In this document: positions 1-64,000 of the stretch, piece after piece | How positions within the stretch are numbered: position 1 is the stretch's first letter | How the letters are laid out: the number at the start of each line of letters is the position of its first letter | Assembly: GCA_944322615.1 (NCBI GenBank) | Contig: CALUPH010000009.1 | Span: 1-64,000, forward strand | DNA length: 64,000 nucleotides | Origin: Candidatus Gastranaerophilales bacterium | GTDB taxonomy: Bacteria > Cyanobacteriota > Vampirovibrionia > Gastranaerophilales > Gastranaerophilaceae | Direction of reading: 5' to 3' | The notes under the pieces: generated by a model | The model's database searches: none | The model's input: only the letters and a program-made list of their open reading frames with translations | Told to the model about the DNA's origin: nothing | Program-made: the position numbers and the translations under genes

Positions 1-2
1 CT

Positions 3-683
3 TCTTCTAAATCCAGAGCTAAGTTTCGACCTGTGATTGTTTCTGACCTGGAAACAAATTTTGATGTGTATAAAAGATTACATCCTCGTTTTATTGTTAA
101 TGCAGGATTTTTTGATCCTAAAAATCAGAAAACGGTTTCTTATGTTACTATAGACGGACAAGTTGTTCTGGATCCTAAACAAAATGAAAGTCTTATGGGT
201 AATGCTGCGTTAAAGCCTTATCTTCCAAAAATTTTGAACCGTTCTGAATTTAGAATTTTAGAGGATGATAAAGGTAAAATATTGTATGATATTTCTGCTC
301 ATAATGATGTTGTTCCGGAAGGGTATAAAATTAAACATTCGATACAAGCCGGTCCAATGTTAGTTCCTTCTTTAAAACTTGAAGAAGAATTTTTTGTCTT
401 AAAAAGAAACGGAAAGATTATTAGTGAGTCGGCTTCTTCTCTTCATAAATATGCACGAACAGCAATTGGTATTAAAAACAATCGTGTATTTATAATTATT
501 GCAACTAACGATGCACCAATGACATTAGAAGAATTAGCTAACTTCGCTCGTAATATGGAATTAGAAAAAGCTATGGCTTTTGATGGTGGTGGTTCTACTT
601 CTTTTGATTCTCAAGAGTTACATATTATTTCCGAAAAGGATAATCAAGCCAGAAAATTGAAATCATTCCTTATGTTAAAGTGA
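3..683 (+). CDS. Phosphodiester glycosidase (NAGPA/DUF2233 family), 5'-truncated by window edge
   Basis: The frame is open to the left edge: codons before the GTG at 33 read SKSRAKFRP, so the real start lies outside the window and the GTG is probably internal. The visible part carries NAGFFDP early and DGGGSTSF near the C-terminus, the two hallmark motifs of the NAGPA/DUF2233 family. Members cleave sugar-1-phosphodiester bonds; bacterial ones are mostly exported envelope proteins of unknown substrate. Any signal peptide would be in the missing part. The gene converges on aroQ and their 3' ends overlap by 9 bases. Confidence 0.8.
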
Positions 684-1112
684 TTTTAAGTGGTCAGAAA
701 TAGCTATTAAACCGAGTTTATAACTGTTTATTCCAAATCCAGTTATTTGTCCAATGCAAGCTGGGGCGGTTAATGATGTTTTTCTGAATTCTTCTCTTGT
801 ATGGATATTTGATATGTGTATTTCAACTGTTGGAATTGAAACTGCTAAAATCGCATCTCTTATCGCAACACTTGTATGTGTATATGCTGCCGGATTCATA
901 ACTATACCATCAAAAATATTCTTTGCTTCTTGAATTTTATTTACTAACTCACCTTCAATATTGCTTTGGTAGAATTCCACTTCTATATTATGTTTTTTTG
1001 CTTCTTCTTTTATGAATATTTCTATATCTTTCAATGTTTGAGTACCGTATTTATCGGGTTCTCTTGTTCCTAATAAATTTAAATTTGGTCCATTTAAAAA
1101 TAATATTTTCAT
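675..1112 (-). CDS. aroQ: Type II 3-dehydroquinate dehydratase
   Basis: This 145-residue protein has the usual length of the class II enzyme, which removes water from 3-dehydroquinate in the shikimate pathway and works as a cytoplasmic dodecamer. Recognisable motifs are [18 protein letters not shown] at the N-terminus (with the catalytic Tyr in the flexible lid), the [15 protein letters not shown] segment, and [12 protein letters not shown] carrying the catalytic His. It is the last gene of a minus-strand run manC-dxr-aroQ and overlaps the end of dxr by 4 bases (1109-1112), which suggests translational coupling. Confidence 0.97.
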
Positions 1113-2269
1113 TGATTTTCCTCGTATTTTTTTATTATTTTTTTTGTTAATTCTCTTACTTTTTCGTCTTCTTCTAATATTTGATCAAGAGTTGGATTAT
1201 CAATTGATTTATAATCATCAAAAATAGATTTTGTAATTTTGTATATATCTAAGTATTTTATTTTTTTATCTAAAAATGCAAATACAGCTTCTTCATTTGC
1301 AGCATTCATACAAACAGGATATGTTCCGCCTAATTTTCCTGCTTTAAAAGCAAGGGATAATGATGGAAATTTTTCATAATCTGGTTCATAAAATTCCAAT
1401 TTAGCAGCTTTAATGAAATCAAAGCTTTCTGTTTCTATACCTTCAACTCTATCAGGATATGTAAGTGCATATTGTATCGGAATATGCATACTTGGTATGC
1501 CAATTTGGGCTATTATACTTCCGTCTACGAATTCTACAGCGCTATGCACATAACTTTGCGGATGTATGACCACTTTTATATCTTCATAATCAAAATTAAA
1601 AAGATGGTGGGCTTCTATTACTTCAAGTCCTTTATTCATTAATGTTGCAGAGTCAACTGTTATTTTCTTCCCCATATTCCATCTTGGGTGTGCTAATGCT
1701 TTATCTAAATTGGCATTTTGTAATTCTTCTTTGTTTGATGTTCTGAATGGACCGCCGGATGCTGTTATAATTAATTTTTTGACGTTCTTACCGCCGTTTA
1801 TACATTGGAATATTGCCGAATGTTCACTATCTACAGGTAATATTTGAACATTATTTTCTCTTGCCAATTTCATTACTATATCACCTGCCATAACTAATGT
1901 TTCCTTGTTTGCAAGTGCTATATTTTTCTTTTTCTTTATTGCTTCTATTGTAGGCTTTAATCCGATTTTTCCTGATACTGCAACTAATAAAGTATCTATC
2001 TCATTTAAAGTTGCCAGTTCTATTAAACCTTCATTCCCATATAGTATATTTATATTTGGGAATTCTTTTTTTAATTCAATTGTGTCAGTTTCGTTTTTTA
2101 CTGACACATACTTTGGTGAGAATTTTCTTATTTGTTCTTTCAATAGATGGATATTGTTTCCAGCAGAAAGTGCTATAATTTCGAATTTTTCAGATAGTTT
2201 TTCTGTAACTTCTAAAGCTTGTGTTCCAATTGAACCTGTTGAACCTAAAATTGCAATTTTTTTTCTCAT
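1109..2269 (-). CDS. dxr: 1-deoxy-D-xylulose 5-phosphate reductoisomerase
   Basis: Second enzyme of the MEP isoprenoid pathway, converting DXP to MEP with NADPH. The N-terminal dinucleotide motif ILGSTGSIG follows directly after the start, and the middle holds [25 protein letters not shown] and [10 protein letters not shown], which contain the metal- and substrate-binding residues. I chose the ATG at 2269, one base after the manC stop, because the Rossmann motif then sits at the usual distance from the start; an ATG at 2284 would add five residues and overlap manC by 14 bases. A MEP pathway fits a cyanobacterial-lineage organism. Confidence 0.95.
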
Positions 2270-2270
2270 T

Positions 2271-3716
2271 TTATGCTCTGCCATATATGTCTTCTAATCG
2301 TTCTATGTCATTTTCGTCCAAAATGTCACCTTGCTGAATTTCTAATACTTTTAATTGTTCAGTGCCAAAGTTTTGCAATGAATGTATTTCTTCAATCGCA
2401 ATATCAATACTTTCACCTGCTTGAAGTTTTACAAATTCTTTCCCTTTAAGTATTGTTGCTTCTCCTTCAAGAATAATCCAGTGTTCACTTCTGTGATGAT
2501 GAAGCTGTACACTTAATTTTGCATTAGGATTTACCGTTATACATTTTGTTAAAAATCCATTACCGTTTTCTAATACTGTATAATAACCCCAAGGTCTATA
2601 AACAGTTTTATGAATTTCTTTTTTTGAAGAATTCTTTCCGTTTAATTTTTTATATATATTTTTGATTCCGCCAAGACTTGATTTATCACTAACTAAAATG
2701 GCATCTTCTGTTTCTACTACAAATGTGTCTTTTAAACCTAATGTTGCTACAATCTTTGATGTGGCAAAAACCATTGAGTCTTTAGAATCAATATCTATAA
2801 CTTTTCCTGATAGGTAGTTTCCGTTTTCATCTTTTTGTGAAATTTCGTATATTGCATTCCAACTTCCTATATCTTTCCACTCTGTATTTAATGGTATTGT
2901 TACTAACTTTTTACTTTTTTCCATTAATGCATAGTCTATTGATATATCTATAATTTGTTCATAATCATTTAATGGTATTGATGGAATTGTATTTTCTATA
3001 TTTTTATTTTGAATATTCTTATATATTTCAGGTGAATGTTTCTTTAATTCTGAAAAGAATGTTTCAGTATTAAACATATAAATACCTGAATTTACAAAAA
3101 ACCTGCCTTTTAAATTTTCTTGTTGTTCTTTACTGGTTGGTTTTTCTATGAACTTTATGGCTTTTAATGCTGTTGGCTCAATTTCTGAAATTTGTGCATT
3201 TTTTCTTGTTTTTATATATCCAAAATTTGGATTTATTTCAGTTGTTTCTGTTCCAAAAGAAACAATATAGCCTGCTTTTGCTAAATTAATACCCTTTTCT
3301 ATAAGTATAGAAAATTGTTCTCTGTCTGTTATTAGTTGATCTGATGGTACTGTAAGTATTATTGGTGGCTCTGCAGAATAATTTAGTTTATCTTTTATAT
3401 ATTTTACGGCTATTGTCATAGCTGGTGCCGTATTTCTAAAAATAGGTTCTGTAATTATATTGTATTCTTTATTTCTGCAAAATTTATTTTGCAATACTTT
3501 TAATTGTTCTTTTATTGCTGAAGCATATTTTACATTTGTTGTTGTAATGATATTTTTATCGTCAACTATATTTGCTATATTTAAAAATGTTTTTTGAAAA
3601 AGAGTGTATTCTTCATCAAGTTTAAACATTTGTTTGGGAAACATTTCTCTCGACACAGGCCATAGTCTGCTTCCTGAGCCGCCTGCCAAAATTATACAAT
3701 ACACAGATGCTACCAT
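2271..3716 (-). CDS. manC: Mannose-1-phosphate guanylyltransferase / mannose-6-phosphate isomerase
   Basis: A 481-residue bifunctional type II enzyme that makes GDP-mannose. The N-terminal nucleotidyltransferase domain starts with IILAGGSGSRLWPVSREMFPKQ and has the IEKPT motif; the C-terminal cupin domain (about residues 370-480) has QLHHHRSEHWIILEGEA, the metal-binding isomerase signature. A strong Shine-Dalgarno (AGAGGAG, complement of 3719-3726) precedes the ATG and a TATAAT box lies at 3745-3740, so this gene probably heads the manC-dxr-aroQ transcript. GDP-mannose would feed surface polysaccharide together with the phosphomannomutase at 53678. Confidence 0.95.
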   Translation of the reverse strand: MVASVYCIILAGGSGSRLWPVSREMFPKQMFKLDEEYTLFQKTFLNIANIVDDKNIITTTNVKYASAIKEQLKVLQNKFCRNKEYNIITEPIFRNTAPAMTIAVKYIKDKLNYSAEPPIILTVPSDQLITDREQFSILIEKGINLAKAGYIVSFGTETTEINPNFGYIKTRKNAQISEIEPTALKAIKFIEKPTSKEQQENLKGRFFVNSGIYMFNTETFFSELKKHSPEIYKNIQNKNIENTIPSIPLNDYEQIIDISIDYALMEKSKKLVTIPLNTEWKDIGSWNAIYEISQKDENGNYLSGKVIDIDSKDSMVFATSKIVATLGLKDTFVVETEDAILVSDKSSLGGIKNIYKKLNGKNSSKKEIHKTVYRPWGYYTVLENGNGFLTKCITVNPNAKLSVQLHHHRSEHWIILEGEATILKGKEFVKLQAGESIDIAIEEIHSLQNFGTEQLKVLEIQQGDILDENDIERLEDIYGRA

Positions 3717-3739
3717 AACTCTCCTCTATATAGTTATTT

Positions 3740-3745
3740 ATTATA
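3740..3745 (-). promoter_or_regulatory. -10 box of manC
   Basis: The minus strand reads TATAAT at 3745-3740, 23 bases before the ATG of manC, with a strong ribosome binding site in between. No clear -35 hexamer is seen at the expected distance. Confidence 0.55.
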
Positions 3746-3803
3746 CAATAAATACTTAAAATGTTGAAATTATTAATATCTTTTCTTATTTGTATTCTAA
3801 TCG

Positions 3804-3809
3804 TATAAT
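3804..3809 (+). promoter_or_regulatory. -10 box implying a leaderless anmK mRNA
   Basis: A perfect TATAAT ends 7 bases before the ATG at 3817. A start site at the normal distance would fall on or next to the A of the start codon, and there is no Shine-Dalgarno. The -35 region is weak. Confidence 0.55.
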
Positions 3810-3816
3810 CAATTGT

Positions 3817-4944
3817 ATGAAAAATTTTAAAACGATAGTTTCATTAATGTCCGGTACTTCTATAGATTCAATTGATGCTTGTCTTTTGAAAATTTTTGAT
3901 GATTTATCTTTTGAAATTATTGATAGTTATTCTTTAGATTATCCTGTTGAAATCAAAAAGAAAATTCTTTCTTTGGCAAATGATATTGGAAGTATAAAAG
4001 ATGTATGTTTTATCAACTTTGTTATCGGTGAATTGTTTGCGAAAACTGTAAATAATTTATTAAAAAAAGCAAGGATTAACTCTTGTGATGTTGATTTCAT
4101 TTCATCCCATGGGCAGACTATCTATCATATTCCATTTGAACAAAATATTAGTGATGTTTCTACAAAAAGTACCTTACAGATTGGTGACATTTCTGTAATT
4201 TCACATAAAACCGGCATAATGACTGTTGGAGATTTCAGAACAAAAGATATGGCAGCAGGTGGTCAGGGGGCTCCATTGGTTCCATTTGCTGACAAAATTT
4301 TATTTGGATTAGATAAAAACAGGTTAATTCAAAATATTGGCGGTATTTCAAATGTAACTGTTCTATCAAAAAATTGTGATATTTTTGCTTTCGACAATGG
4401 TCCGGGTAATATGTTAATAGACTATTTTATGAGAAAATTATATGATTTGCCGTTTGATAAAGATGGTGAAATTGCTTTAAAAGGTAACATTGATGAAATT
4501 TGGCTTAAAGAATTATTATCCGAAAAGTATTATTCTTTAATACCGCCTAAAACTACAGGGCGTGAACTATTTAATAATGAGTATGCAGAAAAAATATATA
4601 AATCTGCACCAAAGAAAAAAGAAGATATTATTGCAACTCTTACGGCTTTAACTGCAAAAGTTATTACTGATTCATATATTAATTTTATTTTGCCTAAAAC
4701 TAATATTGATGAAGTCGTTCTTGGTGGTGGCGGTGCTTATAATAAAACTTTGTTATTGAATATGAAAAATTACATTCCTGATTTGATAATAAAAACACAT
4801 GAAGACTTTGGAATTCCTAATAAATTAAAAGAAGCGGTTGCTTTTGCTTATCTGGGATATTTCACCTTGCAAAAACAACCGAATAATGTTCCATCTTGTA
4901 CCGGGGCTGATACTAATGTAGTTATGGGAAAAATTTCATATTAG
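3817..4944 (+). CDS. anmK: Anhydro-N-acetylmuramic acid kinase
   Basis: Phosphorylates and opens 1,6-anhydro-MurNAc released during peptidoglycan turnover, giving MurNAc-6-phosphate for recycling. Family motifs are clear: SLMSGTSIDSID (ATP loop), SSHGQTIYH, GDFRTKDMAAGGQGAPLVPF and NIGGISNVT, plus FDNGPGNMLID. With the ATG at 3817 the protein has 375 residues, close to the family length; a TTG frame extension to 3790 would place the TATAAT box inside the gene and is rejected. It is divergent from manC. Confidence 0.95.
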   Translation: MKNFKTIVSLMSGTSIDSIDACLLKIFDDLSFEIIDSYSLDYPVEIKKKILSLANDIGSIKDVCFINFVIGELFAKTVNNLLKKARINSCDVDFISSHGQTIYHIPFEQNISDVSTKSTLQIGDISVISHKTGIMTVGDFRTKDMAAGGQGAPLVPFADKILFGLDKNRLIQNIGGISNVTVLSKNCDIFAFDNGPGNMLIDYFMRKLYDLPFDKDGEIALKGNIDEIWLKELLSEKYYSLIPPKTTGRELFNNEYAEKIYKSAPKKKEDIIATLTALTAKVITDSYINFILPKTNIDEVVLGGGGAYNKTLLLNMKNYIPDLIIKTHEDFGIPNKLKEAVAFAYLGYFTLQKQPNNVPSCTGADTNVVMGKISY

Positions 4945-4973
4945 AATTTATTATTTTTAAGTATAAATTCTAT

Positions 4974-5771
4974 CTATTGCATTATATTATCAAGCCCATA
5001 TATAAATTCGTTATTGTCATTGATATATTTAACAGCAAGCAATACTCCTGCCATATAACAAGAACGCTCCATTGTATGATGTGCCAGTTTTAGTATTTGA
5101 CCTGATGAGCCAAATATTACTTCTTGAGAAGCAATATATCCCGGCATTCTTACTGAGTGAATATGAATATTTGCTTCAGAGTTTCCACCTCTTGAGCCTT
5201 TTATTAATTCTGTTTCAGGGCAATTGCCAAATGTAAAATCAGAATTTACTTCAGCCATAAGTTGCGCTGTTTTTATTGCTGTACCTGATGGGGCATCTTT
5301 CTTTTGATTGTGATGTAATTCAATTATTTCAGCGTTATTAAAATATTTTGCTGCTTGCTTTGCAAACATCATTAGTAATACAGCACCTGTTGAAAAATTT
5401 GGTGCGATTAAACATCCTGTTTTATTTTCTTTTGTTAATTTCTCTATTTCTTTTAATTGATTCTCTTTTAACCCAGTTGTTCCGATTACTGATTTTACTT
5501 GATGTTTTATATATGTACATACGTGTTCATATATTCCGGATGGTTGAGTAAAATCAACAATTACATCGGGTTTCTTTGTTTCTATGGCTTTTTCAATGTC
5601 TGTTTCTATTAAAATATTGCAAGCTTTTCCTGCTGCTGAAAGTCCTGCATCTGTTCCTTCCCCTACGATATCAACTGCCATTACAAGTGTTGTTGTATTA
5701 TCATTCATTACTGCTTTAACAACTTCTTTGCCCATTTTTCCGAGCGCACCTACTACACCAACTTTAATCAT
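4974..5771 (-). CDS. dapB: 4-hydroxy-tetrahydrodipicolinate reductase
   Basis: 265-residue NAD(P)H-dependent reductase of the lysine/diaminopimelate pathway. The N-terminus has the dinucleotide motif VGVVGALGKMGKEV; IGTTGL and APNFSTGAVLLM follow, and the catalytic segment ELHHNQKKDAPSGTA carries the conserved His-His and Lys. The ATG is preceded by AGAGAGGAAA, a good ribosome binding site. It stands alone between anmK (convergent) and a small plus-strand gene. Confidence 0.96.
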   Translation of the reverse strand: MIKVGVVGALGKMGKEVVKAVMNDNTTTLVMAVDIVGEGTDAGLSAAGKACNILIETDIEKAIETKKPDVIVDFTQPSGIYEHVCTYIKHQVKSVIGTTGLKENQLKEIEKLTKENKTGCLIAPNFSTGAVLLMMFAKQAAKYFNNAEIIELHHNQKKDAPSGTAIKTAQLMAEVNSDFTFGNCPETELIKGSRGGNSEANIHIHSVRMPGYIASQEVIFGSSGQILKLAHHTMERSCYMAGVLLAVKYINDNNEFIYGLDNIMQ

Positions 5772-5885
5772 TTTATTTCCTCTCTTTTTTCCTTTTTTAT
5801 AATAGCACGCTTTTTTATTTGTTAAAATAACTCCTTGTTTGTAATCGGAAAATATGTTAGGATTATTAAAAATACGAGGTGTAAA

Positions 5886-6113
5886 ATGACAAAAAATAAA
5901 AAACTTGCAACTTCCGATATATTTGAAAAAATAACAGCAGTTGGTATTAATTTATCTGTAATTGCCAGTATTGTTAAAATTCTTGATGTATCCATGAATG
6001 ACTCAACAAATTTCTCAAACGCTGATATTCATAATTTGGTAATAACTTTGAAGAAAATGTTAAATTTGGTTATCTCTGATTATTATGAAATAGAACAGTA
6101 TATAGATGCGTAA
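5886..6113 (+). CDS. Small protein of unknown function (75 aa)
   Basis: I do not recognise a family. The ATG at 5886 has GAGGTG four bases upstream and is preferred to a GTG-type extension reaching back to 5835. The protein starts with a lysine-rich stretch (MTKNKKLATSD) and is then predicted to be largely helical, ending in an acidic Tyr-rich tail (SDYYEIEQYIDA). It could be a small soluble helical bundle. It is followed after 62 bases by another small gene in the same direction. Confidence 0.6.
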   Translation: MTKNKKLATSDIFEKITAVGINLSVIASIVKILDVSMNDSTNFSNADIHNLVITLKKMLNLVISDYYEIEQYIDA

Positions 6114-6175
6114 AAATGTTGACCTTTTGATATGGATTTATTAATATTTATCTATATTGTTAGTTAGGAGATATT

Positions 6176-6430
6176 ATGCCACAGCCATTCTCATCAGGTC
6201 CAATGAAAAAAAGAACTTCGGTTTTAGTCTTTCTTAAAGGAACTACTGCACCTTTAGTTTTATATGTTGATAGTCCTATAGATGTTTATGAGGAATTAGC
6301 TCAAATATTAAAGCAAAATTCTCCTACTCCAAGATTAATAGAAAAAAATACAAACGGTCCTATTAGAAAAGTTTGTATTCTTTCTACTCAAATTTGTGCT
6401 GTTGCATTGCAAGATGAACAATATTTATAA
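6176..6430 (+). CDS. Small conserved-looking protein of unknown function (84 aa)
   Basis: A clear Shine-Dalgarno (TAGGAGA) precedes the ATG. The sequence begins MPQPFSSGPMKKRTSVLVFLKG and then alternates hydrophobic residues (LVLYVDS, KVCILSTQICAVALQ) around one helix (DVYEELAQILKQ), which looks like a small beta-rich fold. Its even composition and strong start suggest a real gene, but I cannot name a family. It converges on the dmeF-like gene with a zero-base gap (6430/6431). Confidence 0.65.
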   Translation: MPQPFSSGPMKKRTSVLVFLKGTTAPLVLYVDSPIDVYEELAQILKQNSPTPRLIEKNTNGPIRKVCILSTQICAVALQDEQYL

Positions 6431-7117
6431 TTATTTCATATCCAGTAGGATTTTTGTTGTGTCTTTTATTAGTCCTGCTGCCCATTTTAATATTAGAATA
6501 CCTCCAAGTATTCCTATTATTGAGTCGAGGCTTGTAATCTGAAAATATTTTCCTGCAAGCAGTGCTATAATCGCTAAAACGGATGTTAAAGCATCTGCCA
6601 ATATATGTAAGTATGCTGCCTTATAATTGTAGTCTTCATCTGTATGATTATGTTCTTTATTTTCTTCTTCTGTTTTTTCGTGGCAATGATTATGTTTGCT
6701 TTCCATTATAAAAATACATACTGTATTTACTATTAAACCTATAATTGCAACTAAGATTGCATCATCAAAATTAATTTTTAACGGATGTATAAATCTGTCT
6801 ATAGCTTCAACTATTATCCAAAATCCTGTTAAACCTAAGAAAATTGAACTTGTGTATCCCGCAAGTGTTCCTATTTTATCTGTTCCATTCTTAAATCTAT
6901 CTGAATTTGCCAGTTTTCTGGTTAATACATATGCCAAAAAGGTTAATGTTAGTGCAAGTGCATGTGTTCCCATATGGTAACCGTCTGCCAGTAATGCCAT
7001 TGAGTTTGTTATATATCCATATAAAATTTCGGCAAACATTGCTATAATCGTGAATATAATTACAATCAACGTTCTGTTTTCGTTTTCTTTACAGATTTCT
7101 TCTTTGTGTTCGTGCAT
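6431..7117 (-). CDS. dmeF: Cation diffusion facilitator, DmeF-like metal exporter
   Basis: A 228-residue inner-membrane CDF transporter with about six membrane segments, expected to export a divalent metal in exchange for protons. The paired metal-site motifs are DGYHMGTH in TM2 and HILADALT in TM5. Between TM4 and TM5 is a His-rich loop (KHNHCHEKTEEENKEHNH) typical of DmeF-type exporters. The C-terminal cytoplasmic domain of longer CDF proteins is absent. It lies 16 bases behind a MarR regulator, so the two form a metal-responsive operon. Whether the metal is Co, Ni or Zn cannot be told from sequence. Confidence 0.85.
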   Translation of the reverse strand: MHEHKEEICKENENRTLIVIIFTIIAMFAEILYGYITNSMALLADGYHMGTHALALTLTFLAYVLTRKLANSDRFKNGTDKIGTLAGYTSSIFLGLTGFWIIVEAIDRFIHPLKINFDDAILVAIIGLIVNTVCIFIMESKHNHCHEKTEEENKEHNHTDEDYNYKAAYLHILADALTSVLAIIALLAGKYFQITSLDSIIGILGGILILKWAAGLIKDTTKILLDMK

Positions 7118-7133
7118 ATATACCTCTATTTAA

Positions 7134-7580
7134 CTATAATCTTTCACTTAAATATTGATTGTAGTTCTCTAAAAATTCTTTTATAATCTTTAATTTTTTT
7201 TCTTCTATTTTGTTAAAGTAGTTTAAATCTCCTGAACAAAAAGAACTGTGTATTTTTTCGTGTTCATTAAATGCAATTTTACCTTGCTGAGTTAAATTGT
7301 AGTATATTTCTTTCTTGTTCGATTTATCGGTATATGTTTCTATAAAGCCTTTATTAATCAACTTTTTTATTATTTTACTTATACCGCCTCGCGTTATATT
7401 CAAAAGTTCTGATAATTTAGTTACATTTGCTCGCTCTATTGTGCCAATGTAATTGATGCAGTGCATTTCAGAAAAACTTAAATCCTTTACCAATTCGCCT
7501 GATTTTTCTTTCAAATGTTTATCTATTTGTTCTTGTTTTCTTGCTATATCTTTTATTAAGTCCAGAAGTTCTTCATTCAT
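7134..7580 (-). CDS. MarR-family regulator, possible zinc sensor
   Basis: 148 residues with a central winged helix-turn-helix (LSELLNITRGGISKIIKKLINKGFI, quoted in two parts: LSELLNITRG and GISKIIKKLI). His40, His107 and His111 match in position and spacing, as I remember them, three ligands of zinc site 1 in AdcR/ZitR, with an acidic residue beside His107. This makes metal sensing likely rather than phenolic-ligand sensing. The gene is immediately upstream of the dmeF-like exporter and downstream of two identical 20-base repeats that overlap its promoter, so autoregulation and control of dmeF are expected. Confidence 0.85.
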   Translation of the reverse strand: MNEELLDLIKDIARKQEQIDKHLKEKSGELVKDLSFSEMHCINYIGTIERANVTKLSELLNITRGGISKIIKKLINKGFIETYTDKSNKKEIYYNLTQQGKIAFNEHEKIHSSFCSGDLNYFNKIEEKKLKIIKEFLENYNQYLSERL

Positions 7581-7587
7581 AATAATA

Positions 7588-7607
7588 TTGTTTCCTTGTC
7601 AACAAAA
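7588..7607 (-). promoter_or_regulatory. Operator-like repeat, proximal copy
   Basis: First of two identical 20-base copies; on the minus strand it reads TTTTGTTGACAAGGAAACAA, with TTGTT and AACAA arms forming an imperfect palindrome. It lies between the predicted transcription start and the MarR ATG. Confidence 0.7.
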
Positions 7608-7609
7608 TT

Positions 7610-7638
7610 ATTATAACTCTGTTTTGTTTCCTTGTCAA
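7610..7638 (-). promoter_or_regulatory. Consensus sigma70 promoter of marR-dmeF
   Basis: The minus strand has TTGACA at 7638-7633, a 17-base spacer and TATAAT at 7615-7610, a perfect match to the consensus. The -35 hexamer is embedded in the distal operator-like repeat. Confidence 0.8.
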
Positions 7639-7643
7639 CAAAA
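7624..7643 (-). promoter_or_regulatory. Operator-like repeat, distal copy
   Basis: Second identical 20-base copy, exactly 36 bases from the first. It contains the -35 TTGACA of the marR promoter, so a bound repressor would exclude RNA polymerase. Confidence 0.7.
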
Positions 7644-7654
7644 AATAAGAAATG

Positions 7655-8329
7655 TTAAGTAGTTTTCATATCAATAAGAATTTTTACTGTATTTTTTATC
7701 AGTTTGAAAGCCCAAATTATAATCAAAATTGCGCCAATTATTCCTGTTAGTGCATCTAAGTGAATACAATTAAACATTTTTCCAAAGAAAAGTGCGAAAA
7801 TTGTTAGAATTGAAATTAAAACATCTGAAAGTATATGTAGGTATGCTGCAAGATAATTATAATCTTTATTTTTGTACTTTTTATGTTTATGTCGTTGGAA
7901 TTTACCTTCCATAATTGCAACACAAATAAAATTAATTATTAGTGCAAAAATTGCGGCATAGATTGCTTCTGTAAATTTAATTTGTTCCGGAAAAAGGAAT
8001 CTTTCTGCTGATTCTATAAATATATGAATACCTGCAAATGTTAACATTAATGCACTTGTGTATCCGGCTAAAACACCTATTTTATCTGTACCGTTCTCAA
8101 ATAACGGAGAATCTTTTAATTTTCTGGATATAACATAAACAATGTATGTAAGCCCAAGTGTTACAACGTGCATTCCCATGTGATAACCTTCTGCTAATAA
8201 TGACATTGATTGAGTTAAATAACCAAAAACAATTTCGCCTATCATTGCAAAAATAGTTAATAATACTATAATTAGAATATTTTTTTCTTTTCTTAATCTT
8301 ATAAGATATTCAAGTCTTTTTTCGTGCAT
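7655..8329 (-). CDS. Cation diffusion facilitator, paralogue of the DmeF-like exporter
   Basis: About 224 residues with the same layout as the gene at 6431: GYHMGMH in TM2, NGTDKIGVLAGYTSA, and HILSDVLIS in TM5. The loop before TM5 is shorter and has few histidines, so metal preference may differ. I chose the ATG at 8329, one base after the kdsB stop; a TTG at 8344 would overlap kdsB. It ends the accD-accA-prmA-kdsB run and is probably expressed with it, whereas the paralogue is under MarR control. A local duplication is the simplest origin. Confidence 0.85.
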   Translation of the reverse strand: MHEKRLEYLIRLRKEKNILIIVLLTIFAMIGEIVFGYLTQSMSLLAEGYHMGMHVVTLGLTYIVYVISRKLKDSPLFENGTDKIGVLAGYTSALMLTFAGIHIFIESAERFLFPEQIKFTEAIYAAIFALIINFICVAIMEGKFQRHKHKKYKNKDYNYLAAYLHILSDVLISILTIFALFFGKMFNCIHLDALTGIIGAILIIIWAFKLIKNTVKILIDMKTT

Positions 8330-8330
8330 T

Positions 8331-9059
8331 TTATTTGCTTTCAACTAATTTTTTAAATGCATTGAAGTCTTCTATTGTATCTATACCTATTGCATTGTAT
8401 TCAACAACTGAAGTTTTTATTTTCATACCGTTATATAAGGCTCTTAATTGTTCAAGACTTTCTGCTTGTTCTATTTCAGGTTGTGGAAATTTTGTCATTT
8501 TGAATAATGCTTCACGTTTATAGCCGTAAATTCCTATATGTTTATAAAATTTGGCTATTCCCATATTTCTTTCGTAAGGAATTTTTGAGCGTGAAAAATA
8601 CATTGCGTATCCGTTTATATCCTTTACGCATTTAACCATATTCGGATCATCTACATCTTCATTTTTTATTTCTGAAACAAGAGTAGATATATCTGCATTA
8701 TTATCTTCTTTCAACAGTTTTATCACTTCTTCAACGCAAGATGTATTTATCATAGGTTCATCACCTTGCAAATTTATTATGTATGAAAGTTCAGGATATT
8801 TTTCTGCTACTTCGACTATTCTGTCACTTCCGCATTTATGATGTTCTGATGTCATTTCTACATTTGCACCAAATGATTTTGCACAATCATATATTTCTTT
8901 ATTATCAGTAGCAATAATTACAATATCTGCAGATTTTACTTGAATGGCTTTCTCCCATACCCATTGGATTATCGGCTTATTACACACCTTTAATAAAGGC
9001 TTTCCTTGTAGTCTTTTTGAACCATATCTTGCAGGTATTATTATTGCTGTTTTTGACAT
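8331..9059 (-). CDS. kdsB: 3-deoxy-manno-octulosonate cytidylyltransferase
   Basis: Activates KDO as CMP-KDO for lipopolysaccharide core assembly. The N-terminus IIPARYGSKRLQGKPL is the nucleotide-binding signature and LQGDEPMI carries the metal-binding Asp. A strong Shine-Dalgarno (GGGAGGA) sits before the ATG at 9059, giving 242 residues; an upstream ATG at 9089 lies inside prmA and lacks this site. The gene starts one base after the prmA stop. Its presence is direct support for a diderm, LPS-type envelope. Confidence 0.95.
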   Translation of the reverse strand: MSKTAIIIPARYGSKRLQGKPLLKVCNKPIIQWVWEKAIQVKSADIVIIATDNKEIYDCAKSFGANVEMTSEHHKCGSDRIVEVAEKYPELSYIINLQGDEPMINTSCVEEVIKLLKEDNNADISTLVSEIKNEDVDDPNMVKCVKDINGYAMYFSRSKIPYERNMGIAKFYKHIGIYGYKREALFKMTKFPQPEIEQAESLEQLRALYNGMKIKTSVVEYNAIGIDTIEDFNAFKKLVESK

Positions 9060-9060
9060 A

Positions 9061-9984
9061 TTAGTCCTCCCTTTGAACAACGAAAGCAATCCATTCTTTT
9101 TGTCTCATTTCTTCTATCATTTTTAAATTATTATTTTTGATTGCTTCTAATACAACATCTTCTTTTCCTTCAAGAATACCACTTAAAACTATTTTTGCGC
9201 CTTTTTTCATGATTCTTTTTAAATCAGGCATAATTGCTGCCAGTACATTATGTAGAATATTTGCAAATACAAAGTCATATTTTTCTGAATCTAAAATATC
9301 AGATGTTGCATTCTTAAATTTTATTGAAAATTCCTGATTAACTTTTGCATTTATTTGAGCTGTTTCAACTGCTGTTTCATCTGTATCTACAGCATCTGCT
9401 TCTTGTGCACCAAGTTTCATTGCACATATTGCCAGAATTCCTGAACCGCAACCTATGTCTGCAATTATAGAGTTTTTTGCCATATATTTTTCACAAGCTT
9501 TGACACATAATTGCGTTGTTGCGTGAGTGCCTGTTCCAAAAGCATTACCGGGATCTATATTTACAATGATTTCATTTTCTTTTGCTTCATATTTTTCCCA
9601 AGTTGGGCAGATTACTATTCTTTCTGATATTTTAGACGGCTTCCAATGTTCTTTCCATTTTTTAGACCAATCTATTATTTCTTGTTTCTTTATTGAAACA
9701 TTCCAGCTTCCTATATCACAATTGAAAATGTGTTTATCAATCAAATCTTGTCTTTGTGCGTGGAAAAATGCTTGTACGTTATCAAAATCCAATATATCAG
9801 CAACAATATATGCTTTTAATGTATTTTCAGTTGTTGATACAAGCTCTAAATTCTTATATTTTTCTTCTGCAGTTACTATACCTTCGCAATCAAATTCTGT
9901 TTGTACTATATCGCAAACTATATCTGCACAAATCGGATTTATATCAATACATACTTCCCAATATGTTTTATCAACTATTGACAA
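9061..9984 (-). CDS. prmA: Ribosomal protein L11 methyltransferase
   Basis: 307-residue SAM-dependent methyltransferase. The PrmA signature IDPGNAFGTGTHATTQLC precedes the SAM-binding motif IADIGCGSGILAICAMKLGA, and FANILHNVL supplies the later NxL-type motif. The only plausible start is a TTG at 9984, which overlaps the end of accA by 10 bases; the N-terminal domain (WEVCIDINPICADIV) then begins where family members usually begin. It is embedded between accA and kdsB in a tightly packed operon. Confidence 0.92.
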   Translation of the reverse strand: MSIVDKTYWEVCIDINPICADIVCDIVQTEFDCEGIVTAEEKYKNLELVSTTENTLKAYIVADILDFDNVQAFFHAQRQDLIDKHIFNCDIGSWNVSIKKQEIIDWSKKWKEHWKPSKISERIVICPTWEKYEAKENEIIVNIDPGNAFGTGTHATTQLCVKACEKYMAKNSIIADIGCGSGILAICAMKLGAQEADAVDTDETAVETAQINAKVNQEFSIKFKNATSDILDSEKYDFVFANILHNVLAAIMPDLKRIMKKGAKIVLSGILEGKEDVVLEAIKNNNLKMIEEMRQKEWIAFVVQRED

Positions 9985-10925
9985 AATACACCCATTCTTC
10001 TGAATTTATTGTATCTTTCATCTCTCAAGGTTTCAGGTTCAATGTCCTTTAACTCATTGATTTCTTTTATAATTGCATTTTTTAATTCTTTACCCATTGC
10101 TTCATAATCATTATGAGCACCGCCTAAAGGCTCTTTAACAATTCCATCAATTATTTCAAGTTTCAGTAAATCTTCACTTGTGATTTTTAAAGCTTCAGCA
10201 GCTACATCAGCCTTAGATGCATCTCTCCATAATATTGATGCGCAGCCTTCAGGTGAAATAACTGTATAATAAGAGTGTTCAAGCATTAATACTTTATCTG
10301 CAACCGCTAAACCTAAAGCACCACCACTACAGCCTTCGCCAGTGATAACAGCAATTATTGGAACATTTAGTTTTGCCATTTCTCTTAAGTTTACAGCTAT
10401 AGCTGTTCCTTGTGCTGTTTCTTCCGCTTTCATTCCCGGATATGCCCCTGGAGTATCAATTAATGTTACTATCGGTAAATTAAATTTATTTGCGTGATAG
10501 AACAATCTTAATGCTTTTCTGTAGCCTTGAGGTTGTGGCATACCAAAGTTATATATAAGATTTTCTTTTGTTGTTTTACCTTTTTGTGTACCGATTATAA
10601 CTACACTTTGACCGTCTATTTTTGCAATACCGCCTATTATTGCTCTATCATCAGTACCTTCTCTATCTCCGTGTAATTCTATAAAATCTGTTGTCATCAA
10701 TTTTATGTAGTCCAAGAAGGTTGGTCTATCGGCATGTCTTGCTATTTGCAATCTTTGTGCCGGTGTTAGCTTTGAATATAATTCTTTTTTATATTCTAAC
10801 GCTTGTTTTTCAAATGTTTCTATTTGATCTGATACATCCATACCTGATGACTCACTTATTTTCTTTAGTTCTTGTATTTTTTCTTCTATTTCGTATAAAG
10901 GTTTCTCAAATTCTAAAATGGCCAT
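9975..10925 (-). CDS. accA: Acetyl-CoA carboxylase carboxyltransferase subunit alpha
   Basis: 316 residues, the normal length. AccA forms the alpha2beta2 carboxyltransferase with AccD and makes malonyl-CoA for fatty acid synthesis. Motifs visible are the N-terminal coiled helices (EIEEKIQELKKI), HGDREGTDDRAIIGG, the PQPQGYRKALRL segment, and GEGCSGGALGLAVADKVLMLE with the oxyanion-hole glycines. It begins 9 bases after accD ends, so both subunits are made together. Confidence 0.97.
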   Translation of the reverse strand: MAILEFEKPLYEIEEKIQELKKISESSGMDVSDQIETFEKQALEYKKELYSKLTPAQRLQIARHADRPTFLDYIKLMTTDFIELHGDREGTDDRAIIGGIAKIDGQSVVIIGTQKGKTTKENLIYNFGMPQPQGYRKALRLFYHANKFNLPIVTLIDTPGAYPGMKAEETAQGTAIAVNLREMAKLNVPIIAVITGEGCSGGALGLAVADKVLMLEHSYYTVISPEGCASILWRDASKADVAAEALKITSEDLLKLEIIDGIVKEPLGGAHNDYEAMGKELKNAIIKEINELKDIEPETLRDERYNKFRRMGVFCQ

Positions 10926-10934
10926 ACCCTTCTC

Positions 10935-11798
10935 CTACTTCGTATGCAAGCTGATTAATTTTGCTAATGTTGATTTTAAATCTGCCCTTGATGAAATCAT
11001 ATCTATTTGACCGTATTTCATTAAGTAATTAGCTGTTTGGAAATCTGCCGGAAGACTTTGTCTTATTGTTTGTTCTATAACACGTCTTCCTGCAAAACCT
11101 ATTCTTGCATCTTGCTCAGCTATAATAATATCACCAAGTGTTGCAAAACTTGCTGTAACTCCGCCAAAAGTAGGTTCTGTTAGTACTGTAATATATAATA
11201 AACCTGCTTCATTTAATCTTGCAACTGCACAACTGGTCTTAGCCATTTGCATTAAGCTTAGTATACTTTCCTGCATTCTGGCTCCGCCTGATGCTGTTAT
11301 TGCTATCATCGGGATTTTTCTTTTTAATGCTTCTTCCATGGCAAGTGTTACTTTTTCACCTACTACACTTCCCATCGAGCCGCCCATAAATTCAAAATCC
11401 ATAACTGCTGCAGCAACTTCATGCCCGTCTATTTTTCCGACCCCTGATATTACTGCTTCATTCATATTTGTTTTGGCTTTTGCCTGTGTAATTCTTTTTT
11501 TATAAGCTTCGGTATCTGAAAATTCTAATGGATCTGCTGTTGTTATATTGCCGAATAATTCTTCAAATGTACCTTCATCAAATATTTGATTTATACGTGT
11601 TCTTGCATTTATTCTGAAGTGATAACCGCATTTTGGACAAACATCCAGGTTTTCTTCTACTTCTTTTCTTAGTAATTGCGCATTACAATTATAACATTTA
11701 ACCCAAAGTTTACCTATGCTGTCATCTATTTGTGCATCCTGGTTCCTTCTTGCTATTTGCATTTCTTTTCTTTGTTCGAACCAATCCTTTACTGTCAT
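10935..11798 (-). CDS. accD: Acetyl-CoA carboxylase carboxyltransferase subunit beta
   Basis: 287 residues with the N-terminal four-cysteine zinc ribbon (CYNCNAQLLRKEVEENLDVC then CPKCG region, residues about 34-56) followed by the crotonase-like carboxyltransferase fold: MDFEFMGGSMGSVVGEK and ITASGGARMQE. Partner of AccA encoded directly downstream. It heads the accD-accA-prmA-kdsB-CDF run and its ATG follows a GGAGGAAG ribosome binding site. Confidence 0.97.
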   Translation of the reverse strand: MTVKDWFEQRKEMQIARRNQDAQIDDSIGKLWVKCYNCNAQLLRKEVEENLDVCPKCGYHFRINARTRINQIFDEGTFEELFGNITTADPLEFSDTEAYKKRITQAKAKTNMNEAVISGVGKIDGHEVAAAVMDFEFMGGSMGSVVGEKVTLAMEEALKRKIPMIAITASGGARMQESILSLMQMAKTSCAVARLNEAGLLYITVLTEPTFGGVTASFATLGDIIIAEQDARIGFAGRRVIEQTIRQSLPADFQTANYLMKYGQIDMISSRADLKSTLAKLISLHTK

Positions 11799-11912
11799 AA
11801 AAGACTTCCTCCGCTAATCTACTGGCTCTTTTAAGCTATATCGTTTTTTTCTTATATTATACAACAAATATTCAAATGCGTTATATTATACTCCTGTTTA
11901 TAAGTTATTTTT

Positions 11913-13682
11913 TTACATTTTTTCAGGAGCATCAACTGCAATTAACTTCATTGCGGATTTTAAAATTATTGTTACAGCTTTTACAATCGAAAGTCTCGCT
12001 ATCATCAATTTTTCATCATCTACAAGCACTTTCGTATATGAATAAAACTGATGGAAGCTAGCTGCAAGTTCTTGTAAATATTTTGTTAGAAGATATGGTG
12101 TTCTGTTTCTTGCCGCTGTTTGTACTACTGTTTTATATTCTTCAAGTTTCAAAATTAATTTTTTTGTTGTTTCAATTACTTTTTCATCTTCACTTTGCCA
12201 TAAAATTTCAAAGTCTTTTGAGTTTAATTCATTGATTTTGTTTTCTAAATCAGTAATCGTTGCATTTTCTTTTGTTTTGTTGATTATATCAAATTTTTCC
12301 TGAACAGCGTGTCTTAATATTGAACAAGCTCTTGCGTGTGCATATTGAACATAAAATACAGGGTTCTCATCTGTTTTTGATTTTGCAAGTTCTACATCAA
12401 AATCAAGGGTAGTATCTATACTTCTCATAATCATCCAGTATCTTGTTGCATCAACTCCTACTTCGTCTATTAATTCATCGAGAGTTATCATTTTAGTTCT
12501 TTTACCCATTCTTACTTGTTCACCATTCATAACTAAGTTAACAAGCTGACCTAAAAGAACTTCCAATGAGTTCGGATTGTATCCTAATACCTCTATAGAT
12601 GCACGCATTCTTGGAATATAACCGTGGTGATCTGCTCCCCATATATTTAAAAGAGTATCAAAGCCTCTTTGTAATTTGTTGTAATGATATGCTATATCAG
12701 CTGTTAGGTATGTATATGCTCCATCTGATTTCTTTATTACTCTGTCTTGATCATCACCATATTTTGATGAAGCAAACCATAGTGCTCCGTCTTTTTCATA
12801 TAACACACCTAAATCATTCAGTTTCTTTATGCATTCTTCTACTTTTCCTGATTCATGCAGTGTTAATTCACTGAAATAATTATCAAAATGTGTATGGAAA
12901 TTTTCAAGTAATGCTTTTTGCATACTTAACATTTTTAATCTTGCATATTTACAAATATACTTTAATAATTCAGTATCGAATTCACCATTATATTTGTTTT
13001 TAATTTCTTGTGCTTTTTCTTTTTCTTCTTTTAAAAATTCTTTAGCTACAGGTATAAGATATTCACCTGTATAGAAATTTTTTGCTTCTTCTTCATCTGT
13101 CGGAAAGTCTATATCTATATTTAATTCTTTTAGAATTCTAATATACAAGGATTTTCCAAGCTTTTGGATTTGACTTCCTGCATCATTTATATAAAACTCC
13201 TGATATACATCGTATCCTGAGTATTTCATTACATTTGCTAATGCACTTCCCATTGCAGCCCATCTTCCGTGCCCTATATGAAACGGACCTGTAGGATTTG
13301 CACTTACATATTCTAATATTACTTTTGAATTGTTTCCGATATTATTTTTTGCAAAATCGAGTTTCTTTTCCAAAACTTCAGCCAGAATGTTGTTCAACAT
13401 ATCACTATGTAATTTAAAATTTATAAAACCTGATGTTACGTTTATATCAAAACTTGTTTTGTCTATATTTTCAGAAATTAATTCTGCTATTTTCGCAGGT
13501 GGAAGTTTTGCATATCTGGCAAGAGATGATACATTTACTGCAAAATCACCAAACTGAATATTTTTCGGAACCTCTGACTGTAAAGAAAATTCATCATCTT
13601 CTGTCATTTGACCAAGACTTTTATTCTTAACCAAATCTCTAATTGAAGTGTTAACTTTTTCTAAAAAATATTCTTTTAACAT
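11913..13682 (-). CDS. argS: Arginyl-tRNA synthetase
   Basis: 589-residue class I synthetase. The N-terminal Add-1 domain is followed by the ATP-binding segment SANPTGPFHIGHGRW with the HIGH motif, then the catalytic Rossmann fold, an MGKRTKMITL stretch at the usual position of the KMSKS-like loop, and the DALR anticodon-binding domain ending in DAPEKM, close to the common APERM terminus. A TATAGT -10 box is visible on the minus strand about 40 bases before the ATG. It is monocistronic. Confidence 0.96.
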   Translation of the reverse strand: MLKEYFLEKVNTSIRDLVKNKSLGQMTEDDEFSLQSEVPKNIQFGDFAVNVSSLARYAKLPPAKIAELISENIDKTSFDINVTSGFINFKLHSDMLNNILAEVLEKKLDFAKNNIGNNSKVILEYVSANPTGPFHIGHGRWAAMGSALANVMKYSGYDVYQEFYINDAGSQIQKLGKSLYIRILKELNIDIDFPTDEEEAKNFYTGEYLIPVAKEFLKEEKEKAQEIKNKYNGEFDTELLKYICKYARLKMLSMQKALLENFHTHFDNYFSELTLHESGKVEECIKKLNDLGVLYEKDGALWFASSKYGDDQDRVIKKSDGAYTYLTADIAYHYNKLQRGFDTLLNIWGADHHGYIPRMRASIEVLGYNPNSLEVLLGQLVNLVMNGEQVRMGKRTKMITLDELIDEVGVDATRYWMIMRSIDTTLDFDVELAKSKTDENPVFYVQYAHARACSILRHAVQEKFDIINKTKENATITDLENKINELNSKDFEILWQSEDEKVIETTKKLILKLEEYKTVVQTAARNRTPYLLTKYLQELAASFHQFYSYTKVLVDDEKLMIARLSIVKAVTIILKSAMKLIAVDAPEKM

Positions 13683-13758
13683 AATTCTGCTTTCTTAATG
13701 TCTATACATTTATAAACTATAGCAAAAAAATGTTAAAAGAGTGTTCTTCTGTAAAATA

Positions 13759-13902
13759 TTATTCTTCTTTTAGTTCTTCAAATTTTTTCTTAATGCAAGC
13801 TTCATAAATATCTAGCTTACTATTAAATTTATCAAAATTTCTTAATAGTTGTCTAAGTCTATTTATAGTATTATCTTTTAATAATGTATTTTTTGTTTCC
13901 AT
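13759..13902 (-). CDS. Tiny protein of unknown function (47 aa)
   Basis: A short minus-strand frame with ATG at 13902 preceded by GAGGAAAC, a convincing ribosome binding site. The product is charged and helical (INRLRQLLRNFDKFNSKLD, then IYEACIKKKFEELKEE). It resembles the next tiny gene upstream (14044-14184): both have an Arg-Leu-Leu helix, then a short polar turn, then VDLY or LDIY. The 56 bases between it and argS hold nothing else. Confidence 0.6.
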   Translation of the reverse strand: METKNTLLKDNTINRLRQLLRNFDKFNSKLDIYEACIKKKFEELKEE

Positions 13903-14043
13903 GTTTCCTCGAAATAAACAATTAAAAGCATGCACGACTATTATGCAAATATCTTTTAATATGTTATTCCACTTTTTTTGATTATATAAACAGCTTAAAT
14001 TTACATTATTAATATTTAGTAGAATTTAAATTCTTTTAATACT

Positions 14044-14184
14044 TTATCCACAATTTGCAACTAATAATTGTTCATCAAGAATTATCTTGTATAAATCAAC
14101 ATTTGAACTTATATTATCTATGTCTTCAAGAAGTCTTTTTATTTCTAAATCAAAATCTTGAGAATTTAATAATTCGTTGCTCAT
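14044..14184 (-). CDS. Tiny protein of unknown function (46 aa)
   Basis: ATG at 14184 with GGAGAAG seven bases upstream. The product reads as one acidic helical segment (DFDLEIKRLLEDIDNISSN) and a second hydrophobic one (VDLYKIILDEQLLVA). It looks paralogous to the 47-residue protein downstream, separated by 141 bases. Both are too short for a family assignment by eye; they could be helical-hairpin adaptors or antitoxin-like proteins, but nothing in the neighbourhood supports a toxin. Confidence 0.6.
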   Translation of the reverse strand: MSNELLNSQDFDLEIKRLLEDIDNISSNVDLYKIILDEQLLVANCG

Positions 14185-14306
14185 TATAATTCTTCTCCAA
14201 AAAACTAACTAGTTCTATATCGACATTAAATTTTAAAACTTTAATTTTTAATCAGATTTTTTACAAAACATTACAATAAGAATTTCAATTGGAAAATTTA
14301 AAAATA

Positions 14307-15053
14307 CTATTTTGTAAAAAGCTCATACATTATAATAGATGCGCTAACTGATAAATTTAATGATTCTACATTATTATTCATTTTTAGTATTATATTTTTA
14401 TCTGCAATCTTGATAAGTTCGTTAGATAAGCCATTAGCTTCAGAACCAAACATTATAATATATTTTTTTAAATTTTTGCACTCTTCAATAGAAATTGTAT
14501 TCGTTTCATATAGAGCTGTTGCAATTTTCTTGAAATCTTTAAAATTGCTTGTGAGTTCTTCTGCATCTTTTATTGTTATTATTGGAATTCTAAAAAAATT
14601 GCCTGCTGCTGAACGTATTACCTTTGATGAATACATATCTACACAATCTTTGTATAAAAGGATTCCGTCTACATCAAAAGCGGATGCGCTTCTTATTATT
14701 GTACCTAGGTTTCCCGGGTCACTTATTGAATCTAAAAGAATTAATTTCTTTTTATTTTTTAAACTATTGATGTTATATTCTTTTTTCTTTGCAACTGCAA
14801 GAATTTCGCATGTTGAACTTGTTGTGGAAATTTTTTTCATTATTGTTTCATCAATAATTTTTACGGTATATTTTTCTGTTTCAAAAGCTTTTAATGCATA
14901 AATTTCTTTAATATCAATATTATTGTTTATCAATTCTGTAACTGCTTTAAAACCTTCAACAATAAAAAGACCTAATTCATCTCTATATTTTTTTTGATGA
15001 AGTTTGACAATTTCTTTTATACGATTATTAGAAATAGTATTTATAGAAGACAT
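14307..15053 (-). CDS. TrmH/SpoU-family RNA 2'-O-methyltransferase
   Basis: About 248 residues with the SPOUT knot motifs in order: SISDPGNLGTIIRSA (motif 1), GSEANGLSNELI (motif 2) and NNVESLNLSVSASIIMYEL (motif 3). The N-terminal 90 residues form the substrate-binding domain of RlmB-like enzymes. The target (rRNA or tRNA) cannot be told from sequence. The start was placed at the ATG at 15053; an ATG at 15068 is also possible, and both overlap the end of the aminopeptidase gene, so translation is coupled. Confidence 0.9.
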   Translation of the reverse strand: MSSINTISNNRIKEIVKLHQKKYRDELGLFIVEGFKAVTELINNNIDIKEIYALKAFETEKYTVKIIDETIMKKISTTSSTCEILAVAKKKEYNINSLKNKKKLILLDSISDPGNLGTIIRSASAFDVDGILLYKDCVDMYSSKVIRSAAGNFFRIPIITIKDAEELTSNFKDFKKIATALYETNTISIEECKNLKKYIIMFGSEANGLSNELIKIADKNIILKMNNNVESLNLSVSASIIMYELFTK

Positions 15054-16696
15054 GCATTTGCCTGCCATTTCATATAGTAATATTTTTCATAATCATTCAT
15101 TGAAGAAAAATCAACAAGTTTTATTTCAAACGGAAAATGTGAAAGAGAATTCATTGTTATTTTGTCTTCTTCGTATTTTGCATATACTGTATTTTCAAGT
15201 CTAATACCGCCCCAACCTTCTTTATAAACTCCGGGTTCTATAGAAAATACAGTATTCTCTATTATCTTTGTTTTAGCAGCATCAGATGATGAAACTCGTG
15301 GAGGAATTTCATGAACTCCAATGCCCACACCATGACCTGTTCCGTGTGCGAATGCAAAGTCTTCAGAAATTGATTTTTCTATTGTTTCTCTTGCTATTTT
15401 ATCTATGTTAAAATATGCGGATTTTTTATTGTATTTGTTGTAACAAGCGTTTAGAAAGGCTTTAAGGACTGCTGTATATGCTGCTTTTTGTTCTGAATTT
15501 GGGGTCCCTTTTATGAATGTTCTTGTTGTATCTGTTGCTAGTCCGCCTTCATAGTATCCGCCATAGTCTATTAACAATAAGTCACCATCATTAACCATTT
15601 TCTCTTTTGAAGGTGTTGAATAGTGGATTATTGATGTGTTTGAACCGGCTGCTACTATTGGTTTAAAACTTAATGATAAAGCTCCATTCTCTTTCATTGA
15701 TTTTATAAGTGCTTCATAATAGTCATATTCAGAGTATATAGTTTCTGAATTTAACATATCATATACAATTTTTAATGCTTTATCGGATCTTTCAAAGCAG
15801 TGTTTCAAATGTGCAATTTCATTATCATTTTTTACCGTTTTATATAATTTAAAATAGCTGGGTAAAATTTTATTTGATTGATTTATCAATTTATAATCAT
15901 AAATTGTTAGTTGTGCTTCATCTATAAATAATTCAGCTTTGTCTATACTTTTTATTGCGGTTTCATATTCAGGTAATGTTCTTACTTCAAAATATTCTCC
16001 GATATAAGGAAGTGTACAGTTCGTGAAGATAATTGCTTTGTTTTCGTTTATTATTGCTTTTGCTGGAAATATTGCACTGTATTCAAAATCATATGAGCGT
16101 AAATTTGTTAGGTATGCAATATCTTCTAGTGATGTTACTAAAATATTAAAATTACTATCTAAATATTCTTTTATTTTTGTATATTTTTCATCCGGAGTTA
16201 TACCTGCAATTTCTGTATCAATTTTAAAAATATTGTAGTTTGTCTCTTTTATTGAGTCTTTCTTATATTCCATTACAGGATCATTATTTAACAGTTTTAT
16301 TGTTGAATTTTTTTGTTGCAGTTTTTTTGTTAAATTATCATAGAATTTTTTTGATGTTTTTGTAGAAATAATACCTAATTTGAAGTATGCAGGAACTATT
16401 TCAGTTAATGCATTTAAAAATGACTGAGAAAGAGGCATTTTTACTACATCTATATATTCGTGGTTAACCTGATTGTCTGCTTGTTCATGATATCTTGTAT
16501 CAACGAATAAATATATCTTATCCTGTGTGAATAAAACATCTCCTGTTGAACCTGTAAATTCCGTAAGATGATATCTTGAATTTATTTCTAAAAGATTATA
16601 CTCAACAAGAAATTCATTTGTTGAGTTAACAATTAAACCGTCGATATCATTTTTAGACAGGAAATTTTTTAAATATTCTATTAATTTTACGTCCAT
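15041..16696 (-). CDS. Xaa-Pro aminopeptidase (M24)
   Basis: 551 residues with two creatinase-like N-terminal domains and a C-terminal pita-bread metallopeptidase domain. The metal ligands are visible in LLIDYGGYY, TRTF, AHGTGHGVGIGVHEIPP, SIEPGVY and IRLENTVY (Asp, Asp, His, Glu, Glu). It removes N-terminal residues preceding proline, and the length fits the longer aminopeptidase P forms. Its ATG overlaps the stop of the upstream parvulin by one base (TAATG), so parvulin, peptidase and methyltransferase form one transcript. Confidence 0.94.
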   Translation of the reverse strand: MDVKLIEYLKNFLSKNDIDGLIVNSTNEFLVEYNLLEINSRYHLTEFTGSTGDVLFTQDKIYLFVDTRYHEQADNQVNHEYIDVVKMPLSQSFLNALTEIVPAYFKLGIISTKTSKKFYDNLTKKLQQKNSTIKLLNNDPVMEYKKDSIKETNYNIFKIDTEIAGITPDEKYTKIKEYLDSNFNILVTSLEDIAYLTNLRSYDFEYSAIFPAKAIINENKAIIFTNCTLPYIGEYFEVRTLPEYETAIKSIDKAELFIDEAQLTIYDYKLINQSNKILPSYFKLYKTVKNDNEIAHLKHCFERSDKALKIVYDMLNSETIYSEYDYYEALIKSMKENGALSLSFKPIVAAGSNTSIIHYSTPSKEKMVNDGDLLLIDYGGYYEGGLATDTTRTFIKGTPNSEQKAAYTAVLKAFLNACYNKYNKKSAYFNIDKIARETIEKSISEDFAFAHGTGHGVGIGVHEIPPRVSSSDAAKTKIIENTVFSIEPGVYKEGWGGIRLENTVYAKYEEDKITMNSLSHFPFEIKLVDFSSMNDYEKYYYMKWQANACLL

Positions 16697-16980
16697 TAGT
16701 CTTTTTTATCTGTTAAGTATATTAAATGATATCCGAATTGAGTTTTAATTGGGTTTGAAACATCGCCTACATTCATAGAAAAAGCTGCATCTTCAAATTC
16801 TTTTACCATTTGTCCTTTTGTGAAATATCCTAAATCGCCGCCATTTTGACCTGATGGACATAATGAAACTTCTTTTGCTGCTTGTGCAAAATCTTTACCA
16901 TTAGCTATTTCTTCTTTTAGTTTTAATGCTTCTGCTTCTGTCTTAACCAATAAGTGGCTTGCTTTTACATATGTTGTCAT
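16696..16980 (-). CDS. Parvulin-type peptidyl-prolyl cis-trans isomerase
   Basis: 94 residues, a single rotamase domain with KASHLLVKTEAEAL, FAQAAKEVSLCPSG, NGGDLGYFTKGQMV and FGYHLIYL, the parvulin signature from start to end. The start at 16980 has TAGGAGAAA upstream and excludes a 20-residue extension. There is no signal peptide, so it acts in the cytoplasm. Coupling to a proline-specific aminopeptidase by a TAATG overlap suggests a shared role in handling prolyl bonds. Confidence 0.95.
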   Translation of the reverse strand: MTTYVKASHLLVKTEAEALKLKEEIANGKDFAQAAKEVSLCPSGQNGGDLGYFTKGQMVKEFEDAAFSMNVGDVSNPIKTQFGYHLIYLTDKKD

Positions 16981-17089
16981 ATTTTCTCCTATCTGATTTA
17001 TAATGACATCCTGTTTTTTACTTATCATAAAGTATAGCATGTCATTTCCTTTTCAGCAAAAAAATATTCTTATGCTATTTTGTTTAATG

Positions 17090-17095
17090 TATAAT
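17090..17095 (+). promoter_or_regulatory. -10 box implying a leaderless miaB mRNA
   Basis: TATAAT is followed by seven pyrimidines and then the ATG at 17103; no ribosome binding site is present. Confidence 0.55.
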
Positions 17096-17102
17096 TTTTT
17101 CT

Positions 17103-18425
17103 ATGAAGAAATTATATATTGAAACTTTAGGTTGCCAGATGAATAAATCAGATAGTGAAAGAATAGCAGGTATTCTTTCGCATTTTGGTTATGTTGAAAC
17201 AGAAGTCGAAAAAGATGCTGATTTATTAATAATTAATACTTGTAGTATTCGTCAATTGTCTGCAGATAAAGCATATAGTAAATTGGGTGTTTGGGGAAAA
17301 TGGAAAAAATCTCGTCCCGAATTAAAAATTGCTATTTGTGGTTGTGTTGCACAACAAGATAAAGAAAAAGTTAGAGTTAGGGCTCCTTATGTTGACTTGG
17401 TTTTTGGCACACATAATATTTACCAATTACCGGAATTAATAAAAAAAATTGAAAATAATGAAAAAGTTTGCGCTATTACAAATAATCCTGTTGTTTGTAA
17501 TCAAAATGATTTTAAAATCTTAAGAAAACAAGATTCTGTTAATGCGTGGATACCAATAATCGAAGGCTGCAATAATTTCTGTACATATTGTGTAGTACCT
17601 TTTACAAGAGGTAGAGAAAGAAGCAGACATCCTGAAGAAATAATACAAGAGGCAAAAAATATAATAAAAGAAGGTTTTAAAGAAATTACCCTTTTAGGAC
17701 AAAATGTTGACAGTTACGGAAAAGATTTAAAGGATAAAAACATTACTCTAGCAAATCTTTTACGTGATTTAAATAAATTAGATGGTGAATTTCGCATTCG
17801 TTTTGTTACATCATATCCTTCTGATATTACTGATGACTTGATTAATGCTGTTGATGAATGTGATAAAGTATGCAAGTATTTTCATATTCCTATGCAATCA
17901 GGAAATTCTCATATACTTGCGGAAATGAATAGGCATTATTCAAAAGAGCAATATTATGAAATAGTTTCTAAAATAAGAAATAGATTCCCTGATGTTGCTA
18001 TTACCAGTGATTTTATTGCCGGTTTCCCAGGTGAAACAGAAGAAGAGTTTCAAGATACTTTAGATGCTATTGATGAATTAGAACTTGATTATTCAAATAC
18101 TGCGGCATATTCTCCGAGAGTCTTTACTAAAGCCGGAAAAATGGTTGATAAGTTTATTCCTGAAGATGTCAAATATGAAAGATTGGAAAGACTTAATGAA
18201 AAAAATCGCGAAGTTTGTTTGAAGTCAAACAAAAAGTTTGTTGGCAAAGTACTTAATGTTTTAGTTGAAGGTAAAACCGAGAAAGACGGAGTTATTGTTC
18301 TAAACTCAAGAGCAGGAAATAACAAAATTGTACATTTTGTTGATGATACAAAAAATATTGGTGATTTTGTTAATGTTAAAATTACAAAAGCTCAGACTTG
18401 GTGTTTATATGGTGAGTCTGTTTAA
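17103..18425 (+). CDS. miaB: tRNA-2-methylthio-N6-dimethylallyladenosine synthase
   Basis: 440-residue radical SAM methylthiotransferase that modifies A37 of tRNAs reading UNN codons. The N-terminal MTTase domain has cysteines in TLGCQMNKSDSER, INTCSIRQ and ICGCVAQQ, which hold the auxiliary cluster. The radical SAM motif is CNNFCTYCVVPFTRGRERSR, and a TRAM domain occupies the last 65 residues. It is divergent from the parvulin gene and appears to be transcribed alone. Confidence 0.97.
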   Translation: MKKLYIETLGCQMNKSDSERIAGILSHFGYVETEVEKDADLLIINTCSIRQLSADKAYSKLGVWGKWKKSRPELKIAICGCVAQQDKEKVRVRAPYVDLVFGTHNIYQLPELIKKIENNEKVCAITNNPVVCNQNDFKILRKQDSVNAWIPIIEGCNNFCTYCVVPFTRGRERSRHPEEIIQEAKNIIKEGFKEITLLGQNVDSYGKDLKDKNITLANLLRDLNKLDGEFRIRFVTSYPSDITDDLINAVDECDKVCKYFHIPMQSGNSHILAEMNRHYSKEQYYEIVSKIRNRFPDVAITSDFIAGFPGETEEEFQDTLDAIDELELDYSNTAAYSPRVFTKAGKMVDKFIPEDVKYERLERLNEKNREVCLKSNKKFVGKVLNVLVEGKTEKDGVIVLNSRAGNNKIVHFVDDTKNIGDFVNVKITKAQTWCLYGESV

Positions 18426-18503
18426 TTAATTTTTTATATTAGCTTTCTATATTCTACTTGTGTTTAGTTTATTATTTCTGGCATGTTGTGTTAATCTTTA
18501 ATT

Positions 18504-20354
18504 ATGAAAAATTTTAGAAAAATAATTCTTATTATAGTATTTGTTCTATTTATCATGGTCTCTTGTTTTAGAGTTGACAATGGTGGTCAGAATATTAGTT
18601 CAAAAATTAATAATAGTAATGAAAATATTGCCGAAACAAAAATATATAAGCCATATAATACTGTATTTTATAATGGTATAGATTATAAAATGTCAAGGTC
18701 ACCTGTTGGCGAATATGGCGGGCAAATAGTTACTTCTACAATAGGCGAAGGACCAAAAACATTTAATCCTTGGGTATCAAAAGATGCTACTTCTTCGCAA
18801 ATCGGAGATTTATTGTATGATTCTTTGTTTACAACGGATCCTGATACCGGTGATGTTATCCCAAATTTGGCAAAGGAAATGATTGTTTCGGATGATTTAA
18901 AAACATATACCATTAAATTACGTAGAGGAGCAAAATGGACAGATGGTAAAGAAATAACCGCAGATGATGTTGTATTTACTTGGAATGAAATTATTTTGGG
19001 TGGTTTTGGAAATACTTCACTAAGAGATTCTGTGCTTATTGATGGAGAATATCCGAAGGTAAGGAAAATTGATAAATATACTGTTGAATTTAAAATAAAA
19101 AAACCTTTTGCACCATTTCAAAGATTTGTTGGTACTTCTGTTGCTCCTGCTCATATATTTAAAGATGTTGTAAAAAAAGGTAAAAGATATTTTGATTCAT
19201 TTTTAGGCACGACTACTAATCCTAAAGATATTGTTTCTTCAGGAGCTTTTATGTTGGAAGAGTATGTTCCTGCACAAAGAGTTGTTTTTAGAAGAAATCC
19301 TAATTATTATTCTATGGACGAAAATCATAATAAGCTTCCATATATTGATAAATATGTGATTTTAATTGTAGGTGATCTTAATAATGAGTTATTAAAATTT
19401 GAATCAGGCGAGCTTGATGTTATTTCTGTTAGAGGGAAAGACTTGCCTAGATTTAAAGAAAAAGAAAGGAAGTCAGATTTTAAAATATATAATCTTGGTC
19501 CTAATACGGGAACTATGTTTATTGCGTTTAATTTAAATACAAGGGAAAATAAAGACGGAAAACCTTATGTTGATCCAATAAAGCAAAAATGGTTTAACGA
19601 TTTGAATTTTAGAACTGCAATAGATTATGCAATTGATAGAAATGCAATGGTGTATAATGTTGCAAATGGTGTAGCCCAGCCATTATTTACAGCGGAATCT
19701 TTATCTTCAATTTTCTTAAATGAAAATATTGCCTCTGGTCATGAAAGAGATATTGAATACGCTAAATTACTTTTAAAAGAATCAGGTTTTTATTGGGATA
19801 ACAAAGGCTATTTACGTGATAAAGACGGTAATGAAGTTGAATTTAATTTATATACAAATGCAGGACAGACTGAACGTGAAGCTTGCGGAGTTATGGTTAA
19901 AGAAGATTTAAGAGATTTAGGAATAAAAGTCAACTTTAAACCTATTGAATTTAACTCACTTGTAAGTAAGATAATGTCCACGTCTGACTGGGATGTAATT
20001 CTTATGGGATTAACAGGAAGTCCATTAGAACCCCATAGCGGTAAGAACGTTTGGTATTCAAAAGGACATCTTCATTTGTTCAATATGCGTTTTAATGGCG
20101 ATAAAAATGATATTTTATTACCTTGGGAAAAAGAACTTGATGAAATTATTGAAAAAGGTGCTTTAGAACTTGATTTTTCTAAACGAAAAGCTATATATGA
20201 TAAATACCAACAAATAATATATGACCAAAGACCTATTATTTATTTGTATTCTCCGTTAACTATAACAGCAATAAGGAATAAAATAAAAAACCTTCATCCA
20301 ACAGCATTAGGCGGTGTCCTTCATAATTTAGATGAGATATATATTGAACAATAA
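18504..20354 (+). CDS. Oligopeptide/peptide ABC transporter substrate-binding lipoprotein
   Basis: 616 residues with a lipoprotein signal peptide (FVLFIMVSC, Cys21 as the lipidated residue) and the SBP_bac_5 fold: GPKTFNPW, LKTYTIKLRRGAKWTDGKEI and TADDVVFTWNE are typical of DppA/OppA proteins. It would bind peptides or another solute at the periplasmic face of a membrane. No permease or ATPase gene is adjacent, so the partners must lie elsewhere. The TTAATC at 18491-18496 may be a weak -10 box close to the ATG, as in the leaderless genes. Confidence 0.9.
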   Translation: MKNFRKIILIIVFVLFIMVSCFRVDNGGQNISSKINNSNENIAETKIYKPYNTVFYNGIDYKMSRSPVGEYGGQIVTSTIGEGPKTFNPWVSKDATSSQIGDLLYDSLFTTDPDTGDVIPNLAKEMIVSDDLKTYTIKLRRGAKWTDGKEITADDVVFTWNEIILGGFGNTSLRDSVLIDGEYPKVRKIDKYTVEFKIKKPFAPFQRFVGTSVAPAHIFKDVVKKGKRYFDSFLGTTTNPKDIVSSGAFMLEEYVPAQRVVFRRNPNYYSMDENHNKLPYIDKYVILIVGDLNNELLKFESGELDVISVRGKDLPRFKEKERKSDFKIYNLGPNTGTMFIAFNLNTRENKDGKPYVDPIKQKWFNDLNFRTAIDYAIDRNAMVYNVANGVAQPLFTAESLSSIFLNENIASGHERDIEYAKLLLKESGFYWDNKGYLRDKDGNEVEFNLYTNAGQTEREACGVMVKEDLRDLGIKVNFKPIEFNSLVSKIMSTSDWDVILMGLTGSPLEPHSGKNVWYSKGHLHLFNMRFNGDKNDILLPWEKELDEIIEKGALELDFSKRKAIYDKYQQIIYDQRPIIYLYSPLTITAIRNKIKNLHPTALGGVLHNLDEIYIEQ

Positions 20355-20386
20355 TTTAATAGTACTTATATTTTATTATCATTAAC

Positions 20387-20635
20387 TTACTCTTCTTTAT
20401 CTTTTTGATTAAGTCTTAATCTTAAAGGTAAAGAACTATAATAATCAATCATATATTTTGACATCAAAGATTGCATATCTTCCTTTTGGTCTTCCTTTGT
20501 ATCATTACTTGTTGATGTTTCTTCTGTCGGATTTACTTTTTGCATTTTCTCTGTCTGAGCTTTTTTTGAAGCTTGCATCCTTTTGTATTGTTCAATTTTA
20601 TAAGCACTTTCAACTTCTGCAATTTTTGAAATCAT
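20387..20635 (-). CDS. Small charged protein of unknown function (82 aa)
   Basis: The ATG follows AAAAAGGAGCTAAT, a strong ribosome binding site. The product begins with a helix (ISKIAEVESAYKIEQYKRMQ), then has a Lys/Gln- and Ser/Thr-rich disordered middle, and ends DYYSSLPLRLRLNQKDKEE. No family is recognised. It is convergent with the peptide-binding protein and divergent from the next gene. Confidence 0.6.
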   Translation of the reverse strand: MISKIAEVESAYKIEQYKRMQASKKAQTEKMQKVNPTEETSTSNDTKEDQKEDMQSLMSKYMIDYYSSLPLRLRLNQKDKEE

Positions 20636-20711
20636 ATTAGCTCCTTTTTACAAGATAAAAAAACATAATAAAAAAATTTGTTATAAAAAATCATAAATTA
20701 ATTTACATGTA

Positions 20712-20741
20712 TTGTCCAAAGTAAAAAATAAACATTATAAT
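20712..20741 (+). promoter_or_regulatory. Promoter of the 20748 gene, leaderless
   Basis: TTGTCC at 20712-20717, an 18-base spacer and TATAAT at 20736-20741, six bases before the ATG at 20748. No ribosome binding site is present. Confidence 0.6.
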
Positions 20742-20747
20742 GTATTT

Positions 20748-21416
20748 ATGCGTAACTTTTTTATATTTTTAATGATATTTTTATTGCAAAGTACTAATGT
20801 TTTTTCACAGGAAACAAGTAATTATTCAAATGCTGTTTTTTTGAAGTTGGATGATGATGATGTTTCTCAGATAAAAGATGATAATATACCAAAAGGTAAT
20901 ATATCTTATAATCAGATAAATTATAGTGAAGCACCTCTAAAAAGGAATTATGATAAATTAATTTATCAAGATGTAAATAGACCGCTTCCTCAAAAAAAGA
21001 CTTTTTCAAAATCATTGGAGCGCGATATAGGGGAGAATACTATTTTAGGTGCAACATATAAAACAACATCTTCATCCGGCAATTTAAGTGATTCGTTGTC
21101 TTTATATTCAAAATACAAAAAGGAAAGGTTTTCTTTTACTTCGTCATATAGTCAAAATGATCTTGATATCAGAGGTAAAAAAACACCCGGCTCAGTTTCT
21201 TTTGCTCCTGAGTTTAATATAAATCAGCATTTGTCCTTAAAAAATGTTATGACAACTAATATGACAGATAAGCAGCGCAAAAATGAGGTTGTTGTTTCTT
21301 TAAAACCATTCAAAGATGGTCGTATGGATTTAGATTTGGGCGCTGGTCAGACATATTCTTATCAAAATGAACCTACAAAATCTCAGTTGAATTTTTCAAC
21401 GAACTTTAAGTTTTAG
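20748..21416 (+). CDS. Secreted protein, probable small outer-membrane beta-barrel
   Basis: Starting at 20748 the protein has 222 residues and a clean signal peptide (MRNFFIFLMIFLLQSTNVFS, cleavage near SQ). The first half after the signal is polar and Asp/Asn-rich. From about residue 100 on, amphipathic strands alternate (ENTILGATYKTTS, RFSFTSSYSQ, KNEVVVSLKPF, RMDLDLGAGQTYSYQ, SQLNFSTNFKF) and the chain ends in Phe, the usual C-terminal signal of outer-membrane barrels. The upstream in-frame extension to 20712 runs through the promoter and is rejected. Function unknown. Confidence 0.65.
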   Translation: MRNFFIFLMIFLLQSTNVFSQETSNYSNAVFLKLDDDDVSQIKDDNIPKGNISYNQINYSEAPLKRNYDKLIYQDVNRPLPQKKTFSKSLERDIGENTILGATYKTTSSSGNLSDSLSLYSKYKKERFSFTSSYSQNDLDIRGKKTPGSVSFAPEFNINQHLSLKNVMTTNMTDKQRKNEVVVSLKPFKDGRMDLDLGAGQTYSYQNEPTKSQLNFSTNFKF

Positions 21417-21474
21417 TCTTTCCATAGAATTTACGCAAGTATTCATTACTTTTTTAAGATTAATATAAACAATA

Positions 21475-21501
21475 AAAAAGAGAGCTTAATGCTCTCTTTT
21501 T
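21475..21501. terminator. Intrinsic terminator, usable on both strands
   Basis: AAAAAGAGAGC, a five-base loop, then GCTCTCTTTTT. It can end the plus-strand outer-membrane gene and the minus-strand tRNA. Confidence 0.8.
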
Positions 21502-21504
21502 ATA

Positions 21505-21579
21505 TGGTGGGCCCGGTAGGATTCGAACCTACGACCAAGGGATTATGAGTCCCCTGCGCTACCGCTGCGCCACAAGCCC
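21505..21579 (-). tRNA. tRNA with CAU anticodon (Met, or Ile2 after lysidine modification)
   Basis: 75 bases including an encoded CCA end. The acceptor pairs GGGCTTG with CGGGCCC (two G-U pairs), the D arm is GCGCAGCGGTAGCGC, the anticodon loop is ACTCATAAT, and the T arm has GTTCGAATCC. It is not an initiator by its 1-72 pair. Elongator Met and Ile2 cannot be separated reliably by eye. Confidence 0.93.
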
Positions 21580-21607
21580 ATATTAATATTCAATTTTCAA
21601 AATGTTT

Positions 21608-21684
21608 GGTCTTGCGGTAGCTGCGCTACCTACCTCTCGAAAAATGATAATTAATCATTTTCCTCGGCACAGTGCCACAAGCCC
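21608..21684 (-). other. tRNA-like element or decayed tRNA
   Basis: A 77-base stretch 28 bases upstream of the tRNA. Its first bases GGGCTTGTGGC copy the 5' end of the tRNA exactly, and the final CAAGACC can pair with GGGCTTG with one mismatch. Inside are a GGCA/TGCC hairpin, a long AT-rich hairpin (AAAATGAT and ATCATTTT) and a GGTAG/CTACC arm whose loop repeats GGTAGCGCAG of the real tRNA. There is no anticodon loop, T-loop consensus or CCA, so it is not a working tRNA. Confidence 0.45.
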
Positions 21685-21728
21685 TAGGACAAAATAAGAA
21701 TATCATTAACATTTTTTTGAGTCAAGTA

Positions 21729-22718
21729 TTATGTGTTATTTTCAGTATTATATATTTTACTGTTTCTGTATTCTGATAATAAGGCAGCACCAATTACTCC
21801 GGAAAAGTCTCCTAATTGTGCTTTTGCAAATTTAATATTGCATGATGGTGTCGGTAATGATTTTATTTTTGCGATTTGTGTTGATTTTTCATAAAAATAA
21901 CCAACGGCATCCATTAATCCGCCACCAAGTATTATCATTTCAGGGTTGTAAAAATTTATTACCGAAGCAAGTCCTGAGGCGAGATATTCAGAAGCTTCAT
22001 TTATTATTTGTGTTACAAGTTCATCTTTGTTTTCTAACGATTTTCTTATCATGCTTGTTTTGATTGGTTTATCTTCTGTTAAATAATTTTGAATATCTGA
22101 TTTTCTGCCTTTTTTTAGTGCTCCTATAATTCTCTTTTCAATTGCAAGTCTTGACGCATATGCTTCTAAACATCCGCATCCGCCGCAACCACAAGGACGA
22201 CCTCCAATATCTACTATTATATGACCTATTTCTCCTGCAGTACCGGTTGCTCCATATCTTATTTCCCCGTTTTGGACAATGCCCGATCCGATTCCTGTTC
22301 CTACAAAAATGCAGACAAAATCTTTTTTATCTTTGCCTGCACCAAAATACATCTCCCCTATTGTTGCTATTTCTACATCGTTACCGATTAAAACTTTCTT
22401 ATTAAATTCTTGTTCTAAAATCTCTTTTAAATTAAGGTTTGCACAATCTAAATTCGGAGCATTTATAACAATTCCTTTATTTCTATCTATTTGTCCAGCT
22501 ACCCCAATTCCTATATCTTCAATGTCAGTTATTTCTTTTTTTCCTTCAATTAATACTTCTTTAATTGATTTTATTATTTTATGTACAATTTTATCAGGAC
22601 CTTTATCTTTTTTTGTTTTCTTTTTTATTGATGAGACTATTTCTCCGTTATCTTTATTAACTAGTGCCGTAAGTATTTTAGTTCCGCCTAGGTCTATTCC
22701 AATTGAGTATTTGCGCAT
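21729..22718 (-). CDS. ROK-family sugar kinase (glucokinase-like)
   Basis: 329 residues with the ATP-binding start IGIDLGGTKILTALV, the phosphate motif GTGIGSGIV, AGEIGHIIVD, and the ROK zinc motif CGCGGCGCLEAYAS. It most likely phosphorylates glucose or an N-acetyl-hexosamine; the substrate is not fixed by these motifs. A TATAAT box and a GAGAGG ribosome binding site lie upstream on the minus strand. It is a single-gene unit. Confidence 0.9.
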   Translation of the reverse strand: MRKYSIGIDLGGTKILTALVNKDNGEIVSSIKKKTKKDKGPDKIVHKIIKSIKEVLIEGKKEITDIEDIGIGVAGQIDRNKGIVINAPNLDCANLNLKEILEQEFNKKVLIGNDVEIATIGEMYFGAGKDKKDFVCIFVGTGIGSGIVQNGEIRYGATGTAGEIGHIIVDIGGRPCGCGGCGCLEAYASRLAIEKRIIGALKKGRKSDIQNYLTEDKPIKTSMIRKSLENKDELVTQIINEASEYLASGLASVINFYNPEMIILGGGLMDAVGYFYEKSTQIAKIKSLPTPSCNIKFAKAQLGDFSGVIGAALLSEYRNSKIYNTENNT

Positions 22719-22852
22719 ATAATTTTTACCTCTCTTATAAAAAAATTATATCATTTTTTCAGTCTTTTATAAAATTAATTTATTTTTATGGGTTTAAAAC
22801 TTGCCATGAATCGGGTATAATATCATAGTGATAGTTTATGGAGGCAGAATAA

Positions 22853-23215
22853 ATGCGCATTACAGTTAAAGGGCGTAACATTGAAATCACAGATGCGATT
22901 CGTGCATATGCTGAAGAAAAAATTGGAAAGGTTATGAATCATTATGATCAAATTCAATCAATAGATGTTGTTCTTAATGTCATAAAAAATCCTTCAGTTG
23001 CCCAAAGTCATACTGCAGAAGTTTTATGTAAATTTGTGTCAGGCTCTGTTCAAGCAGAAGAAAGCGCAGAATCAATGTATGCTAGCATTGACTTGGTTGC
23101 TGATAAAATTAGCAGACAAGTGAAAAAATTTAAAGAAAAACAAATTACGTCTTCTAAAAATGCTTCGATTAGAACTGACGTTGTACAGGAGGATGAAGAA
23201 AAAGTTACTGAATAA
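22853..23215 (+). CDS. hpf: Ribosome hibernation promoting factor, short form
   Basis: 120 residues. The S30AE domain (MRITVKGRNIEITDAIRAYA, then KIGKVMNHYDQI and ESMYASIDLVADKISRQVKK) fills the first 100 residues and binds the decoding centre of idle ribosomes. The C-terminal dimerisation domain of long HPF, common in Cyanobacteria (LrtA), is missing; only a short acidic tail follows. A ribosome binding site GGAGG precedes the ATG and a TATAAT box lies about 40 bases upstream. Confidence 0.92.
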   Translation: MRITVKGRNIEITDAIRAYAEEKIGKVMNHYDQIQSIDVVLNVIKNPSVAQSHTAEVLCKFVSGSVQAEESAESMYASIDLVADKISRQVKKFKEKQITSSKNASIRTDVVQEDEEKVTE

Positions 23216-23228
23216 AAACTTTATTGAT

Positions 23229-23265
23229 AAAAAGAAAGAGTCCAAATTTTAGACTCTTTCTTTAT
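23229..23265. terminator. Bidirectional terminator between hpf and leuD
   Basis: AAAGAAAGAGTC and GACTCTTTCTTT form a 12-base stem around an AT-rich loop, flanked by A and T runs on either side. Confidence 0.8.
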
Positions 23266-23753
23266 TTTATCAGTTTCTTTATTGTATAGTTTATTAATCC
23301 GCCTTCATTTATTAAATTTTGTATTTCGTCAGGAAATTTATTGCAAGTATATTCTTTTCCGGTTGTGATATTTTTTACAACTCCGGTAGCTAAATTGTAT
23401 TCAATTATGTCGTCTTTAGATGTTTCATCTGATAAATATGGGTGTTCTAAAATTGCAAGTCCTATATTTATTGAATTTCTATAAAAAATTCTTGCAAAAC
23501 TTTTTGCAATAATAAGAGAAACTCCTGATGCCTTAATTGCAATAGGTGCGTGTTCTCTTGAACTTCCGCAACCAAAATTTTCACCTGCTACAATGATATC
23601 TGAATCTTTTACTTCTTTTGCAAATGAAATATCAATGTCTTCCATACAATGTTTGGCTAATTCTTCATGAGAAGCAGTATTCAAATATCTTGCAGGTATA
23701 ATAACATCTGTATCTATGTTATCACTGTATTTCCATACTCTGCCTTGTTTCAT
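23262..23753 (-). CDS. leuD: 3-isopropylmalate dehydratase small subunit
   Basis: 163 residues of the small, swivelling subunit type (similar length to the archaeal/cyanobacterial form). Motifs [13 protein letters not shown] and [16 protein letters not shown] are the substrate-binding residues of isopropylmalate isomerase in leucine synthesis. The large subunit leuC is not in the window. A homoaconitase or citramalate role cannot be fully excluded for this short form. The minus strand shows TATAAT and AAGGATG upstream. Confidence 0.9.
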
Positions 23754-23845
23754 TTTTTCTTTACATCCTTATTAATCTGTATTATACTATGATTATACAT
23801 TTACATGTGGGAAATGTTAATAGCAGTTACAAAAAGGAGAGGTAA

Positions 23846-24043
23846 ATGATGGAAACTATTGGACAAACAGCTGGTCAAATTTGGAATTATTTAAATGAAA
23901 ACGGAGAAACATCTGTTGCTAAAATGAAAAAAGAATTAGATTTAAAAGGTAACTTTGCTGAATTAGGTTTAGGTTGGTTAGCTCGTGAAGGCAAAGTTGA
24001 AATGTCTAAAAAAGGTACAACTACAAACGTTAGATTAGTATAG
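23846..24043 (+). CDS. Winged helix-turn-helix protein (DUF2582-like)
   Basis: 65 residues, all of it one small winged helix: an N-terminal helix (TAGQIWNYLNENGETSV), a recognition-type helix (MKKELDLKG, ELGLGWLAREGKV) and a beta wing (EMSKKGTTTNVRLV). This matches the short DUF2582 family as I know it; its molecular role is not established. A strong AAGGAGAGG ribosome binding site and a dedicated terminator indicate a well-expressed single gene. Confidence 0.85.
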   Translation: MMETIGQTAGQIWNYLNENGETSVAKMKKELDLKGNFAELGLGWLAREGKVEMSKKGTTTNVRLV

Positions 24044-24064
24044 TTTATTTTTTAAATAAAAAGG

Positions 24065-24093
24065 ACTCCGAATATTATATCGGAGTTTTTTTT
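24065..24093 (+). terminator. Intrinsic terminator of the winged-helix gene
   Basis: ACTCCGA, an eight-base loop and TCGGAGT are followed by a run of Ts. Confidence 0.85.
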
Positions 24094-24131
24094 GTGAGAT
24101 AATATTCTTGTTGAATAAAATGTAGGTGATT

Positions 24132-25361
24132 ATGATGCAGACTAAAACAGAGATTAAAGAAGAATTTATAAAACAAGCAGAGCTTTTAGCAAGAGGTGCA
24201 GAGGTTCTTCCCGGTGGTGTTATGGAACTTGCTATGAAACTTCAAAAATCAAAAGAAGAAAATAAACCATTAAGAATTAAGCTGGGAATGGATCCATCAA
24301 GACCGGATTTGCATCTTGGTCATACTGTTGTTATGAGAAAAATTAAACAATTCCAAGATTTAGGACATAAAATTATTTTGATTGTTGGCGGCGGTACAGG
24401 TATGATTGGCGACCCATCCGGAAAATCTGATACAAGACCTAGTTTGACGAAAGAACAAGTTGAAAAAAATGCACAAACTTATTTCGAGCAGATTTCTAAA
24501 GTTGTTGATGTTGAAAAGGCTGAAATTAGAAATAATGCAGACTGGTTATTTGATTTGAATTTTGTAGATATGCTTAAATTAGCTTCAAAAGTTACTGTTG
24601 CTCAAATCATGACAAGAGATGATTTTGCTAAGAGATATGCAGAAAATAGACCAATTTCTGTTCATGAATTTTTCTATCCGTTAATGCAAGCATATGATTC
24701 TGTTGTAGTTGATGCAGATATTGAATTGGGCGGTACTGATCAAAGATTTAATAATTTACTTGGTCGTGAAATTCAAAGTGCATATGGAAAAGAAAATCCT
24801 CAAATGGTTATGCTATTGCCTTTATTGGAAGGAACAGACGGAATTGTTAAAATGTCTAAGTCTTTCCCTGAGCATTGCATTAGTTTGACTGATTCTCCTA
24901 AAGATATGTACGGTAAATTAATGTCCATTTCCGATAGTCTTATAGTTAAATATTTTGCACTTCTTACTGAAATTTCTAATGAAGAATTGAAAGAAATAGA
25001 AGAAAAGTTAAAATCTGTAAATCCACGAGATATAAAAATGAAGCTCGCTTATACAATTACTGAAATGTATAATGGTAAAGATGCTGCAGATGAAGCTCAG
25101 GAAAACTTTGTTAAGGTTGTACAAAATAAAGAAATTCCTGATGATATTCCTGAAGTTAAAATTGATACTGATATTACTTTAATTGATTTTATTTCTAGTT
25201 TTGATAAGTCATTAAGTAGAGGCGAAATTAAACGTCTTGCTTCATCTGGTGCTTTAAAAATTAATTCTGAAAAACAGACAAATCCTAATTTTATAATATC
25301 AAAATCGATGTTGCCTGTTACTGTACAATACGGAAAAAGAAAATACATAAAAGGTGTTTAA
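24132..25361 (+). CDS. tyrS: Tyrosyl-tRNA synthetase
   Basis: 409 residues of a class I synthetase. The HIGH-type motif is in GMDPSRPDLHLGHTVV, the tyrosine pocket in GGTDQRFN, the KMSKS loop is intact (IVKMSKSFPE), and a C-terminal S4-like domain (EIKRLASSGALKIN) binds tRNA. The start was put on the first ATG at 24132 because a GTG at 24126 lies within the ribosome binding site TAGGTG. No T-box leader is visible in the short upstream gap. cysE begins immediately after the stop codon. Confidence 0.96.
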   Translation: MMQTKTEIKEEFIKQAELLARGAEVLPGGVMELAMKLQKSKEENKPLRIKLGMDPSRPDLHLGHTVVMRKIKQFQDLGHKIILIVGGGTGMIGDPSGKSDTRPSLTKEQVEKNAQTYFEQISKVVDVEKAEIRNNADWLFDLNFVDMLKLASKVTVAQIMTRDDFAKRYAENRPISVHEFFYPLMQAYDSVVVDADIELGGTDQRFNNLLGREIQSAYGKENPQMVMLLPLLEGTDGIVKMSKSFPEHCISLTDSPKDMYGKLMSISDSLIVKYFALLTEISNEELKEIEEKLKSVNPRDIKMKLAYTITEMYNGKDAADEAQENFVKVVQNKEIPDDIPEVKIDTDITLIDFISSFDKSLSRGEIKRLASSGALKINSEKQTNPNFIISKSMLPVTVQYGKRKYIKGV

Positions 25362-26018
25362 ATGCGTTTAATCAAAAAAGTATTTTCACAAATAAAAGAA
25401 GATATTCAAACTATTTATGAAAAGGATCCTGCTGCAGAAAATATTCTTGAAGTTTTACTGTGTTATCCGGGATTGCATGCTTTAATATTACATAGAATTG
25501 CCCATAAACTTAATTATTGGAAAATACCTTTAATCCCCAGAATGATTTCAAATATATCCAGATTCTTTACAGGAATAGAGATTCATCCTCAGGCGAGAAT
25601 AGGTCGTAGGTTTTTTATTGACCATGGAATGGGTGTTGTAATTGGTGCTACTACAATAATTGGTGATGACGTATTATTGTATCAGGGAGTAACGCTTGGA
25701 GGTACTGGAAATGAACATGGTAAACGTCATCCTACCCTTGGAAATAATATTGTTGTTGGTTCCGGTGCTAAAGTTTTGGGAAACATTGAAATAGGTTCTA
25801 ATTCAAGAATTGGTGCAGGCAGCGTTGTTGTTGATTCAGTTCCCGAAAATTCAACTGTTGTAGGTATTCCCGGTAGAATCGTAAGGCAAAAACTATTGAT
25901 ACAAGGTCAATTAATGCACAATAGAATTCCAGACCCTATAACTTGTCAGTTAAACAGGTTGAAATATGAAGTCCAAGATTTAAAAGAACAAATAGAAGAA
26001 TTGAAAAAAGGCAGATAA
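25362..26018 (+). CDS. cysE: Serine O-acetyltransferase
   Basis: 218 residues. An N-terminal helical domain ([20 protein letters not shown]) precedes left-handed beta-helix repeats ([40 protein letters not shown]) with the catalytic His-Asp region and the [12 protein letters not shown] loop. It makes O-acetylserine for cysteine synthesis. It abuts tyrS with no gap, and the last 20 residues are a charged helix. The stop codon lies in the loop of the terminator hairpin. Confidence 0.95.
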
Positions 26019-26033
26019 TAAATCTGCCTTTTT
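26005..26033 (+). terminator. Terminator overlapping the cysE stop codon
   Basis: AAAAGGCAGAT and ATCTGCCTTTTT form a strong stem, with the TAA of cysE at the loop side. Confidence 0.85.
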
Positions 26034-26067
26034 GTTATTTTGTTTCGTCTGTATAATTTTTTTATTA

Positions 26068-26673
26068 TTACATCTTTTTGTTTCCGTTGAATAACCAGTT
26101 GAAACCACAAACAAATGGGCTTGCAAGTCCTGCTAATGCTGAAACAATTATATTTCCGCTTCCTTCTTCTTCGTCAATGTCACACATTGCAGCAAGTAAG
26201 TCTTCTTGGCTTGTTGAATCACAATTACCCCAAGTTAATATCTTTTGATGATCAACACTTGCTTGGTCTTTTGCATTTTCTCTTATGAATTCTTCTAAAT
26301 CACCGCCGATTTCAGATTCAATAAGTTGTCTTGCTATTGCTCTTAATTGTGTATCATCTCCATCTTCACCAACTAATTGTGCATATCTTGTTTGTGTTGA
26401 CATTTCAGAAAGAAGTTCTTCATAAGCTGCTAATGCTTTATCTTCCTTACCATTTGCTAAATAAGAACCTATATTTGAGATTTTTGTTTCTATTGCTGCG
26501 TCTCGGCCTGAATATGCAATTTCATATGATTCTTTTGTATCTGAATAATCATATTTTTTATCTAAATATTCTGTATTATATAAACTTGCAGATGTGATAC
26601 CTCCACTTGTTGTTAAAGATGATGCTGTTGCACTTCCGCCTAAAAAACTACCATTTTGAAAAGATACTGTCAT
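26068..26673 (-). CDS. Lineage-type protein of unknown function (201 aa)
   Basis: I do not recognise a family. The N-terminus MTVSFQNGSFLGGSATASS is small-residue-rich and contains VSFQN, a motif repeated in other unknown proteins of this window. The middle is acidic and helical (AALAAYEELLSEMSTQTRYA begins with KA in the sequence; ARQLIESEIGGDLEEFIREN), and a hydrophobic helix near the end (IIVSALAGLASPFVCGFNWL) could insert in a membrane. The ribosome binding site GTGGAGG is strong. The 110 bases upstream are AT-rich with no further gene. Confidence 0.7.
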   Translation of the reverse strand: MTVSFQNGSFLGGSATASSLTTSGGITSASLYNTEYLDKKYDYSDTKESYEIAYSGRDAAIETKISNIGSYLANGKEDKALAAYEELLSEMSTQTRYAQLVGEDGDDTQLRAIARQLIESEIGGDLEEFIRENAKDQASVDHQKILTWGNCDSTSQEDLLAAMCDIDEEEGSGNIIVSALAGLASPFVCGFNWLFNGNKKM

Positions 26674-26783
26674 AACTAACCTCCACTATAAAACCATTAA
26701 CCTAAACTACCCACATTTATATAAAAACATTTTAGGATTAACAATTTACTAAACAATGAAGTTTGTTAACATTTCTTAATGTT

Positions 26784-27344
26784 CTAAAAAAAACTATGCG
26801 TTATAATTCCCCCTATTGCTCCAGCTATTATTATAAGCAGTGGATTTTTTTTGAAAAAAGAAAATGGTATTAGAAGAATTATAAATAGTACTAAAGCTTG
26901 GTAGTCTATATTTATTGTAGAAAATTCATTTTTATTGGTTATTGTATCAATCAGCAGTTTTATTCCTATAGAAGCTAAAAGTGCACAAGCTGCAGGTCTT
27001 AATCCCTCAAAAACAGAACATACACATTTCGCATCCTGAAATTTTGTGAATAATCTTGTTATAATTATTGTCATAAAAAATGGTACTAGCACAATAGCTA
27101 TAGTTGATATAGTTGCTCCTATGAACTTTGCGGTTGTGAATCCGGTATATGTTGCCATATTTATCCCTATTGGTCCTGGGGTTATATTAGAAACCGCAAT
27201 CATATTTGTTAATTCATCAACGGTGAACCAATTATATTTTGCTTGCATATAGTATAAAAACGGTAAAGCAGCATAGCCTCCCCCTAGTGCAAATATACCG
27301 ATTTTTGTAAATTCATAGAATAATAGAAAATAAAGTTTAAGCAT
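26784..27344 (-). CDS. Chromate transporter family protein, half-size (second of pair)
   Basis: 186 residues, one CHR domain with about six membrane segments; FTKIGIFALGGGYAALPFLY and NITPGPIGINMATYTGF carry the conserved GGGYAALP and PGP elements. Short-chain CHR proteins are usually encoded as tandem pairs that work together. It overlaps the first half by 8 bases. The transported anion in this organism is unknown; chromate efflux is the namesake activity only. Confidence 0.87.
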   Translation of the reverse strand: MLKLYFLLFYEFTKIGIFALGGGYAALPFLYYMQAKYNWFTVDELTNMIAVSNITPGPIGINMATYTGFTTAKFIGATISTIAIVLVPFFMTIIITRLFTKFQDAKCVCSVFEGLRPAACALLASIGIKLLIDTITNKNEFSTINIDYQALVLFIILLIPFSFFKKNPLLIIIAGAIGGIITHSFF

Positions 27345-27888
27345 TTTGTTTATCCCTTATTTTCCCATATATTAGTGCAATAAATGCAGAAAGTATTATT
27401 ACTATTGTTGGTGAAATTGGTAACATTAGCAAGCATATTAATATTATTGAAAATAATGTATATGTGAATTTTGAATTTACACTTTTCGCCCACAAATCTT
27501 TTATCGTCAGTAAAATAAGAATTACAACCGATACTCTTATTCCCCAAAAGGCATCTTGTACTACTTTATATTCAATAATTCCCGATAAAATGTTTGCTAG
27601 TGCGATTATAATTATGAAAGAAGGTGCAACTATTCCTGCAATTGCCATTAAAGCACCCCAGAATTTTCTTGTTTTGTATCCGGCACAAGTTGCTATATTC
27701 CCTGCTATTATGCCTGGAATACATTGGCTCATTGCATAAAAATCAACTAATTCTTCTTCCGTAAGCCAATTTCTTTCTTCAACTATATATTTTTTTAGTA
27801 AAGGGACTATTACGTAGCCACCGCCAAGTAGTTGAAGTCCTATTAGAAAAAATATTTTGAAAATTTCAAATAATGATGCCTTTTTCAT
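27337..27888 (-). CDS. Chromate transporter family protein, half-size (first of pair)
   Basis: 183 residues, one CHR domain: FFLIGLQLLGGGYVIVPLLK and SQCIPGIIAGNIATCAGYKT match the motifs of the partner gene. Several hydrophobic helices follow. The pair is encoded with an 8-base overlap, so the two chains are probably made in equal amounts and assemble as a heterodimer. No ribosome binding site is obvious; an AATAAT six bases before the ATG on the minus strand may be another leaderless start. Confidence 0.87.
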   Translation of the reverse strand: MKKASLFEIFKIFFLIGLQLLGGGYVIVPLLKKYIVEERNWLTEEELVDFYAMSQCIPGIIAGNIATCAGYKTRKFWGALMAIAGIVAPSFIIIIALANILSGIIEYKVVQDAFWGIRVSVVILILLTIKDLWAKSVNSKFTYTLFSIILICLLMLPISPTIVIILSAFIALIYGKIRDKQNA

Positions 27889-27983
27889 AATTTAATTATT
27901 GCACAAAATTTCTTTTAGGTTAAATTCCCTTAAAAAGTTTAAAAACAGCCCAAAATGGGAATACTACAATTGTAGGAGTTAAT

Positions 27984-28496
27984 ATGAAAAAGGTACTTTT
28001 ACTAGATTCACATAATCACCCTATAAATATCTGCAGTTGGAAAAGAGCATTAATTTTGTTGATAAAAGGTAAGGCAGAAAATGCCCGAATGCTTAATGAT
28101 ATTGATAGTATGATTAAAGTTGATAATATATTAATTCCTTGTGTAATAAAATTAACATATGAATTGGCAGTTCCATATAAAGAACTGCCATTTTGTCGTG
28201 AAAATATATTAGTCAGAGATAATTTTGTTTGTCAGTATTGCGGTAAGAAATTTCCGGCTGAAGAGTTGACTTTAGACCATGTATTCCCTAAATCAAGATT
28301 TGGACCTGATATTTGGGAAAATATAGTTGCTTGCTGTAAAGAGTGTAATCAAAAAAAAGCGGATAGAACTCCTAAAGAAGCAAGAATGAAACTTTTAAGA
28401 CGTCCATATAGACCTAAAGATTATCTTATGTTTGAAATGCAAAAATATCCTCAAAGTCTCATAAAATATTGGTTGGAATATTTTGAAGCTTCTTAG
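27984..28496 (+). CDS. HNH endonuclease, cyanobacterial type
   Basis: 170 residues. After an N-terminal beta-rich region (VLLLDSHNHPINICSWKRAL) comes a zinc-bound HNH unit: CQYCGKKF, LTLDHVFPKSRFGPDIWEN (His and Asn) and CCKECNQKKADRTPKEA. Proteins of this length and start are common as stand-alone genes in Cyanobacteria and their relatives; no restriction partner is adjacent and the DNA role is not known. The ribosome binding site TAGGAG precedes the ATG. Confidence 0.88.
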   Translation: MKKVLLLDSHNHPINICSWKRALILLIKGKAENARMLNDIDSMIKVDNILIPCVIKLTYELAVPYKELPFCRENILVRDNFVCQYCGKKFPAEELTLDHVFPKSRFGPDIWENIVACCKECNQKKADRTPKEARMKLLRRPYRPKDYLMFEMQKYPQSLIKYWLEYFEAS

Positions 28497-29323
28497 TTAT
28501 TATTTGTAGGCAGAATTAAATCATCATATATTATTGCAGAATATATTCCTAAGTCTTTCATTTCATCTATTGTGTTATTATCTACAGGATAATATATAAA
28601 ATTTGTACGCAGTTGATAGTCATTAAAATCTATTGTTTTTCCTGTTTCAATAGCAATATTTAATCTAAACATGGAACGATGATAAGATAGTATATTATCC
28701 AGTTCTTCTTTTTTATACATTTGTTTATATCGAGCATTTGCACCTGATATACTATCTGCAAATCCAAGCCAAGAATCAATTACTATCTTATCTTTTTCTT
28801 TGGGATTTTCTTTATCCAATGTTGTAACAACAAAAGCGTGATCTAATGGTTCTATTTCTTGGTATTTAATTTCACCTGTCTTTTTGTCTGTATATTGAAT
28901 TTTCAAACCTAAATATACTTTTTGAGAATTATAAAAACCATTTGCGGCAAGTGCAGCAAGAACTGTTGCCGCACATTCTTCGCAATTACCGACTTTTAAA
29001 AGATTCATAATGTTTAATAATAATCCGTATGGAGTTTTCTTTTGCAGAGGAGTTTGTTCTACTCCATATTTATCAGGTTCTTTAGTTATTTTTCTCAATG
29101 CAGTTAGTTTCTTGTCGATTTTTTTGAAAATTTTTCTTGCTTTTATGTTTACGGGGTTTCCGTTTATTAATTTTGCAGAAGAATAAAATTCATCAATATA
29201 AGATGGACTTAATATTGGGAATTCGCTCCTTGCTCTTCTTTGTATATCATCGGCTTTTCTTATATTTTTATTTCTGGAATGAAAATTTATACTTTTGGTC
29301 GAATTTACAGATTTGATTTTCAT
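28493..29323 (-). CDS. Unknown protein with a possible Cys-His-Asp catalytic triad (276 aa)
   Basis: I do not recognise a named family. The order of conserved-looking residues is GNCEECAATVLAALAANGF (Cys114), LDHAFVV (His162) and VIDSWLGFADS (Asp183). This Cys, then His, then Asp-x-Trp layout is that of papain-fold cysteine peptidases, transglutaminases and deamidases, including secreted effectors. The N-terminus has SINFHS, like other unknown proteins here, and no classical signal peptide. It converges with the HNH gene (4-base overlap). Confidence 0.65.
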   Translation of the reverse strand: MKIKSVNSTKSINFHSRNKNIRKADDIQRRARSEFPILSPSYIDEFYSSAKLINGNPVNIKARKIFKKIDKKLTALRKITKEPDKYGVEQTPLQKKTPYGLLLNIMNLLKVGNCEECAATVLAALAANGFYNSQKVYLGLKIQYTDKKTGEIKYQEIEPLDHAFVVTTLDKENPKEKDKIVIDSWLGFADSISGANARYKQMYKKEELDNILSYHRSMFRLNIAIETGKTIDFNDYQLRTNFIYYPVDNNTIDEMKDLGIYSAIIYDDLILPTNNN

Positions 29324-29449
29324 ATTGTTTTTAAAACTAATAAAGATTTTTTTTGCTGCAGATAAAAATATAATTACCTTTATGTACTTTACATAAGTGG
29401 AATATAAATATTATTATATTTTTTTAATATACATAAAAAAGGATTATAT

Positions 29450-30106
29450 ATGAAAAAAAGAATATTATTTGTTACTACTAATTTCTCAAAAATAAATGAA
29501 AATATAAAAACAGGTGTATGGTTTGAAGAATTTGCTGTTCCTTTTTTGGTCTTTGAAAAAACAGGCTATGAACTTGTTGTTGCAAGTCCTTTAGGCGGAA
29601 ATAGTCCAATAGATGTGAATAGTCTTTCTTGTTCAAATCCAATGGAATGGGACGAAGCTGCAAAGTTTTTGAAAAATACTGAAGAATTATCGAAAGTTGA
29701 TTATAAAATGTTTGATGCTATTTATTTGCCTGGCGGTCACGCACCAATGTTTGATTTGGCAAATAACGAGTTGTTGAAAAAAATAATAGAATATTTTTAT
29801 GAAAATGATAAAGTAATAAGTGCTGTGTGTCATGGAGTTGCCGGGTTAGTCCTTGCAAAAGATAAAAATGGATATTCTATAGTAAGAAATAAAAATGTTA
29901 CTTCTTTTACAAATAAAGAAGAGAAGATTGTAAAAATGATTGAATTTATGCCATTTCTACTTGAATCTCGATTGAAATTTCTCGGATGTAATTTTATAGA
30001 AGAAAAACCTTGGAGTGAACACGTCGAAATATGCGGTAATTTAATAACCGGACAAAATCAAAATTCAGCATTATTGCTTGCAGAAAGTGTTATTTCAGTG
30101 TTATAA
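29450..30106 (+). CDS. DJ-1/PfpI-family protein, class I amidotransferase-like (Hsp31-like)
   Basis: 218 residues with the nucleophile elbow SAVCHGVAGLVLA, the LPGGHAPMFDLANN motif and Glu-containing N-terminal strand typical of the Hsp31/YhbO-like branch. Such proteins act as glyoxalases, deglycases or holding chaperones; the specific role here is open. The ribosome binding site AAAAGGA precedes the ATG. It converges on hisB with only four bases between the stops. Confidence 0.88.
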   Translation: MKKRILFVTTNFSKINENIKTGVWFEEFAVPFLVFEKTGYELVVASPLGGNSPIDVNSLSCSNPMEWDEAAKFLKNTEELSKVDYKMFDAIYLPGGHAPMFDLANNELLKKIIEYFYENDKVISAVCHGVAGLVLAKDKNGYSIVRNKNVTSFTNKEEKIVKMIEFMPFLLESRLKFLGCNFIEEKPWSEHVEICGNLITGQNQNSALLLAESVISVL

Positions 30107-30110
30107 GAGT

Positions 30111-30695
30111 TTATAATATTCCTTTTGTTGAGGGTATTATATCTTTATTCTTTTCATCAATTGAAACTGCAATTTTTAAAGCTCTTGCGAAAGACTTGAA
30201 AATTGCTTCTATAATATGATGGGTGTCATAACCGTCAAGCATCTTTATGTGAATTGTCATTAATGCTGATTGTGCAAAACTAGAAAAGAAATGAGGAAGA
30301 ATAACAGTTTCAAAATCGGATGTTTTTTCATCTCTAATTACAGCATCAACCTTTGAGAATATTCTGCCTGATAAGTCTACAACACTTAATACCAGTGCTT
30401 CATCCATAGGCAGGATTTTCTCCCCATATCTTGTTATGCCTTTCTTATCACCTAAAGCTTCAGATAGAGCACTTCCCAGTGTTATGGCAACATCTTCAAC
30501 TACATGGTGATTATCTTTATCGTGAGATATAACATCTATAACCAAGTCAAAAGATGCATGGTGTGCAAGTTGTTCAAGCATATGGTCGAAAAACTTAATG
30601 CCTGTATTTATTTTATGTTGACCTTTTCCGTCGATATTTAGTTCAACTTTAATTTCAGTCTCAGCTGTTTTTCTTACTTTAGCACACTGCCTCAT
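30111..30695 (-). CDS. hisB: Imidazoleglycerol-phosphate dehydratase
   Basis: 194 residues, the monofunctional form. The two metal-binding repeats are visible as FFDHMLEQLAHHASFD with DNHHVVEDVAITLGSAL, and FFSSFAQSALMTIHI with DTHHIIEAIFKSFARAL. It catalyses the sixth step of histidine synthesis. The gene starts inside the end of the hisC-HAD fusion (17-base overlap), so the two are translationally coupled. Confidence 0.97.
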   Translation of the reverse strand: MRQCAKVRKTAETEIKVELNIDGKGQHKINTGIKFFDHMLEQLAHHASFDLVIDVISHDKDNHHVVEDVAITLGSALSEALGDKKGITRYGEKILPMDEALVLSVVDLSGRIFSKVDAVIRDEKTSDFETVILPHFFSSFAQSALMTIHIKMLDGYDTHHIIEAIFKSFARALKIAVSIDEKNKDIIPSTKGIL

Positions 30696-32418
30696 TTTTT
30701 TTCTCCAATATTGTGTTTATATCTGTTATAGAATTTATTGTATTATCTGCACCTTTATTCTTTAGTAAATCTATTAGTTCCTGTGATTTATCTTGGGGTG
30801 GTAATACTCCAATTGCTTTATATCCTGCCGATTTTGCAGCTAAAATATCATCAGTTGTATCGCCAAAATAAGTATAATTATCCCCAATAGTCATATCTTT
30901 TATAACTTTTAGCCCGTATGGATTTGGTTTTCCCATTCCTTGCGGGATATCGTCAGTTGTTATAATAGGATAAAAATAATTTGTTGCATTGAATTTTTCA
31001 AGTGCAAATATTGCTTCTGCTTTCAATCTTCCTGTAAATATTGATAAATTATAATTTTTTGCAAGATCACTTAATAATTCTGTATTAAATAATGCAGTTT
31101 CCTTATTTATTAGACCCTGACCATCTTTCCAATATATTTCTTGAAAAACATTTACTATATCATCGTAAGATGTTGTAAAACCTGATTTTTCAAGTAAATA
31201 TTTTGTTAAATCCCAATCATTATTTAATCCGCCAAGATTTTTGGCATCTTGAATTTCTTTTTGGGAAATAGCTTTACCAGTATAATGTTCATATGTTTTT
31301 TCTATTGCTGCCCTATATGAATTTCTTGCATCAATAAGTACTCCATCCATATCAAAGACTAATGAAGGTTTTATTTTTAAAGCTTCTTTTATTCTTGTTA
31401 TACCTTCTTTTGTTGGAATAGTTATTCTTAAATGATTTTCAAGTAATGAACCTTTTTTGAAAAGTTTTACTGAAATATTTGCATTTTTCAGTTTATTGTA
31501 TACAAAGTCTGCTTTATTTTTGAAATCAACCAATAAAAAATTTGCATATGAGTCATATACAATAGCATTTAATGATTCAAGAAAAGTTTTTAATTCTATT
31601 TTAGACTCATTAATTTCAGCTCTTATTTTTTCAAAATATTCTACATCTTCTAATGCCGAAATTCCTGCTAACATTGCATATGAATTTACACTAAAAGGGC
31701 TAACAACTTTTTTTAAGTTTATAATATTTTCTGTATTACTTATAATATAGCCTAAACGCATACCTGCGAGTGCAAAATCTTTTGAAAAAGAGCGTACTAT
31801 AAATATATTGTTGTATTTTTCTATATATTTTTTATAAGATTTACCTGCATAATTTGCATAAGTTTCGTCTATTAATACAACTTTGTCTTTAGAGTTTTCT
31901 AATATAATGTTTAAATCAGTTTCTTCAATCAAATTTCCTGTTGGATTATTAGGTGAAGCTAAATATATTATCTTGATGTTTTCTTTTTGTTCTTTTAATT
32001 CAGTTATAAAATCATCTAAAGGAAATTTCCATTTTTCTTTAAACGGAACTTTTATTATGTTTCCGCCCTGAATTTGTGCATATATTACAGGCATTTCAAA
32101 TGAAATATCTAGAGTTAATAGCGATTCTCCTGTCTCTAAATAGGTTTGAATAATAGCTTGAATAGCTTCATCTGCGCCATTTGTAACTTTAATATTGTCT
32201 ATTTTAACATTATTAAAATCAGCTATTTTTTGAGAAAGTTCTCCATAAAAAGGATAGAAACTTATATTCTTATAGTTACATTTTGACAATTTATCTATAA
32301 CGTTTGGTGACGGACCATAATTATTCTCGTTACTGTCAATTTTAATATCCCAATCTTTTTCATACATTGGAACAAAGTAACCGGTCATTTTTTCTATCGA
32401 TTTTTTGGGTTTTAACAT
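30679..32418 (-). CDS. hisC: Histidinol-phosphate aminotransferase fused to a HAD hydrolase
   Basis: 579 residues. Residues 1 to about 345 are a class I/II aminotransferase of the HisC type (SNENNYGPSPNVI, SPNNPTGNL, RSFSKDFALAGMRLGY with the PLP lysine). From about residue 352 a HAD domain follows: LVFDMDGVLIDARNSY (motif I, Asp nucleophile), IFTGR (II), GKPNPYGLKV (III) and YFGDTTDDI (IV). With hisB next door, the HAD domain is a good candidate for histidinol-phosphate phosphatase, which would put three consecutive steps in two overlapping genes. The ATG at 32418 follows TAGGTGA; the GTG at 32427 is part of it. Confidence 0.93.
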   Translation of the reverse strand: MLKPKKSIEKMTGYFVPMYEKDWDIKIDSNENNYGPSPNVIDKLSKCNYKNISFYPFYGELSQKIADFNNVKIDNIKVTNGADEAIQAIIQTYLETGESLLTLDISFEMPVIYAQIQGGNIIKVPFKEKWKFPLDDFITELKEQKENIKIIYLASPNNPTGNLIEETDLNIILENSKDKVVLIDETYANYAGKSYKKYIEKYNNIFIVRSFSKDFALAGMRLGYIISNTENIINLKKVVSPFSVNSYAMLAGISALEDVEYFEKIRAEINESKIELKTFLESLNAIVYDSYANFLLVDFKNKADFVYNKLKNANISVKLFKKGSLLENHLRITIPTKEGITRIKEALKIKPSLVFDMDGVLIDARNSYRAAIEKTYEHYTGKAISQKEIQDAKNLGGLNNDWDLTKYLLEKSGFTTSYDDIVNVFQEIYWKDGQGLINKETALFNTELLSDLAKNYNLSIFTGRLKAEAIFALEKFNATNYFYPIITTDDIPQGMGKPNPYGLKVIKDMTIGDNYTYFGDTTDDILAAKSAGYKAIGVLPPQDKSQELIDLLKNKGADNTINSITDINTILEKKNEAVC

Positions 32419-32427
32419 AAATCTCAC

Positions 32428-33177
32428 CTATTTGACATAGAAATCAGCATTAACGTATATTCTGATTTTTACTTTTCCTGATTCAATTGGTGTTGATATT
32501 GCACTTTCAGAACTTACAGAATCCATTGCCATATTAGATTTAGCATAAAATCTGCCATTTGAAGCAATATTTTCAGTATTACAAGATACATTTAAATATT
32601 TTAAGCCTGAAACACTTGTACCTATTGATTTAGCTAATACATCTGCTGTGTCTTTTAAATCTTTTATTAATAAGGGATATTGCTCTTTGCAAATAGACTT
32701 ATTATCTTCAATGGAAAACATTAAATTATCGGTTCTGTTTGCTCCGTTTGCAATTGCTGTGTCTATCAATTTTGCAACTTTAGTAATGTCTTTTGTCTCT
32801 ACATTTACAGAGTTTACAGCAACATAATTTTTTATTGTTCTTTTACCTGATGAGGTTGTTGTATAAACCGGATTTACAGAAAAATTTGAAGTTTTTATTA
32901 TGTCAGCTTCATTATTAGATATAAGTTTTAATGCTTCAATTATTTTAGCAGACGTTGTATTATTATCTAAAACTGCTTTTTCTGCAGAGTCTGCAGTATT
33001 TTCTACTGAAAAAGTAATTAATGCAATGTTTGGTTCGACTTCTTTTGTAATTGAATTGTTTAAAGAAATATAGCCTTGCATCTTTTGAGAATTATCATTT
33101 ACAGCTGCAACTGAAAATTGACTTGTAATGAATGCTGCGCCTAATATCAAAATAGTTAAAAATAAATTCTTTTTCAT
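32428..33177 (-). CDS. SIMPL domain (DUF541) exported protein
   Basis: 249 residues with a signal peptide (FLTILILGAAFITSQFSVAA) and a DUF541/SIMPL domain: ITKEVEPNIALITFSVEN, ISNNEADIIKTSNFSVNPVY and a C-terminal GKVKIRIYVNADFYVK strand. Bacterial SIMPL proteins are periplasmic and form oligomeric rings in some species; the physiological role is unclear. It follows the small membrane gene by three bases, with AAGGAGA before the ATG. Confidence 0.9.
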   Translation of the reverse strand: MKKNLFLTILILGAAFITSQFSVAAVNDNSQKMQGYISLNNSITKEVEPNIALITFSVENTADSAEKAVLDNNTTSAKIIEALKLISNNEADIIKTSNFSVNPVYTTTSSGKRTIKNYVAVNSVNVETKDITKVAKLIDTAIANGANRTDNLMFSIEDNKSICKEQYPLLIKDLKDTADVLAKSIGTSVSGLKYLNVSCNTENIASNGRFYAKSNMAMDSVSSESAISTPIESGKVKIRIYVNADFYVK

Positions 33178-33180
33178 AAA

Positions 33181-35641
<2,461 letters not shown>

Positions 35642-35691
35642 TCAAATATTTATAAAATTTAATATAATAGCTATTATTAATTATTTCATTT

Positions 35692-35697
35692 TATAAT
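35692..35697 (+). promoter_or_regulatory. -10 box close to the decarboxylase start
   Basis: TATAAT ends 9 bases before the ATG at 35707, so the leader would be at most a few bases. No ribosome binding site is present. Confidence 0.45.
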
Positions 35698-35706
35698 AAA
35701 AATGAT

Positions 35707-37074
35707 ATGACAATTGTAAATTTTATTGAAAATTTTAAAAAGAAGAAAAGAGTTTTATTTACTACTCCGTCACATGGACAGGGGGATTTTGTTAATCCTG
35801 CTTCTTTAAAACTGTTGGGACATAAATTCTTTACATGTGATTATTCTGAAATAGAAGGGTTTGATAATTTATCAAATCCTATTGGAATTATAAGAACATC
35901 ACAAGTTGAAGCTGCAAGGATTTATGGTGCAAAGTCTACTTTCTTTCTTACAAATGGTTCAACATCTGGTATTATTGCTTCAATGTTTGCATTGTTGAAT
36001 AGGTGTGATAAGGTTCTTATTGCAAGGAACTGTCATAAGTCTGTTTATAACGGTTTGGTTTTGACAGGTGCAGTCCCATTATGGTTAATGCCTCAATATA
36101 ATAAAGAATGGGGTATATATGAAACAATTAGTTTAGACTTGTTGGAAGAAACGCTTGCCAGAAATAAAGATATTAAAGCTTTTATTATGACTAACCCGTC
36201 TTATGAAGGTGTAATGTCAGACGTTTACCGTATTTCAAGTGTATGTAAAAAATATAATGTTAAACTAATTGTAGATGAAGCGCATGGTGCATTATGGACT
36301 TATCATAAAGCTTTAGGTACTCCGGCATTAATGCAGGGGGCAGATATCGTTGTTCAATCTTTGCACAAGACCGCAGGGGCTTTAAATCCTGCTGCTTTAT
36401 TGCATATTGGATTAGATTCAGATATTGAACCAAAGAATATTCAAAAGGCTTTAAACCTTATTACAACAACATCTCCATCTTATCCTTTACTTGTGAATAT
36501 AGAGTCTACTATAAATTATTTAAGCTCGCAAAGTGGTCAGACAAAGTTACAAGAGCTTGTTAAAAATGTTAATAGAACTATTAGATTCTTGAAATCTATT
36601 CCTAACTTAGAAGTATATTCCTATAATAATGATGTAACAAAAATTTTGGTTAAAGTTACTAATATGTCAGGGTTTGAACTTTCTGATATATTATTTGATG
36701 AATATAATATAGAAGATGAACTTGCAAATGAAAAATCTGTAATGTTTCTTACAGGTCTTGGTACTACAAAGTCAAAATTGAAAAAATTAGAAAAAGCTTT
36801 ATTTGATTTATGTGCCAAAAACATAAAAATAAAACCGAATGAAGAAAGAGAAAATCCTGTAATAAATATAGAACCAAGAGTTAGATATACTCCGGCTCTT
36901 TTATGGGGAAAACCTTCAAGGGAGGTTGAATCGAAATACGCTCTTGCACGGGTTTCAATGGAATTAATTGCCGATTACCCACCGGGAATTCCTATTTTGC
37001 TTCCAGGAGAAGTTATAAAAAAGGAACATATTGAGTATCTTAAAGACAGACAAAAAATAAAAGTTTTAATGTAG
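35707..37074 (+). CDS. Orn/Lys/Arg decarboxylase family PLP enzyme
   Basis: 455 residues with TTPSHGQGD, FFLTNGSTSGIIASMF, IVDEAHGALW (Asp190, His193) and QSLHKTAGALNPAALLHI (Lys221, the PLP lysine), ending with the shortened C-terminal domain (YPPGIPILLPGE). This is the compact, wing-less form common in Cyanobacteria and Firmicutes that decarboxylates arginine, lysine or ornithine. The substrate is not decided by sequence. It is followed after nine bases by a radical SAM gene and then an EamA transporter. Confidence 0.9.
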   Translation: MTIVNFIENFKKKKRVLFTTPSHGQGDFVNPASLKLLGHKFFTCDYSEIEGFDNLSNPIGIIRTSQVEAARIYGAKSTFFLTNGSTSGIIASMFALLNRCDKVLIARNCHKSVYNGLVLTGAVPLWLMPQYNKEWGIYETISLDLLEETLARNKDIKAFIMTNPSYEGVMSDVYRISSVCKKYNVKLIVDEAHGALWTYHKALGTPALMQGADIVVQSLHKTAGALNPAALLHIGLDSDIEPKNIQKALNLITTTSPSYPLLVNIESTINYLSSQSGQTKLQELVKNVNRTIRFLKSIPNLEVYSYNNDVTKILVKVTNMSGFELSDILFDEYNIEDELANEKSVMFLTGLGTTKSKLKKLEKALFDLCAKNIKIKPNEERENPVINIEPRVRYTPALLWGKPSREVESKYALARVSMELIADYPPGIPILLPGEVIKKEHIEYLKDRQKIKVLM

Positions 37075-37083
37075 AGATTGAAA

Positions 37084-38073
37084 ATGTTTTTTGATTTTTT
37101 GAAAAGAAAGAAATATTTAGATTGTGATTGTATGAAACATTCTATACATTTCTTTTATGATGAAATACGAGCTTGTTGTATAAACATTCCGGGACCTGTC
37201 TTTTATGAGAATTACCAAGGTGGAAATGTAGATTGGGACTTTGTATATAGAAAAAGAAAAGCACTTGTTAAACAGATTAATTCTCCTTTTTCAGAAAAGG
37301 AATATCCATCCTGCTGTGAGGGCTGCTGTGAGAAAGATTCTAAGTTTTCATCCAAGAAAGTTCCAAAGTTTGAAAATAAAATAGATACAATGTACTTTCA
37401 TAATCATATGTCTTGTAATGCAAAATGTACTTATTGCACATATGGTTATATTGAAAGAGGATATAAATATAGAGTTTTACCATTGGTTAAATCATTAATT
37501 GATAAAGAAATTTTATCAAGAAATGCCCATATATATATGAGTGGCGGTGAAATTACTATTTCACCTGAATTTGAAGAACTTTTATCTGTCCTTTTACACT
37601 ATATCTATAGTAAAGTAGAAATTCTTACCTCCGGAATAAAATATTGTAAATCTATTGAAGAAGCTTTTATTCACGATAAATGTAAATTAGTTATTTCTTT
37701 AGATAGTGCAAATTCTGAAACATATAAGAAAATTAAGCAAGTAGATTGTTTTGATAAAGTTGTTCAAAATATAAAGGATTATATAAAAGCATCAGAAAAT
37801 GCAAAATCAAACATTACTATGAAATATATAATTGTAGATGGTGTTAACGACAATAATGAAGAAATAACAAATTTTATAAAACTTGTAAGTGAACTTGGAA
37901 TAAAAGAAATCAGGATGGATTTTGATTATGAAAAATATAAATATACAAGAAATATAAAAGTTCCTGATTACTATTTTGATTTATATAAAAAATTTAATGA
38001 AGTTTCAAAGCAGTTAGGTTTGAATGTTCAAAAATGTGATCAGATTGAAGCTATATTGGAAAAAAGTCATTAA
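37084..38073 (+). CDS. Radical SAM protein with N-terminal cysteine-rich region
   Basis: About 329 residues. The cluster motif is SCNAKCTYCTYGY (Cys-x3-Cys-x2-Cys) with MSGGEIT as the SAM-binding GGE motif. Before it lies an unusual Cys-rich N-terminus (DCDCMKHSIHFFYDE, ACCINIPGP, YPSCCEGCCEKD) that could hold auxiliary Fe-S clusters, similar in spirit to a SPASM domain but placed ahead of the core. Substrate unknown. It sits between a decarboxylase and a DMT exporter, which suggests a common small-molecule pathway. Confidence 0.85.
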   Translation: MFFDFLKRKKYLDCDCMKHSIHFFYDEIRACCINIPGPVFYENYQGGNVDWDFVYRKRKALVKQINSPFSEKEYPSCCEGCCEKDSKFSSKKVPKFENKIDTMYFHNHMSCNAKCTYCTYGYIERGYKYRVLPLVKSLIDKEILSRNAHIYMSGGEITISPEFEELLSVLLHYIYSKVEILTSGIKYCKSIEEAFIHDKCKLVISLDSANSETYKKIKQVDCFDKVVQNIKDYIKASENAKSNITMKYIIVDGVNDNNEEITNFIKLVSELGIKEIRMDFDYEKYKYTRNIKVPDYYFDLYKKFNEVSKQLGLNVQKCDQIEAILEKSH

Positions 38074-38075
38074 TT

Positions 38076-38939
38076 ATGATAAATATAATCACCGTTTTCT
38101 TTTTAATAATAAGAATAGTTTCAAATCCGATTGCAAATTTATTTCAGAAAAAACTTACAAATCAACTTTCTTCTTTTACCATAAATTTCTATACATATTT
38201 GATATTAAGTATCTTTTGTATTCCTTTTATTTGTTCATATGTAAAATTAGAATTTATTAATTCTAATTTTATTAGTTTGGTTTTATTAGCAGGTTTTATG
38301 TGTGCTTTAGGAACGGTTTGTACTATAAAAGCTGTAAATATTGGAGAATTGTCAGTATTAGGACCAATAAATGCCTATAAAAGTGTTATAGGTCTAATTG
38401 CAGCTCTTGTTTTTCTTAAAGAAATACCGTCCTTTGGGGCTATAACCGGCATGGCTCTTATAATTATCGGAAGTAAATATATCTTTGATGCTGAAGAAAA
38501 AAGGTTTTCTATAAATTTTATAAAAAGAAGAGATATACAATTAAGATTTTTGTCTCTTATATTAACAGGTATAGAAGCTGCAATATTAAAAAAAATCATA
38601 TTGATTTCTTCTGTAGAAATGTGTTTCATTTTTTGGTGTTTTATGGGACTGTTTTGGACAAGTATTTTTGTTTTAGTCGCAAAGAAAAACTTACAATTGA
38701 AGTCATATAATGTTTTTTTCATTCTTTTATTAATAGCTTTTTGTTTGGGTCTGATGCAATTTTCTACAAACTTTGTTTTTGAAAGAATAAATGTCGGTTA
38801 TGCTCTTGCTTTATTTCAGTTATCATCAATAATAACTGTCTTCTTAGGTTATAAATTTTGTAAAGAAAAAAATATTGTAAGAAAATTATTTGCAACATTA
38901 ATTATGATATTGGGCTCAGTTTTTATAATATTCTCATAA
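38076..38939 (+). CDS. EamA/DMT-family membrane transporter
   Basis: 287 residues with ten hydrophobic segments arranged as two EamA repeats; AVNIGELSVLGPINAYKSVI and the later FERINVGYALALFQLSSIIT are equivalent positions in each half. Members export amino acids, nucleotides or related metabolites. The gene starts two bases after the radical SAM stop and is followed by a terminator, so it is the last gene of the cluster. Confidence 0.88.
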   Translation: MINIITVFFLIIRIVSNPIANLFQKKLTNQLSSFTINFYTYLILSIFCIPFICSYVKLEFINSNFISLVLLAGFMCALGTVCTIKAVNIGELSVLGPINAYKSVIGLIAALVFLKEIPSFGAITGMALIIIGSKYIFDAEEKRFSINFIKRRDIQLRFLSLILTGIEAAILKKIILISSVEMCFIFWCFMGLFWTSIFVLVAKKNLQLKSYNVFFILLLIAFCLGLMQFSTNFVFERINVGYALALFQLSSIITVFLGYKFCKEKNIVRKLFATLIMILGSVFIIFS

Positions 38940-38940
38940 A

Positions 38941-38966
38941 AAAACGAGCTAGATTGCTCGTTTTTT
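38941..38966. terminator. Intrinsic terminator after the EamA gene
   Basis: AAAACGAGC, a six-base loop and GCTCGTTTT with a T run. It can also serve the convergent EF-hand gene. Confidence 0.85.
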
Positions 38967-38986
38967 ATTTTTAGTCCTAATTTTTA

Positions 38987-39814
38987 TTATTTCTTTAATG
39001 CTTTCTTTTTATCGTCTTCTTCTATTTCTTCTTGTTGAGAGAAAATGTTGCTGAACATATTGTTTTCTTCAGTTGAATCTTCTTCTGTAACATACATTCT
39101 TTCTAAGAAATCAGCTAAACCGCCAGAGTAGTTCATATTATCTGCACCTAAAGAGAATTGAGCATTATCTACGGCATCTTCTTTATTGAAACCTTGTCTG
39201 ATGAATTTTTCAACTTCAGCATTGAAATCTACTTGAGAAACTTCTTCTTCTTTTTCTTTTGCACCAGCAACTCCTGAACCATTGCTAGCTCCTAAAGAAC
39301 CAACAGATGTACCTTGTTGTACTGAAATTTCATAGTTTATGTCACCCAAAATTTGGTTCATAAAAATTTCTTCACTTTCAAGAGCACCATTTCCGTTAGC
39401 ATCTGCAATTTTGATTTCTCCGCCCATTCCGTCAGAAATTGTATATACTGCAATTGAACCTGTTCCTACGCTGTTATCAAAATTACCTGCTTTATAGTCT
39501 GAAATATAACTTGTTTTTTGATATGATACATTAACTTTTAAGCCCATTGCTTCACAAGCTGATTTAAATTCACCTGCTTGTAATACACTTTTGTTATCAT
39601 TGTATAAATCTGCAATCATACTTTGAAGTTGATAGTCTTGTTCACAATCAAAACTGTCTAATATTTGTTGTTTTAAATCAGCAGATAAGGCATTACCATA
39701 ATCAGCAAAGTTTGCTTCTTTGCCTTCATTTATGCTTGTAGTTTTAATACCTGCTTGATGAAGTCTTTCTTCAAACTCTTTGTAACTTATTCCTTGTCCG
39801 TTGACTGCTGTCAT
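38987..39814 (-). CDS. EF-hand-containing protein of unknown function (275 aa)
   Basis: No named family is recognised, but residues 138-149 (DANGNGALESEE) form an ideal EF-hand calcium loop followed by a helix. A degenerate loop at 71-82 (YNDNKSVLQAGE) is flanked by helices (QLQSMIADL, KSACEAMGL). The rest is acidic with a Gly/Ser-rich linker at about 165-185 and a charged tail. There is no signal peptide. The ribosome binding site TAGGAGGGG is very strong, so it is probably abundant. A calcium-binding structural or sensor role is an inference. Confidence 0.7.
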   Translation of the reverse strand: MTAVNGQGISYKEFEERLHQAGIKTTSINEGKEANFADYGNALSADLKQQILDSFDCEQDYQLQSMIADLYNDNKSVLQAGEFKSACEAMGLKVNVSYQKTSYISDYKAGNFDNSVGTGSIAVYTISDGMGGEIKIADANGNGALESEEIFMNQILGDINYEISVQQGTSVGSLGASNGSGVAGAKEKEEEVSQVDFNAEVEKFIRQGFNKEDAVDNAQFSLGADNMNYSGGLADFLERMYVTEEDSTEENNMFSNIFSQQEEIEEDDKKKALKK

Positions 39815-39950
39815 AATAATTCCCCTCCTAATAAATTCCCGTAGTTATATAAAGTTTTTTTTAAATTAAAAATTGCCAAATAAATGAAAAAATTTTTAAG
39901 AAATGTATACAATATTGCCAAAAAACAATAAATATGAGATATTAAGGGAA

Positions 39951-41783
39951 ATGAAAAATGTAAAGAGACACAAACTTTTACTTATTTTTCCTCCTCAATG
40001 GACGCCTATTAGTCCCCATTTTGCATTGCCATCGTTGATTGGACAATTAAAATCTAATGGTTTTGATGCTGAGGCTATGGATTTAAATATTGATTTTTTC
40101 AATGATATTCTTACAAAAGAGAATATTGAAAAATCTGTTATAAAAACCAAACAACAGTTTGAGTATCTTCAAAAAAATCTATTATCTGTGTTTTCTCCTG
40201 GAAAAAAAGAAAATGATTATACAAAAGAAGAACAGATGTTTTTGTATAAATACAATAAGATTAAAAATTATTTGCAGAAAAATAGCAATTATTTTACTTT
40301 TATTCCTATGTTTATTGAAGAAGCAAAGAAGAATATAAAAAGTGAAAACTTTTATAATCCAATGATGTTGATTCGTTCTATAAATATTATCGACAAAGCA
40401 TTAGAAATAATTTCTTTGCCATATACTCCGACAAGAATAGAGTTTGAAGGTATATCTAATCCATTCTTTAAATTTAATTATGAAACAATAAAATATTTTG
40501 TTTTAGATGACAAGTCGAATATTTTTAAAAAATATTATGAACAAAAACTTGACGAAATAATAAAAAAGAATGCTGATTTTATTGCAATATCTTTGAATTC
40601 TTCAAGTCAAATTATTCCCGGATTAACATTAACATATTTGTTAAAAAAGCATACAAAAGCACATATAAATATTGGCGGAAATTTTTTTGGCAGAATTGCA
40701 GATGAACTAAAAAAACATAAGAGTTTTTTTGGAATATTTGCAGATAGCGTTTCAATAGAAGAAGGAGAAGGACCAATAATTGAGGTTGCAAAATTTGTAA
40801 CCGGCCAGACAAAAATTCAGGATGTTCCAAATTTCATGTATAAATTTGAGGGCGAAATATATAAAAATGAAAAAATGAAGCCGATAAAATTAAATGAAAT
40901 GGCTAATATGAATTTGGATGATTATGATTTTGACAAATATTTCTCTCCTGAGATAGTTCTTCCATATCAGTCTTCAAGAGGGTGTTATTGGGGAAAATGC
41001 AGTTTTTGTGATCAAGATTTTGGTCAGAATTTTAATGTCAAAAATACAGATAAAGTAATAGCTGAGTTTAAAGAGATAAAAGAAAAATATAATATAGAAA
41101 AATTTGAATTTATTGATGAATCTGTTTCTCCAACATATTTGGATGAATTTTCACAAAAACTAAAGGCGCAGAATGATATTACTCCTGAGTTTTTCTGTGA
41201 TGCGAGACTTGAAACGGCTTTTACAAAAGAAATTTTATCGAATTCATATGATGCCGGTTTACGAATGGTATTATGGGGACTTGAGTCCGGTTCTAAAAGT
41301 GTTTTGGAACTTATAAATAAGGGTATTGATTTAGATAAAAGATTTGAAATATTAAAAGATTCAAAAGATGTAGGTATATGGAATTTTGCATTTATCTTTT
41401 TTGGATTTCCTACAGAAACAATTGAAGATGCCAAAGCAACAGTGAAAATGCTTGTTGATAATAAAGATATAATTCATTCTTACGGAAGAAGTGTTTTTAC
41501 AATGGGACGTCATGCTAAATTGGCGCAAGATCCTCAAAAATACGGAATTACGAAAATTTATCCCGCTGAAGATGAATTTTCACCTAATATAAATTTTGAG
41601 AGTATAGGTTCAAATAAAAGTCAGTTAAAAGAAATACTTAATTATTGTATAAAAGAATGTGCTGCTGCGTATCAAAATCCTTTATGGATGTACTTAAGAT
41701 ATAGAGAGTGGTTATTCTTATATATTTCCAAATATGGTAGTGATTGGGTAAAAAATTATAAAGTATCTCAAGCAAAGGGGTAA
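39951..41783 (+). CDS. B12-binding domain / radical SAM protein
   Basis: About 610 residues. The N-terminus LLLIFPPQWTPISPHFALPS and the HINIGGNFFGRIAD strand belong to a cobalamin-binding-like domain. The radical SAM core has SSRGCYWGKCSFCDQDFG, a Cys-x4-Cys-x2-Cys spacing seen in B12-dependent members, and LWGLESGS later. The substrate is unknown; such enzymes include methyltransferases and ring-forming enzymes. The start at 39951 was preferred to the ATG at 39903 because the chain then begins at the domain. A 113-residue partner gene follows by five bases. Confidence 0.85.
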   Translation: MKNVKRHKLLLIFPPQWTPISPHFALPSLIGQLKSNGFDAEAMDLNIDFFNDILTKENIEKSVIKTKQQFEYLQKNLLSVFSPGKKENDYTKEEQMFLYKYNKIKNYLQKNSNYFTFIPMFIEEAKKNIKSENFYNPMMLIRSINIIDKALEIISLPYTPTRIEFEGISNPFFKFNYETIKYFVLDDKSNIFKKYYEQKLDEIIKKNADFIAISLNSSSQIIPGLTLTYLLKKHTKAHINIGGNFFGRIADELKKHKSFFGIFADSVSIEEGEGPIIEVAKFVTGQTKIQDVPNFMYKFEGEIYKNEKMKPIKLNEMANMNLDDYDFDKYFSPEIVLPYQSSRGCYWGKCSFCDQDFGQNFNVKNTDKVIAEFKEIKEKYNIEKFEFIDESVSPTYLDEFSQKLKAQNDITPEFFCDARLETAFTKEILSNSYDAGLRMVLWGLESGSKSVLELINKGIDLDKRFEILKDSKDVGIWNFAFIFFGFPTETIEDAKATVKMLVDNKDIIHSYGRSVFTMGRHAKLAQDPQKYGITKIYPAEDEFSPNINFESIGSNKSQLKEILNYCIKECAAAYQNPLWMYLRYREWLFLYISKYGSDWVKNYKVSQAKG

Positions 41784-41788
41784 GTATT

Positions 41789-42130
41789 ATGGGTATATTT
41801 CAAAGACTTGCTGAAAAGTTAGGTATAATACCTGAAAATAGGACAAAAAAAATTAATGAAGAAAGAGAAAATCAAAAGAATATTATGATAACTAATCTTC
41901 TTAATATTGGTTTTTCAGAAGAAGATGTTAAAGAGGTTATTGAAATAATTGTAAAAGCTGAAAAAGACATTCAAGAACAGAAAGATTTATTAATTGGTAC
42001 AAATATAAATGTAGATGATGTTAATTTGGCAATGAAACCAAGCTTTGATGAAATAAGAAGATTACAGCAAAAAATGGCACTTGATATTAGGACAAAAATA
42101 GCTGAAATAAAACAAAGAAAAGGAATATAA
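41789..42130 (+). CDS. Helical protein of unknown function, coupled to the B12/radical SAM gene (113 aa)
   Basis: The product is nearly all helix, charged and without cysteines (LAEKLGIIPENRTKKINEER, then a segment with FSEEDVKEVIEIIVKAEKD). FSEEDVKEVI resembles the start of a UBA-like three-helix unit. The gene begins five bases after the radical SAM stop and has AGGGG in its ribosome binding site, so the two are co-expressed. It may be a partner of that enzyme; the evidence is only its position. Confidence 0.7.
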   Translation: MGIFQRLAEKLGIIPENRTKKINEERENQKNIMITNLLNIGFSEEDVKEVIEIIVKAEKDIQEQKDLLIGTNINVDDVNLAMKPSFDEIRRLQQKMALDIRTKIAEIKQRKGI

Positions 42131-42162
42131 ATAATTTTTTACAGGTTAATAAATCTTAATAA

Positions 42163-42187
42163 AATGTCATAATTATGGCATTTTTTT
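42163..42187 (+). terminator. Intrinsic terminator
   Basis: AATGTCAT, AATT loop and ATGGCATT (one G-U pair) followed by Ts. Confidence 0.75.
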
Positions 42188-42231
42188 ATTTTTTTTTATT
42201 TCTATTATTATAGTAAGGTAAGGACTAGGGT

Positions 42232-44094
42232 ATGAAAATTCAGTATACTACGCCGATTAATAACGGATATAAGGCTACAATTACAGATAATAAAAAGGTT
42301 GAAAATAAAAATAAACAATCTGTAGAAATTCCGATAATTAATAATTCTATTTCAGAAGCAATAGGCAGAAGCCAAGTTGTTTCTTTCAGCGGTGAAAATA
42401 AGATGAAGGGTCCTGTTTTTGAACACTCTTGTTCTGAGCTTTTTGGTGATAAAGAAAGTATTCAGTATAACAAAGAAGATGGAAGCTTTAGTCATACAGT
42501 TGTAGCAAGAGATGGCAGTTTAAAAAAACAAGAAGAATTTTTCCCAAGAGAAGGTAAGGAAATAATTACAAGAGTTAGTGACGGAATAAAATCAATTACA
42601 ACAAAAACTCCGTATAGTCGTGTAATTGAGCATTATAATGAAGATGGAGATCAAATTTATTTTGAAGAGTCAACTTCTGCAGGTAAAAAAGTTGTAATTA
42701 CTGACTTTGATAAAGGCCGCAGAATTATTTCAAAAGAAGTTAACGGAAGAAAAACAGTACAGGTTATAGATTTAAAAACAAATTCATCTGTTACAGCAGG
42801 CGATCTTGTTTTACAACGTGTTTATGATAGAAAAACAGACAGTTATATCACAGAAAATTTGATTACAGGTCAGATACTTAAAAGAGAAAAGTATAGACCA
42901 AATGGCAAATATGACTCAATTGTCGAATATTCAGAGAAAACAGGTAACGTAACAAGGGAATACCTATATGATTCAAAAACAGGCGGATATTCAGATATTT
43001 CTTATTATGAAACAGGTGCAAGAAAATCCCTTGTAAGAATTTCAAGAGATGGAAGAAAAGAAGATAATTATACTTTTGAACGTGACGGAAAAACTATTTC
43101 AAGCCATGTTTTAATAGAAATGGATAAAAGAGGTGCTTTGGAATGTGAAACAGTATATATTCCGGGTACAGATTTAATTGATAATCAAACTCTTTATGAT
43201 GATGAATCTTGTACAAAATATCTATTTAGAAGAACTCCAAATGTTCCTCAATTTGCAGAACATTATGAAGACGGTACATTAGTTGAAGAAATCAGATTCC
43301 AAAGAGATGGTCAATCTTACGAATATTCAAAGCAATATAAACCTGATGGTTCATCCAGAGAAAACTTCTTTAACAGATATGGATATAAAACTCATTCAAA
43401 ATCATATACCCCAGATAATATATTGTACCAATATGCTGAATACAATCCTGATACAGATCAAGTTGTTAAATCAATAGATATTGACGTGTATACAGGCACA
43501 AGAAAAGAAACTTTATATGATGAAGAAACTGGTTATGCTAAAAAAATAACATTTAAAGACAGAAATGGACATACCAAAGAAGTAAGAAATTTCTTCTTGG
43601 GTACTAATAGATTAAAATCTAAAATTGAATATAATTCAGATGGGTCTTTTTTCTACACAAAATATGATGAATCTGGTGCTGTTATAGGTAGAGAAGAATA
43701 TAATGCTGATGGTACTAAAAAGAAAAATAATTATTATAGAAACTATTCAGAGAATCAAGGATATGAATATAATTCATATTCAAGAAATACAGAATATACT
43801 TCAAAACAAACAAGCACATTGTCAGAAGAAGAAGTTATTGATCATTTGCTTGATGTAACTTCAAGCAGTCATAAAAGTATTTCAGAAATAACATCTCAAG
43901 AATGGGATAAGTTTGCTGAAATAGTTGGACTTGAAAGTTCTCAAGAACTTCTAAACATAGATAAAGATACATATAGAAAACTTTCAAAGAAATTTCACCC
44001 TGATTTACAACGTGATGAAGCAATGAAGGCATATGGTGAAAAAATATTTAAAGTTATACAAAATTTATATACATTAAAGTCTGCTCAAGGATAA
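42232..44094 (+). CDS. Repeat protein with C-terminal J-domain-like segment (620 aa)
   Basis: The first 60 residues are polar with VVSFSGENK, a motif shared with other unknown genes here. From about 75 to 520 there are strand-forming repeats of the type Y-D-x-x-T-G-x-x-x-x-x-Y-x-x-x-G (REYLYDSKTGGYSDISYYET, KETLYDEETGYAKKITFKD), close in look to MORN/YwqK or Rhs-like repeats. The end has YRKLSKKFHPDLQRDE with HPD at 589-591, the catalytic tripeptide of DnaJ J-domains, after a helix. Possibly a co-chaperone with a repeat-based binding surface. No signal peptide. Confidence 0.75.
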   Translation: MKIQYTTPINNGYKATITDNKKVENKNKQSVEIPIINNSISEAIGRSQVVSFSGENKMKGPVFEHSCSELFGDKESIQYNKEDGSFSHTVVARDGSLKKQEEFFPREGKEIITRVSDGIKSITTKTPYSRVIEHYNEDGDQIYFEESTSAGKKVVITDFDKGRRIISKEVNGRKTVQVIDLKTNSSVTAGDLVLQRVYDRKTDSYITENLITGQILKREKYRPNGKYDSIVEYSEKTGNVTREYLYDSKTGGYSDISYYETGARKSLVRISRDGRKEDNYTFERDGKTISSHVLIEMDKRGALECETVYIPGTDLIDNQTLYDDESCTKYLFRRTPNVPQFAEHYEDGTLVEEIRFQRDGQSYEYSKQYKPDGSSRENFFNRYGYKTHSKSYTPDNILYQYAEYNPDTDQVVKSIDIDVYTGTRKETLYDEETGYAKKITFKDRNGHTKEVRNFFLGTNRLKSKIEYNSDGSFFYTKYDESGAVIGREEYNADGTKKKNNYYRNYSENQGYEYNSYSRNTEYTSKQTSTLSEEEVIDHLLDVTSSSHKSISEITSQEWDKFAEIVGLESSQELLNIDKDTYRKLSKKFHPDLQRDEAMKAYGEKIFKVIQNLYTLKSAQG

Positions 44095-44095
44095 G

Positions 44096-44122
44096 AAAAA
44101 CGGGATTACTATCCCGTTTTTT
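44096..44122 (+). terminator. Terminator after the J-domain gene
   Basis: AAAAACGGGAT, TACT loop and ATCCCGTTTTTT. Confidence 0.85.
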
Positions 44123-44221
44123 ATTTATCATTTAAAATAATCTCTCTTTAGTTTAGTAATTTGTATATAGAAGTTTACAATTGTTACATTTAATTTTATT
44201 AATGTAAAAGGAGGGAAATGT

Positions 44222-44326
44222 ATGTATAAACTAATTATTATGGGGGCAACATTTGCATTAGGCCTCGGACTTGGTAAATTTTTGAAAAAAAAGCAAGAAT
44301 TAAAACAAAATATACAAAATGCATAA
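44222..44326 (+). CDS. Small membrane protein (34 aa)
   Basis: An ATG at 44222 with a near-perfect Shine-Dalgarno (AAAGGAGGG) opens a 34-codon frame. The product has one hydrophobic, glycine-rich helix (LIIMGATFALGLGLGKF) and a basic Lys/Gln tail (KKKQELKQN), the usual look of a single-pass small membrane protein. It has its own terminator. Function unknown; it is too short for family assignment. Confidence 0.65.
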   Translation: MYKLIIMGATFALGLGLGKFLKKKQELKQNIQNA

Positions 44327-44332
44327 AAAAAT

Positions 44333-44364
44333 AAAAGCAAAAGTTTAACTTTTGCTTTTAAAAT
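44333..44364 (+). terminator. Terminator after the small membrane protein
   Basis: AAAAGCAAAAGTT and AACTTTTGCTTTT form a long stem right after the stop codon. Confidence 0.75.
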
Positions 44365-44524
44365 ATCAAAAATTAAAGAAAAAATTATAAAAATCGCATT
44401 TTTTTATAAAAAATATTGTTTCTGTAAGTCAATCAAATCAAGCCTTTTGCCTGTATTTTTTGTTGCATTATTTTTATTGTCGTAATAGAATTTTTCCAGA
44501 AAATCAGATAAGAGGATTTTGATA

Positions 44525-45499
44525 ATGTTAAAAGATTTATTTGAGGATAAGAAGTGTTTTAAATTAGTTTGCGGAGCTGGTAATGAGGATGCAGACGAAG
44601 TTGAAAAACTTGTGACTGTGTATTCAAAGGCCGGATGTCCTTTTTTTGATGTATGTGCAAAACCGGAGATTGTAGATGCTGCAAAACGAGGTTTAGAAAG
44701 AGCCGGCATTAAAGAAAATCGATATTTGTGTGTTAGTGTTGGAATTGATGGGGATCCTCATATTACTAAAGCTGTAATAAATAAAGGAAATTGTGTACAG
44801 TGCGGAAAGTGTAAGGAAATATGTCCGCATGATGCTGTAATTTATATGAATGGAGAATACAACGTTAAAAGAGAAAGATGTTTGGGGTGTAATCAATGTC
44901 TGAAAGTATGCCCTGCTTCAGCGATATCAATGGAAACGCAGCTTCAAGATTATAAAGAGGTTCTTCCTAAATTAATTTCTAAAGGATTAGATTGTATTGA
45001 ATTCCATGCTATTTCAGAAGATGAATCTGATGTGGATGAAAAATGGAATCAAATAAATGAACTTTTTGATGGAATGTTATGCATTTCTATTGACCGTTCT
45101 GAGCTTGGAGACAGAAAATTAAAAGAAAGAGTAAAACGATTACTTTCTAAAAGAGAACCGTATTCAACAATAATTCAAGCAGATGGTATTGCAATGAGCG
45201 GAAATGATGATGAATATGGAACAACTCTTCAAGCTGTTGCAACGGCTCAATTATTTCAAAATGAGAAAATGCCTGTATACATTATGATGTCAGGCGGAAC
45301 AAATACAAGGTCAACAGAGCTTGCAAAGAAATGTGGGGTTAATCCTCATTGTGTTGCAATTGGTTCATATGCAAGAAAAATCATTAAAAGATATTTAGAA
45401 ATGCCCAATTTATTTGACGATGAAAAAGCGATGAGTGAAGCTGTAAAAATTGCAAAATCATTGGTGGATGTTTCTTTGGAGAATATGAAGAATGATTAG
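44525..45499 (+). CDS. ldpA: LdpA-like iron-sulfur protein
   Basis: 324 residues. FKLVCGAGNEDADEVEKLV and PFFDVCAKPEIVDAAKRG resemble the N-terminus of cyanobacterial LdpA as I know it. Two ferredoxin motifs follow (CVQCGKCKEICPHDAV and CLGCNQCLKVCPASAI), enough for two 4Fe-4S clusters, and a C-terminal domain includes MMSGGTNTRSTELAKKC. In Synechococcus LdpA is a redox-sensitive input to the circadian clock; here, without photosynthesis, another redox role must be assumed. The ATG follows AGAGGA. It overlaps the HAD gene by 8 bases. Confidence 0.8.
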   Translation: MLKDLFEDKKCFKLVCGAGNEDADEVEKLVTVYSKAGCPFFDVCAKPEIVDAAKRGLERAGIKENRYLCVSVGIDGDPHITKAVINKGNCVQCGKCKEICPHDAVIYMNGEYNVKRERCLGCNQCLKVCPASAISMETQLQDYKEVLPKLISKGLDCIEFHAISEDESDVDEKWNQINELFDGMLCISIDRSELGDRKLKERVKRLLSKREPYSTIIQADGIAMSGNDDEYGTTLQAVATAQLFQNEKMPVYIMMSGGTNTRSTELAKKCGVNPHCVAIGSYARKIIKRYLEMPNLFDDEKAMSEAVKIAKSLVDVSLENMKND

Positions 45500-46247
45500 T
45501 CTAAAGACAAATAAATGGCAAATTAATAATATTGATACTGTTCTTTTTGATAAAGACGGTACATTTATTGACTTGCACTACTTCTGGGGCAAAATGACAG
45601 AAATGCGTGTAAGTGAAATAATAAAAACATTTGGAATGCCAAATTCCTCTTTTGCCAGGCTGTGTCTATACTTAGGTTATAATATTGAAACATCAAAAAT
45701 GCTAAAAGACGGTATTACAGCAATGTATTCAAGACCTATTGTTATAGAAAAGTTTAATGAAAAACTTAAAGATGAAAATATAATTACTACAGATAAAAAA
45801 ATTGAAGAAATCTTTGATTATGTAAGTTCTGAGTTTTATAAGGATATCTCAAAATATACAAGGCCAATTGAACCTGCTATTGATTTTATAAAAAAAATTA
45901 AAGCACGTGGAATTAAAATAGGAATAGTAACTTCAGATGCAAAAGAATCAACTTTGTTAACCATAAAAAATTTCAAATGGGATAATTTATTTGATGTTGT
46001 TATTGGTCGAGAATCTGCAGAAAGTACAAAAGAAAGTGGTATCCCGACTAAAATGGCATTGGAAATATTATCAGCGAATCCAAAAACTTCAATTATGATT
46101 GGTGATGCACCTATGGATTATATTTCTGCAAAAAATGCAGGAATTGAAAAGACAATTCTAGTTGCTACAGGTCAAATAGATGAAGCAGAACTGAAAAAAA
46201 CGTCTGATTACACAATAGAATCACTTAATGATGTAGACATATTTTAA
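45492..46247 (+). CDS. HAD-family hydrolase
   Basis: 251 residues with motif I VLFDKDGTFIDLH, motif II IVTSDA, a Lys in the cap/core junction and motif IV MIGDAPMDYISAKNAG. A subfamily I cap lies between residues 20 and 130. It is likely a phosphatase of the phosphoglycolate/sugar phosphate type; the substrate is unknown. The 8-base overlap with the LdpA-like gene indicates a two-gene unit. No terminator follows before the attenuator at 46301. Confidence 0.85.
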   Translation: MISLKTNKWQINNIDTVLFDKDGTFIDLHYFWGKMTEMRVSEIIKTFGMPNSSFARLCLYLGYNIETSKMLKDGITAMYSRPIVIEKFNEKLKDENIITTDKKIEEIFDYVSSEFYKDISKYTRPIEPAIDFIKKIKARGIKIGIVTSDAKESTLLTIKNFKWDNLFDVVIGRESAESTKESGIPTKMALEILSANPKTSIMIGDAPMDYISAKNAGIEKTILVATGQIDEAELKKTSDYTIESLNDVDIF

Positions 46248-46318
46248 TTTATAGTATTTTGTATCTTGATTTTTTTATATTGTGGTGCAAAAATAGTTGG
46301 TATAGTAAAGAGGTATTT

Positions 46319-46396
46319 ATGTATAGCCGTAACTCAAATCACAATCTAGCTTGGTGGCACCTGTTTTTAGAAACAGGCGTTTTGAGTTGGCGTTAA
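46319..46396 (+). CDS. Trp-rich leader peptide (25 aa)
   Basis: ATG at 46319 with AAGAGG five bases upstream. The peptide contains NLAWWHLFLETG and ends LSWR; three of 25 residues are Trp, two in tandem. The codons for HLFLETG are themselves the first RNA hairpin of the attenuator. The frame ends between segments 2 and 3, as expected for ribosome-controlled attenuation. Confidence 0.78.
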   Translation: MYSRNSNHNLAWWHLFLETGVLSWR

Positions 46397-46422
46397 TTTG
46401 AATAACTTAAAAAGATTGTATT

Positions 46423-46454
46423 TAGCCTGTTTCTTTGTAAACAGGCTATTTTTT
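46423..46454 (+). terminator. Attenuator terminator
   Basis: TAGCCTGTTT and AAACAGGCTA form a 10-base stem with a six-base loop, followed by six Ts. Segments 3 and 4 of the attenuator. Confidence 0.88.
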
Positions 46455-46483
46455 GTATTCAGATTAATGTAAAGGTGAAAATA

Positions 46484-47719
46484 ATGAAAGTAGAAAAAAT
46501 AGGATTAGGATTAAATATTGCAAGAAAATTTATATCATTACAAGAAGGCGGGGCTGGTCTTTCTCATATGCGATTTATACAAGATAGTGCAACAGGACTT
46601 TTACCAAAAGCAATTTTTGCACGTTCAAAGGCAGATCTTGTAGAAAACAGTTTTTTGGAATTAGCAGAATCTGCACTTGTTTATTATGGACCAGGAATAA
46701 TAGGAGAAGGTGTTTTCAGAAAATTATACAGTAAAAATCTCCCTGATAAATTGAAAGAAAAAATTGCTACGCCTGCTGTTGAATTATTGAAAGAAAATTC
46801 GATTGATAATAAAAAAATTCTTCCGGTAAAAGCGGCAATAGCCTTAAGCGGTTTATCTATACCAATTGTTGAATATTCATTGAATTATATAAAAAATCTT
46901 TTGACTTTGAAGATGTTTAAACAAGGTGACTTTAATGATATTGCTAAGCTTGATAAAAATAAATCAATAAATACAGAAAAAAATAAAGAAGTGGAAAAAA
47001 GTGCAAAAAAACATATTCTAGGTGCTGCCGCTGCATTTGGTGTTTGTTTGGGATTAAGTGCATTATTGTGTAAAAAAGGTGAAAATTCTAAAACTCTTCA
47101 AAACTTTTCTGAACTTATTCTTGCACCGGGAAATAAGTTAAAAAATCAAAAGTTAAAAGATTTTGCAAATAAATATATGAGTGCAGATTTTGCAAATAAT
47201 AATGGCAAACTTACAATGAGTAAAGGTCAACTTACTTCTTGTGTAACAATAGGTGCACTTGGTTATTTTGGTGCAGCACATGACAGAGGTAAACAAAACT
47301 TTTTAGAAGTTCTTTTCAGAATGCCAATTGTAGGATTCTATATTATTTGCGGAAATGAACTTCTTGAAAAAGGCTTTAAGAAAATGTTGGTTAAATCAGG
47401 TAAATGTAAAGAAACAATTGGCAAAAATTTAGAAGTACCTGCTTTAAAAGATCTAACTTCATTGGCAAAGAAAATCCAAGCAGAAAAAGGTGGTAATTAT
47501 AATGATATATATAAGAAATTACTTAAACAGAAAACCTTAATATCTGGAGTACCCTTCCTTTTTGGAATAGGAGTAATGGGATTTTTTGTTGCAGCTGTTT
47601 CAAGATATTTTACTCAATACAGATATGATAAAGAAAAAGCAATCAAAAATTTAAACAATCAAACTATAGACTTTTATAAGGATAATAATACTCCAAATGT
47701 TTTTAGTAATTTCGCATAG
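46484..47719 (+). CDS. Membrane protein of unknown function behind a Trp attenuator (411 aa)
   Basis: Not recognised. The ATG at 46484 has AAAGG eight bases upstream; the GTG at 46475 is within that site. Hydrophobic or Gly-rich segments include LPVKAAIALSGLSIPIVEYS, ILGAAAAFGVCLGLSALLC, TIGALGYFGAAHDRGKQ, MPIVGFYIICGN and GVPFLFGIGVMGFFVAAVSR, so it is probably an integral membrane protein with basic loops. No biosynthetic motif is seen. The 30 bases between it and the attenuator terminator contain no other promoter that I can identify, so transcription from the attenuator would run into it. Confidence 0.75.
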   Translation: MKVEKIGLGLNIARKFISLQEGGAGLSHMRFIQDSATGLLPKAIFARSKADLVENSFLELAESALVYYGPGIIGEGVFRKLYSKNLPDKLKEKIATPAVELLKENSIDNKKILPVKAAIALSGLSIPIVEYSLNYIKNLLTLKMFKQGDFNDIAKLDKNKSINTEKNKEVEKSAKKHILGAAAAFGVCLGLSALLCKKGENSKTLQNFSELILAPGNKLKNQKLKDFANKYMSADFANNNGKLTMSKGQLTSCVTIGALGYFGAAHDRGKQNFLEVLFRMPIVGFYIICGNELLEKGFKKMLVKSGKCKETIGKNLEVPALKDLTSLAKKIQAEKGGNYNDIYKKLLKQKTLISGVPFLFGIGVMGFFVAAVSRYFTQYRYDKEKAIKNLNNQTIDFYKDNNTPNVFSNFA

Positions 47720-47762
47720 AATATTTAATGATTCTTATTTATATTAAATTTTGAAAAGTATT

Positions 47763-47790
47763 TTGTAAAAATGGACAGTGCCTGTATAAT
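47763..47790 (+). promoter_or_regulatory. Promoter of the CNNM gene, leaderless
   Basis: TTGTAA at 47763-47768, 16-base spacer, TATAAT at 47785-47790, then GAAAAA and the ATG at 47797. No ribosome binding site in the six-base gap. Confidence 0.55.
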
Positions 47791-47796
47791 GAAAAA

Positions 47797-49110
47797 ATGG
47801 TTATTATAAATTTAATTGTAATTTTACTTTTATTATTGGCAAACGGTTTTTTCGTTGCATCAGAGTTTGCATTGGTTAGTGTAAGACAAACCAGAATAAG
47901 TCAATTGGCGAATGAGGGACATTCTACCGCTAAGATAACAGTAAAGGCATTAAAAGAACTTGATAGATATATTGCGGCGACTCAATTGGGTATAACGATT
48001 GCCAGTATAGGTCTTGGTTGGGTTGGTGAAGCTACACTTGCAAAAATCATTCAACCATTGTTTGATTTTTTACCTCACGTTTCAAATACTGTTGCTTCAC
48101 ATACAATAGCAGTAGCAATTGCATTTGTATTAATAACATTTATGCATGTTGTTTTGGGTGAATTGATGCCAAAATCTATAGCGCTTCAATATCCTGAAGA
48201 AACTGCTTTAACTGTTACAAGACCATTGGTTTTTACTTCTAAATTATTTACACCATTTATATTTCTTTTGAACGGTTTTGGAAATTGGTGTTTGAAATTG
48301 TTAAATATACCGCCTGCTCATCCTACACATGCAGTTCATACAGAAGAAGAAATTGACATGATAATAGATGCAAGCTACAAAGGTGGCGTTTTGAATGAAA
48401 CTGAAAATTTCATATTAAAAAATACATTGAAATTTTCTGATTTAACGGCAAAACAAATTATGATACCAAGATGTGATGTAGTTGCATTGCCTGTTGATAT
48501 TGAACTTCAAAAGATGCAAGAAATAATACTTGAAAATCAATATACAAGATATCCCGTATATGAAGAAAATATTGATAATGTACTTGGTATTTTGCATGTA
48601 AAAGACTTATATTCAGCGAAAATGAAAAATGAAGAAATATCTTTAAAAAATATTTTGAGAAAGCCTTTTTTAGTTCCGGAAACAATGACAATGGATGTAT
48701 TGTTGCAGAATTTTAAAAGTAATAAGACAGAAATTGCCATTGTTATAGATGAGTTTGGAGGAATGTCAGGTATTGTTTCTTTAGAAGATGTTTTGGAAGA
48801 AATTTTTGGTGATGTTCAAGATGAATTTGATGAAGAAGAAAATAATATAAAAAAGGTTGCAGATAACAAATATATTATGAATGGCTTATTGAGAATAGAT
48901 GAGTTTTTTGAGTATTTTTCAATTAAGCATGAAGAAGAAGATGAAGTTGAGACAATTGCAGGACTTGTACAAAAATTATTATGCCGAATGGCAAAAGTAA
49001 ATGATGAAGTAAAAATTGAGAATTTAAAGATAAAAGTCTTAGAAATAAAAGGAAGAAGAATAAAGAAACTTTTAGTTGAAAATCTCAATGAAGAAAATGT
49101 TTCTGATTAA
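47797..49110 (+). CDS. CNNM/CorC-type transporter-associated protein (hemolysin C family)
   Basis: 437 residues with an N-terminal four-helix DUF21 domain (LLLLANGFFVASEFALVSVR, ATQLGITIASIGLGWVGE, VVLGELMPKSIALQYPE), two CBS domains (about 210-330, including ENQYTRYPVYEENIDNVLGI) and a C-terminal CorC_HlyC domain. CNNM/CorC relatives are linked to Mg2+ efflux in bacteria. It is transcribed alone, and a terminator follows. Confidence 0.93.
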   Translation: MVIINLIVILLLLLANGFFVASEFALVSVRQTRISQLANEGHSTAKITVKALKELDRYIAATQLGITIASIGLGWVGEATLAKIIQPLFDFLPHVSNTVASHTIAVAIAFVLITFMHVVLGELMPKSIALQYPEETALTVTRPLVFTSKLFTPFIFLLNGFGNWCLKLLNIPPAHPTHAVHTEEEIDMIIDASYKGGVLNETENFILKNTLKFSDLTAKQIMIPRCDVVALPVDIELQKMQEIILENQYTRYPVYEENIDNVLGILHVKDLYSAKMKNEEISLKNILRKPFLVPETMTMDVLLQNFKSNKTEIAIVIDEFGGMSGIVSLEDVLEEIFGDVQDEFDEEENNIKKVADNKYIMNGLLRIDEFFEYFSIKHEEEDEVETIAGLVQKLLCRMAKVNDEVKIENLKIKVLEIKGRRIKKLLVENLNEENVSD

Positions 49111-49126
49111 AAAATAATTTTAAAAT

Positions 49127-49159
49127 AAAAAATCCTTTCTATTTTTAGAAAGGATTTTT
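49127..49159. terminator. Terminator between the CNNM gene and tRNA-Arg
   Basis: AAAAATCCTTTCTA and TAGAAAGGATTTTT, flanked by A and T runs; usable in both directions. Confidence 0.85.
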
Positions 49160-49167
49160 ATTAAATT

Positions 49168-49241
<74 letters not shown>

Positions 49242-49388
49242 TCACAAGTATTATTAAATCACATAAATTTAAAATTTCAAGATAAATTTTAAAAATTTCA
49301 AATGTAACAAATGTAAATTTATTTTGAAAATTAGCAAATCTTCTTCTGTAAAATACTTTATTTATATGTTAGGCAGGAGAAAATATAA

Positions 49389-49718
49389 ATGATCTCACTA
49401 AATCCTTATCAATATCAACAAATGCAAGCAGCCGGAGCAAGCAGCGCCGGTGTATCGTTTGGTGGCGGTCAACAACAATTTACACCTCAAGGTGCCGAAG
49501 AAAAGAACATTTTTGCTTCTGATAATAATGTTTCAACATCTTCTGTTAATGGATTATCAGGAGTTAATCCCGGTAATTATCATGGTGTAAATAATATTAG
49601 ACAAAATCAAGGCGGCGATGTCGGTCTTGTTGAACGTCTTGATAGGTTAGATGCAGCTTATCAAAAACCAAATCAACAAGATGAATATCGAGCAAATAAG
49701 CTTGATTTCTATGCTTAA
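49389..49718 (+). CDS. Gln/Asn/Gly-rich lineage-type protein (109 aa)
   Basis: A GCAGGAGAAAA ribosome binding site precedes the ATG. The product is polar and probably disordered: PYQYQQMQAAGASSAGVSFG then a Gln/Gly-rich stretch. VSFGG near the N-terminus matches the motif seen in other unknown proteins here. A short C-terminal segment (GLVERLDRLDAAYQKP) looks helical. No function can be assigned. Confidence 0.65.
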   Translation: MISLNPYQYQQMQAAGASSAGVSFGGGQQQFTPQGAEEKNIFASDNNVSTSSVNGLSGVNPGNYHGVNNIRQNQGGDVGLVERLDRLDAAYQKPNQQDEYRANKLDFYA

Positions 49719-49721
49719 TAT

Positions 49722-49749
49722 TTGATTAAATTAAAATTTTAGATATAAT
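49722..49749 (+). promoter_or_regulatory. Promoter of the 49756 gene, leaderless
   Basis: TTGATT at 49722-49727, 16-base spacer, TATAAT at 49744-49749, six bases before the ATG at 49756. No ribosome binding site. Confidence 0.6.
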
Positions 49750-49755
49750 TATTGT

Positions 49756-49995
49756 ATGAAGAATCTGTACAACATTGATGACTGGTCAGATGTTTCTTGT
49801 CTTAGATTGGGTGAAATTCTACTTGAATCGGGCAAGATAAATTTGTATCATTTATCAATGGTTCTGGATGTTCAGCGTTTTAAAAAAATGCCAATGGGTG
49901 AAATTTTTTTATCGATGAAAATCATTAGTAAAAAAGACTTAAAACAGGCATTACATGTTCAAAAAATGTTACAGAAAAGATGCAATAATGCATAA
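49756..49995 (+). CDS. Stand-alone GspE/PilB N-terminal-like domain (79 aa)
   Basis: The protein has two related halves: LRLGEILLESGKINLYHLSM and PMGEIFLSMKIISKKDLKQA. LGEIL-x-x-x-x-I-x-x-x-x-L is the pattern of MshEN/GspE_N domains at the front of type II secretion and type IV pilus ATPases, where some bind c-di-GMP. Here it stands alone without an ATPase. The next gene overlaps by 8 bases. The family call is by pattern only. Confidence 0.65.
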   Translation: MKNLYNIDDWSDVSCLRLGEILLESGKINLYHLSMVLDVQRFKKMPMGEIFLSMKIISKKDLKQALHVQKMLQKRCNNA

Positions 49996-50812
49996 AATAT
50001 CTAAAAAAATTTTATTATTCTTTATAGCCTTTTTAGTATTGCAAGGTGTTTCTTTTGCTGAAGTTTTAGAGTTTGCACAAATAAGCGATGTGCATTATTC
50101 TCTTGATGATAAAAGTATGGATAAATATCTTTATTTCCTTTCTTTATCATTAAAAAAGAGAAATCCCGATTTCGCAATATTCCTTGGTGACAATGTTGAT
50201 AAATCAAGAGAAGAAGATGTTATAGGCTTCATGCGTGCAATTCATCCTATAAAGGTGCCATATTATATTGTTTTAGGTAAGAATGATGCTCATAAATTAA
50301 GCGGACTTGAAAAAGAAACATATCTTGATATTGTTACAACCTTTAATAGCAATCAGGAAGATTCATTAAAATATTATTATTTTAAACCTAATAGCGATTT
50401 TATTTGTGTTGTATTGGATGATAATCCTGATTTTGCGAAGTCTGAACATGGACAAATTGATGATGAACAGCTTCAATGGCTTGAAAAACTTTTGATTAAG
50501 TATCCTAAAAAAACATTCTTAATATTTCATCATTGTCCTTTAATGCCTCCAAGAGTTGAGTATAAACTCTCAATGTTGAATACAGAAAAATATCAAGAAC
50601 TTTTGAAAAAATACAATAATATTCTTTTGATTTCTACAGGTCATTATCATCAAGAAGCGGTTCAGACTGATGAAAATGGAATAAGGCATATCTCTGCTCC
50701 TGCGTTCAAAGATATACCTCATTCATATCAAATAATTAAAATAATATATGATGAAAAGACTTATAAGTCTCCAAAAGATATTCAGGTTGTTGTTTCTCGA
50801 GTAAGAGTTTAA
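49988..50812 (+). CDS. Exported metallophosphoesterase
   Basis: 274 residues from the ATG at 49988, with a signal peptide (ILLFFIAFLVLQGVSFA) and calcineurin-like motifs: QISDVHYS, FLGDNVD, VLGKNDAH (in place of GNHD), FHHCPLMPP and STGHYH. The Asn-Asp variant of the third motif is less common but keeps the metal ligand. Probably a periplasmic phosphoesterase of unknown substrate. It overlaps the preceding small gene, so the two are coupled. Confidence 0.87.
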   Translation: MHKISKKILLFFIAFLVLQGVSFAEVLEFAQISDVHYSLDDKSMDKYLYFLSLSLKKRNPDFAIFLGDNVDKSREEDVIGFMRAIHPIKVPYYIVLGKNDAHKLSGLEKETYLDIVTTFNSNQEDSLKYYYFKPNSDFICVVLDDNPDFAKSEHGQIDDEQLQWLEKLLIKYPKKTFLIFHHCPLMPPRVEYKLSMLNTEKYQELLKKYNNILLISTGHYHQEAVQTDENGIRHISAPAFKDIPHSYQIIKIIYDEKTYKSPKDIQVVVSRVRV

Positions 50813-51388
50813 CTATTTACTTTCTTTATAAACATAATTTCTTGCGCAAGCAAACATTGCATTTGCCAGTCCTTGATTACTGTCGAAATTGAAGCCTGAT
50901 GTTTTTAATAATTGTCGCATTCTTTCTTCCCAAAAGTCGTACATTTCTTCTTTTGAAACATCAAGTACAGATGCAATAACGCTAACTTCTTCCCAGTCAA
51001 GAGGAATTGGTCTGGCGCCTCTTAAAATATCAACAATTTCAAGTCTTTGTTTTCTTGGGAAAGATTTTAAAAATTGAACTGTTGATAAATTCTTTTCTTT
51101 TTGTTTTTCTCTTATAAATTCAGTTGTTTCATCAATTAAAATCGGATCTTGCGGAATTTTATATTCTACAAATTCTTCGGGAGAAATATCCATTACGGTT
51201 GCAATTCTTTCAAGTGTGGTGCTTCTTGTTGAGAAAGGAATAGTTTCATCTATAAGGTTATATACATAAGAAAGTGTTACTCCAATCATTTGGGCAAAAT
51301 CCTTTTTATGTAAGTGTGTGTTTTCCAAAAAATTATAAAGCATTTCACTGCTTTTCATTCTAATTATTGAATCTTTGTTTGTAGTCAT
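50813..51388 (-). CDS. XRE-type helix-turn-helix regulator
   Basis: 191 residues. Two HTH-like regions are apparent: KDFAQMIGVTLSYVYNLI at residues 30-50 and DVLDVSKEEMYDFWEERM-like helices in a second half (about 115-165), as if the XRE domain were duplicated. The ribosome binding site TAGGAGA precedes the ATG. Its targets are unknown; it is divergent from pth, and it converges on the phosphoesterase with no gap. Confidence 0.8.
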   Translation of the reverse strand: MTTNKDSIIRMKSSEMLYNFLENTHLHKKDFAQMIGVTLSYVYNLIDETIPFSTRSTTLERIATVMDISPEEFVEYKIPQDPILIDETTEFIREKQKEKNLSTVQFLKSFPRKQRLEIVDILRGARPIPLDWEEVSVIASVLDVSKEEMYDFWEERMRQLLKTSGFNFDSNQGLANAMFACARNYVYKESK

Positions 51389-51488
51389 AAGTTGTCTCCT
51401 ATTTTTTATAATAATTAGTCATTTTCTAAAGTTTTTAATTGGTAAGTTGAATATAAATGTGGGATAATTTATAAAAAAGGAAGCATGG

Positions 51489-52055
51489 ATGAAATTATTA
51501 ATCTGTTTAGGGAATCCCGGTATAAAATACGAAAATACAAGACATAATGTCGGATTTATGTTTGCTGATTTATTAGCAGAAAAGTTAGGATGTAATTTTT
51601 CTAACGAAACAAAATTTAAGTGTGAAATGGCAAAAGGCGTCTATAAAGATGAGGCAATATGGATTATTAAGCCTCAAACATTTATGAATCTTTCAGGTGA
51701 ATCTTTGGCATTATTGAAAAACTTTTATAAAATTGATTTAAGTACATTAGTTCTTGTTTATGATGATATATCTTTAGATATAGGAAAAATAAGATTTCGC
51801 TCAAAAGGATCAGATGGCGGACACAATGGAGTAAAGTCCATTATTAACCACGCTCAAACACAAGTTTTTGACAGAATAAAAATAGGAATTGGTCCACAGC
51901 CGCCTTATATGAAATCTGAAGATTATGTGCTTCAAAATTTTTCGCAAGATGAAAAAACTGTTTTAAAAGAAACTTTAAGCAGAACTCTTGAGGCATTTTT
52001 ATATTATTGTGATGTAAATGCTGATTTGAGCAAGGTTCAAAACAAATATAATTAG
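51489..52055 (+). CDS. pth: Peptidyl-tRNA hydrolase
   Basis: 188 residues with the bacterial Pth signatures LICLGNPGIKYENTRHNVGF (catalytic His), PQTFMNLSGES and DDISLDIGKIRFRSKGSDGG followed by HNGVKSI. It recycles peptidyl-tRNA that drops off the ribosome. The ATG follows AAGGAAGC. Downstream is a 370-base region without a gene. Confidence 0.97.
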   Translation: MKLLICLGNPGIKYENTRHNVGFMFADLLAEKLGCNFSNETKFKCEMAKGVYKDEAIWIIKPQTFMNLSGESLALLKNFYKIDLSTLVLVYDDISLDIGKIRFRSKGSDGGHNGVKSIINHAQTQVFDRIKIGIGPQPPYMKSEDYVLQNFSQDEKTVLKETLSRTLEAFLYYCDVNADLSKVQNKYN

Positions 52056-52084
52056 TTATTTGATTAATTATTTTGAATAAAATT

Positions 52085-52300
52085 TATAATCTCCTCTCTA
52101 TAAAATAAAAAAAAGAGGGCATAAAGCCCTACTGTCTGGAATTAAGAATAGTTGGAAGTATGAAAAAGATACTTATATATAACTAAATAAATCTTTTTAA
52201 TACAATTCGACAACAGGATAGAAGAAAAATACCCCTTCTGGGTAGTATTCAATAAAGAATTAAGTGCATATAATACACTTAATGGCAAAAAGCCCATGAA
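52085..52300. other. Gene-free structured region, possible small RNA
   Basis: The gap between pth and the next gene holds several hairpins: AGGGC/GCCCT (52116-52130), AAGTAT/ATACTT (52156-52174), TACCC/GGGTA (52230-52244) and ATTAAGTG/CACTTAAT (52259-52283). A TATAAT lies at 52085-52090. On the minus strand the first hairpin is followed by eight Ts, a terminator shape, so a minus-strand RNA is at least as likely. It does not match any RNA family I know. Confidence 0.35.
52106..52130 (-). terminator. Possible minus-strand terminator
   Basis: Read on the minus strand: AGGGC, TTTAT loop, GCCCT, then CTTTTTTTT. Confidence 0.5.
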
Positions 52301-52342
52301 ATAAGGAAAAAATTAAATTGAAATAATTTGTAATCTAAAGTA

Positions 52343-52371
52343 TTGACAAAATATTTTTTCTAATACATAAT
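52343..52371 (+). promoter_or_regulatory. Promoter of the 52426 gene
   Basis: TTGACA at 52343-52348, 17-base spacer and CATAAT at 52366-52371. Confidence 0.65.
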
Positions 52372-52384
52372 GAATATATAAAAT

Positions 52385-52405
52385 AAAGTGTAGGTGAAAC
52401 ACTTT
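52385..52405 (+). other. 5'-leader hairpin
   Basis: AAAGTGT and ACACTTT with a seven-base loop, inside the predicted leader and just before the ribosome binding site AAAGAGGT; likely an mRNA-stabilising stem. Confidence 0.45.
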
Positions 52406-52425
52406 AAACGAAAGAGGTAAGAAAA

Positions 52426-52710
52426 ATGAAAGTTAATTCAATTAGTTCATTTAATTATAACTCAATAAAGCCAAGTTTTAAACACACTGCTGTTCCATAT
52501 CCGGAATATGAAAGTGCATATTATAATGCTCCTGATACTTTGGGAACTAAAATCTTAAATATTGCTGATAAAATAACTGAACTTTTTAGCCCTAAAGTTA
52601 CAAAAGAAGCTTCTCAAATAAAAGCAAATATCGATGATGTATATGCAAATAAAACAGTTGATATTGATGAACTTCCACCTAAAAAACAATTATTATCTGT
52701 TCTTGCATAA
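52426..52710 (+). CDS. Lineage-type protein of unknown function (94 aa)
   Basis: The start has a good ribosome binding site and a strong promoter. The N-terminus (MKVNSISSFNYNSIKPSFKH) is Ser/Asn-rich with PSFKH, the recurrent short motif of this window. A helical region (LGTKILNIADKITELFSPK) and an acidic segment follow. No family is recognised. It converges with the ABC permease with one base between stops. Confidence 0.7.
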   Translation: MKVNSISSFNYNSIKPSFKHTAVPYPEYESAYYNAPDTLGTKILNIADKITELFSPKVTKEASQIKANIDDVYANKTVDIDELPPKKQLLSVLA

Positions 52711-52711
52711 T

Positions 52712-53599
52712 TTATTCGGTTTCGTTTATAACCCATTTTTTTCTTAATTTCCACTGTATTATCGTTAGAATAAGAATGAACATAAATAGGATGTACGCTA
52801 TAGCGGAGGCTCTTCCTATATCAAAAAATTCAAAAGCATTCTTGTATAGCCAATAAACTAGGATATTAGTTGAGTTTTCAGGTCCGCCTTGTGTCATTAG
52901 ATATATTAAGTCAAATACTTGAAAAGAACTTATTGTCGTTATTAATAGTACAAAGAAGATTGTTGGGCTTAATAAAGGAATTGTTATATTGAAAAATATT
53001 CTTTTGTTACTTGCTCCATCAATCTTTGCTGCTTCATATATTTGTTCATTTATTGTTGAAAATCCGGAAAGAAAAATAACCATATTATATCCTATTAGTT
53101 TCCATACGGAAACAAATATCAGAACCGCCATTGCAAGATTTTGATCATATAACCATTGCAAGTTGGATTTGAAAATATAATTTACGACTCCAATATTAGG
53201 ATCAAAAATCCATTGCCAAACCATTGCTATTACTATCATAGGGGTTATAAATGGTAAAAAATATGCTGTTTTATATAATTCTTTCCCGAAAATTTTATTC
53301 TTTATTATAGAAGCAAGTATTAAGGGGATTAATGTTGCAAAAATTGTTACTGAAATTGCATATACAATGGTATTCCTTAATATGAACCAAAATTCTTTTG
53401 CTGTGAAAAGCTCTATATAATTGCTTAAACCTGCAAATTCAATTTTTGAAATTAAATTCCATTTAAAAAAACTTAGTAAAAATGAAAAGACAGAAGGTAC
53501 AAATATAAAAATTACGCACCCTATAAATGATGGCAAAACAAAAGCTAAAAAAATTAAACTTTTATTAAATTTCGTTTTATTACAACAATTTCTTATCAT
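52712..53599 (-). CDS. Sugar ABC transporter permease (UgpA/MalF type)
   Basis: 295 residues with six membrane helices and the cytoplasmic EAA loop EAAKIDGASNKRIFFNITIP, which docks the ATPase. This places it with the CUT1 carbohydrate/glycerol-3-phosphate permeases. The second permease, the solute-binding protein and the ATPase are not adjacent, so it is an orphan component in this window. It is divergent from the phosphomannomutase gene. Confidence 0.9.
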   Translation of the reverse strand: MIRNCCNKTKFNKSLIFLAFVLPSFIGCVIFIFVPSVFSFLLSFFKWNLISKIEFAGLSNYIELFTAKEFWFILRNTIVYAISVTIFATLIPLILASIIKNKIFGKELYKTAYFLPFITPMIVIAMVWQWIFDPNIGVVNYIFKSNLQWLYDQNLAMAVLIFVSVWKLIGYNMVIFLSGFSTINEQIYEAAKIDGASNKRIFFNITIPLLSPTIFFVLLITTISSFQVFDLIYLMTQGGPENSTNILVYWLYKNAFEFFDIGRASAIAYILFMFILILTIIQWKLRKKWVINETE

Positions 53600-53677
53600 T
53601 TTTGATTTTACTTGAAATCTTTTCTATAATGTTGAGTATAATCGTTTTTTTATTTTGAAACAAGGATATAAATAAAT

Positions 53678-55165
53678 ATGACAAAAACAGTTGATTTTAG
53701 CGCTTTTGGTAAAAATGATATTCGTGGTATATATGGAGAAGATGTTACAGAAGAATTATTTTATTATGTCGGTAAAGGATATGTTAAATATATTCAAGAT
53801 AAGACTGGTTTAGCTCCAAATGATATTTGGATAACTATTTCAAGAGATGCCAGACTCCATTCTGAATCACTTGCAAAAACCTTAATAAAAGGTATTGTTC
53901 ATATGGGAGCTAATGCTATTAATTTGGATATTGTCCCAACTCCAATCGGATATTTTTCCGAATTTGTTTCTATTCCTGAAAGTATATCAAAAGATGCAAA
54001 AATTTCAGGTGCATTAATTGTTACTGCAAGCCATAATCCTCCTGAGTATAACGGTTTAAAGCTTACTTTTAATAAATCATCTTTGAATGAAGAAGAGATA
54101 AAAAAGGTCAAAGAGTATACTATTGAGCAAATGAGTAATGATATTACTTCAGTTAAGCATGGCGAATCAAGATTGTATAATATATTGCCTCAATATATTG
54201 ATTTCTTAACTTCCAGATTTGGTAGAGTCGGCAATGGAATTAAAGTTGTTGTCGACAGTGCAAATGGTACAGCTGGAGTTGTAGCTCCAAAACTATATTC
54301 AGATATTGGTTGTGAAGTTATTGAATTATATTCTGAACCTGATGGTAATTTCCCGAATCATCATCCAAATCCAAGCGATTTGTCCACTTTAGAAGATATA
54401 AAGAAAAAAGTTATAGAAACAAAAGCAGATATTGGAATTGCTTTTGACGGTGATTCTGATAGATTAGGTGTAATTGATTCAGAAGGTAATGCATTAACAG
54501 GTGATAAATTGTTATATATTTATGCACAAGATGTTATAAAAGATTTATCTGTTAGAGGAGAAAAACCTACAGTTGTTTCTGAAGTTAAATGCTCTCAGGT
54601 ATTGTTTGATGAAATAAATGCTCAAGGCGGTAATGCAATAATGTGTAAGACCGGACATGGTTATATAAAGTCTAAAATGAAAGAAACAAATGCTATATTA
54701 GCAGGTGAAATGTCAGGTCATATGTTTTTTAAAGACAGATATTACGGTTTTGATGATGCTGTTTATGCAGGTTGCAGAGTTATTGAAATTTTAGCAAAAA
54801 ATAAAAAAATAAATCCTAATTTTAAATTGGGTGATTTGCTTATACCGTTTAACAGAGTTTGTACTTTAGATGAAGTTAGACATAAATGTAAGAACAATCT
54901 TAAAAAGAAGGTTCTACAGGAAGTTACGGAAAAAATCAAAAATGATGATATGATATTTGGTACAAAAATAAATGACATAGTAACATTAGACGGTTTACGG
55001 ATTATATTCCCGGATGGGTTTGCTTTAATAAGACAAAGTAATACAGAACCTGTATTTACACTAAGATTTGAAGCATCAAAAAAAGAACAAGCAATACATT
55101 ACAAAAATGTTATGATTTCATTATTAGATGAATGTATTGCAAAATATTCAGAATGTGAGGAATAA
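53678..55165 (+). CDS. Phosphomannomutase/phosphoglucomutase
   Basis: 495 residues of the alpha-D-phosphohexomutase family. The phosphoserine loop is VTASHNPPEYNGLKLT, the metal loop FDGDSDRLGVID, the sugar-binding loop GEMSGHMFF and the phosphate-binding loop RQSNTEPVFTLRFEA. It interconverts hexose-6- and hexose-1-phosphate, and could supply mannose-1-phosphate to ManC (2271-3716). The gene runs directly into sppA with a one-base overlap (TAATG). Confidence 0.95.
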   Translation: MTKTVDFSAFGKNDIRGIYGEDVTEELFYYVGKGYVKYIQDKTGLAPNDIWITISRDARLHSESLAKTLIKGIVHMGANAINLDIVPTPIGYFSEFVSIPESISKDAKISGALIVTASHNPPEYNGLKLTFNKSSLNEEEIKKVKEYTIEQMSNDITSVKHGESRLYNILPQYIDFLTSRFGRVGNGIKVVVDSANGTAGVVAPKLYSDIGCEVIELYSEPDGNFPNHHPNPSDLSTLEDIKKKVIETKADIGIAFDGDSDRLGVIDSEGNALTGDKLLYIYAQDVIKDLSVRGEKPTVVSEVKCSQVLFDEINAQGGNAIMCKTGHGYIKSKMKETNAILAGEMSGHMFFKDRYYGFDDAVYAGCRVIEILAKNKKINPNFKLGDLLIPFNRVCTLDEVRHKCKNNLKKKVLQEVTEKIKNDDMIFGTKINDIVTLDGLRIIFPDGFALIRQSNTEPVFTLRFEASKKEQAIHYKNVMISLLDECIAKYSECEE

Positions 55166-56169
55166 TGAAAGCATCAATATTAGCCAAAATAGTAGTTGTT
55201 TTATGTATGTTATCTTTAATTTTAGGTTTTTTTACAATAGATAAAAATGAAGCTTATATTGGCGAAAATAAAAAAGGCAAAAATATAATATCTAATACAA
55301 ATAAAGTTGCGGTAATTGAATTAGATGGTGTAATTGCATCTTCTTCTGAAAGTAATTTTTTTGCAAAAGAAGCTAATGCTGCAAATATGTTGAAATCTTT
55401 AAAATTAGCAAAAGAAGATTCAGAAATACAGGGAGTTATTTTAAAAATAAATTCTCCGGGTGGTACGGTTGCAATGTCTCAGAATATTTACAATCAGATT
55501 ATGAATATAAGAGAAAATAAGCCTGTAATAGCAGTAATGGATGATGTTGCAGCAAGCGGCGGTTATTATATTGCATCAGCGGCGGATAGAATCATCGCAC
55601 AAGATGGGACTTTGACCGGCAGTATTGGTGTTATATTTTCTTTTATGGATTATCATAATTTGCTTACTAATAAATTAAATGTGGACCAAGTTGTTATAAA
55701 AAGTGGTAAATTTAAAGATATAGGTTCAAGTACAAGGGCTATGCTTCCTGAAGAAAAAGAATTAATGCAAAATATTGTTGATGATTCCTATCAGCAATTC
55801 TTAGACGCAATAAGAAAAGGAAGAATTGATAGAAAAGCTTGTTATGATGTTGCTCGAGTAGATTTATCCGAAGAAAATTTAATCAGATATGCAGATGGTC
55901 GAGTATTCACTGGTGTACAGGCTAAAATCCTTGGTTTTATTGATGAAACCGGTGATATGGATACTGCAAAATCTATGATTGAAAAAATGACTCAGCAAAG
56001 ATTTAATAATAAATTGAAAGTGAAACTTGTTAATTATAATAGAAAAAGTTCTTTTGGTGAATATTTCTCAGGTTTAGCTGAATATTCTTTGAATAGAAAC
56101 ATAAAATTTTCGGATATAATTCCAACAAGTATGGTATTAAGTAGAAGGCCTTTATATTTATGGGAATAA
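55165..56169 (+). CDS. sppA: Signal peptide peptidase SppA
   Basis: 334 residues, short form with one N-terminal membrane anchor (ILAKIVVVLCMLSLILGFFT). The S49 core has INSPGGTVAMSQNIYNQI, DDVAASGGYYIASAADRI (catalytic Ser) and LTGSIGVIF, with the catalytic Lys in VIKSGKFKDIGSS. It degrades signal peptides in the inner membrane. Coupled to the mutase upstream and overlapping the Yip1-like gene by 10 bases. Confidence 0.95.
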   Translation: MKASILAKIVVVLCMLSLILGFFTIDKNEAYIGENKKGKNIISNTNKVAVIELDGVIASSSESNFFAKEANAANMLKSLKLAKEDSEIQGVILKINSPGGTVAMSQNIYNQIMNIRENKPVIAVMDDVAASGGYYIASAADRIIAQDGTLTGSIGVIFSFMDYHNLLTNKLNVDQVVIKSGKFKDIGSSTRAMLPEEKELMQNIVDDSYQQFLDAIRKGRIDRKACYDVARVDLSEENLIRYADGRVFTGVQAKILGFIDETGDMDTAKSMIEKMTQQRFNNKLKVKLVNYNRKSSFGEYFSGLAEYSLNRNIKFSDIIPTSMVLSRRPLYLWE

Positions 56170-56738
56170 CTGTTAATGATTTTTTTGAAAATATATATAG
56201 TGTGATTTTTTCTCCAAAAGCATTTTTTGAGAGAGAAGATATAACTATATCTATTAGATTAGCATTGGTAACTGTAGTTTTTATTGCTTTAATCAATAAA
56301 ATTACATTGGGAATTTTCGACGGTTCAATATTGAATTTGATGTTTATACTTTCCTTATTGGGCTCGATAATATCTACTGTTTTGCTTTGGTTTTTAACAG
56401 CTTTATTTTTTGAATACATAGCAAGAATATTTGACTGTGGAAAAAAACTTGAGAAGATATTATTTTTAACAGCTTTTGTTCCAATCCCATATATATTTTT
56501 TGCTCCATTAAATTTAGTAAAACAAATAGGAGAAATTGGGTATATTTTTGCAACAATAATTGAATTTGTATTATACTTTTGGATTATTTTCCTATATGCT
56601 TTAGCACTTAGAGCTGCATATAATATAACAATATCCAGAGCATTTATGCTTATATTTCTTCCGTTTGTTGCTTCGATTTTTGCTATTAACTGGATGGTAT
56701 GTTTTGTTTCTAAATTGTGGTATATATTCTCAATATAG
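56160..56738 (+). CDS. Yip1-family membrane protein
   Basis: 192 residues with about five membrane helices. The N-terminus (NIYSVIFSPKAFFEREDI) is the short amphipathic entry segment, with the Phe-Phe-x-Arg pattern, seen in Yip1-domain proteins of bacteria, followed by a conserved-looking hydrophobic core (LTAFVPIPYIFFAPLNLV). Its role is unknown. It is in one operon with the mutase, sppA and the repeat protein. Confidence 0.8.
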   Translation: MGITVNDFFENIYSVIFSPKAFFEREDITISIRLALVTVVFIALINKITLGIFDGSILNLMFILSLLGSIISTVLLWFLTALFFEYIARIFDCGKKLEKILFLTAFVPIPYIFFAPLNLVKQIGEIGYIFATIIEFVLYFWIIFLYALALRAAYNITISRAFMLIFLPFVASIFAINWMVCFVSKLWYIFSI

Positions 56739-56749
56739 AGAATTAGATT

Positions 56750-57625
56750 ATGAAAAAATACATAATAATTATATTATTGATATTTACAATAAATATTGAT
56801 GTTTACGCTCAAATATCAATACAGGATAATATTACCGCAATAGAAAATACTCTTTTTGGATATGATTATCAAGGTGAAACTGATGAAAAAAGAGTTGAAC
56901 GTATTGAGAAAAATTTATATGGTCAAAAGAAAAACGGTGATATAGCAAAAAGAGTTGAAAATATTAAAAATGACTCAGGGTTAACATTTTCCAAAACACC
57001 ATCTTTAAAAAATAATAGTAATTCTTCAAATACTTATGCTAAAAAAGATACAAATATTCCTGAGTTAAAAGAAGATGCTACCGTTGAATATCCGATTGTA
57101 GATAAAATGGAAGAAGAAATATTTAAGACCACATACAAAAATGAAAATATATATTCTCGTTTAAACAGGCTAGAGGAAAGCGTATTTAATAAAACAAGTA
57201 ATGAAGATCTAAATTCAAGAGTAGATAAATTGGCTTCTGTTATAAGGCCTAAAACAAAAAAAATGTATCAACAAAATAATTATGCTTACTCAAGCGATGA
57301 TTTAGATGCTTATTATAATAATAACGGTTTCGAACCTGTTAATGATCAATCTATGCCGTTTCAACTTTCAGCTTTAGAGGAAGACTTACTCAGAAATTCA
57401 TATAATAACGATAATACCTCAAATAGGTTGAGCCGACTTGAACAAAAACTTTTTAACAGGACTTTTGTTTCCGATTCAGATGTAACTCGTTTACAGAGAA
57501 TTATGGTTGCATATGATGCAAAGAAGAACAGCTATAAATATGAAAATAATAGAAAAATGCAAAATATGGCTACAATGTCTCAGATTGGTGGTATATTATT
57601 GATGATTCTTGCTATTTTATTATAG
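56750..57625 (+). CDS. Exported repeat protein with C-terminal membrane anchor (291 aa)
   Basis: A signal peptide (KYIIIILLIFTINIDVYA) is followed by three copies of a roughly 45-residue unit: an E-x-x-[IL]-[FL] helix, a polar turn, then R-[LV]-x-R-[LI]-E-x-x-[LV]-[FY]. Examples are RVERIEKNLYGQ, RLNRLEESVFNK and RLSRLEQKLFNR. The chain ends with a hydrophobic helix (IGGILLMILAILL). This suggests a periplasmic scaffold anchored at both ends. No family name is known to me. Confidence 0.75.
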   Translation: MKKYIIIILLIFTINIDVYAQISIQDNITAIENTLFGYDYQGETDEKRVERIEKNLYGQKKNGDIAKRVENIKNDSGLTFSKTPSLKNNSNSSNTYAKKDTNIPELKEDATVEYPIVDKMEEEIFKTTYKNENIYSRLNRLEESVFNKTSNEDLNSRVDKLASVIRPKTKKMYQQNNYAYSSDDLDAYYNNNGFEPVNDQSMPFQLSALEEDLLRNSYNNDNTSNRLSRLEQKLFNRTFVSDSDVTRLQRIMVAYDAKKNSYKYENNRKMQNMATMSQIGGILLMILAILL

Positions 57626-58228
57626 CATTTGCATTTCTTTAAAAAGTTCATCTTCAACATTATTCTTATCCGAGAAAATGTTCTCTTGATTAATGTTTAT
57701 TTCTTCTTTTTTATCCCTTGCTTTATCAACAATTTTTTCTGCAGATTTGCTTCCTAAGTTATATCCTGATAAAGAGGCAGCAACAAAAGTAAGTCCTTTT
57801 GCAATATATAATGCAATTCTTGCTGCTTTATTATTTTGTACAATATTTGTATTTGATAGTTTATTATTAATTTTTTTGAGTCCTTTTTCAGCTACTTGTT
57901 CAAAAGCATACATTGTAGCAATACCAGAGGCTTGGGAAGCTCCAGTTTTTACCTTGTCTTCAGCAATCGCTGTATTGTAAATACCCGAAGCAATTATTAA
58001 AGGGTAAACTATTTTTCTTGCAACAGCCGCAGCTTTATCAAAAATACTAATAATTGGTGATGCAAAAGACCCCTTTATAACTCCTGTTTTTGCAACGGTA
58101 TCAAGGGTCCTTGCAGTTTGTGCGCCTGCAATACCTTCTTTAAACATATTTTTTTCTTTTTGGCCATATATGTGGTTTCTCGCCGCAAAATATGCACATG
58201 AAATACCGTTTGGCATATTAACCTTCAA
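57620..58228 (-). CDS. Membrane-associated protein of unknown function (202 aa)
   Basis: Not recognised. It starts MKVNMPNGISCAYFAARNHI and contains several Ala/Gly-rich hydrophobic stretches (IVYPLIIASGIYNTAIAED, IALYIAKGLTFVAASLSGYN) separated by basic segments, then an acidic tail. It resembles the gene at 61176 in composition and could be a lineage-specific inner-membrane protein. It converges with the repeat protein with a 6-base overlap. Confidence 0.7.
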   Translation of the reverse strand: MKVNMPNGISCAYFAARNHIYGQKEKNMFKEGIAGAQTARTLDTVAKTGVIKGSFASPIISIFDKAAAVARKIVYPLIIASGIYNTAIAEDKVKTGASQASGIATMYAFEQVAEKGLKKINNKLSNTNIVQNNKAARIALYIAKGLTFVAASLSGYNLGSKSAEKIVDKARDKKEEININQENIFSDKNNVEDELFKEMQML

Positions 58229-58374
58229 TCTTTATACTACCTTATATATATAAAAACATTTGCCCTGTTGGAATTTACCCAAGTTCAATAATAGTTTACA
58301 AATTTAACAAATACTTAAACTTATTGTTGATTTATGAGAGAATATCAATATCAGTAGAGGGGAGATAGAATTCT

Positions 58375-59526
58375 ATGAAAGACAAAACTTTTTTAATGAT
58401 TCCAGGACCAACACCGGTACCGGAACGAGTACTTTTAGAAATAGCAAAACATCCAATGGGGCATAGAAGCTCCGAATTTTCTAAAATTTTGGAGTCCGTA
58501 TATTCGGATTTAAAATATGTTTTTCAAACCTCGAATGATGTTCTTGTATATACATCTAGCGGTACGGGAGCTATGGATGCAGCATTATCAAATTTGATTA
58601 ATCCCGGAGATAAAGTATTATCTTTAGTAATTGGTAATTTTGGTCAAAGATGGGCTGAAATCGCTAAAGCTTTAGGTGCTGACGTTGAAACTATTGAAGT
58701 TGAACCGGGTAATGCTATTAATCCTCTTGTTTTAAAAGAAAGATTAGATAAAGACGTTAATAAAGAAATTAAAATTGTTACCCTAACTCAAAATGAAACA
58801 TCTACAGGTGTTACAAATGATGTTAAAACTATTGTTTCTTATATAAAAGAACATGGTGCCTTATCTGTTGTTGATGGTGTTACAAGTTTAGGTGCGATGA
58901 CCTGTAAAATGGATGAATGGGGTATTGATGTTTTAATTTCCGGTTCACAAAAAGGATTTATGATTCCTCCTGGTTTGGCATTTTTAGCTGCAAGTGAAAG
59001 AGCTTGGGCTGTTCATAAAGAATGTCAAAGACCTGATTTCTATTTCAATTGGAGTACAAACAGAAAATCTGTTCTTGAAAATTCAACTGCTTTTACTCCT
59101 GCTGTTAGCCTTATTTCAGGGCTTAAAGTTGCTCTTGAAATGATGAAAGAGGAAGGTCTTGAAAATATTATTAACCGTCATACTAAAATTGCAAAAGCTT
59201 TACGAAAAGCATTGAGAGCAATTAATTTGAAACTTTTTGTTGAAGATGATTCTATTGCAAGTACTTCTATTACTGCAATATTACCTCCTGAAAATGTTAG
59301 TGTGCCTGACATAAGAAAAGTATTAAAAAATGATTATGATATTGTAGTTGCAAATGGTCAAAACCAATTAAAAGATAAAATTTTCAGAATGGGAACTTTA
59401 GGTTTTGTTTCTGAACGTGATGCAATTACTGCTGTTGGTGCTTTAGAAGCAACACTTCATAAATTAGGACATAAGTTTGAATTGGGTAAAGGTGTTGCAA
59501 CTCTTATAGAAGAAATGAATAAATAG
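58375..59526 (+). CDS. Class V aminotransferase (alanine-glyoxylate / serine-pyruvate type)
   Basis: 383 residues. The start MIPGPTPVPERVLLEIAKHP is the hallmark of the PucG/AGT branch, and SGSQKGFMIPPG holds the PLP lysine (Lys193). Directly upstream of serA with eight bases between, it most likely acts in serine metabolism, either as a serine-glyoxylate enzyme or as a replacement for phosphoserine aminotransferase, since no serC is seen here. The ribosome binding site AGGGGAGA is strong. Confidence 0.92.
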   Translation: MKDKTFLMIPGPTPVPERVLLEIAKHPMGHRSSEFSKILESVYSDLKYVFQTSNDVLVYTSSGTGAMDAALSNLINPGDKVLSLVIGNFGQRWAEIAKALGADVETIEVEPGNAINPLVLKERLDKDVNKEIKIVTLTQNETSTGVTNDVKTIVSYIKEHGALSVVDGVTSLGAMTCKMDEWGIDVLISGSQKGFMIPPGLAFLAASERAWAVHKECQRPDFYFNWSTNRKSVLENSTAFTPAVSLISGLKVALEMMKEEGLENIINRHTKIAKALRKALRAINLKLFVEDDSIASTSITAILPPENVSVPDIRKVLKNDYDIVVANGQNQLKDKIFRMGTLGFVSERDAITAVGALEATLHKLGHKFELGKGVATLIEEMNK

Positions 59527-59534
59527 GGGATAAA

Positions 59535-61127
59535 ATGAAAGTTTTAATTACAGATAAGATTAATGAGGCTGCAGGAAAAATTTTAGAAGGGGTAGCACAG
59601 GTCGATTTTATTCCAACGCTTCCAGAAGATGAACTTGCAGAAAAAATAAAAGATTACGATGCTTTGATGATTAGAAGTCAAACAAAAGTAACAAAGAAAA
59701 TATTAGAGGCCGGTAAAAATTTAAAAATTGTAGGCAGAGCCGGTGTTGGTGTTGATAATGTTGATATTGATGCGGCAACTCAGGCAGGTGTTATTGTTGT
59801 AAATTCACCTGATGGAAATACAAATGCCGCTGCTGAACATACATTGGCTTTAATGCTTGCTATGTCCAGAAATATTCCTGCTGCTGCAAAATCTACAAAA
59901 GACGGAAAATGGGAACGCTCAAAGTTTACAGGTGTTGAAGTTTTTGGAAAAACACTCGGTATTATTGGGTTTGGAAAAATTGGTCAGCATGTTGCCCATG
60001 TCGCTATTGCTTTAGGAATGAATGTTGTTGTATCTGATCCATATACAACAAAAGAAGCTGTTGAAAAAATTGGGGCTAAATATGTTACAAGTCTTGATGA
60101 ATTTTGGGGTCAATGTGATTATATAACTATTCATACGCCAAAAACAAAAGAAACAACTTCTTTGATAAATAAAAATACTTTAAACAGAATGAAAAAAGGT
60201 GTTAGAATTATTAATTGTGCAAGAGGCGGTATTATTGATGAAGCAGCTTTAAAAGAAGCTTTGGAATCAGGTCAAGTTCAAGCAGCTGCCATAGATGTTT
60301 TTGAAACTGAGCCTGATATTACCGCATCACCATTATATTCTTGCAGCGGAAATGTTACTATGACTCCTCATTTAGGTGCAAGTACAGCTGAAGCTCAGTT
60401 TAATGTTGCGATTGATGTTGCTGAACAGATTAAAGAAGTTCTATCTGGCGGAAGTGCAAAAGCAGCAATTAATATTCCTGCATTAAAATCTTCTGTTATA
60501 GAACCGGTTAAGGATTATATGTCTTTAGCTGAAAATATAGGTGCTCTTGTTAAACAAATTTCTAAGGGTAATTTAAAAAATATAAATATTACTGTAAATG
60601 GAAATCTTTCAGAACTTAATGTTGCACCGCTTGAAGTAGCTGTACAAAAAGGCATTTTCTCTTCTTTTGTTGAAAGTGTAAATTTTGTAAATGCTCCTCT
60701 AATTGCAAAAAATAGAGGTATTAATGTTGTAACATCTAAGTCTCAAAAAGATTGTACTTTCTTAGGTTCAATTTCAGTTACTCTTACTACTGATATTGAA
60801 GAAAATACTGTAACAGGTGCTTTAATTGCTAAAAATATGCCAAGAATTGTTAGAATTAATGATTACAATATGAGTATTGAAGCTGAAGAACATATGTTAA
60901 TAGTTCCTCATGAAAACAAACCTTCAATGGTTGCAAAAGTAGCCGTAGTTATCGGGGAACATAATATAAATATCAACAGAATGCAAGTTGCTCAAAAATC
61001 AAATAAATCTGACAACGTTTCTATTATGATTATTACTACTGATAAAGATGTTGATGACTTAACAATGGAAACTATAAATAAAATTGATGGCATAAAAAAT
61101 GCACAATATATAAAATTAAATCCATAA
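59535..61127 (+). CDS. serA: D-3-phosphoglycerate dehydrogenase
   Basis: 530-residue long form: catalytic/NAD domain (VGRAGVGVDNVDIDAATQAG, LGIIGFGKIGQHVAHVAIAL, the catalytic His in MTPHLGASTAEAQ), an allosteric substrate-binding domain (about 315-450) and a C-terminal ACT domain (HENKPSMVAKVAVVIGEHNI) that usually binds serine for feedback inhibition. First step of serine synthesis. It is the second gene of a two-gene operon ending in a terminator. Confidence 0.97.
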   Translation: MKVLITDKINEAAGKILEGVAQVDFIPTLPEDELAEKIKDYDALMIRSQTKVTKKILEAGKNLKIVGRAGVGVDNVDIDAATQAGVIVVNSPDGNTNAAAEHTLALMLAMSRNIPAAAKSTKDGKWERSKFTGVEVFGKTLGIIGFGKIGQHVAHVAIALGMNVVVSDPYTTKEAVEKIGAKYVTSLDEFWGQCDYITIHTPKTKETTSLINKNTLNRMKKGVRIINCARGGIIDEAALKEALESGQVQAAAIDVFETEPDITASPLYSCSGNVTMTPHLGASTAEAQFNVAIDVAEQIKEVLSGGSAKAAINIPALKSSVIEPVKDYMSLAENIGALVKQISKGNLKNINITVNGNLSELNVAPLEVAVQKGIFSSFVESVNFVNAPLIAKNRGINVVTSKSQKDCTFLGSISVTLTTDIEENTVTGALIAKNMPRIVRINDYNMSIEAEEHMLIVPHENKPSMVAKVAVVIGEHNININRMQVAQKSNKSDNVSIMIITTDKDVDDLTMETINKIDGIKNAQYIKLNP

Positions 61128-61128
61128 G

Positions 61129-61155
61129 AAAAGCCCCTTTTTAAAGGGGCTTTTT
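61129..61155. terminator. Terminator after serA
   Basis: AAAAGCCCCTTT, short loop and AAAGGGGCTTTTT; also serves the convergent gene. Confidence 0.88.
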
Positions 61156-61175
61156 ATTTCCTATATTGTGGTTTT

Positions 61176-61697
61176 CTATTCTTCGTGTTTACCTTCAATG
61201 TATCCGGCTTTTTGTGCACTTACCATAGATACAATTGGAGCTGCAAGAGCTAAAAGAGCTGCACCTGCTGCAATTCCTGCTTTAGCTGGGGTTGGTAAAG
61301 AATTGAACTTTTGGAAAACTTTTGTATTTTTTACAATATCTTTTAAGTTCTTTCCGTTAATTGAACATTTTGCAAGTGTATCACCAATTTTAGATTTTAT
61401 TTTGTTAAATACATTTGCTGCCTTTTCAGAATTGCCTGTGATTAAAGAAGCTGCTGTTGCAGTTCCTGCTACTGCTCCACCTAGTTTTAAAGTATCTTTT
61501 GTACTTTCAACAAATTGTTCTTTTAAAACTTCAGCTTTTGCTTTATTATCTAATTTTTCGTTTGTTACAATATGAGCAACACTTCCAGGAACTCCGGCTG
61601 GTTTTCCTGATACTTTTTTATAAATTGCAGAACCGCCTAATGCTAAACCTGTGCCTGCAACTCCTCCAACGATTGGTGCAATAACATTCATATTCAT
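61176..61697 (-). CDS. Ala/Gly-rich membrane protein of unknown function (173 aa)
   Basis: Not recognised. Two glycine- and alanine-rich helices bracket the chain: APIVGGVAGTGLALGGSAIY at the N-terminus and AKAGIAAGAALLALAAPIVS near the C-terminus, with LKLGGAVAGTATAASLITG between. The basic loops and low complexity resemble other lineage-specific membrane proteins here. A His/Glu tail (GYIEGKHEE) ends it. Confidence 0.7.
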   Translation of the reverse strand: MNMNVIAPIVGGVAGTGLALGGSAIYKKVSGKPAGVPGSVAHIVTNEKLDNKAKAEVLKEQFVESTKDTLKLGGAVAGTATAASLITGNSEKAANVFNKIKSKIGDTLAKCSINGKNLKDIVKNTKVFQKFNSLPTPAKAGIAAGAALLALAAPIVSMVSAQKAGYIEGKHEE

Positions 61698-61769
61698 ATA
61701 GATTTCCTTTCTTATTTAGATTTCTAAAGTTTCTTACCTTATGACTCTATAATGAATATGAAACTCCAA

Positions 61770-61791
61770 AATTGCCTTGTTTTAGGCAATT
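61770..61791 (-). terminator. Weak hairpin after the flavin reductase gene
   Basis: AATTGCCT and AGGCAATT around a six-base loop, followed on the minus strand only by TTGGAGTTT, so termination is uncertain. Confidence 0.45.
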
Positions 61792-61815
61792 GTTTCAAAT
61801 TGTTAAGAGGGTTGA

Positions 61816-62316
61816 TTAATCAGCAACGTACGTTGGTGCGTTTTTTGGGCTTTTTCCTTTTATAACATTATGGTAATAAGAGTATGTCATTGGTGTACTT
61901 TGGTTTAAAATATCACCATCTATAACATCTGCGATATAAACTGTGTGAGTGGATGTTTCAAATTTTCCTTTTATTTCACAAATTAAATAACCACAAGCAT
62001 CTTTTATTATCGGTAATTCGTTAACAATATTATATGGAATTGAGTCAAACTTGTTAAAATCTCTCCCGCTTCTAAAACCAAAAGTACCAATTGATAATGG
62101 ATTTGAATCTTCTGACAAAATAGATACAGCAAATTTGTTATTTATATCCAAACAGGTATGTGTATAGTTATTGTGATTTACACTTAATGCAATAGTCGGC
62201 GGTTCTGATGTGATTTGCATAATACTGTTTACTGTACAGCCTGTATATCTTTCACCGTCTTTACAAGAAATAATATATACTCCATATGACAAATTTTTAA
62301 ATACATTGTTATTCAT
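61816..62316 (-). CDS. Flavin reductase-like protein
   Basis: 166 residues of the flavin reductase/FMN-binding split-barrel family: NLSYGVYIISCKDGERYTGC at the start, MQITSEPPTIALSVNHNNYT with the FMN-phosphate region, and FAVSILSE. Such proteins use NAD(P)H to reduce FMN or serve as small flavoproteins, for instance with rubredoxin-like partners in anaerobes. No partner is adjacent. It lies downstream of ferritin, which could link it to iron release. Confidence 0.88.
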   Translation of the reverse strand: MNNNVFKNLSYGVYIISCKDGERYTGCTVNSIMQITSEPPTIALSVNHNNYTHTCLDINNKFAVSILSEDSNPLSIGTFGFRSGRDFNKFDSIPYNIVNELPIIKDACGYLICEIKGKFETSTHTVYIADVIDGDILNQSTPMTYSYYHNVIKGKSPKNAPTYVAD

Positions 62317-62340
62317 ACTGCTCTCATTCTTTACATAATA

Positions 62341-62370
62341 TAATAGAGGAGCTTAAATGCTCCTCTATTA
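62341..62370. terminator. Hairpin between ferritin and flavin reductase genes
   Basis: TAATAGAGGAGC and GCTCCTCTATTA form a perfect 12-base stem with a six-base loop. The T run on the minus strand is poor (TATTATATTATG), so it may be a partial terminator or a processing site. Confidence 0.6.
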
Positions 62371-62376
62371 ATAATT

Positions 62377-62886
62377 TTAACCTATTACCGGTGCAACAAA
62401 TGTTCTTGTTGCAAGTTCTTTATCAAGCATATATAGGCAATTTGCATCATTGCAAATCATTTTTAATGTTTTTAAAACATTTCCTACGTTTGCTTCTTCT
62501 TCTACTTGTTCTTTTAGGTACCAATCTAAGAATGATACTGCAGCTCTGTCTTTTACTTCGTCTGCGACATCCATTAATGCATTGATTTTTGAAGTTACTA
62601 ATTGTTCGTGTTTTAAAACTGCTTCAAAAACGGCTAATGGAGAATCCCATTCTGTATCAGGTTGTTCAATTGCTTGTAATTTTACTTTGCCGCCTCGTTC
62701 ATGAACATAGTTGAACATACCCATTGCATGAGCTCTTTCTTCTTGTCTTTGTACATCCATCCAGTTTTTGAAACCTTGTAAATTTATTCTTTCAAAATAT
62801 GCATACATTGATAAGTATAAATATTCTGAATAGAATTCAGCATTTATTTGATCATTAAAAGCTTTTTCTAATTTTTCATTCATCAT
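62377..62886 (-). CDS. ftnA: Ferritin
   Basis: 169 residues of a four-helix non-heme ferritin. The ferroxidase ligands are in NAEFYSEYLYLSMYAYFE and RQEERAHAMGMFNYV, with EEANVGNVLKTLK in the last helices. It stores iron in a 24-mer and protects against oxidative damage. The start ATGATG follows AAAGGAGAGA. It is probably transcribed before the flavin reductase. Confidence 0.96.
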   Translation of the reverse strand: MMNEKLEKAFNDQINAEFYSEYLYLSMYAYFERINLQGFKNWMDVQRQEERAHAMGMFNYVHERGGKVKLQAIEQPDTEWDSPLAVFEAVLKHEQLVTSKINALMDVADEVKDRAAVSFLDWYLKEQVEEEANVGNVLKTLKMICNDANCLYMLDKELATRTFVAPVIG

Positions 62887-62957
62887 GATATCTCTCCTTT
62901 TCTATCATTTTATCATTTTATCATTTTATAACTTAACAAAAAATATACATCAACCAA

Positions 62958-64000
62958 CTATTTAAAATATTTTCTATCTTTTAATTCATCAGGCATGAAT
63001 TGCTGTTTGTATTCCGGGTGATCATGAGAATATACATATCCTACACCAAATCCGTATTTTGAAGCATCTTTATAATGGGCATCTCTTAGATGCATTGGCG
63101 GTTGATAATTTAGTCCGTTATATATATCCTGCATTGCTGAATCTATTGCTACACAAGCACGGTTGGATTTTGGACATCTGGCTATATATTCAACTGCTTG
63201 TGCTAAAGGAATACGAGCTTCAGGCATACCTAATATTTCAGAAGCACGAAAAGCATTAATTGCTATAGTTAAAGCGTGTGGGGCGGCATTCCCTACATCT
63301 TCCGATGCACAAACTATCATTCTTCTTGCAATAAATCTTGGGTCTTCACCTGCTGTAAGCATTTTGGCTAACCAATAAATGGCAGCATCAGGGTCTGATC
63401 CTCTCATACTCTTTTGAAATGCAGATGCCATATCATAGTGTTCTTGTCTTGAGTATTTTATTGATGAAGTTTGTGCAAGTTTTTCTAGTATTTCAACTGT
63501 AACATGTCTTGAATTATTTTCTAATGGAGCTGAAAAATATGTATTTTCAATTAAGTTGAGTGCACTTCTTGCGTCTCCTCTTGCGTAGTTTAAAATATAC
63601 TCTTGTACATTTTTATCTATAATTGTTTCAGCGTAGTGAGAAGATAAATATTCAAATCCTTTTGAAATAATTTTTCTCATTGCTTCATCATCAATAGGAG
63701 TTAGTCTTAGAACTTGTGTCCTTGAAATCAAAGCTGCATTTACCTGAAATGAGGGATTCTCCGTAGTAGATCCAATCAAAAAGACAGTTCCGTTTTCCAG
63801 ATGTGGTAATAGTGCATCTTGCTGTGTCTTATTATATCTATGGATTTCATCTATAAATAATATTGTTTTTTGTCCGTAAACCAACTTCTCTTTTGCTTTA
63901 TCTATTGCATCTTTTATGTCTTTTACACCTGAGGTTACTGCACTTAGTTCAATAAATTGGCTTTGAGTGTGGTTCGCAATTATTCTGGCAAGGGTCGTTT
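62958..64000 (-). CDS. rarA: Replication-associated recombination protein A, 5' part missing
   Basis: The frame continues to the right edge beyond the TTG at 63884; upstream codons read TTLARIIANHTQSQFIELSA, the residues right after the Walker A lysine. The visible part has ILFIDEIHRYNKTQQDALLP (Walker B), IGSTTENPSFQVNAALISR (sensor 1 and arginine finger region), then the MgsA tetramerisation domain with GSDPDAAIYWLAKML. It acts at stalled replication forks. The missing N-terminus lies outside the window. Confidence 0.95.
   Translation of the reverse strand, partial: TTLARIIANHTQSQFIELSAVTSGVKDIKDAIDKAKEKLVYGQKTILFIDEIHRYNKTQQDALLPHLENGTVFLIGSTTENPSFQVNAALISRTQVLRLTPIDDEAMRKIISKGFEYLSSHYAETIIDKNVQEYILNYARGDARSALNLIENTYFSAPLENNSRHVTVEILEKLAQTSSIKYSRQEHYDMASAFQKSMRGSDPDAAIYWLAKMLTAGEDPRFIARRMIVCASEDVGNAAPHALTIAINAFRASEILGMPEARIPLAQAVEYIARCPKSNRACVAIDSAMQDIYNGLNYQPPMHLRDAHYKDASKYGFGVGYVYSHDHPEYKQQFMPDELKDRKYFK

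Follow-up and report, generated by a model that had tools for sequence, protein, structure and literature searches.

Described relatives

AdcR and ZitR are the zinc uptake repressors of Streptococcaceae. The available sections of one paper (PMC6372160) give the AdcR/ZitR operator consensus as TTAACYRGTTAA, have ZitR binding two operators that overlap the -35 and the -10, and assign Glu24, His42, His108 and His112 to zinc site 1 of AdcR. Another relative, FabT, regulates fatty acid synthesis with acyl-ACP, as the accessible part of PMC5487221 has it. Closest of all is the DmeR-DmeF pair of Vibrio parahaemolyticus where, in the portion of PMC9820535 at hand, zinc, copper and cobalt induce dmeF, and the MarR protein DmeR occupies the dmeRF promoter in the presence of EDTA but not of cobalt. 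Literature searches joining MarR to metal efflux, cobalt, zinc efflux or Melainabacteria yielded nothing close beyond that one Vibrio report.

A MarR gene between two exporter genes

The window, meaning the whole stretch of DNA analysed, is the first 64 kb of a contig from a genome of 1.96 Mb that is 96% complete. The minus-strand gene order is prmA, kdsB, CDF1, the candidate operators, marR and CDF2, the first two names being those we assign from reading of the sequences. The features at issue are:

6431-7117, minus strand: CDF2, a DmeF-type CDF exporter gene downstream of marR (NCBIfam NF033827, 265.7 bits, cut-off 250)
7134-7580, minus strand: marR, MarR-family regulator of 148 aa with H40, H107, H111 and C115
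7588-7605, minus strand: putative proximal operator TTGTTGACAAGGAAACAA, between the -10 box and the ATG, including AAGGA
7610-7615, minus strand: -10 box TATAAT, after a 17-bp spacer and between the two operators
7624-7641, minus strand: putative distal operator TTGTTGACAAGGAAACAA, including the -35 box, kept in 6/6 window-type genomes of the genus
7633-7638, minus strand: -35 box TTGACA, inside the distal copy
7655-8329, minus strand: CDF1, a second DmeF-like CDF gene, upstream of the operators (NF033827, 196.7 bits, below cut-off)

By the NF033827 score CDF2 belongs to DmeF and CDF1, 50% identical to it and on the other side of marR, does not. CDF1 lies upstream of the operators and is therefore not transcribed from this promoter. 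That the regulator is a MarR protein is clear from PF01047 (35.9 bits, cut-off 24.6) and from a structure model (pLDDT 91) with MarR structures as its top matches. The source genome belongs to the genus of Candidatus Avigastranaerophilus faecigallinarum (Gastranaerophilales), and one of its near copies (G001) is a contig of that species.

The sequence TTGTTTCCTTGTCAACAAAA is present in two exact 20-base copies, at 7588-7607 and 7624-7643, and these are 36 bp apart. On the minus strand each holds the 18-mer TTGTTGACAAGGAAACAA, an imperfect palindrome TTGTTnnCnnGnnAACAA in which 12 of the 18 positions are self-complementary. The proximal copy spans the expected transcription start and a Shine-Dalgarno-like AAGGA run (7597-7593, 12 bases 5' of the ATG at 7580). 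A sequence-only reading of this DNA had described just such identical repeats, with the -35 inside the distal one and the proximal one between the -10 and the ATG, and its coordinates agree with ours. Sigma-70 sites with up to two mismatches number 26 in the window, against 28 expected by chance, and TTGACA-17-TATAAT alone among them is free of mismatches. No other exact 20-mer pair with members up to 200 bp apart occurs in the whole 64 kb, and 100 first-order Markov simulations produced no such pair, on which ground a chance repeat was rejected. Simple tandem duplication was also rejected since the bases beyond each copy differ. A genome scan for the 20-base site, as that reading had proposed, gave elsewhere only six matches, all with three mismatches and equal in number to the reversed-pattern control, and the degenerate form TTGTTNNCNNGNNAACAA occurs genome-wide at these two places only; the idea of a genome-wide regulon was dropped on these grounds.

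The sites travel with the regulator

Relatives of the MarR protein are present in 24 of the 41 genomes of the genus (E <= 1e-3). Six of them are 97-100% identical to it and have CDF1-marR-CDF2 with both operators; the remaining 18 are at 37-45%. A TTGTTNNCNNGNNAACAA site is found in 23 of these 24 genomes, the exception (G035) having a contig end there, versus 2 of the 17 genomes without MarR (G010 and G033, in both cases inside an open reading frame), giving a Fisher P of 3e-8.

Across the family, 47 of 366 genomes have the regulator (E <= 1e-10), one copy each, and they were typed by the gene that follows marR: an HMA protein gene with a P-type ATPase gene in type A (26 genomes), a CDF gene in type B (13) and one for an MBL-fold hydrolase in type C (6), with two (G174 and G304) left untyped. 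An operator with no more than two mismatches is present in all 13 type-B loci, six of which are the near-identical window group, and 12 of the 13 have two, spaced by 36 bp in nine loci, 33 in two and 37 in one. All 27 type-A loci taken (26 distinct, L063 and L124 being one contig, and L029 omitted as its contig ends inside marR) have a site; 22 have two, and in 19 these are 63 bp apart. For type C the figures are 5/5 with a site and 4/5 with two, not counting L133 with its contig end just upstream. The regulator tree has type A as one clade (support 100/98) and B and C together (87/91); type B as a clade of its own was not resolved.

CDF relatives away from marR provide the counterpart: none of 24 such loci (L147-L170) has a site with zero or one mismatch, and six have a match with two. 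Because the repeats are kept with the MarR-CDF pair and are absent at CDF relatives without MarR, they are in all likelihood MarR operators through which marR-cdf is autoregulated. The prediction of twin MarR operators serving an exporter operon has thus fared well, as has the expectation that the repeat would be conserved in relatives keeping the gene pair. What the sequences themselves show is where the sites and the promoter lie, how the genes are ordered, and that operator and regulator go together.

Two adjacent CDF genes without marR are seen in 11 loci of genus relatives (L147-L154, L156-L158; 10 genomes type A). Judged by gene order, it is as if marR and its operators had been inserted between CDF genes, or lost from there.

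Sister operons and an old operator

In type A, which makes up 26 of the 47 genomes, marR is followed by the HMA protein gene and by one for a P1B ATPase of Zn/Cd type, and for one full-length type-A ATPase TIGR01512 scores above its cut-off. An ATPase of this type was found in none of the six window-type genomes versus all 17 type-A genus genomes searched; this mutual exclusion of ATPase and CDF looks as if one pump may replace the other.

Several features of these sister loci are worth recording. The HMA protein between marR and the ATPase gene is of 72 aa with a CANC motif (L016:1642-1857 and sister loci), and the L081 ATPase sequence starts after the HMA part of ZntA models. Genera g6 and g34 have the MBL-fold hydrolase gene after the regulator and its twin operators (L121-L123, L125, L127, L133), and in L129 a similar MBL gene is divergent beside a type-A site. 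A metagenome-assembled genome labelled Fusobacterium sp. (L068) carries a Gastranaerophilales type-A operon, the label being probably misassigned.

Type-A sites are mostly TTGTTAACNNGTTAACAA, which contains TTAACNNGTTAA, the AdcR core. In the window, TTGTTGACAAGGAAACAA is lop-sided, with GAC and GGAA where the AdcR/ZitR consensus TTAACYRGTTAA has AAC and GTTAA, and so departs from that consensus; type-B relatives show intermediates such as TTGTTGACAGGTAAACAA.

The sequence-only reading took the operator to be new. It is not, because the exact 18-mer is in Bacillota, mostly before drug-type efflux genes. Nine Bacillota loci were examined (L107-L112, L083, L084, L092), and in six, from Paenibacillus, Listeria, Bacillus velezensis, Paraclostridium, Priestia and a Staphylococcus, the 18-mer is beside a related MarR gene; L083 and L084 are one base off and L111 is without a site. 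An MFS pump gene follows the exact 18-mer in five of the six (that of L092 is presumably such a pump, being named from reading of its sequence), and in Paraclostridium there is no annotated gene at that place. The -35 is inside the 18-mer in several of the loci, and a further site frequently follows the -10. With the AdcR-like core of the type-A sister operons also in view, the operator is old and shared. The Bacillota regulators themselves are a separate clade in the tree (100/99).

In L107, L109 and L110 a weaker TTGTTGAA-like site is 64-66 bases before the regulator's own start. A phage search with a relative gave matches in Listeria and Enterococcus. Text searches of the literature for spellings of the operator found no paper on the 18-mer, and one 13-mer spelling in an unrelated zebrafish paper.

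Three histidines and a widely shared fold

The 148-aa protein has His40, His107 and His111, as the sequence-only reading had pointed out, and they align with His42, His108 and His112 of AdcR. In an alignment of 43 regulators (40 different; 11 of type B, 6 of C, 15 of A, 9 from Bacillota and 2 others) E38 and H107 are in all 43 rows, H40 in 42 and H111 in 41, so that conservation of the histidines among orthologues is borne out. The proposed match to zinc site 1 of AdcR/ZitR stands for these three positions only: the fourth ligand, Glu24, is not conserved, with H, E, M, I or V at the equivalent spacing (18 before the His) in type B and mostly L in type A. Site 2 of AdcR (Cys30, Glu41, Glu107) is not kept either, position 39 being M or L and position 106 being E in 3 of the 11 type-B rows.

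Are the histidines a metal signature, as had been supposed? The triad is complete in six of the nine Bacillota regulators, five of these six adjoining an MFS efflux gene (the exceptions are L112, without H40, and L111 and L084, without H111), and FabT has all three. Since it is common to MFS-pump regulators and FabT, the triad is no proof of metal sensing, and it was rejected as diagnostic of metal binding; it marks a branch of the MarR family instead. It is missing from all four of the source genome's other MarR proteins that were aligned, with two weaker matches (L182 and L183) left out of that count. C115 is found in most rows of type A (12/15) and type B (7/11), together 19/26 with Y or H in the rest, in none of the nine Bacillota rows and in one of six type-C rows. 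As to a possible fourth ligand the pattern is no more than suggestive, and V stands at this position in the DmeR-like protein from Vibrio.

An AlphaFold2 model of the MarR protein, made from 29 sequences, has a mean pLDDT of 91.2. The closest chains to it are FabT (6jbx; Z 15.6, rmsd 2.9, 143 residues aligned) and AdcR (5jlu; Z 15.2, rmsd 2.4, 137 aligned), and within one Z unit of the top come MexR and MepR, which regulate drug pumps, and PefR, a heme sensor, so that all five are tied. The notion that the Bacillota regulators are relatives of YusO was dropped, YusO being weak by sequence; against the window MarR, YusO (1s3j) ranks 49th by fold with Z 13.3.

How the operon may work

We favour, as probable though well short of settled, a metal-derepressed and autoregulated MarR-CDF operon. 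Each of the identical 18-bp operators would carry a MarR dimer, so that one dimer covers the -35, the other the start of transcription with the ribosome site, and marR-cdf is shut off. Excess cobalt, nickel, zinc or a similar divalent metal would then bind the regulator, at a site probably built on His40, His107 and His111, and the metal-bound repressor would leave the DNA, allowing the CDF pump to be made. DNA binding and repression, metal as signal and the metal site are what we infer from the arrangement, and the effector metal and the polarity would follow the same line. Of the earlier claim that metal derepresses an exporter, the exporter target stands and metal is retained as the likely inducer, with the polarity a matter of reasoning from relatives. 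That polarity, opposite to AdcR, had been put forward as a distinction; for a MarR-CDF pair it was already reported with Vibrio DmeR (PMC9820535, in the part available).

Metal is the most likely signal, with cobalt, nickel, zinc and cadmium as candidates, because of the Vibrio precedent, the CDF and ATPase targets and the mutual exclusion of these two; against this, type-C relatives precede an MBL hydrolase and not an exporter. A less likely reading, though one to be taken seriously, is that the MarR protein responds to an organic molecule, be it a drug, a bile compound, a lipid or an acyl chain, with the CDF a recruited target or the inducer acting indirectly. The Bacillota cousins probably do sense such a compound; they have the same operator and promoter layout before MFS efflux genes and, with FabT, the same triad, and the best NCBIfam model for the window protein is FabT, at 67.7 bits with a cut-off of 200. 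Yet in 39 of the 47 genomes the gene after marR is for a metal exporter, an ATPase in 26 and a CDF in 13, two kinds unrelated to each other, the Bacillota regulators stand apart in the tree, and the Vibrio DmeR of PMC9820535, as far as the accessible text goes, responds to cobalt.

It is improbable that metal is instead a co-repressor as in AdcR/ZitR, with the metal-bound protein on the DNA and the CDF made under metal shortage. The AdcR core TTAACNNGTTAA within type-A operators, the two ZitR sites overlapping -35 and -10 (PMC6372160, from its available sections) and the retention of three of the four site-1 ligands would suit such a scheme, but exporters are not targets expected to be induced by metal shortage, Glu24 and site 2 are not kept, and Vibrio DmeR, in what is accessible of PMC9820535, acts in the opposite way. 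That the two repeats are coincidence or a neutral duplication without regulatory role is scarcely credible: AT-richness and the 28 promoter-like matches expected by chance are all that speak for it, and the simulations and the conservation of sequence and spacing across genera speak against it.

Relation to known systems

Would the same hold for the wider group? On balance the evidence is about evenly poised for the Gastranaerophilaceae MarR clade, with its triad and near-AdcR/ZitR operator, being metal-efflux repressors of reversed response, whose target is in some genomes a Zn/Cd P1B ATPase together with its HMA protein and in others a DmeF-type CDF. A single scaffold and a single operator code would then be in use for taking up metal, for exporting metals and drugs and, in FabT, for lipid control. 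A metal-lifted MarR-CDF pair is known already from Vibrio DmeR-DmeF (PMC9820535, on its accessible portion), and the operator is shared with Bacillota. What remains is a conserved branch of putative efflux repressors of the MarR family in gut Gastranaerophilales; the literature searched contained no paper on it.

The Vibrio pair is alike in that a MarR repressor is co-transcribed with a DmeF CDF and cobalt lifts repression; its gene order, dmeF-dmeR, is the reverse of the window's marR-cdf (both points from the available part of PMC9820535). As in MarR-type DmeRF pairs, the window has its MarR gene adjoining dmeF. For sequence comparison the DmeF-MarR pair of Vibrio sp. THAF191d (L175) was used and not V. 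parahaemolyticus DmeR itself: its CDF scores 393 bits for DmeF, and its MarR is 25% identical to the window MarR over 108 residues, with the three histidines aligned. Two palindromes 33 bp apart, TTTGACAGTCAAA and TTTGATAATCAAA, precede that operon and differ from the window's TTGTTGACAAGGAAACAA.

With AdcR/ZitR the window MarR shares the fold (Z 15.2, 5jlu), three of four site-1 ligands and two operators at the promoter, and its type-A relatives have the AdcR/ZitR operator core; it differs in having an exporter as target and in missing Glu24 and site 2, and at 49.7 bits for NF038251 (cut-off 175) it falls outside the AdcR family. FabT is its best sequence match in NCBIfam and the PDB, a tied top fold match and a bearer of the same three histidines, though the NF050133 score of 67.7 bits against a cut-off of 200 places the window protein outside FabT also. 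The Bacillota MarR-MFS loci have the same 18-mer with the -35 within it and frequently another site following the -10, but their target, where annotated or readable, is mostly a drug-type MFS pump whereas that of the window is a CDF, and their strong sites precede the pump and not marR.

If the proposal is right, it would explain how metal export is controlled in gut Gastranaerophilales, and proteins of a single small fold, with three histidines in common, would respond to zinc as co-repressor (AdcR), to metals as inducer (the window MarR and DmeR) and to non-metal ligands (FabT). With fold and histidines shared and responses differing, comparison of natural sequences could reveal the residues that decide ligand and polarity.

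Follow-up and report, generated by a model that had tools for sequence, protein, structure and literature searches.

The attenuator at 46307-46454 on the forward strand of the window, by which we mean the whole 64,000-nucleotide stretch of DNA that was analysed, is a real tryptophan attenuator of the classical type, acting in cis on its own gene (46484-47719, forward strand). Three things about it are unusual: the family to which its target belongs, a twin leader built on methionine codons, and a regulated protein purged of the very amino acid that is sensed. Judged by the anatomy of the leader, the gene would be switched on when tryptophan runs short, and we consider its regulation by tryptophan starvation highly probable.

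The leader element and its proposed mode of action

The element (46301-46484, all features on the forward strand) opens with a Shine-Dalgarno-like AAAGAGG (46307-46313), read directly from the sequence, at whose position relatives mostly carry purine-rich stretches resembling AAAGG, GAAAG or GAGG. It is followed by a leader peptide reading frame of 25 codons (46319-46396, with ATG at 46319 and TAA at 46394-46396) encoding MYSRNSNHNLAWWHLFLETGVLSWR. Codons 12 and 13 are the tandem tryptophan control codons TGG TGG (46352-46354 and 46355-46357), located 2 nt ahead of the first of four RNA segments, and a third TGG (46388-46390) is codon 24, two codons ahead of the stop. Segment 1 (CCTGTTT, 46360-46366) has segment 2 (AAACAGGC, 46371-46378) as its partner; segment 2 can instead form an antiterminator with segment 3 (AGCCTGTTT, 46424-46432), which in turn can pair with segment 4 (AAACAGGCT, 46439-46447). 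The last pairing, followed by a run of six T (46449-46454), constitutes an intrinsic terminator recognised both by a terminator scan and by the covariation described below. The structural gene has its own Shine-Dalgarno-like AAAGG (46471-46475), likewise read directly. The ribosome binding site, 25-codon leader, tandem and third tryptophan codons, four segments and terminator of the original prediction were all found where it had placed them.

Folding energies amount to -7.2 kcal/mol for the 1:2 hairpin, -13.2 for 3:4 and -19.2 for the antiterminator (46368-46436), all three lying far below the energies of shuffled sequence (z scores -4.7, -5.1 and -3.9, respectively). Two terminator-like sites were observed, against 0.0 +/- 0.2 in shuffles, and no other short reading frame on the two strands of the 64-kb window contains tandem TGG. 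As far as sequence can tell, the window thereby holds the features by which a tryptophan attenuator is recognised: a leader reading frame with its ribosome binding site, tandem codons, mutually exclusive pairings and a T-run terminator. A gene for tryptophan metabolism downstream, which is the usual context and no part of the mechanism, is absent here, its place being taken by a gene of an uncharacterised family. An Rfam search of the window returned two tRNAs only, and no tryptophan-leader family matched at or above the gathering cut-off.

A possible but weak promoter, TTGATT-16/17-CAAAAAT, was read by eye at 46266-46294 on the forward strand, a site that a sigma-70 scan did not call. TTGATT and an A-rich -10 element are present again at the same place in four relatives (L005-L008), and RNA from this candidate might begin shortly ahead of the leader ATG.

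The attenuator would sense charged tRNA-Trp through the translating ribosome. With tryptophan scarce, the ribosome would stall on TGG TGG and its front edge would mask segment 1, leaving segment 2 to pair with segment 3, so that the 3:4 terminator would not form and transcription would proceed into the gene. With tryptophan plentiful, the ribosome would reach the stop codon at 46394, with its rear edge close to segment 2 and its bulk within what would otherwise become the loop of the antiterminator; pairing of 2 with 3 would be hindered, 3:4 would form and transcription would stop near 46454. We infer this geometry from the leader, using ribosome footprint sizes from general knowledge. In folding without a ribosome, 2:3 was favoured once segment 3 was out and 3:4 once segment 4 was out.

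Conservation of the leader across the order

Eighty close orthologues were collected from relatives and named genomes, the closest named relative being Candidatus Avigastranaerophilus faecigallinarum (L098), whose protein is 98% identical and which places the genome of the window in the order Gastranaerophilales and in the genus of Ca. Avigastranaerophilus. A scan detected the tandem-Trp leader frame in 75 of the 80, and a WW peptide of the same kind, with a TTG start, was read by eye in two others (L144 and L156). Three orthologues had 20 nt or less of upstream DNA and were left out of the readable count, so that 77 of 77 with readable upstream DNA keep the tandem-TGG leader, as do 13 of 13 further members of the Trp clade. 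Conservation in relatives, the check proposed along with the original prediction, is thus complete in this set. Since the leader is kept with this gene order-wide, it belongs to the downstream gene and is not a stray trp leader.

Three layouts of the leader were distinguished. Layout A, to which the window belongs, follows the pattern ..WW.L...TG.LSW[RQH]-stop and has segments 1 and 2 within the reading frame. Layout B (..LNNRWWRL-stop) has segment 2 beyond the stop, as in the classical trpL. In layout C (e.g. L138, L148 and L162) WW lies close to the stop and there is no clear T run. The start codon, TGGTGG, the third TGG and the stop are all conserved in the layout-A alignment (A4). The codon pair itself is invariant in 26/26 layout-A and 19/19 aligned layout-B leaders and always stands ahead of segment 1 despite the change of layout between lineages, and the third TGG is invariant in layout A and missing from layout B.

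Covariation was computed on the 26 layout-A leaders. The 1:2 pairing was formed in 93.4% of cells with 12 compensatory cells, 2:3 in 91.7% with 21, and 3:4 in 96.5% with 34; none of 500 shuffles reached the score of 1:2 or of 2:3, nor did any shuffle reach that of 3:4, and while kinship of the sequences inflates such scores, slid controls that retain the kinship fall to 23-51% paired. The alternative pairing 1:2/2:3/3:4 is confirmed in this way both by the energies and across the order, and the claim of a complete trp-type attenuator gains support from the conserved frame, the TGG pair and the three covarying pairings.

Some layout-B members (L125, L128, L139 and L158) have no clear T-run terminator after the leader. 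In these and in layout C, control may be exerted on translation or via Rho. Tryptophan leaders with no T-run terminator nearby were also noted in L138, L144, L148, L151, L154, L156, L162-L167 and L232-L237, and in many members of this sub-clade a palindrome, GTATCGATATATCGATAC, lies upstream. The palindrome is perhaps an operator, and control in this sub-clade may be translational.

The conserved ending of layout A bears on a different way of reading the leader, namely as a TnaC-like arrest peptide that senses an excess of free tryptophan and stalls the ribosome near its end, at W-R-stop. The third tryptophan codon and the W-[RQH]-stop ending speak for it, as does the Met codon near the stop of the methionine leaders presented below. 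However, layout B stops right after WW-R-L and lacks this ending, what is conserved are codon runs and not the peptide sequence, and a Trp-free gene product points to expression in tryptophan shortage. We therefore regard an arrest peptide as very unlikely and retain attenuation by charged tRNA-Trp.

It could also be asked whether the structure is simply the terminator of the upstream HAD gene, accompanied by a short reading frame that arose by chance, given that a terminator-like hairpin is located ~175 nt beyond that gene. The alternative pairings covary, however, and a methionine-leader twin exists. The gene upstream differs among relatives that have the leader (L003, L004, L006 and L007), and the persistence of the leader where the upstream gene differs rules out a role as HAD-gene terminator, an explanation to which we assign next to no probability.

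A comparison of neighbouring genes gave no conserved neighbour of help. Upstream, the reading frame at 44519-45496 matches LdpA, a light-dependent period protein (PF12617); the Gastranaerophilales are the gut branch of the relatives of Cyanobacteria and are thought to be non-photosynthetic. An N-terminal "FxG" tag common to proteins of the window was considered and dropped for lack of enrichment, being present in 3 of 49 N-termini and in 7 of 49 internal stretches.

A motif of the leader, TGGTGGYRCCTGT, was found at 50 sites in 146 genomes. Among the 17 sites that were read, six (L173, L176, L180, L182, L188 and L189) precede the gene family, and the other eleven fall in unrelated coding DNA and were counted as chance. 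The 39 exact matches of TGGTGGCACCTGTTT in viral contigs were likewise taken as chance. As far as read, the leader thus sits before this gene family and nowhere else, which argues against action in trans of the attenuated RNA or its peptide, a possibility raised in the original prediction; in such a reading, modelled on peTrpL and rnTrpL, the downstream gene would be incidental. Termination would indeed free an RNA of ~150 nt containing the reading frame, and S. meliloti offers a precedent despite low sequence conservation (PMC7298713), but the loss of tryptophan from the gene product is not predicted by a role in trans. We found no evidence for such action and consider it very unlikely.

A methionine-leader twin in the same family

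Besides tandem TGG, the gene family carries a second type of leader, made of runs of ATG. Paralogues ~42% identical to the window gene sit behind Met-codon leaders such as MMMNMMMQMQG...FVRM-stop, and the genome of the window has its own paralogue of this kind (G000:C5:95424-96803; L070, L190), with the Met leader MLYFNKQMMMNMIMQMQGLESGSHYLLRM and a terminator. Order-wide, all 29 of the Met-clade genes for which upstream DNA was available (29 of 29) have a Met leader and then a terminator. The leader stretch that follows the Met run is the complement of the terminator's 5' arm, and the two covary (AGGCAG/CTGCCT, AGGTGG/CCACCT, GGGTAG/CTACCC and GGCGGTC/GACCGCC); in 22 of the 29 leaders this complementarity exceeds that of at least 95% of the versions obtained by shuffling the leader's own codons. 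All 19 of an extra 19 family members were consistent, six from the Met clade having Met leaders and 13 from the Trp clade having Trp leaders.

In the Met leaders of the window's genus (L014-L029), CCTCG directly follows the leader stop, and in several it is complementary to the Shine-Dalgarno sequence CGAGG of the structural gene. Judging by this complementarity, translation may be controlled in these leaders besides termination.

Amino acid content of the regulated proteins

Genes that must be expressed while the sensed amino acid is short are expected to encode proteins poor in it, a mark documented for amino acid biosynthetic pathways facing starvation (PMC4209129). The Trp-led proteins are devoid of tryptophan in 90 of 93 cases and contain a single residue in the other three, whereas the 35 Met-led paralogues have one to five per protein. 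Three alignment columns that are mostly Trp in the Met clade hold other residues in the Trp clade: column 116 is Trp in 35/35 Met-clade proteins and Leu in 89/93 of the Trp clade, column 493 is Trp in 34/35 and Phe in 92/93, and column 382 is Trp in 24/35 and Leu or Ala in 93/93. The bias in methionine runs the opposite way, the median content being 0.89% behind Met leaders and 1.69% behind Trp leaders; in neighbouring genes the mean is 2.5% for Met and 0.79% for Trp. Both groups of regulated proteins are accordingly poorer in the amino acid sensed by their leaders than their paralogues are. Among neighbouring proteins of similar length 20% also lack tryptophan, and related sequences are not independent, so that P values were given no weight and the argument lies in the opposite direction of the bias in sister clades. 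A product free of tryptophan could be synthesized in full during tryptophan starvation.

The proposal that the downstream protein is itself regulated by tryptophan, one of three explanations offered originally, is borne out by the company that leader and gene keep in every orthologue examined and by this loss of Trp residues.

Distant homologues and the wider superfamily

Further orders of the class also contain members of the family, which are roughly 22-33% identical. Among GC-richer distant homologues, whose leader types were assigned by eye from upstream reading frames, Trp leaders occur in L249, L250, L251, L256 and L262 (less clearly in L253, L257 and L263) and Met leaders in L248, L254, L261 and L264-L267 (more weakly in L259 and L260). 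Two distant Trp-led proteins retain 8-9 Trp. A tree of 64 proteins requires two changes between Trp and Met leaders, although the tree was built quickly and several of its branches are long. Across 194 genomes sampled from the phylum, every match listed fell within the window's own family, with no sign of it outside the class.

Two leaderless groups were also noted. The distant superfamily L268-L278 (520-595 aa, with the motif MVxPRTxxDxxxRGPxAGxET) occurs in many genomes of the order, in some in tandem, and has ordinary Trp and Met content. A third, short type of paralogue (L071-L085, ~345 aa) follows a tatC-like reading frame in several genomes and has ordinary Met content. Upstream of a second family gene of L249 (L249:3752), a short reading frame, MVDRIVKVCGTCPFCVLRVTN, contains three Cys codons; it was rejected as a Cys-codon leader for want of a counterpart in L250.

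Tryptophan and methionine metabolism and the role of the protein

The window is contig C9 of a genome bin of 1.96 Mb, 96% complete, in which single absences are not proof. No match to PF04715 or PF00425, and hence no chorismate-binding enzyme of the TrpE/PabB type, was found in this bin, nor was MetE or MetH. Without these enzymes the genome would depend on external tryptophan (or indole) and methionine, and it looks auxotrophic for exactly the two amino acids that are sensed. It has kept trpBA (L170:5393-7361, G000:C3) but not trpE, and the other genes of the pathway do not lie close to the pair, which suggests indole salvage. No tandem-TGG leader stands in front of trpBA; a 41-codon reading frame with two Trp codons was observed upstream of trpB. 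The idea that trp genes had once followed the leader and moved away is not supported, given the lack of TrpE/PabB in the genome, trpBA without a tandem-TGG leader, and the read motif sites, which belonged to the family or to chance.

The regulated protein has 411 residues, none of them Trp, and its start at 46484 is correct. It is all-helical in a confident AlphaFold2 model (mean pLDDT 85, pTM 0.81) and is probably membrane-bound. In the original description as an unknown membrane protein, "membrane" derives from only about four strongly hydrophobic stretches and the helical model; the mean hydropathy of the family is slightly negative. The sequence has no significant match in Pfam, NCBIfam, PDB sequences, PADLOC or PHROGs profiles, and the fold has none in the PDB or in the BFVD viral library searched with Foldseek. 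Known amino acid transporter families match it neither by profile nor by fold.

We propose that the protein serves in uptake or scavenging of the sensed tryptophan (or methionine), the likeliest role, to which we give about an even chance. Auxotrophy and uptake are linked only suggestively, since presence of the gene does not simply follow the absence of TrpE or of MetE and MetH: TrpE-bearing (PF00425) relatives with the gene exist (G039, G045 and G048), many TrpE-less genomes are without it, and MetE and MetH are missing from nearly all relatives, with or without the Met-led gene. The want of a clear relation to TrpE, and in particular of a clear anticorrelation, would also suit a general effector of starvation or stress, for example in envelope remodelling or growth arrest, that is regulated in the same manner and wired to tryptophan in one copy and to methionine in the other. 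This is quite possible, if somewhat short of an even chance, and agrees with the absence of transporter homology or fold and with the existence of leaderless superfamily members of ordinary composition (L268-L278) and of short tatC-adjacent copies. On the other hand, two amino-acid-specific sensors on paralogues are more simply explained by amino-acid-specific work, and the genome looks auxotrophic for precisely tryptophan and methionine.

Extending the acquisition role to the whole lineage, a starvation system of two branches can be pictured that uses one uncharacterised membrane-protein family, in which Trp and Met sensing were swapped at least two times through the codon run of the leader and the sensed amino acid was depleted each time. 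Such a system, including ribosome-dependent attenuators on Met codons and a new family for tryptophan and methionine acquisition, seems to us evenly poised between right and wrong.

Significance and comparison with known systems

The open-access papers searched yielded no account of attenuation for this lineage and none of leaders with Met-codon runs; attenuation itself is classical, and the methionine version and the target family look new. The leaders act as labels that show which amino acid is short when each protein of this orphan membrane-protein family is made, and for these otherwise unreadable proteins of uncultured gut bacteria they supply a directly testable hypothesis, namely tryptophan and methionine acquisition. 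They would widen the reach of attenuation to include methionine codons as well as genes that serve neither biosynthesis nor tRNA charging. The loss of tryptophan at three positions where the sister clade has it is a clean natural case of protein composition under pressure from starvation.

Control of genes by methionine supply is known from S-box (SAM) riboswitches and Met T-boxes. Unlike these, the Met leaders described here are runs of ATG codons in a leader peptide.

The trpL of S. meliloti resembles the window element in its short leader (with WWW) and attenuated RNA; its RNAs and peptides can act in trans (PMC7298713). Unlike the window element, which shows no sign of such action, it precedes trpE(G). 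In Actinobacteria, attenuators have been reported before trp operons, trpS, leuS, ilv and cys genes, and no RNA element before methionine operons (PMC1262725). Tandem or triple UGG and complementary triples conserved over large distances are shared with the tryptophan attenuators of that survey, in which some amino acid leaders are also without an obvious terminator, but the targets there are biosynthetic or tRNA-synthetase genes (PMC1262725).

The closest likeness in build is to the trp operon attenuator of E. coli, with its leader reading frame, tandem Trp codons just before segment 1, mutually exclusive hairpins and T-run terminator. Layout B shares with trpL the stop codon between segments 1 and 2, whereas in layout A, that of the window, both segments lie within the reading frame. 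Unlike trpL, the window element controls a protein of an uncharacterised family and not tryptophan biosynthesis.
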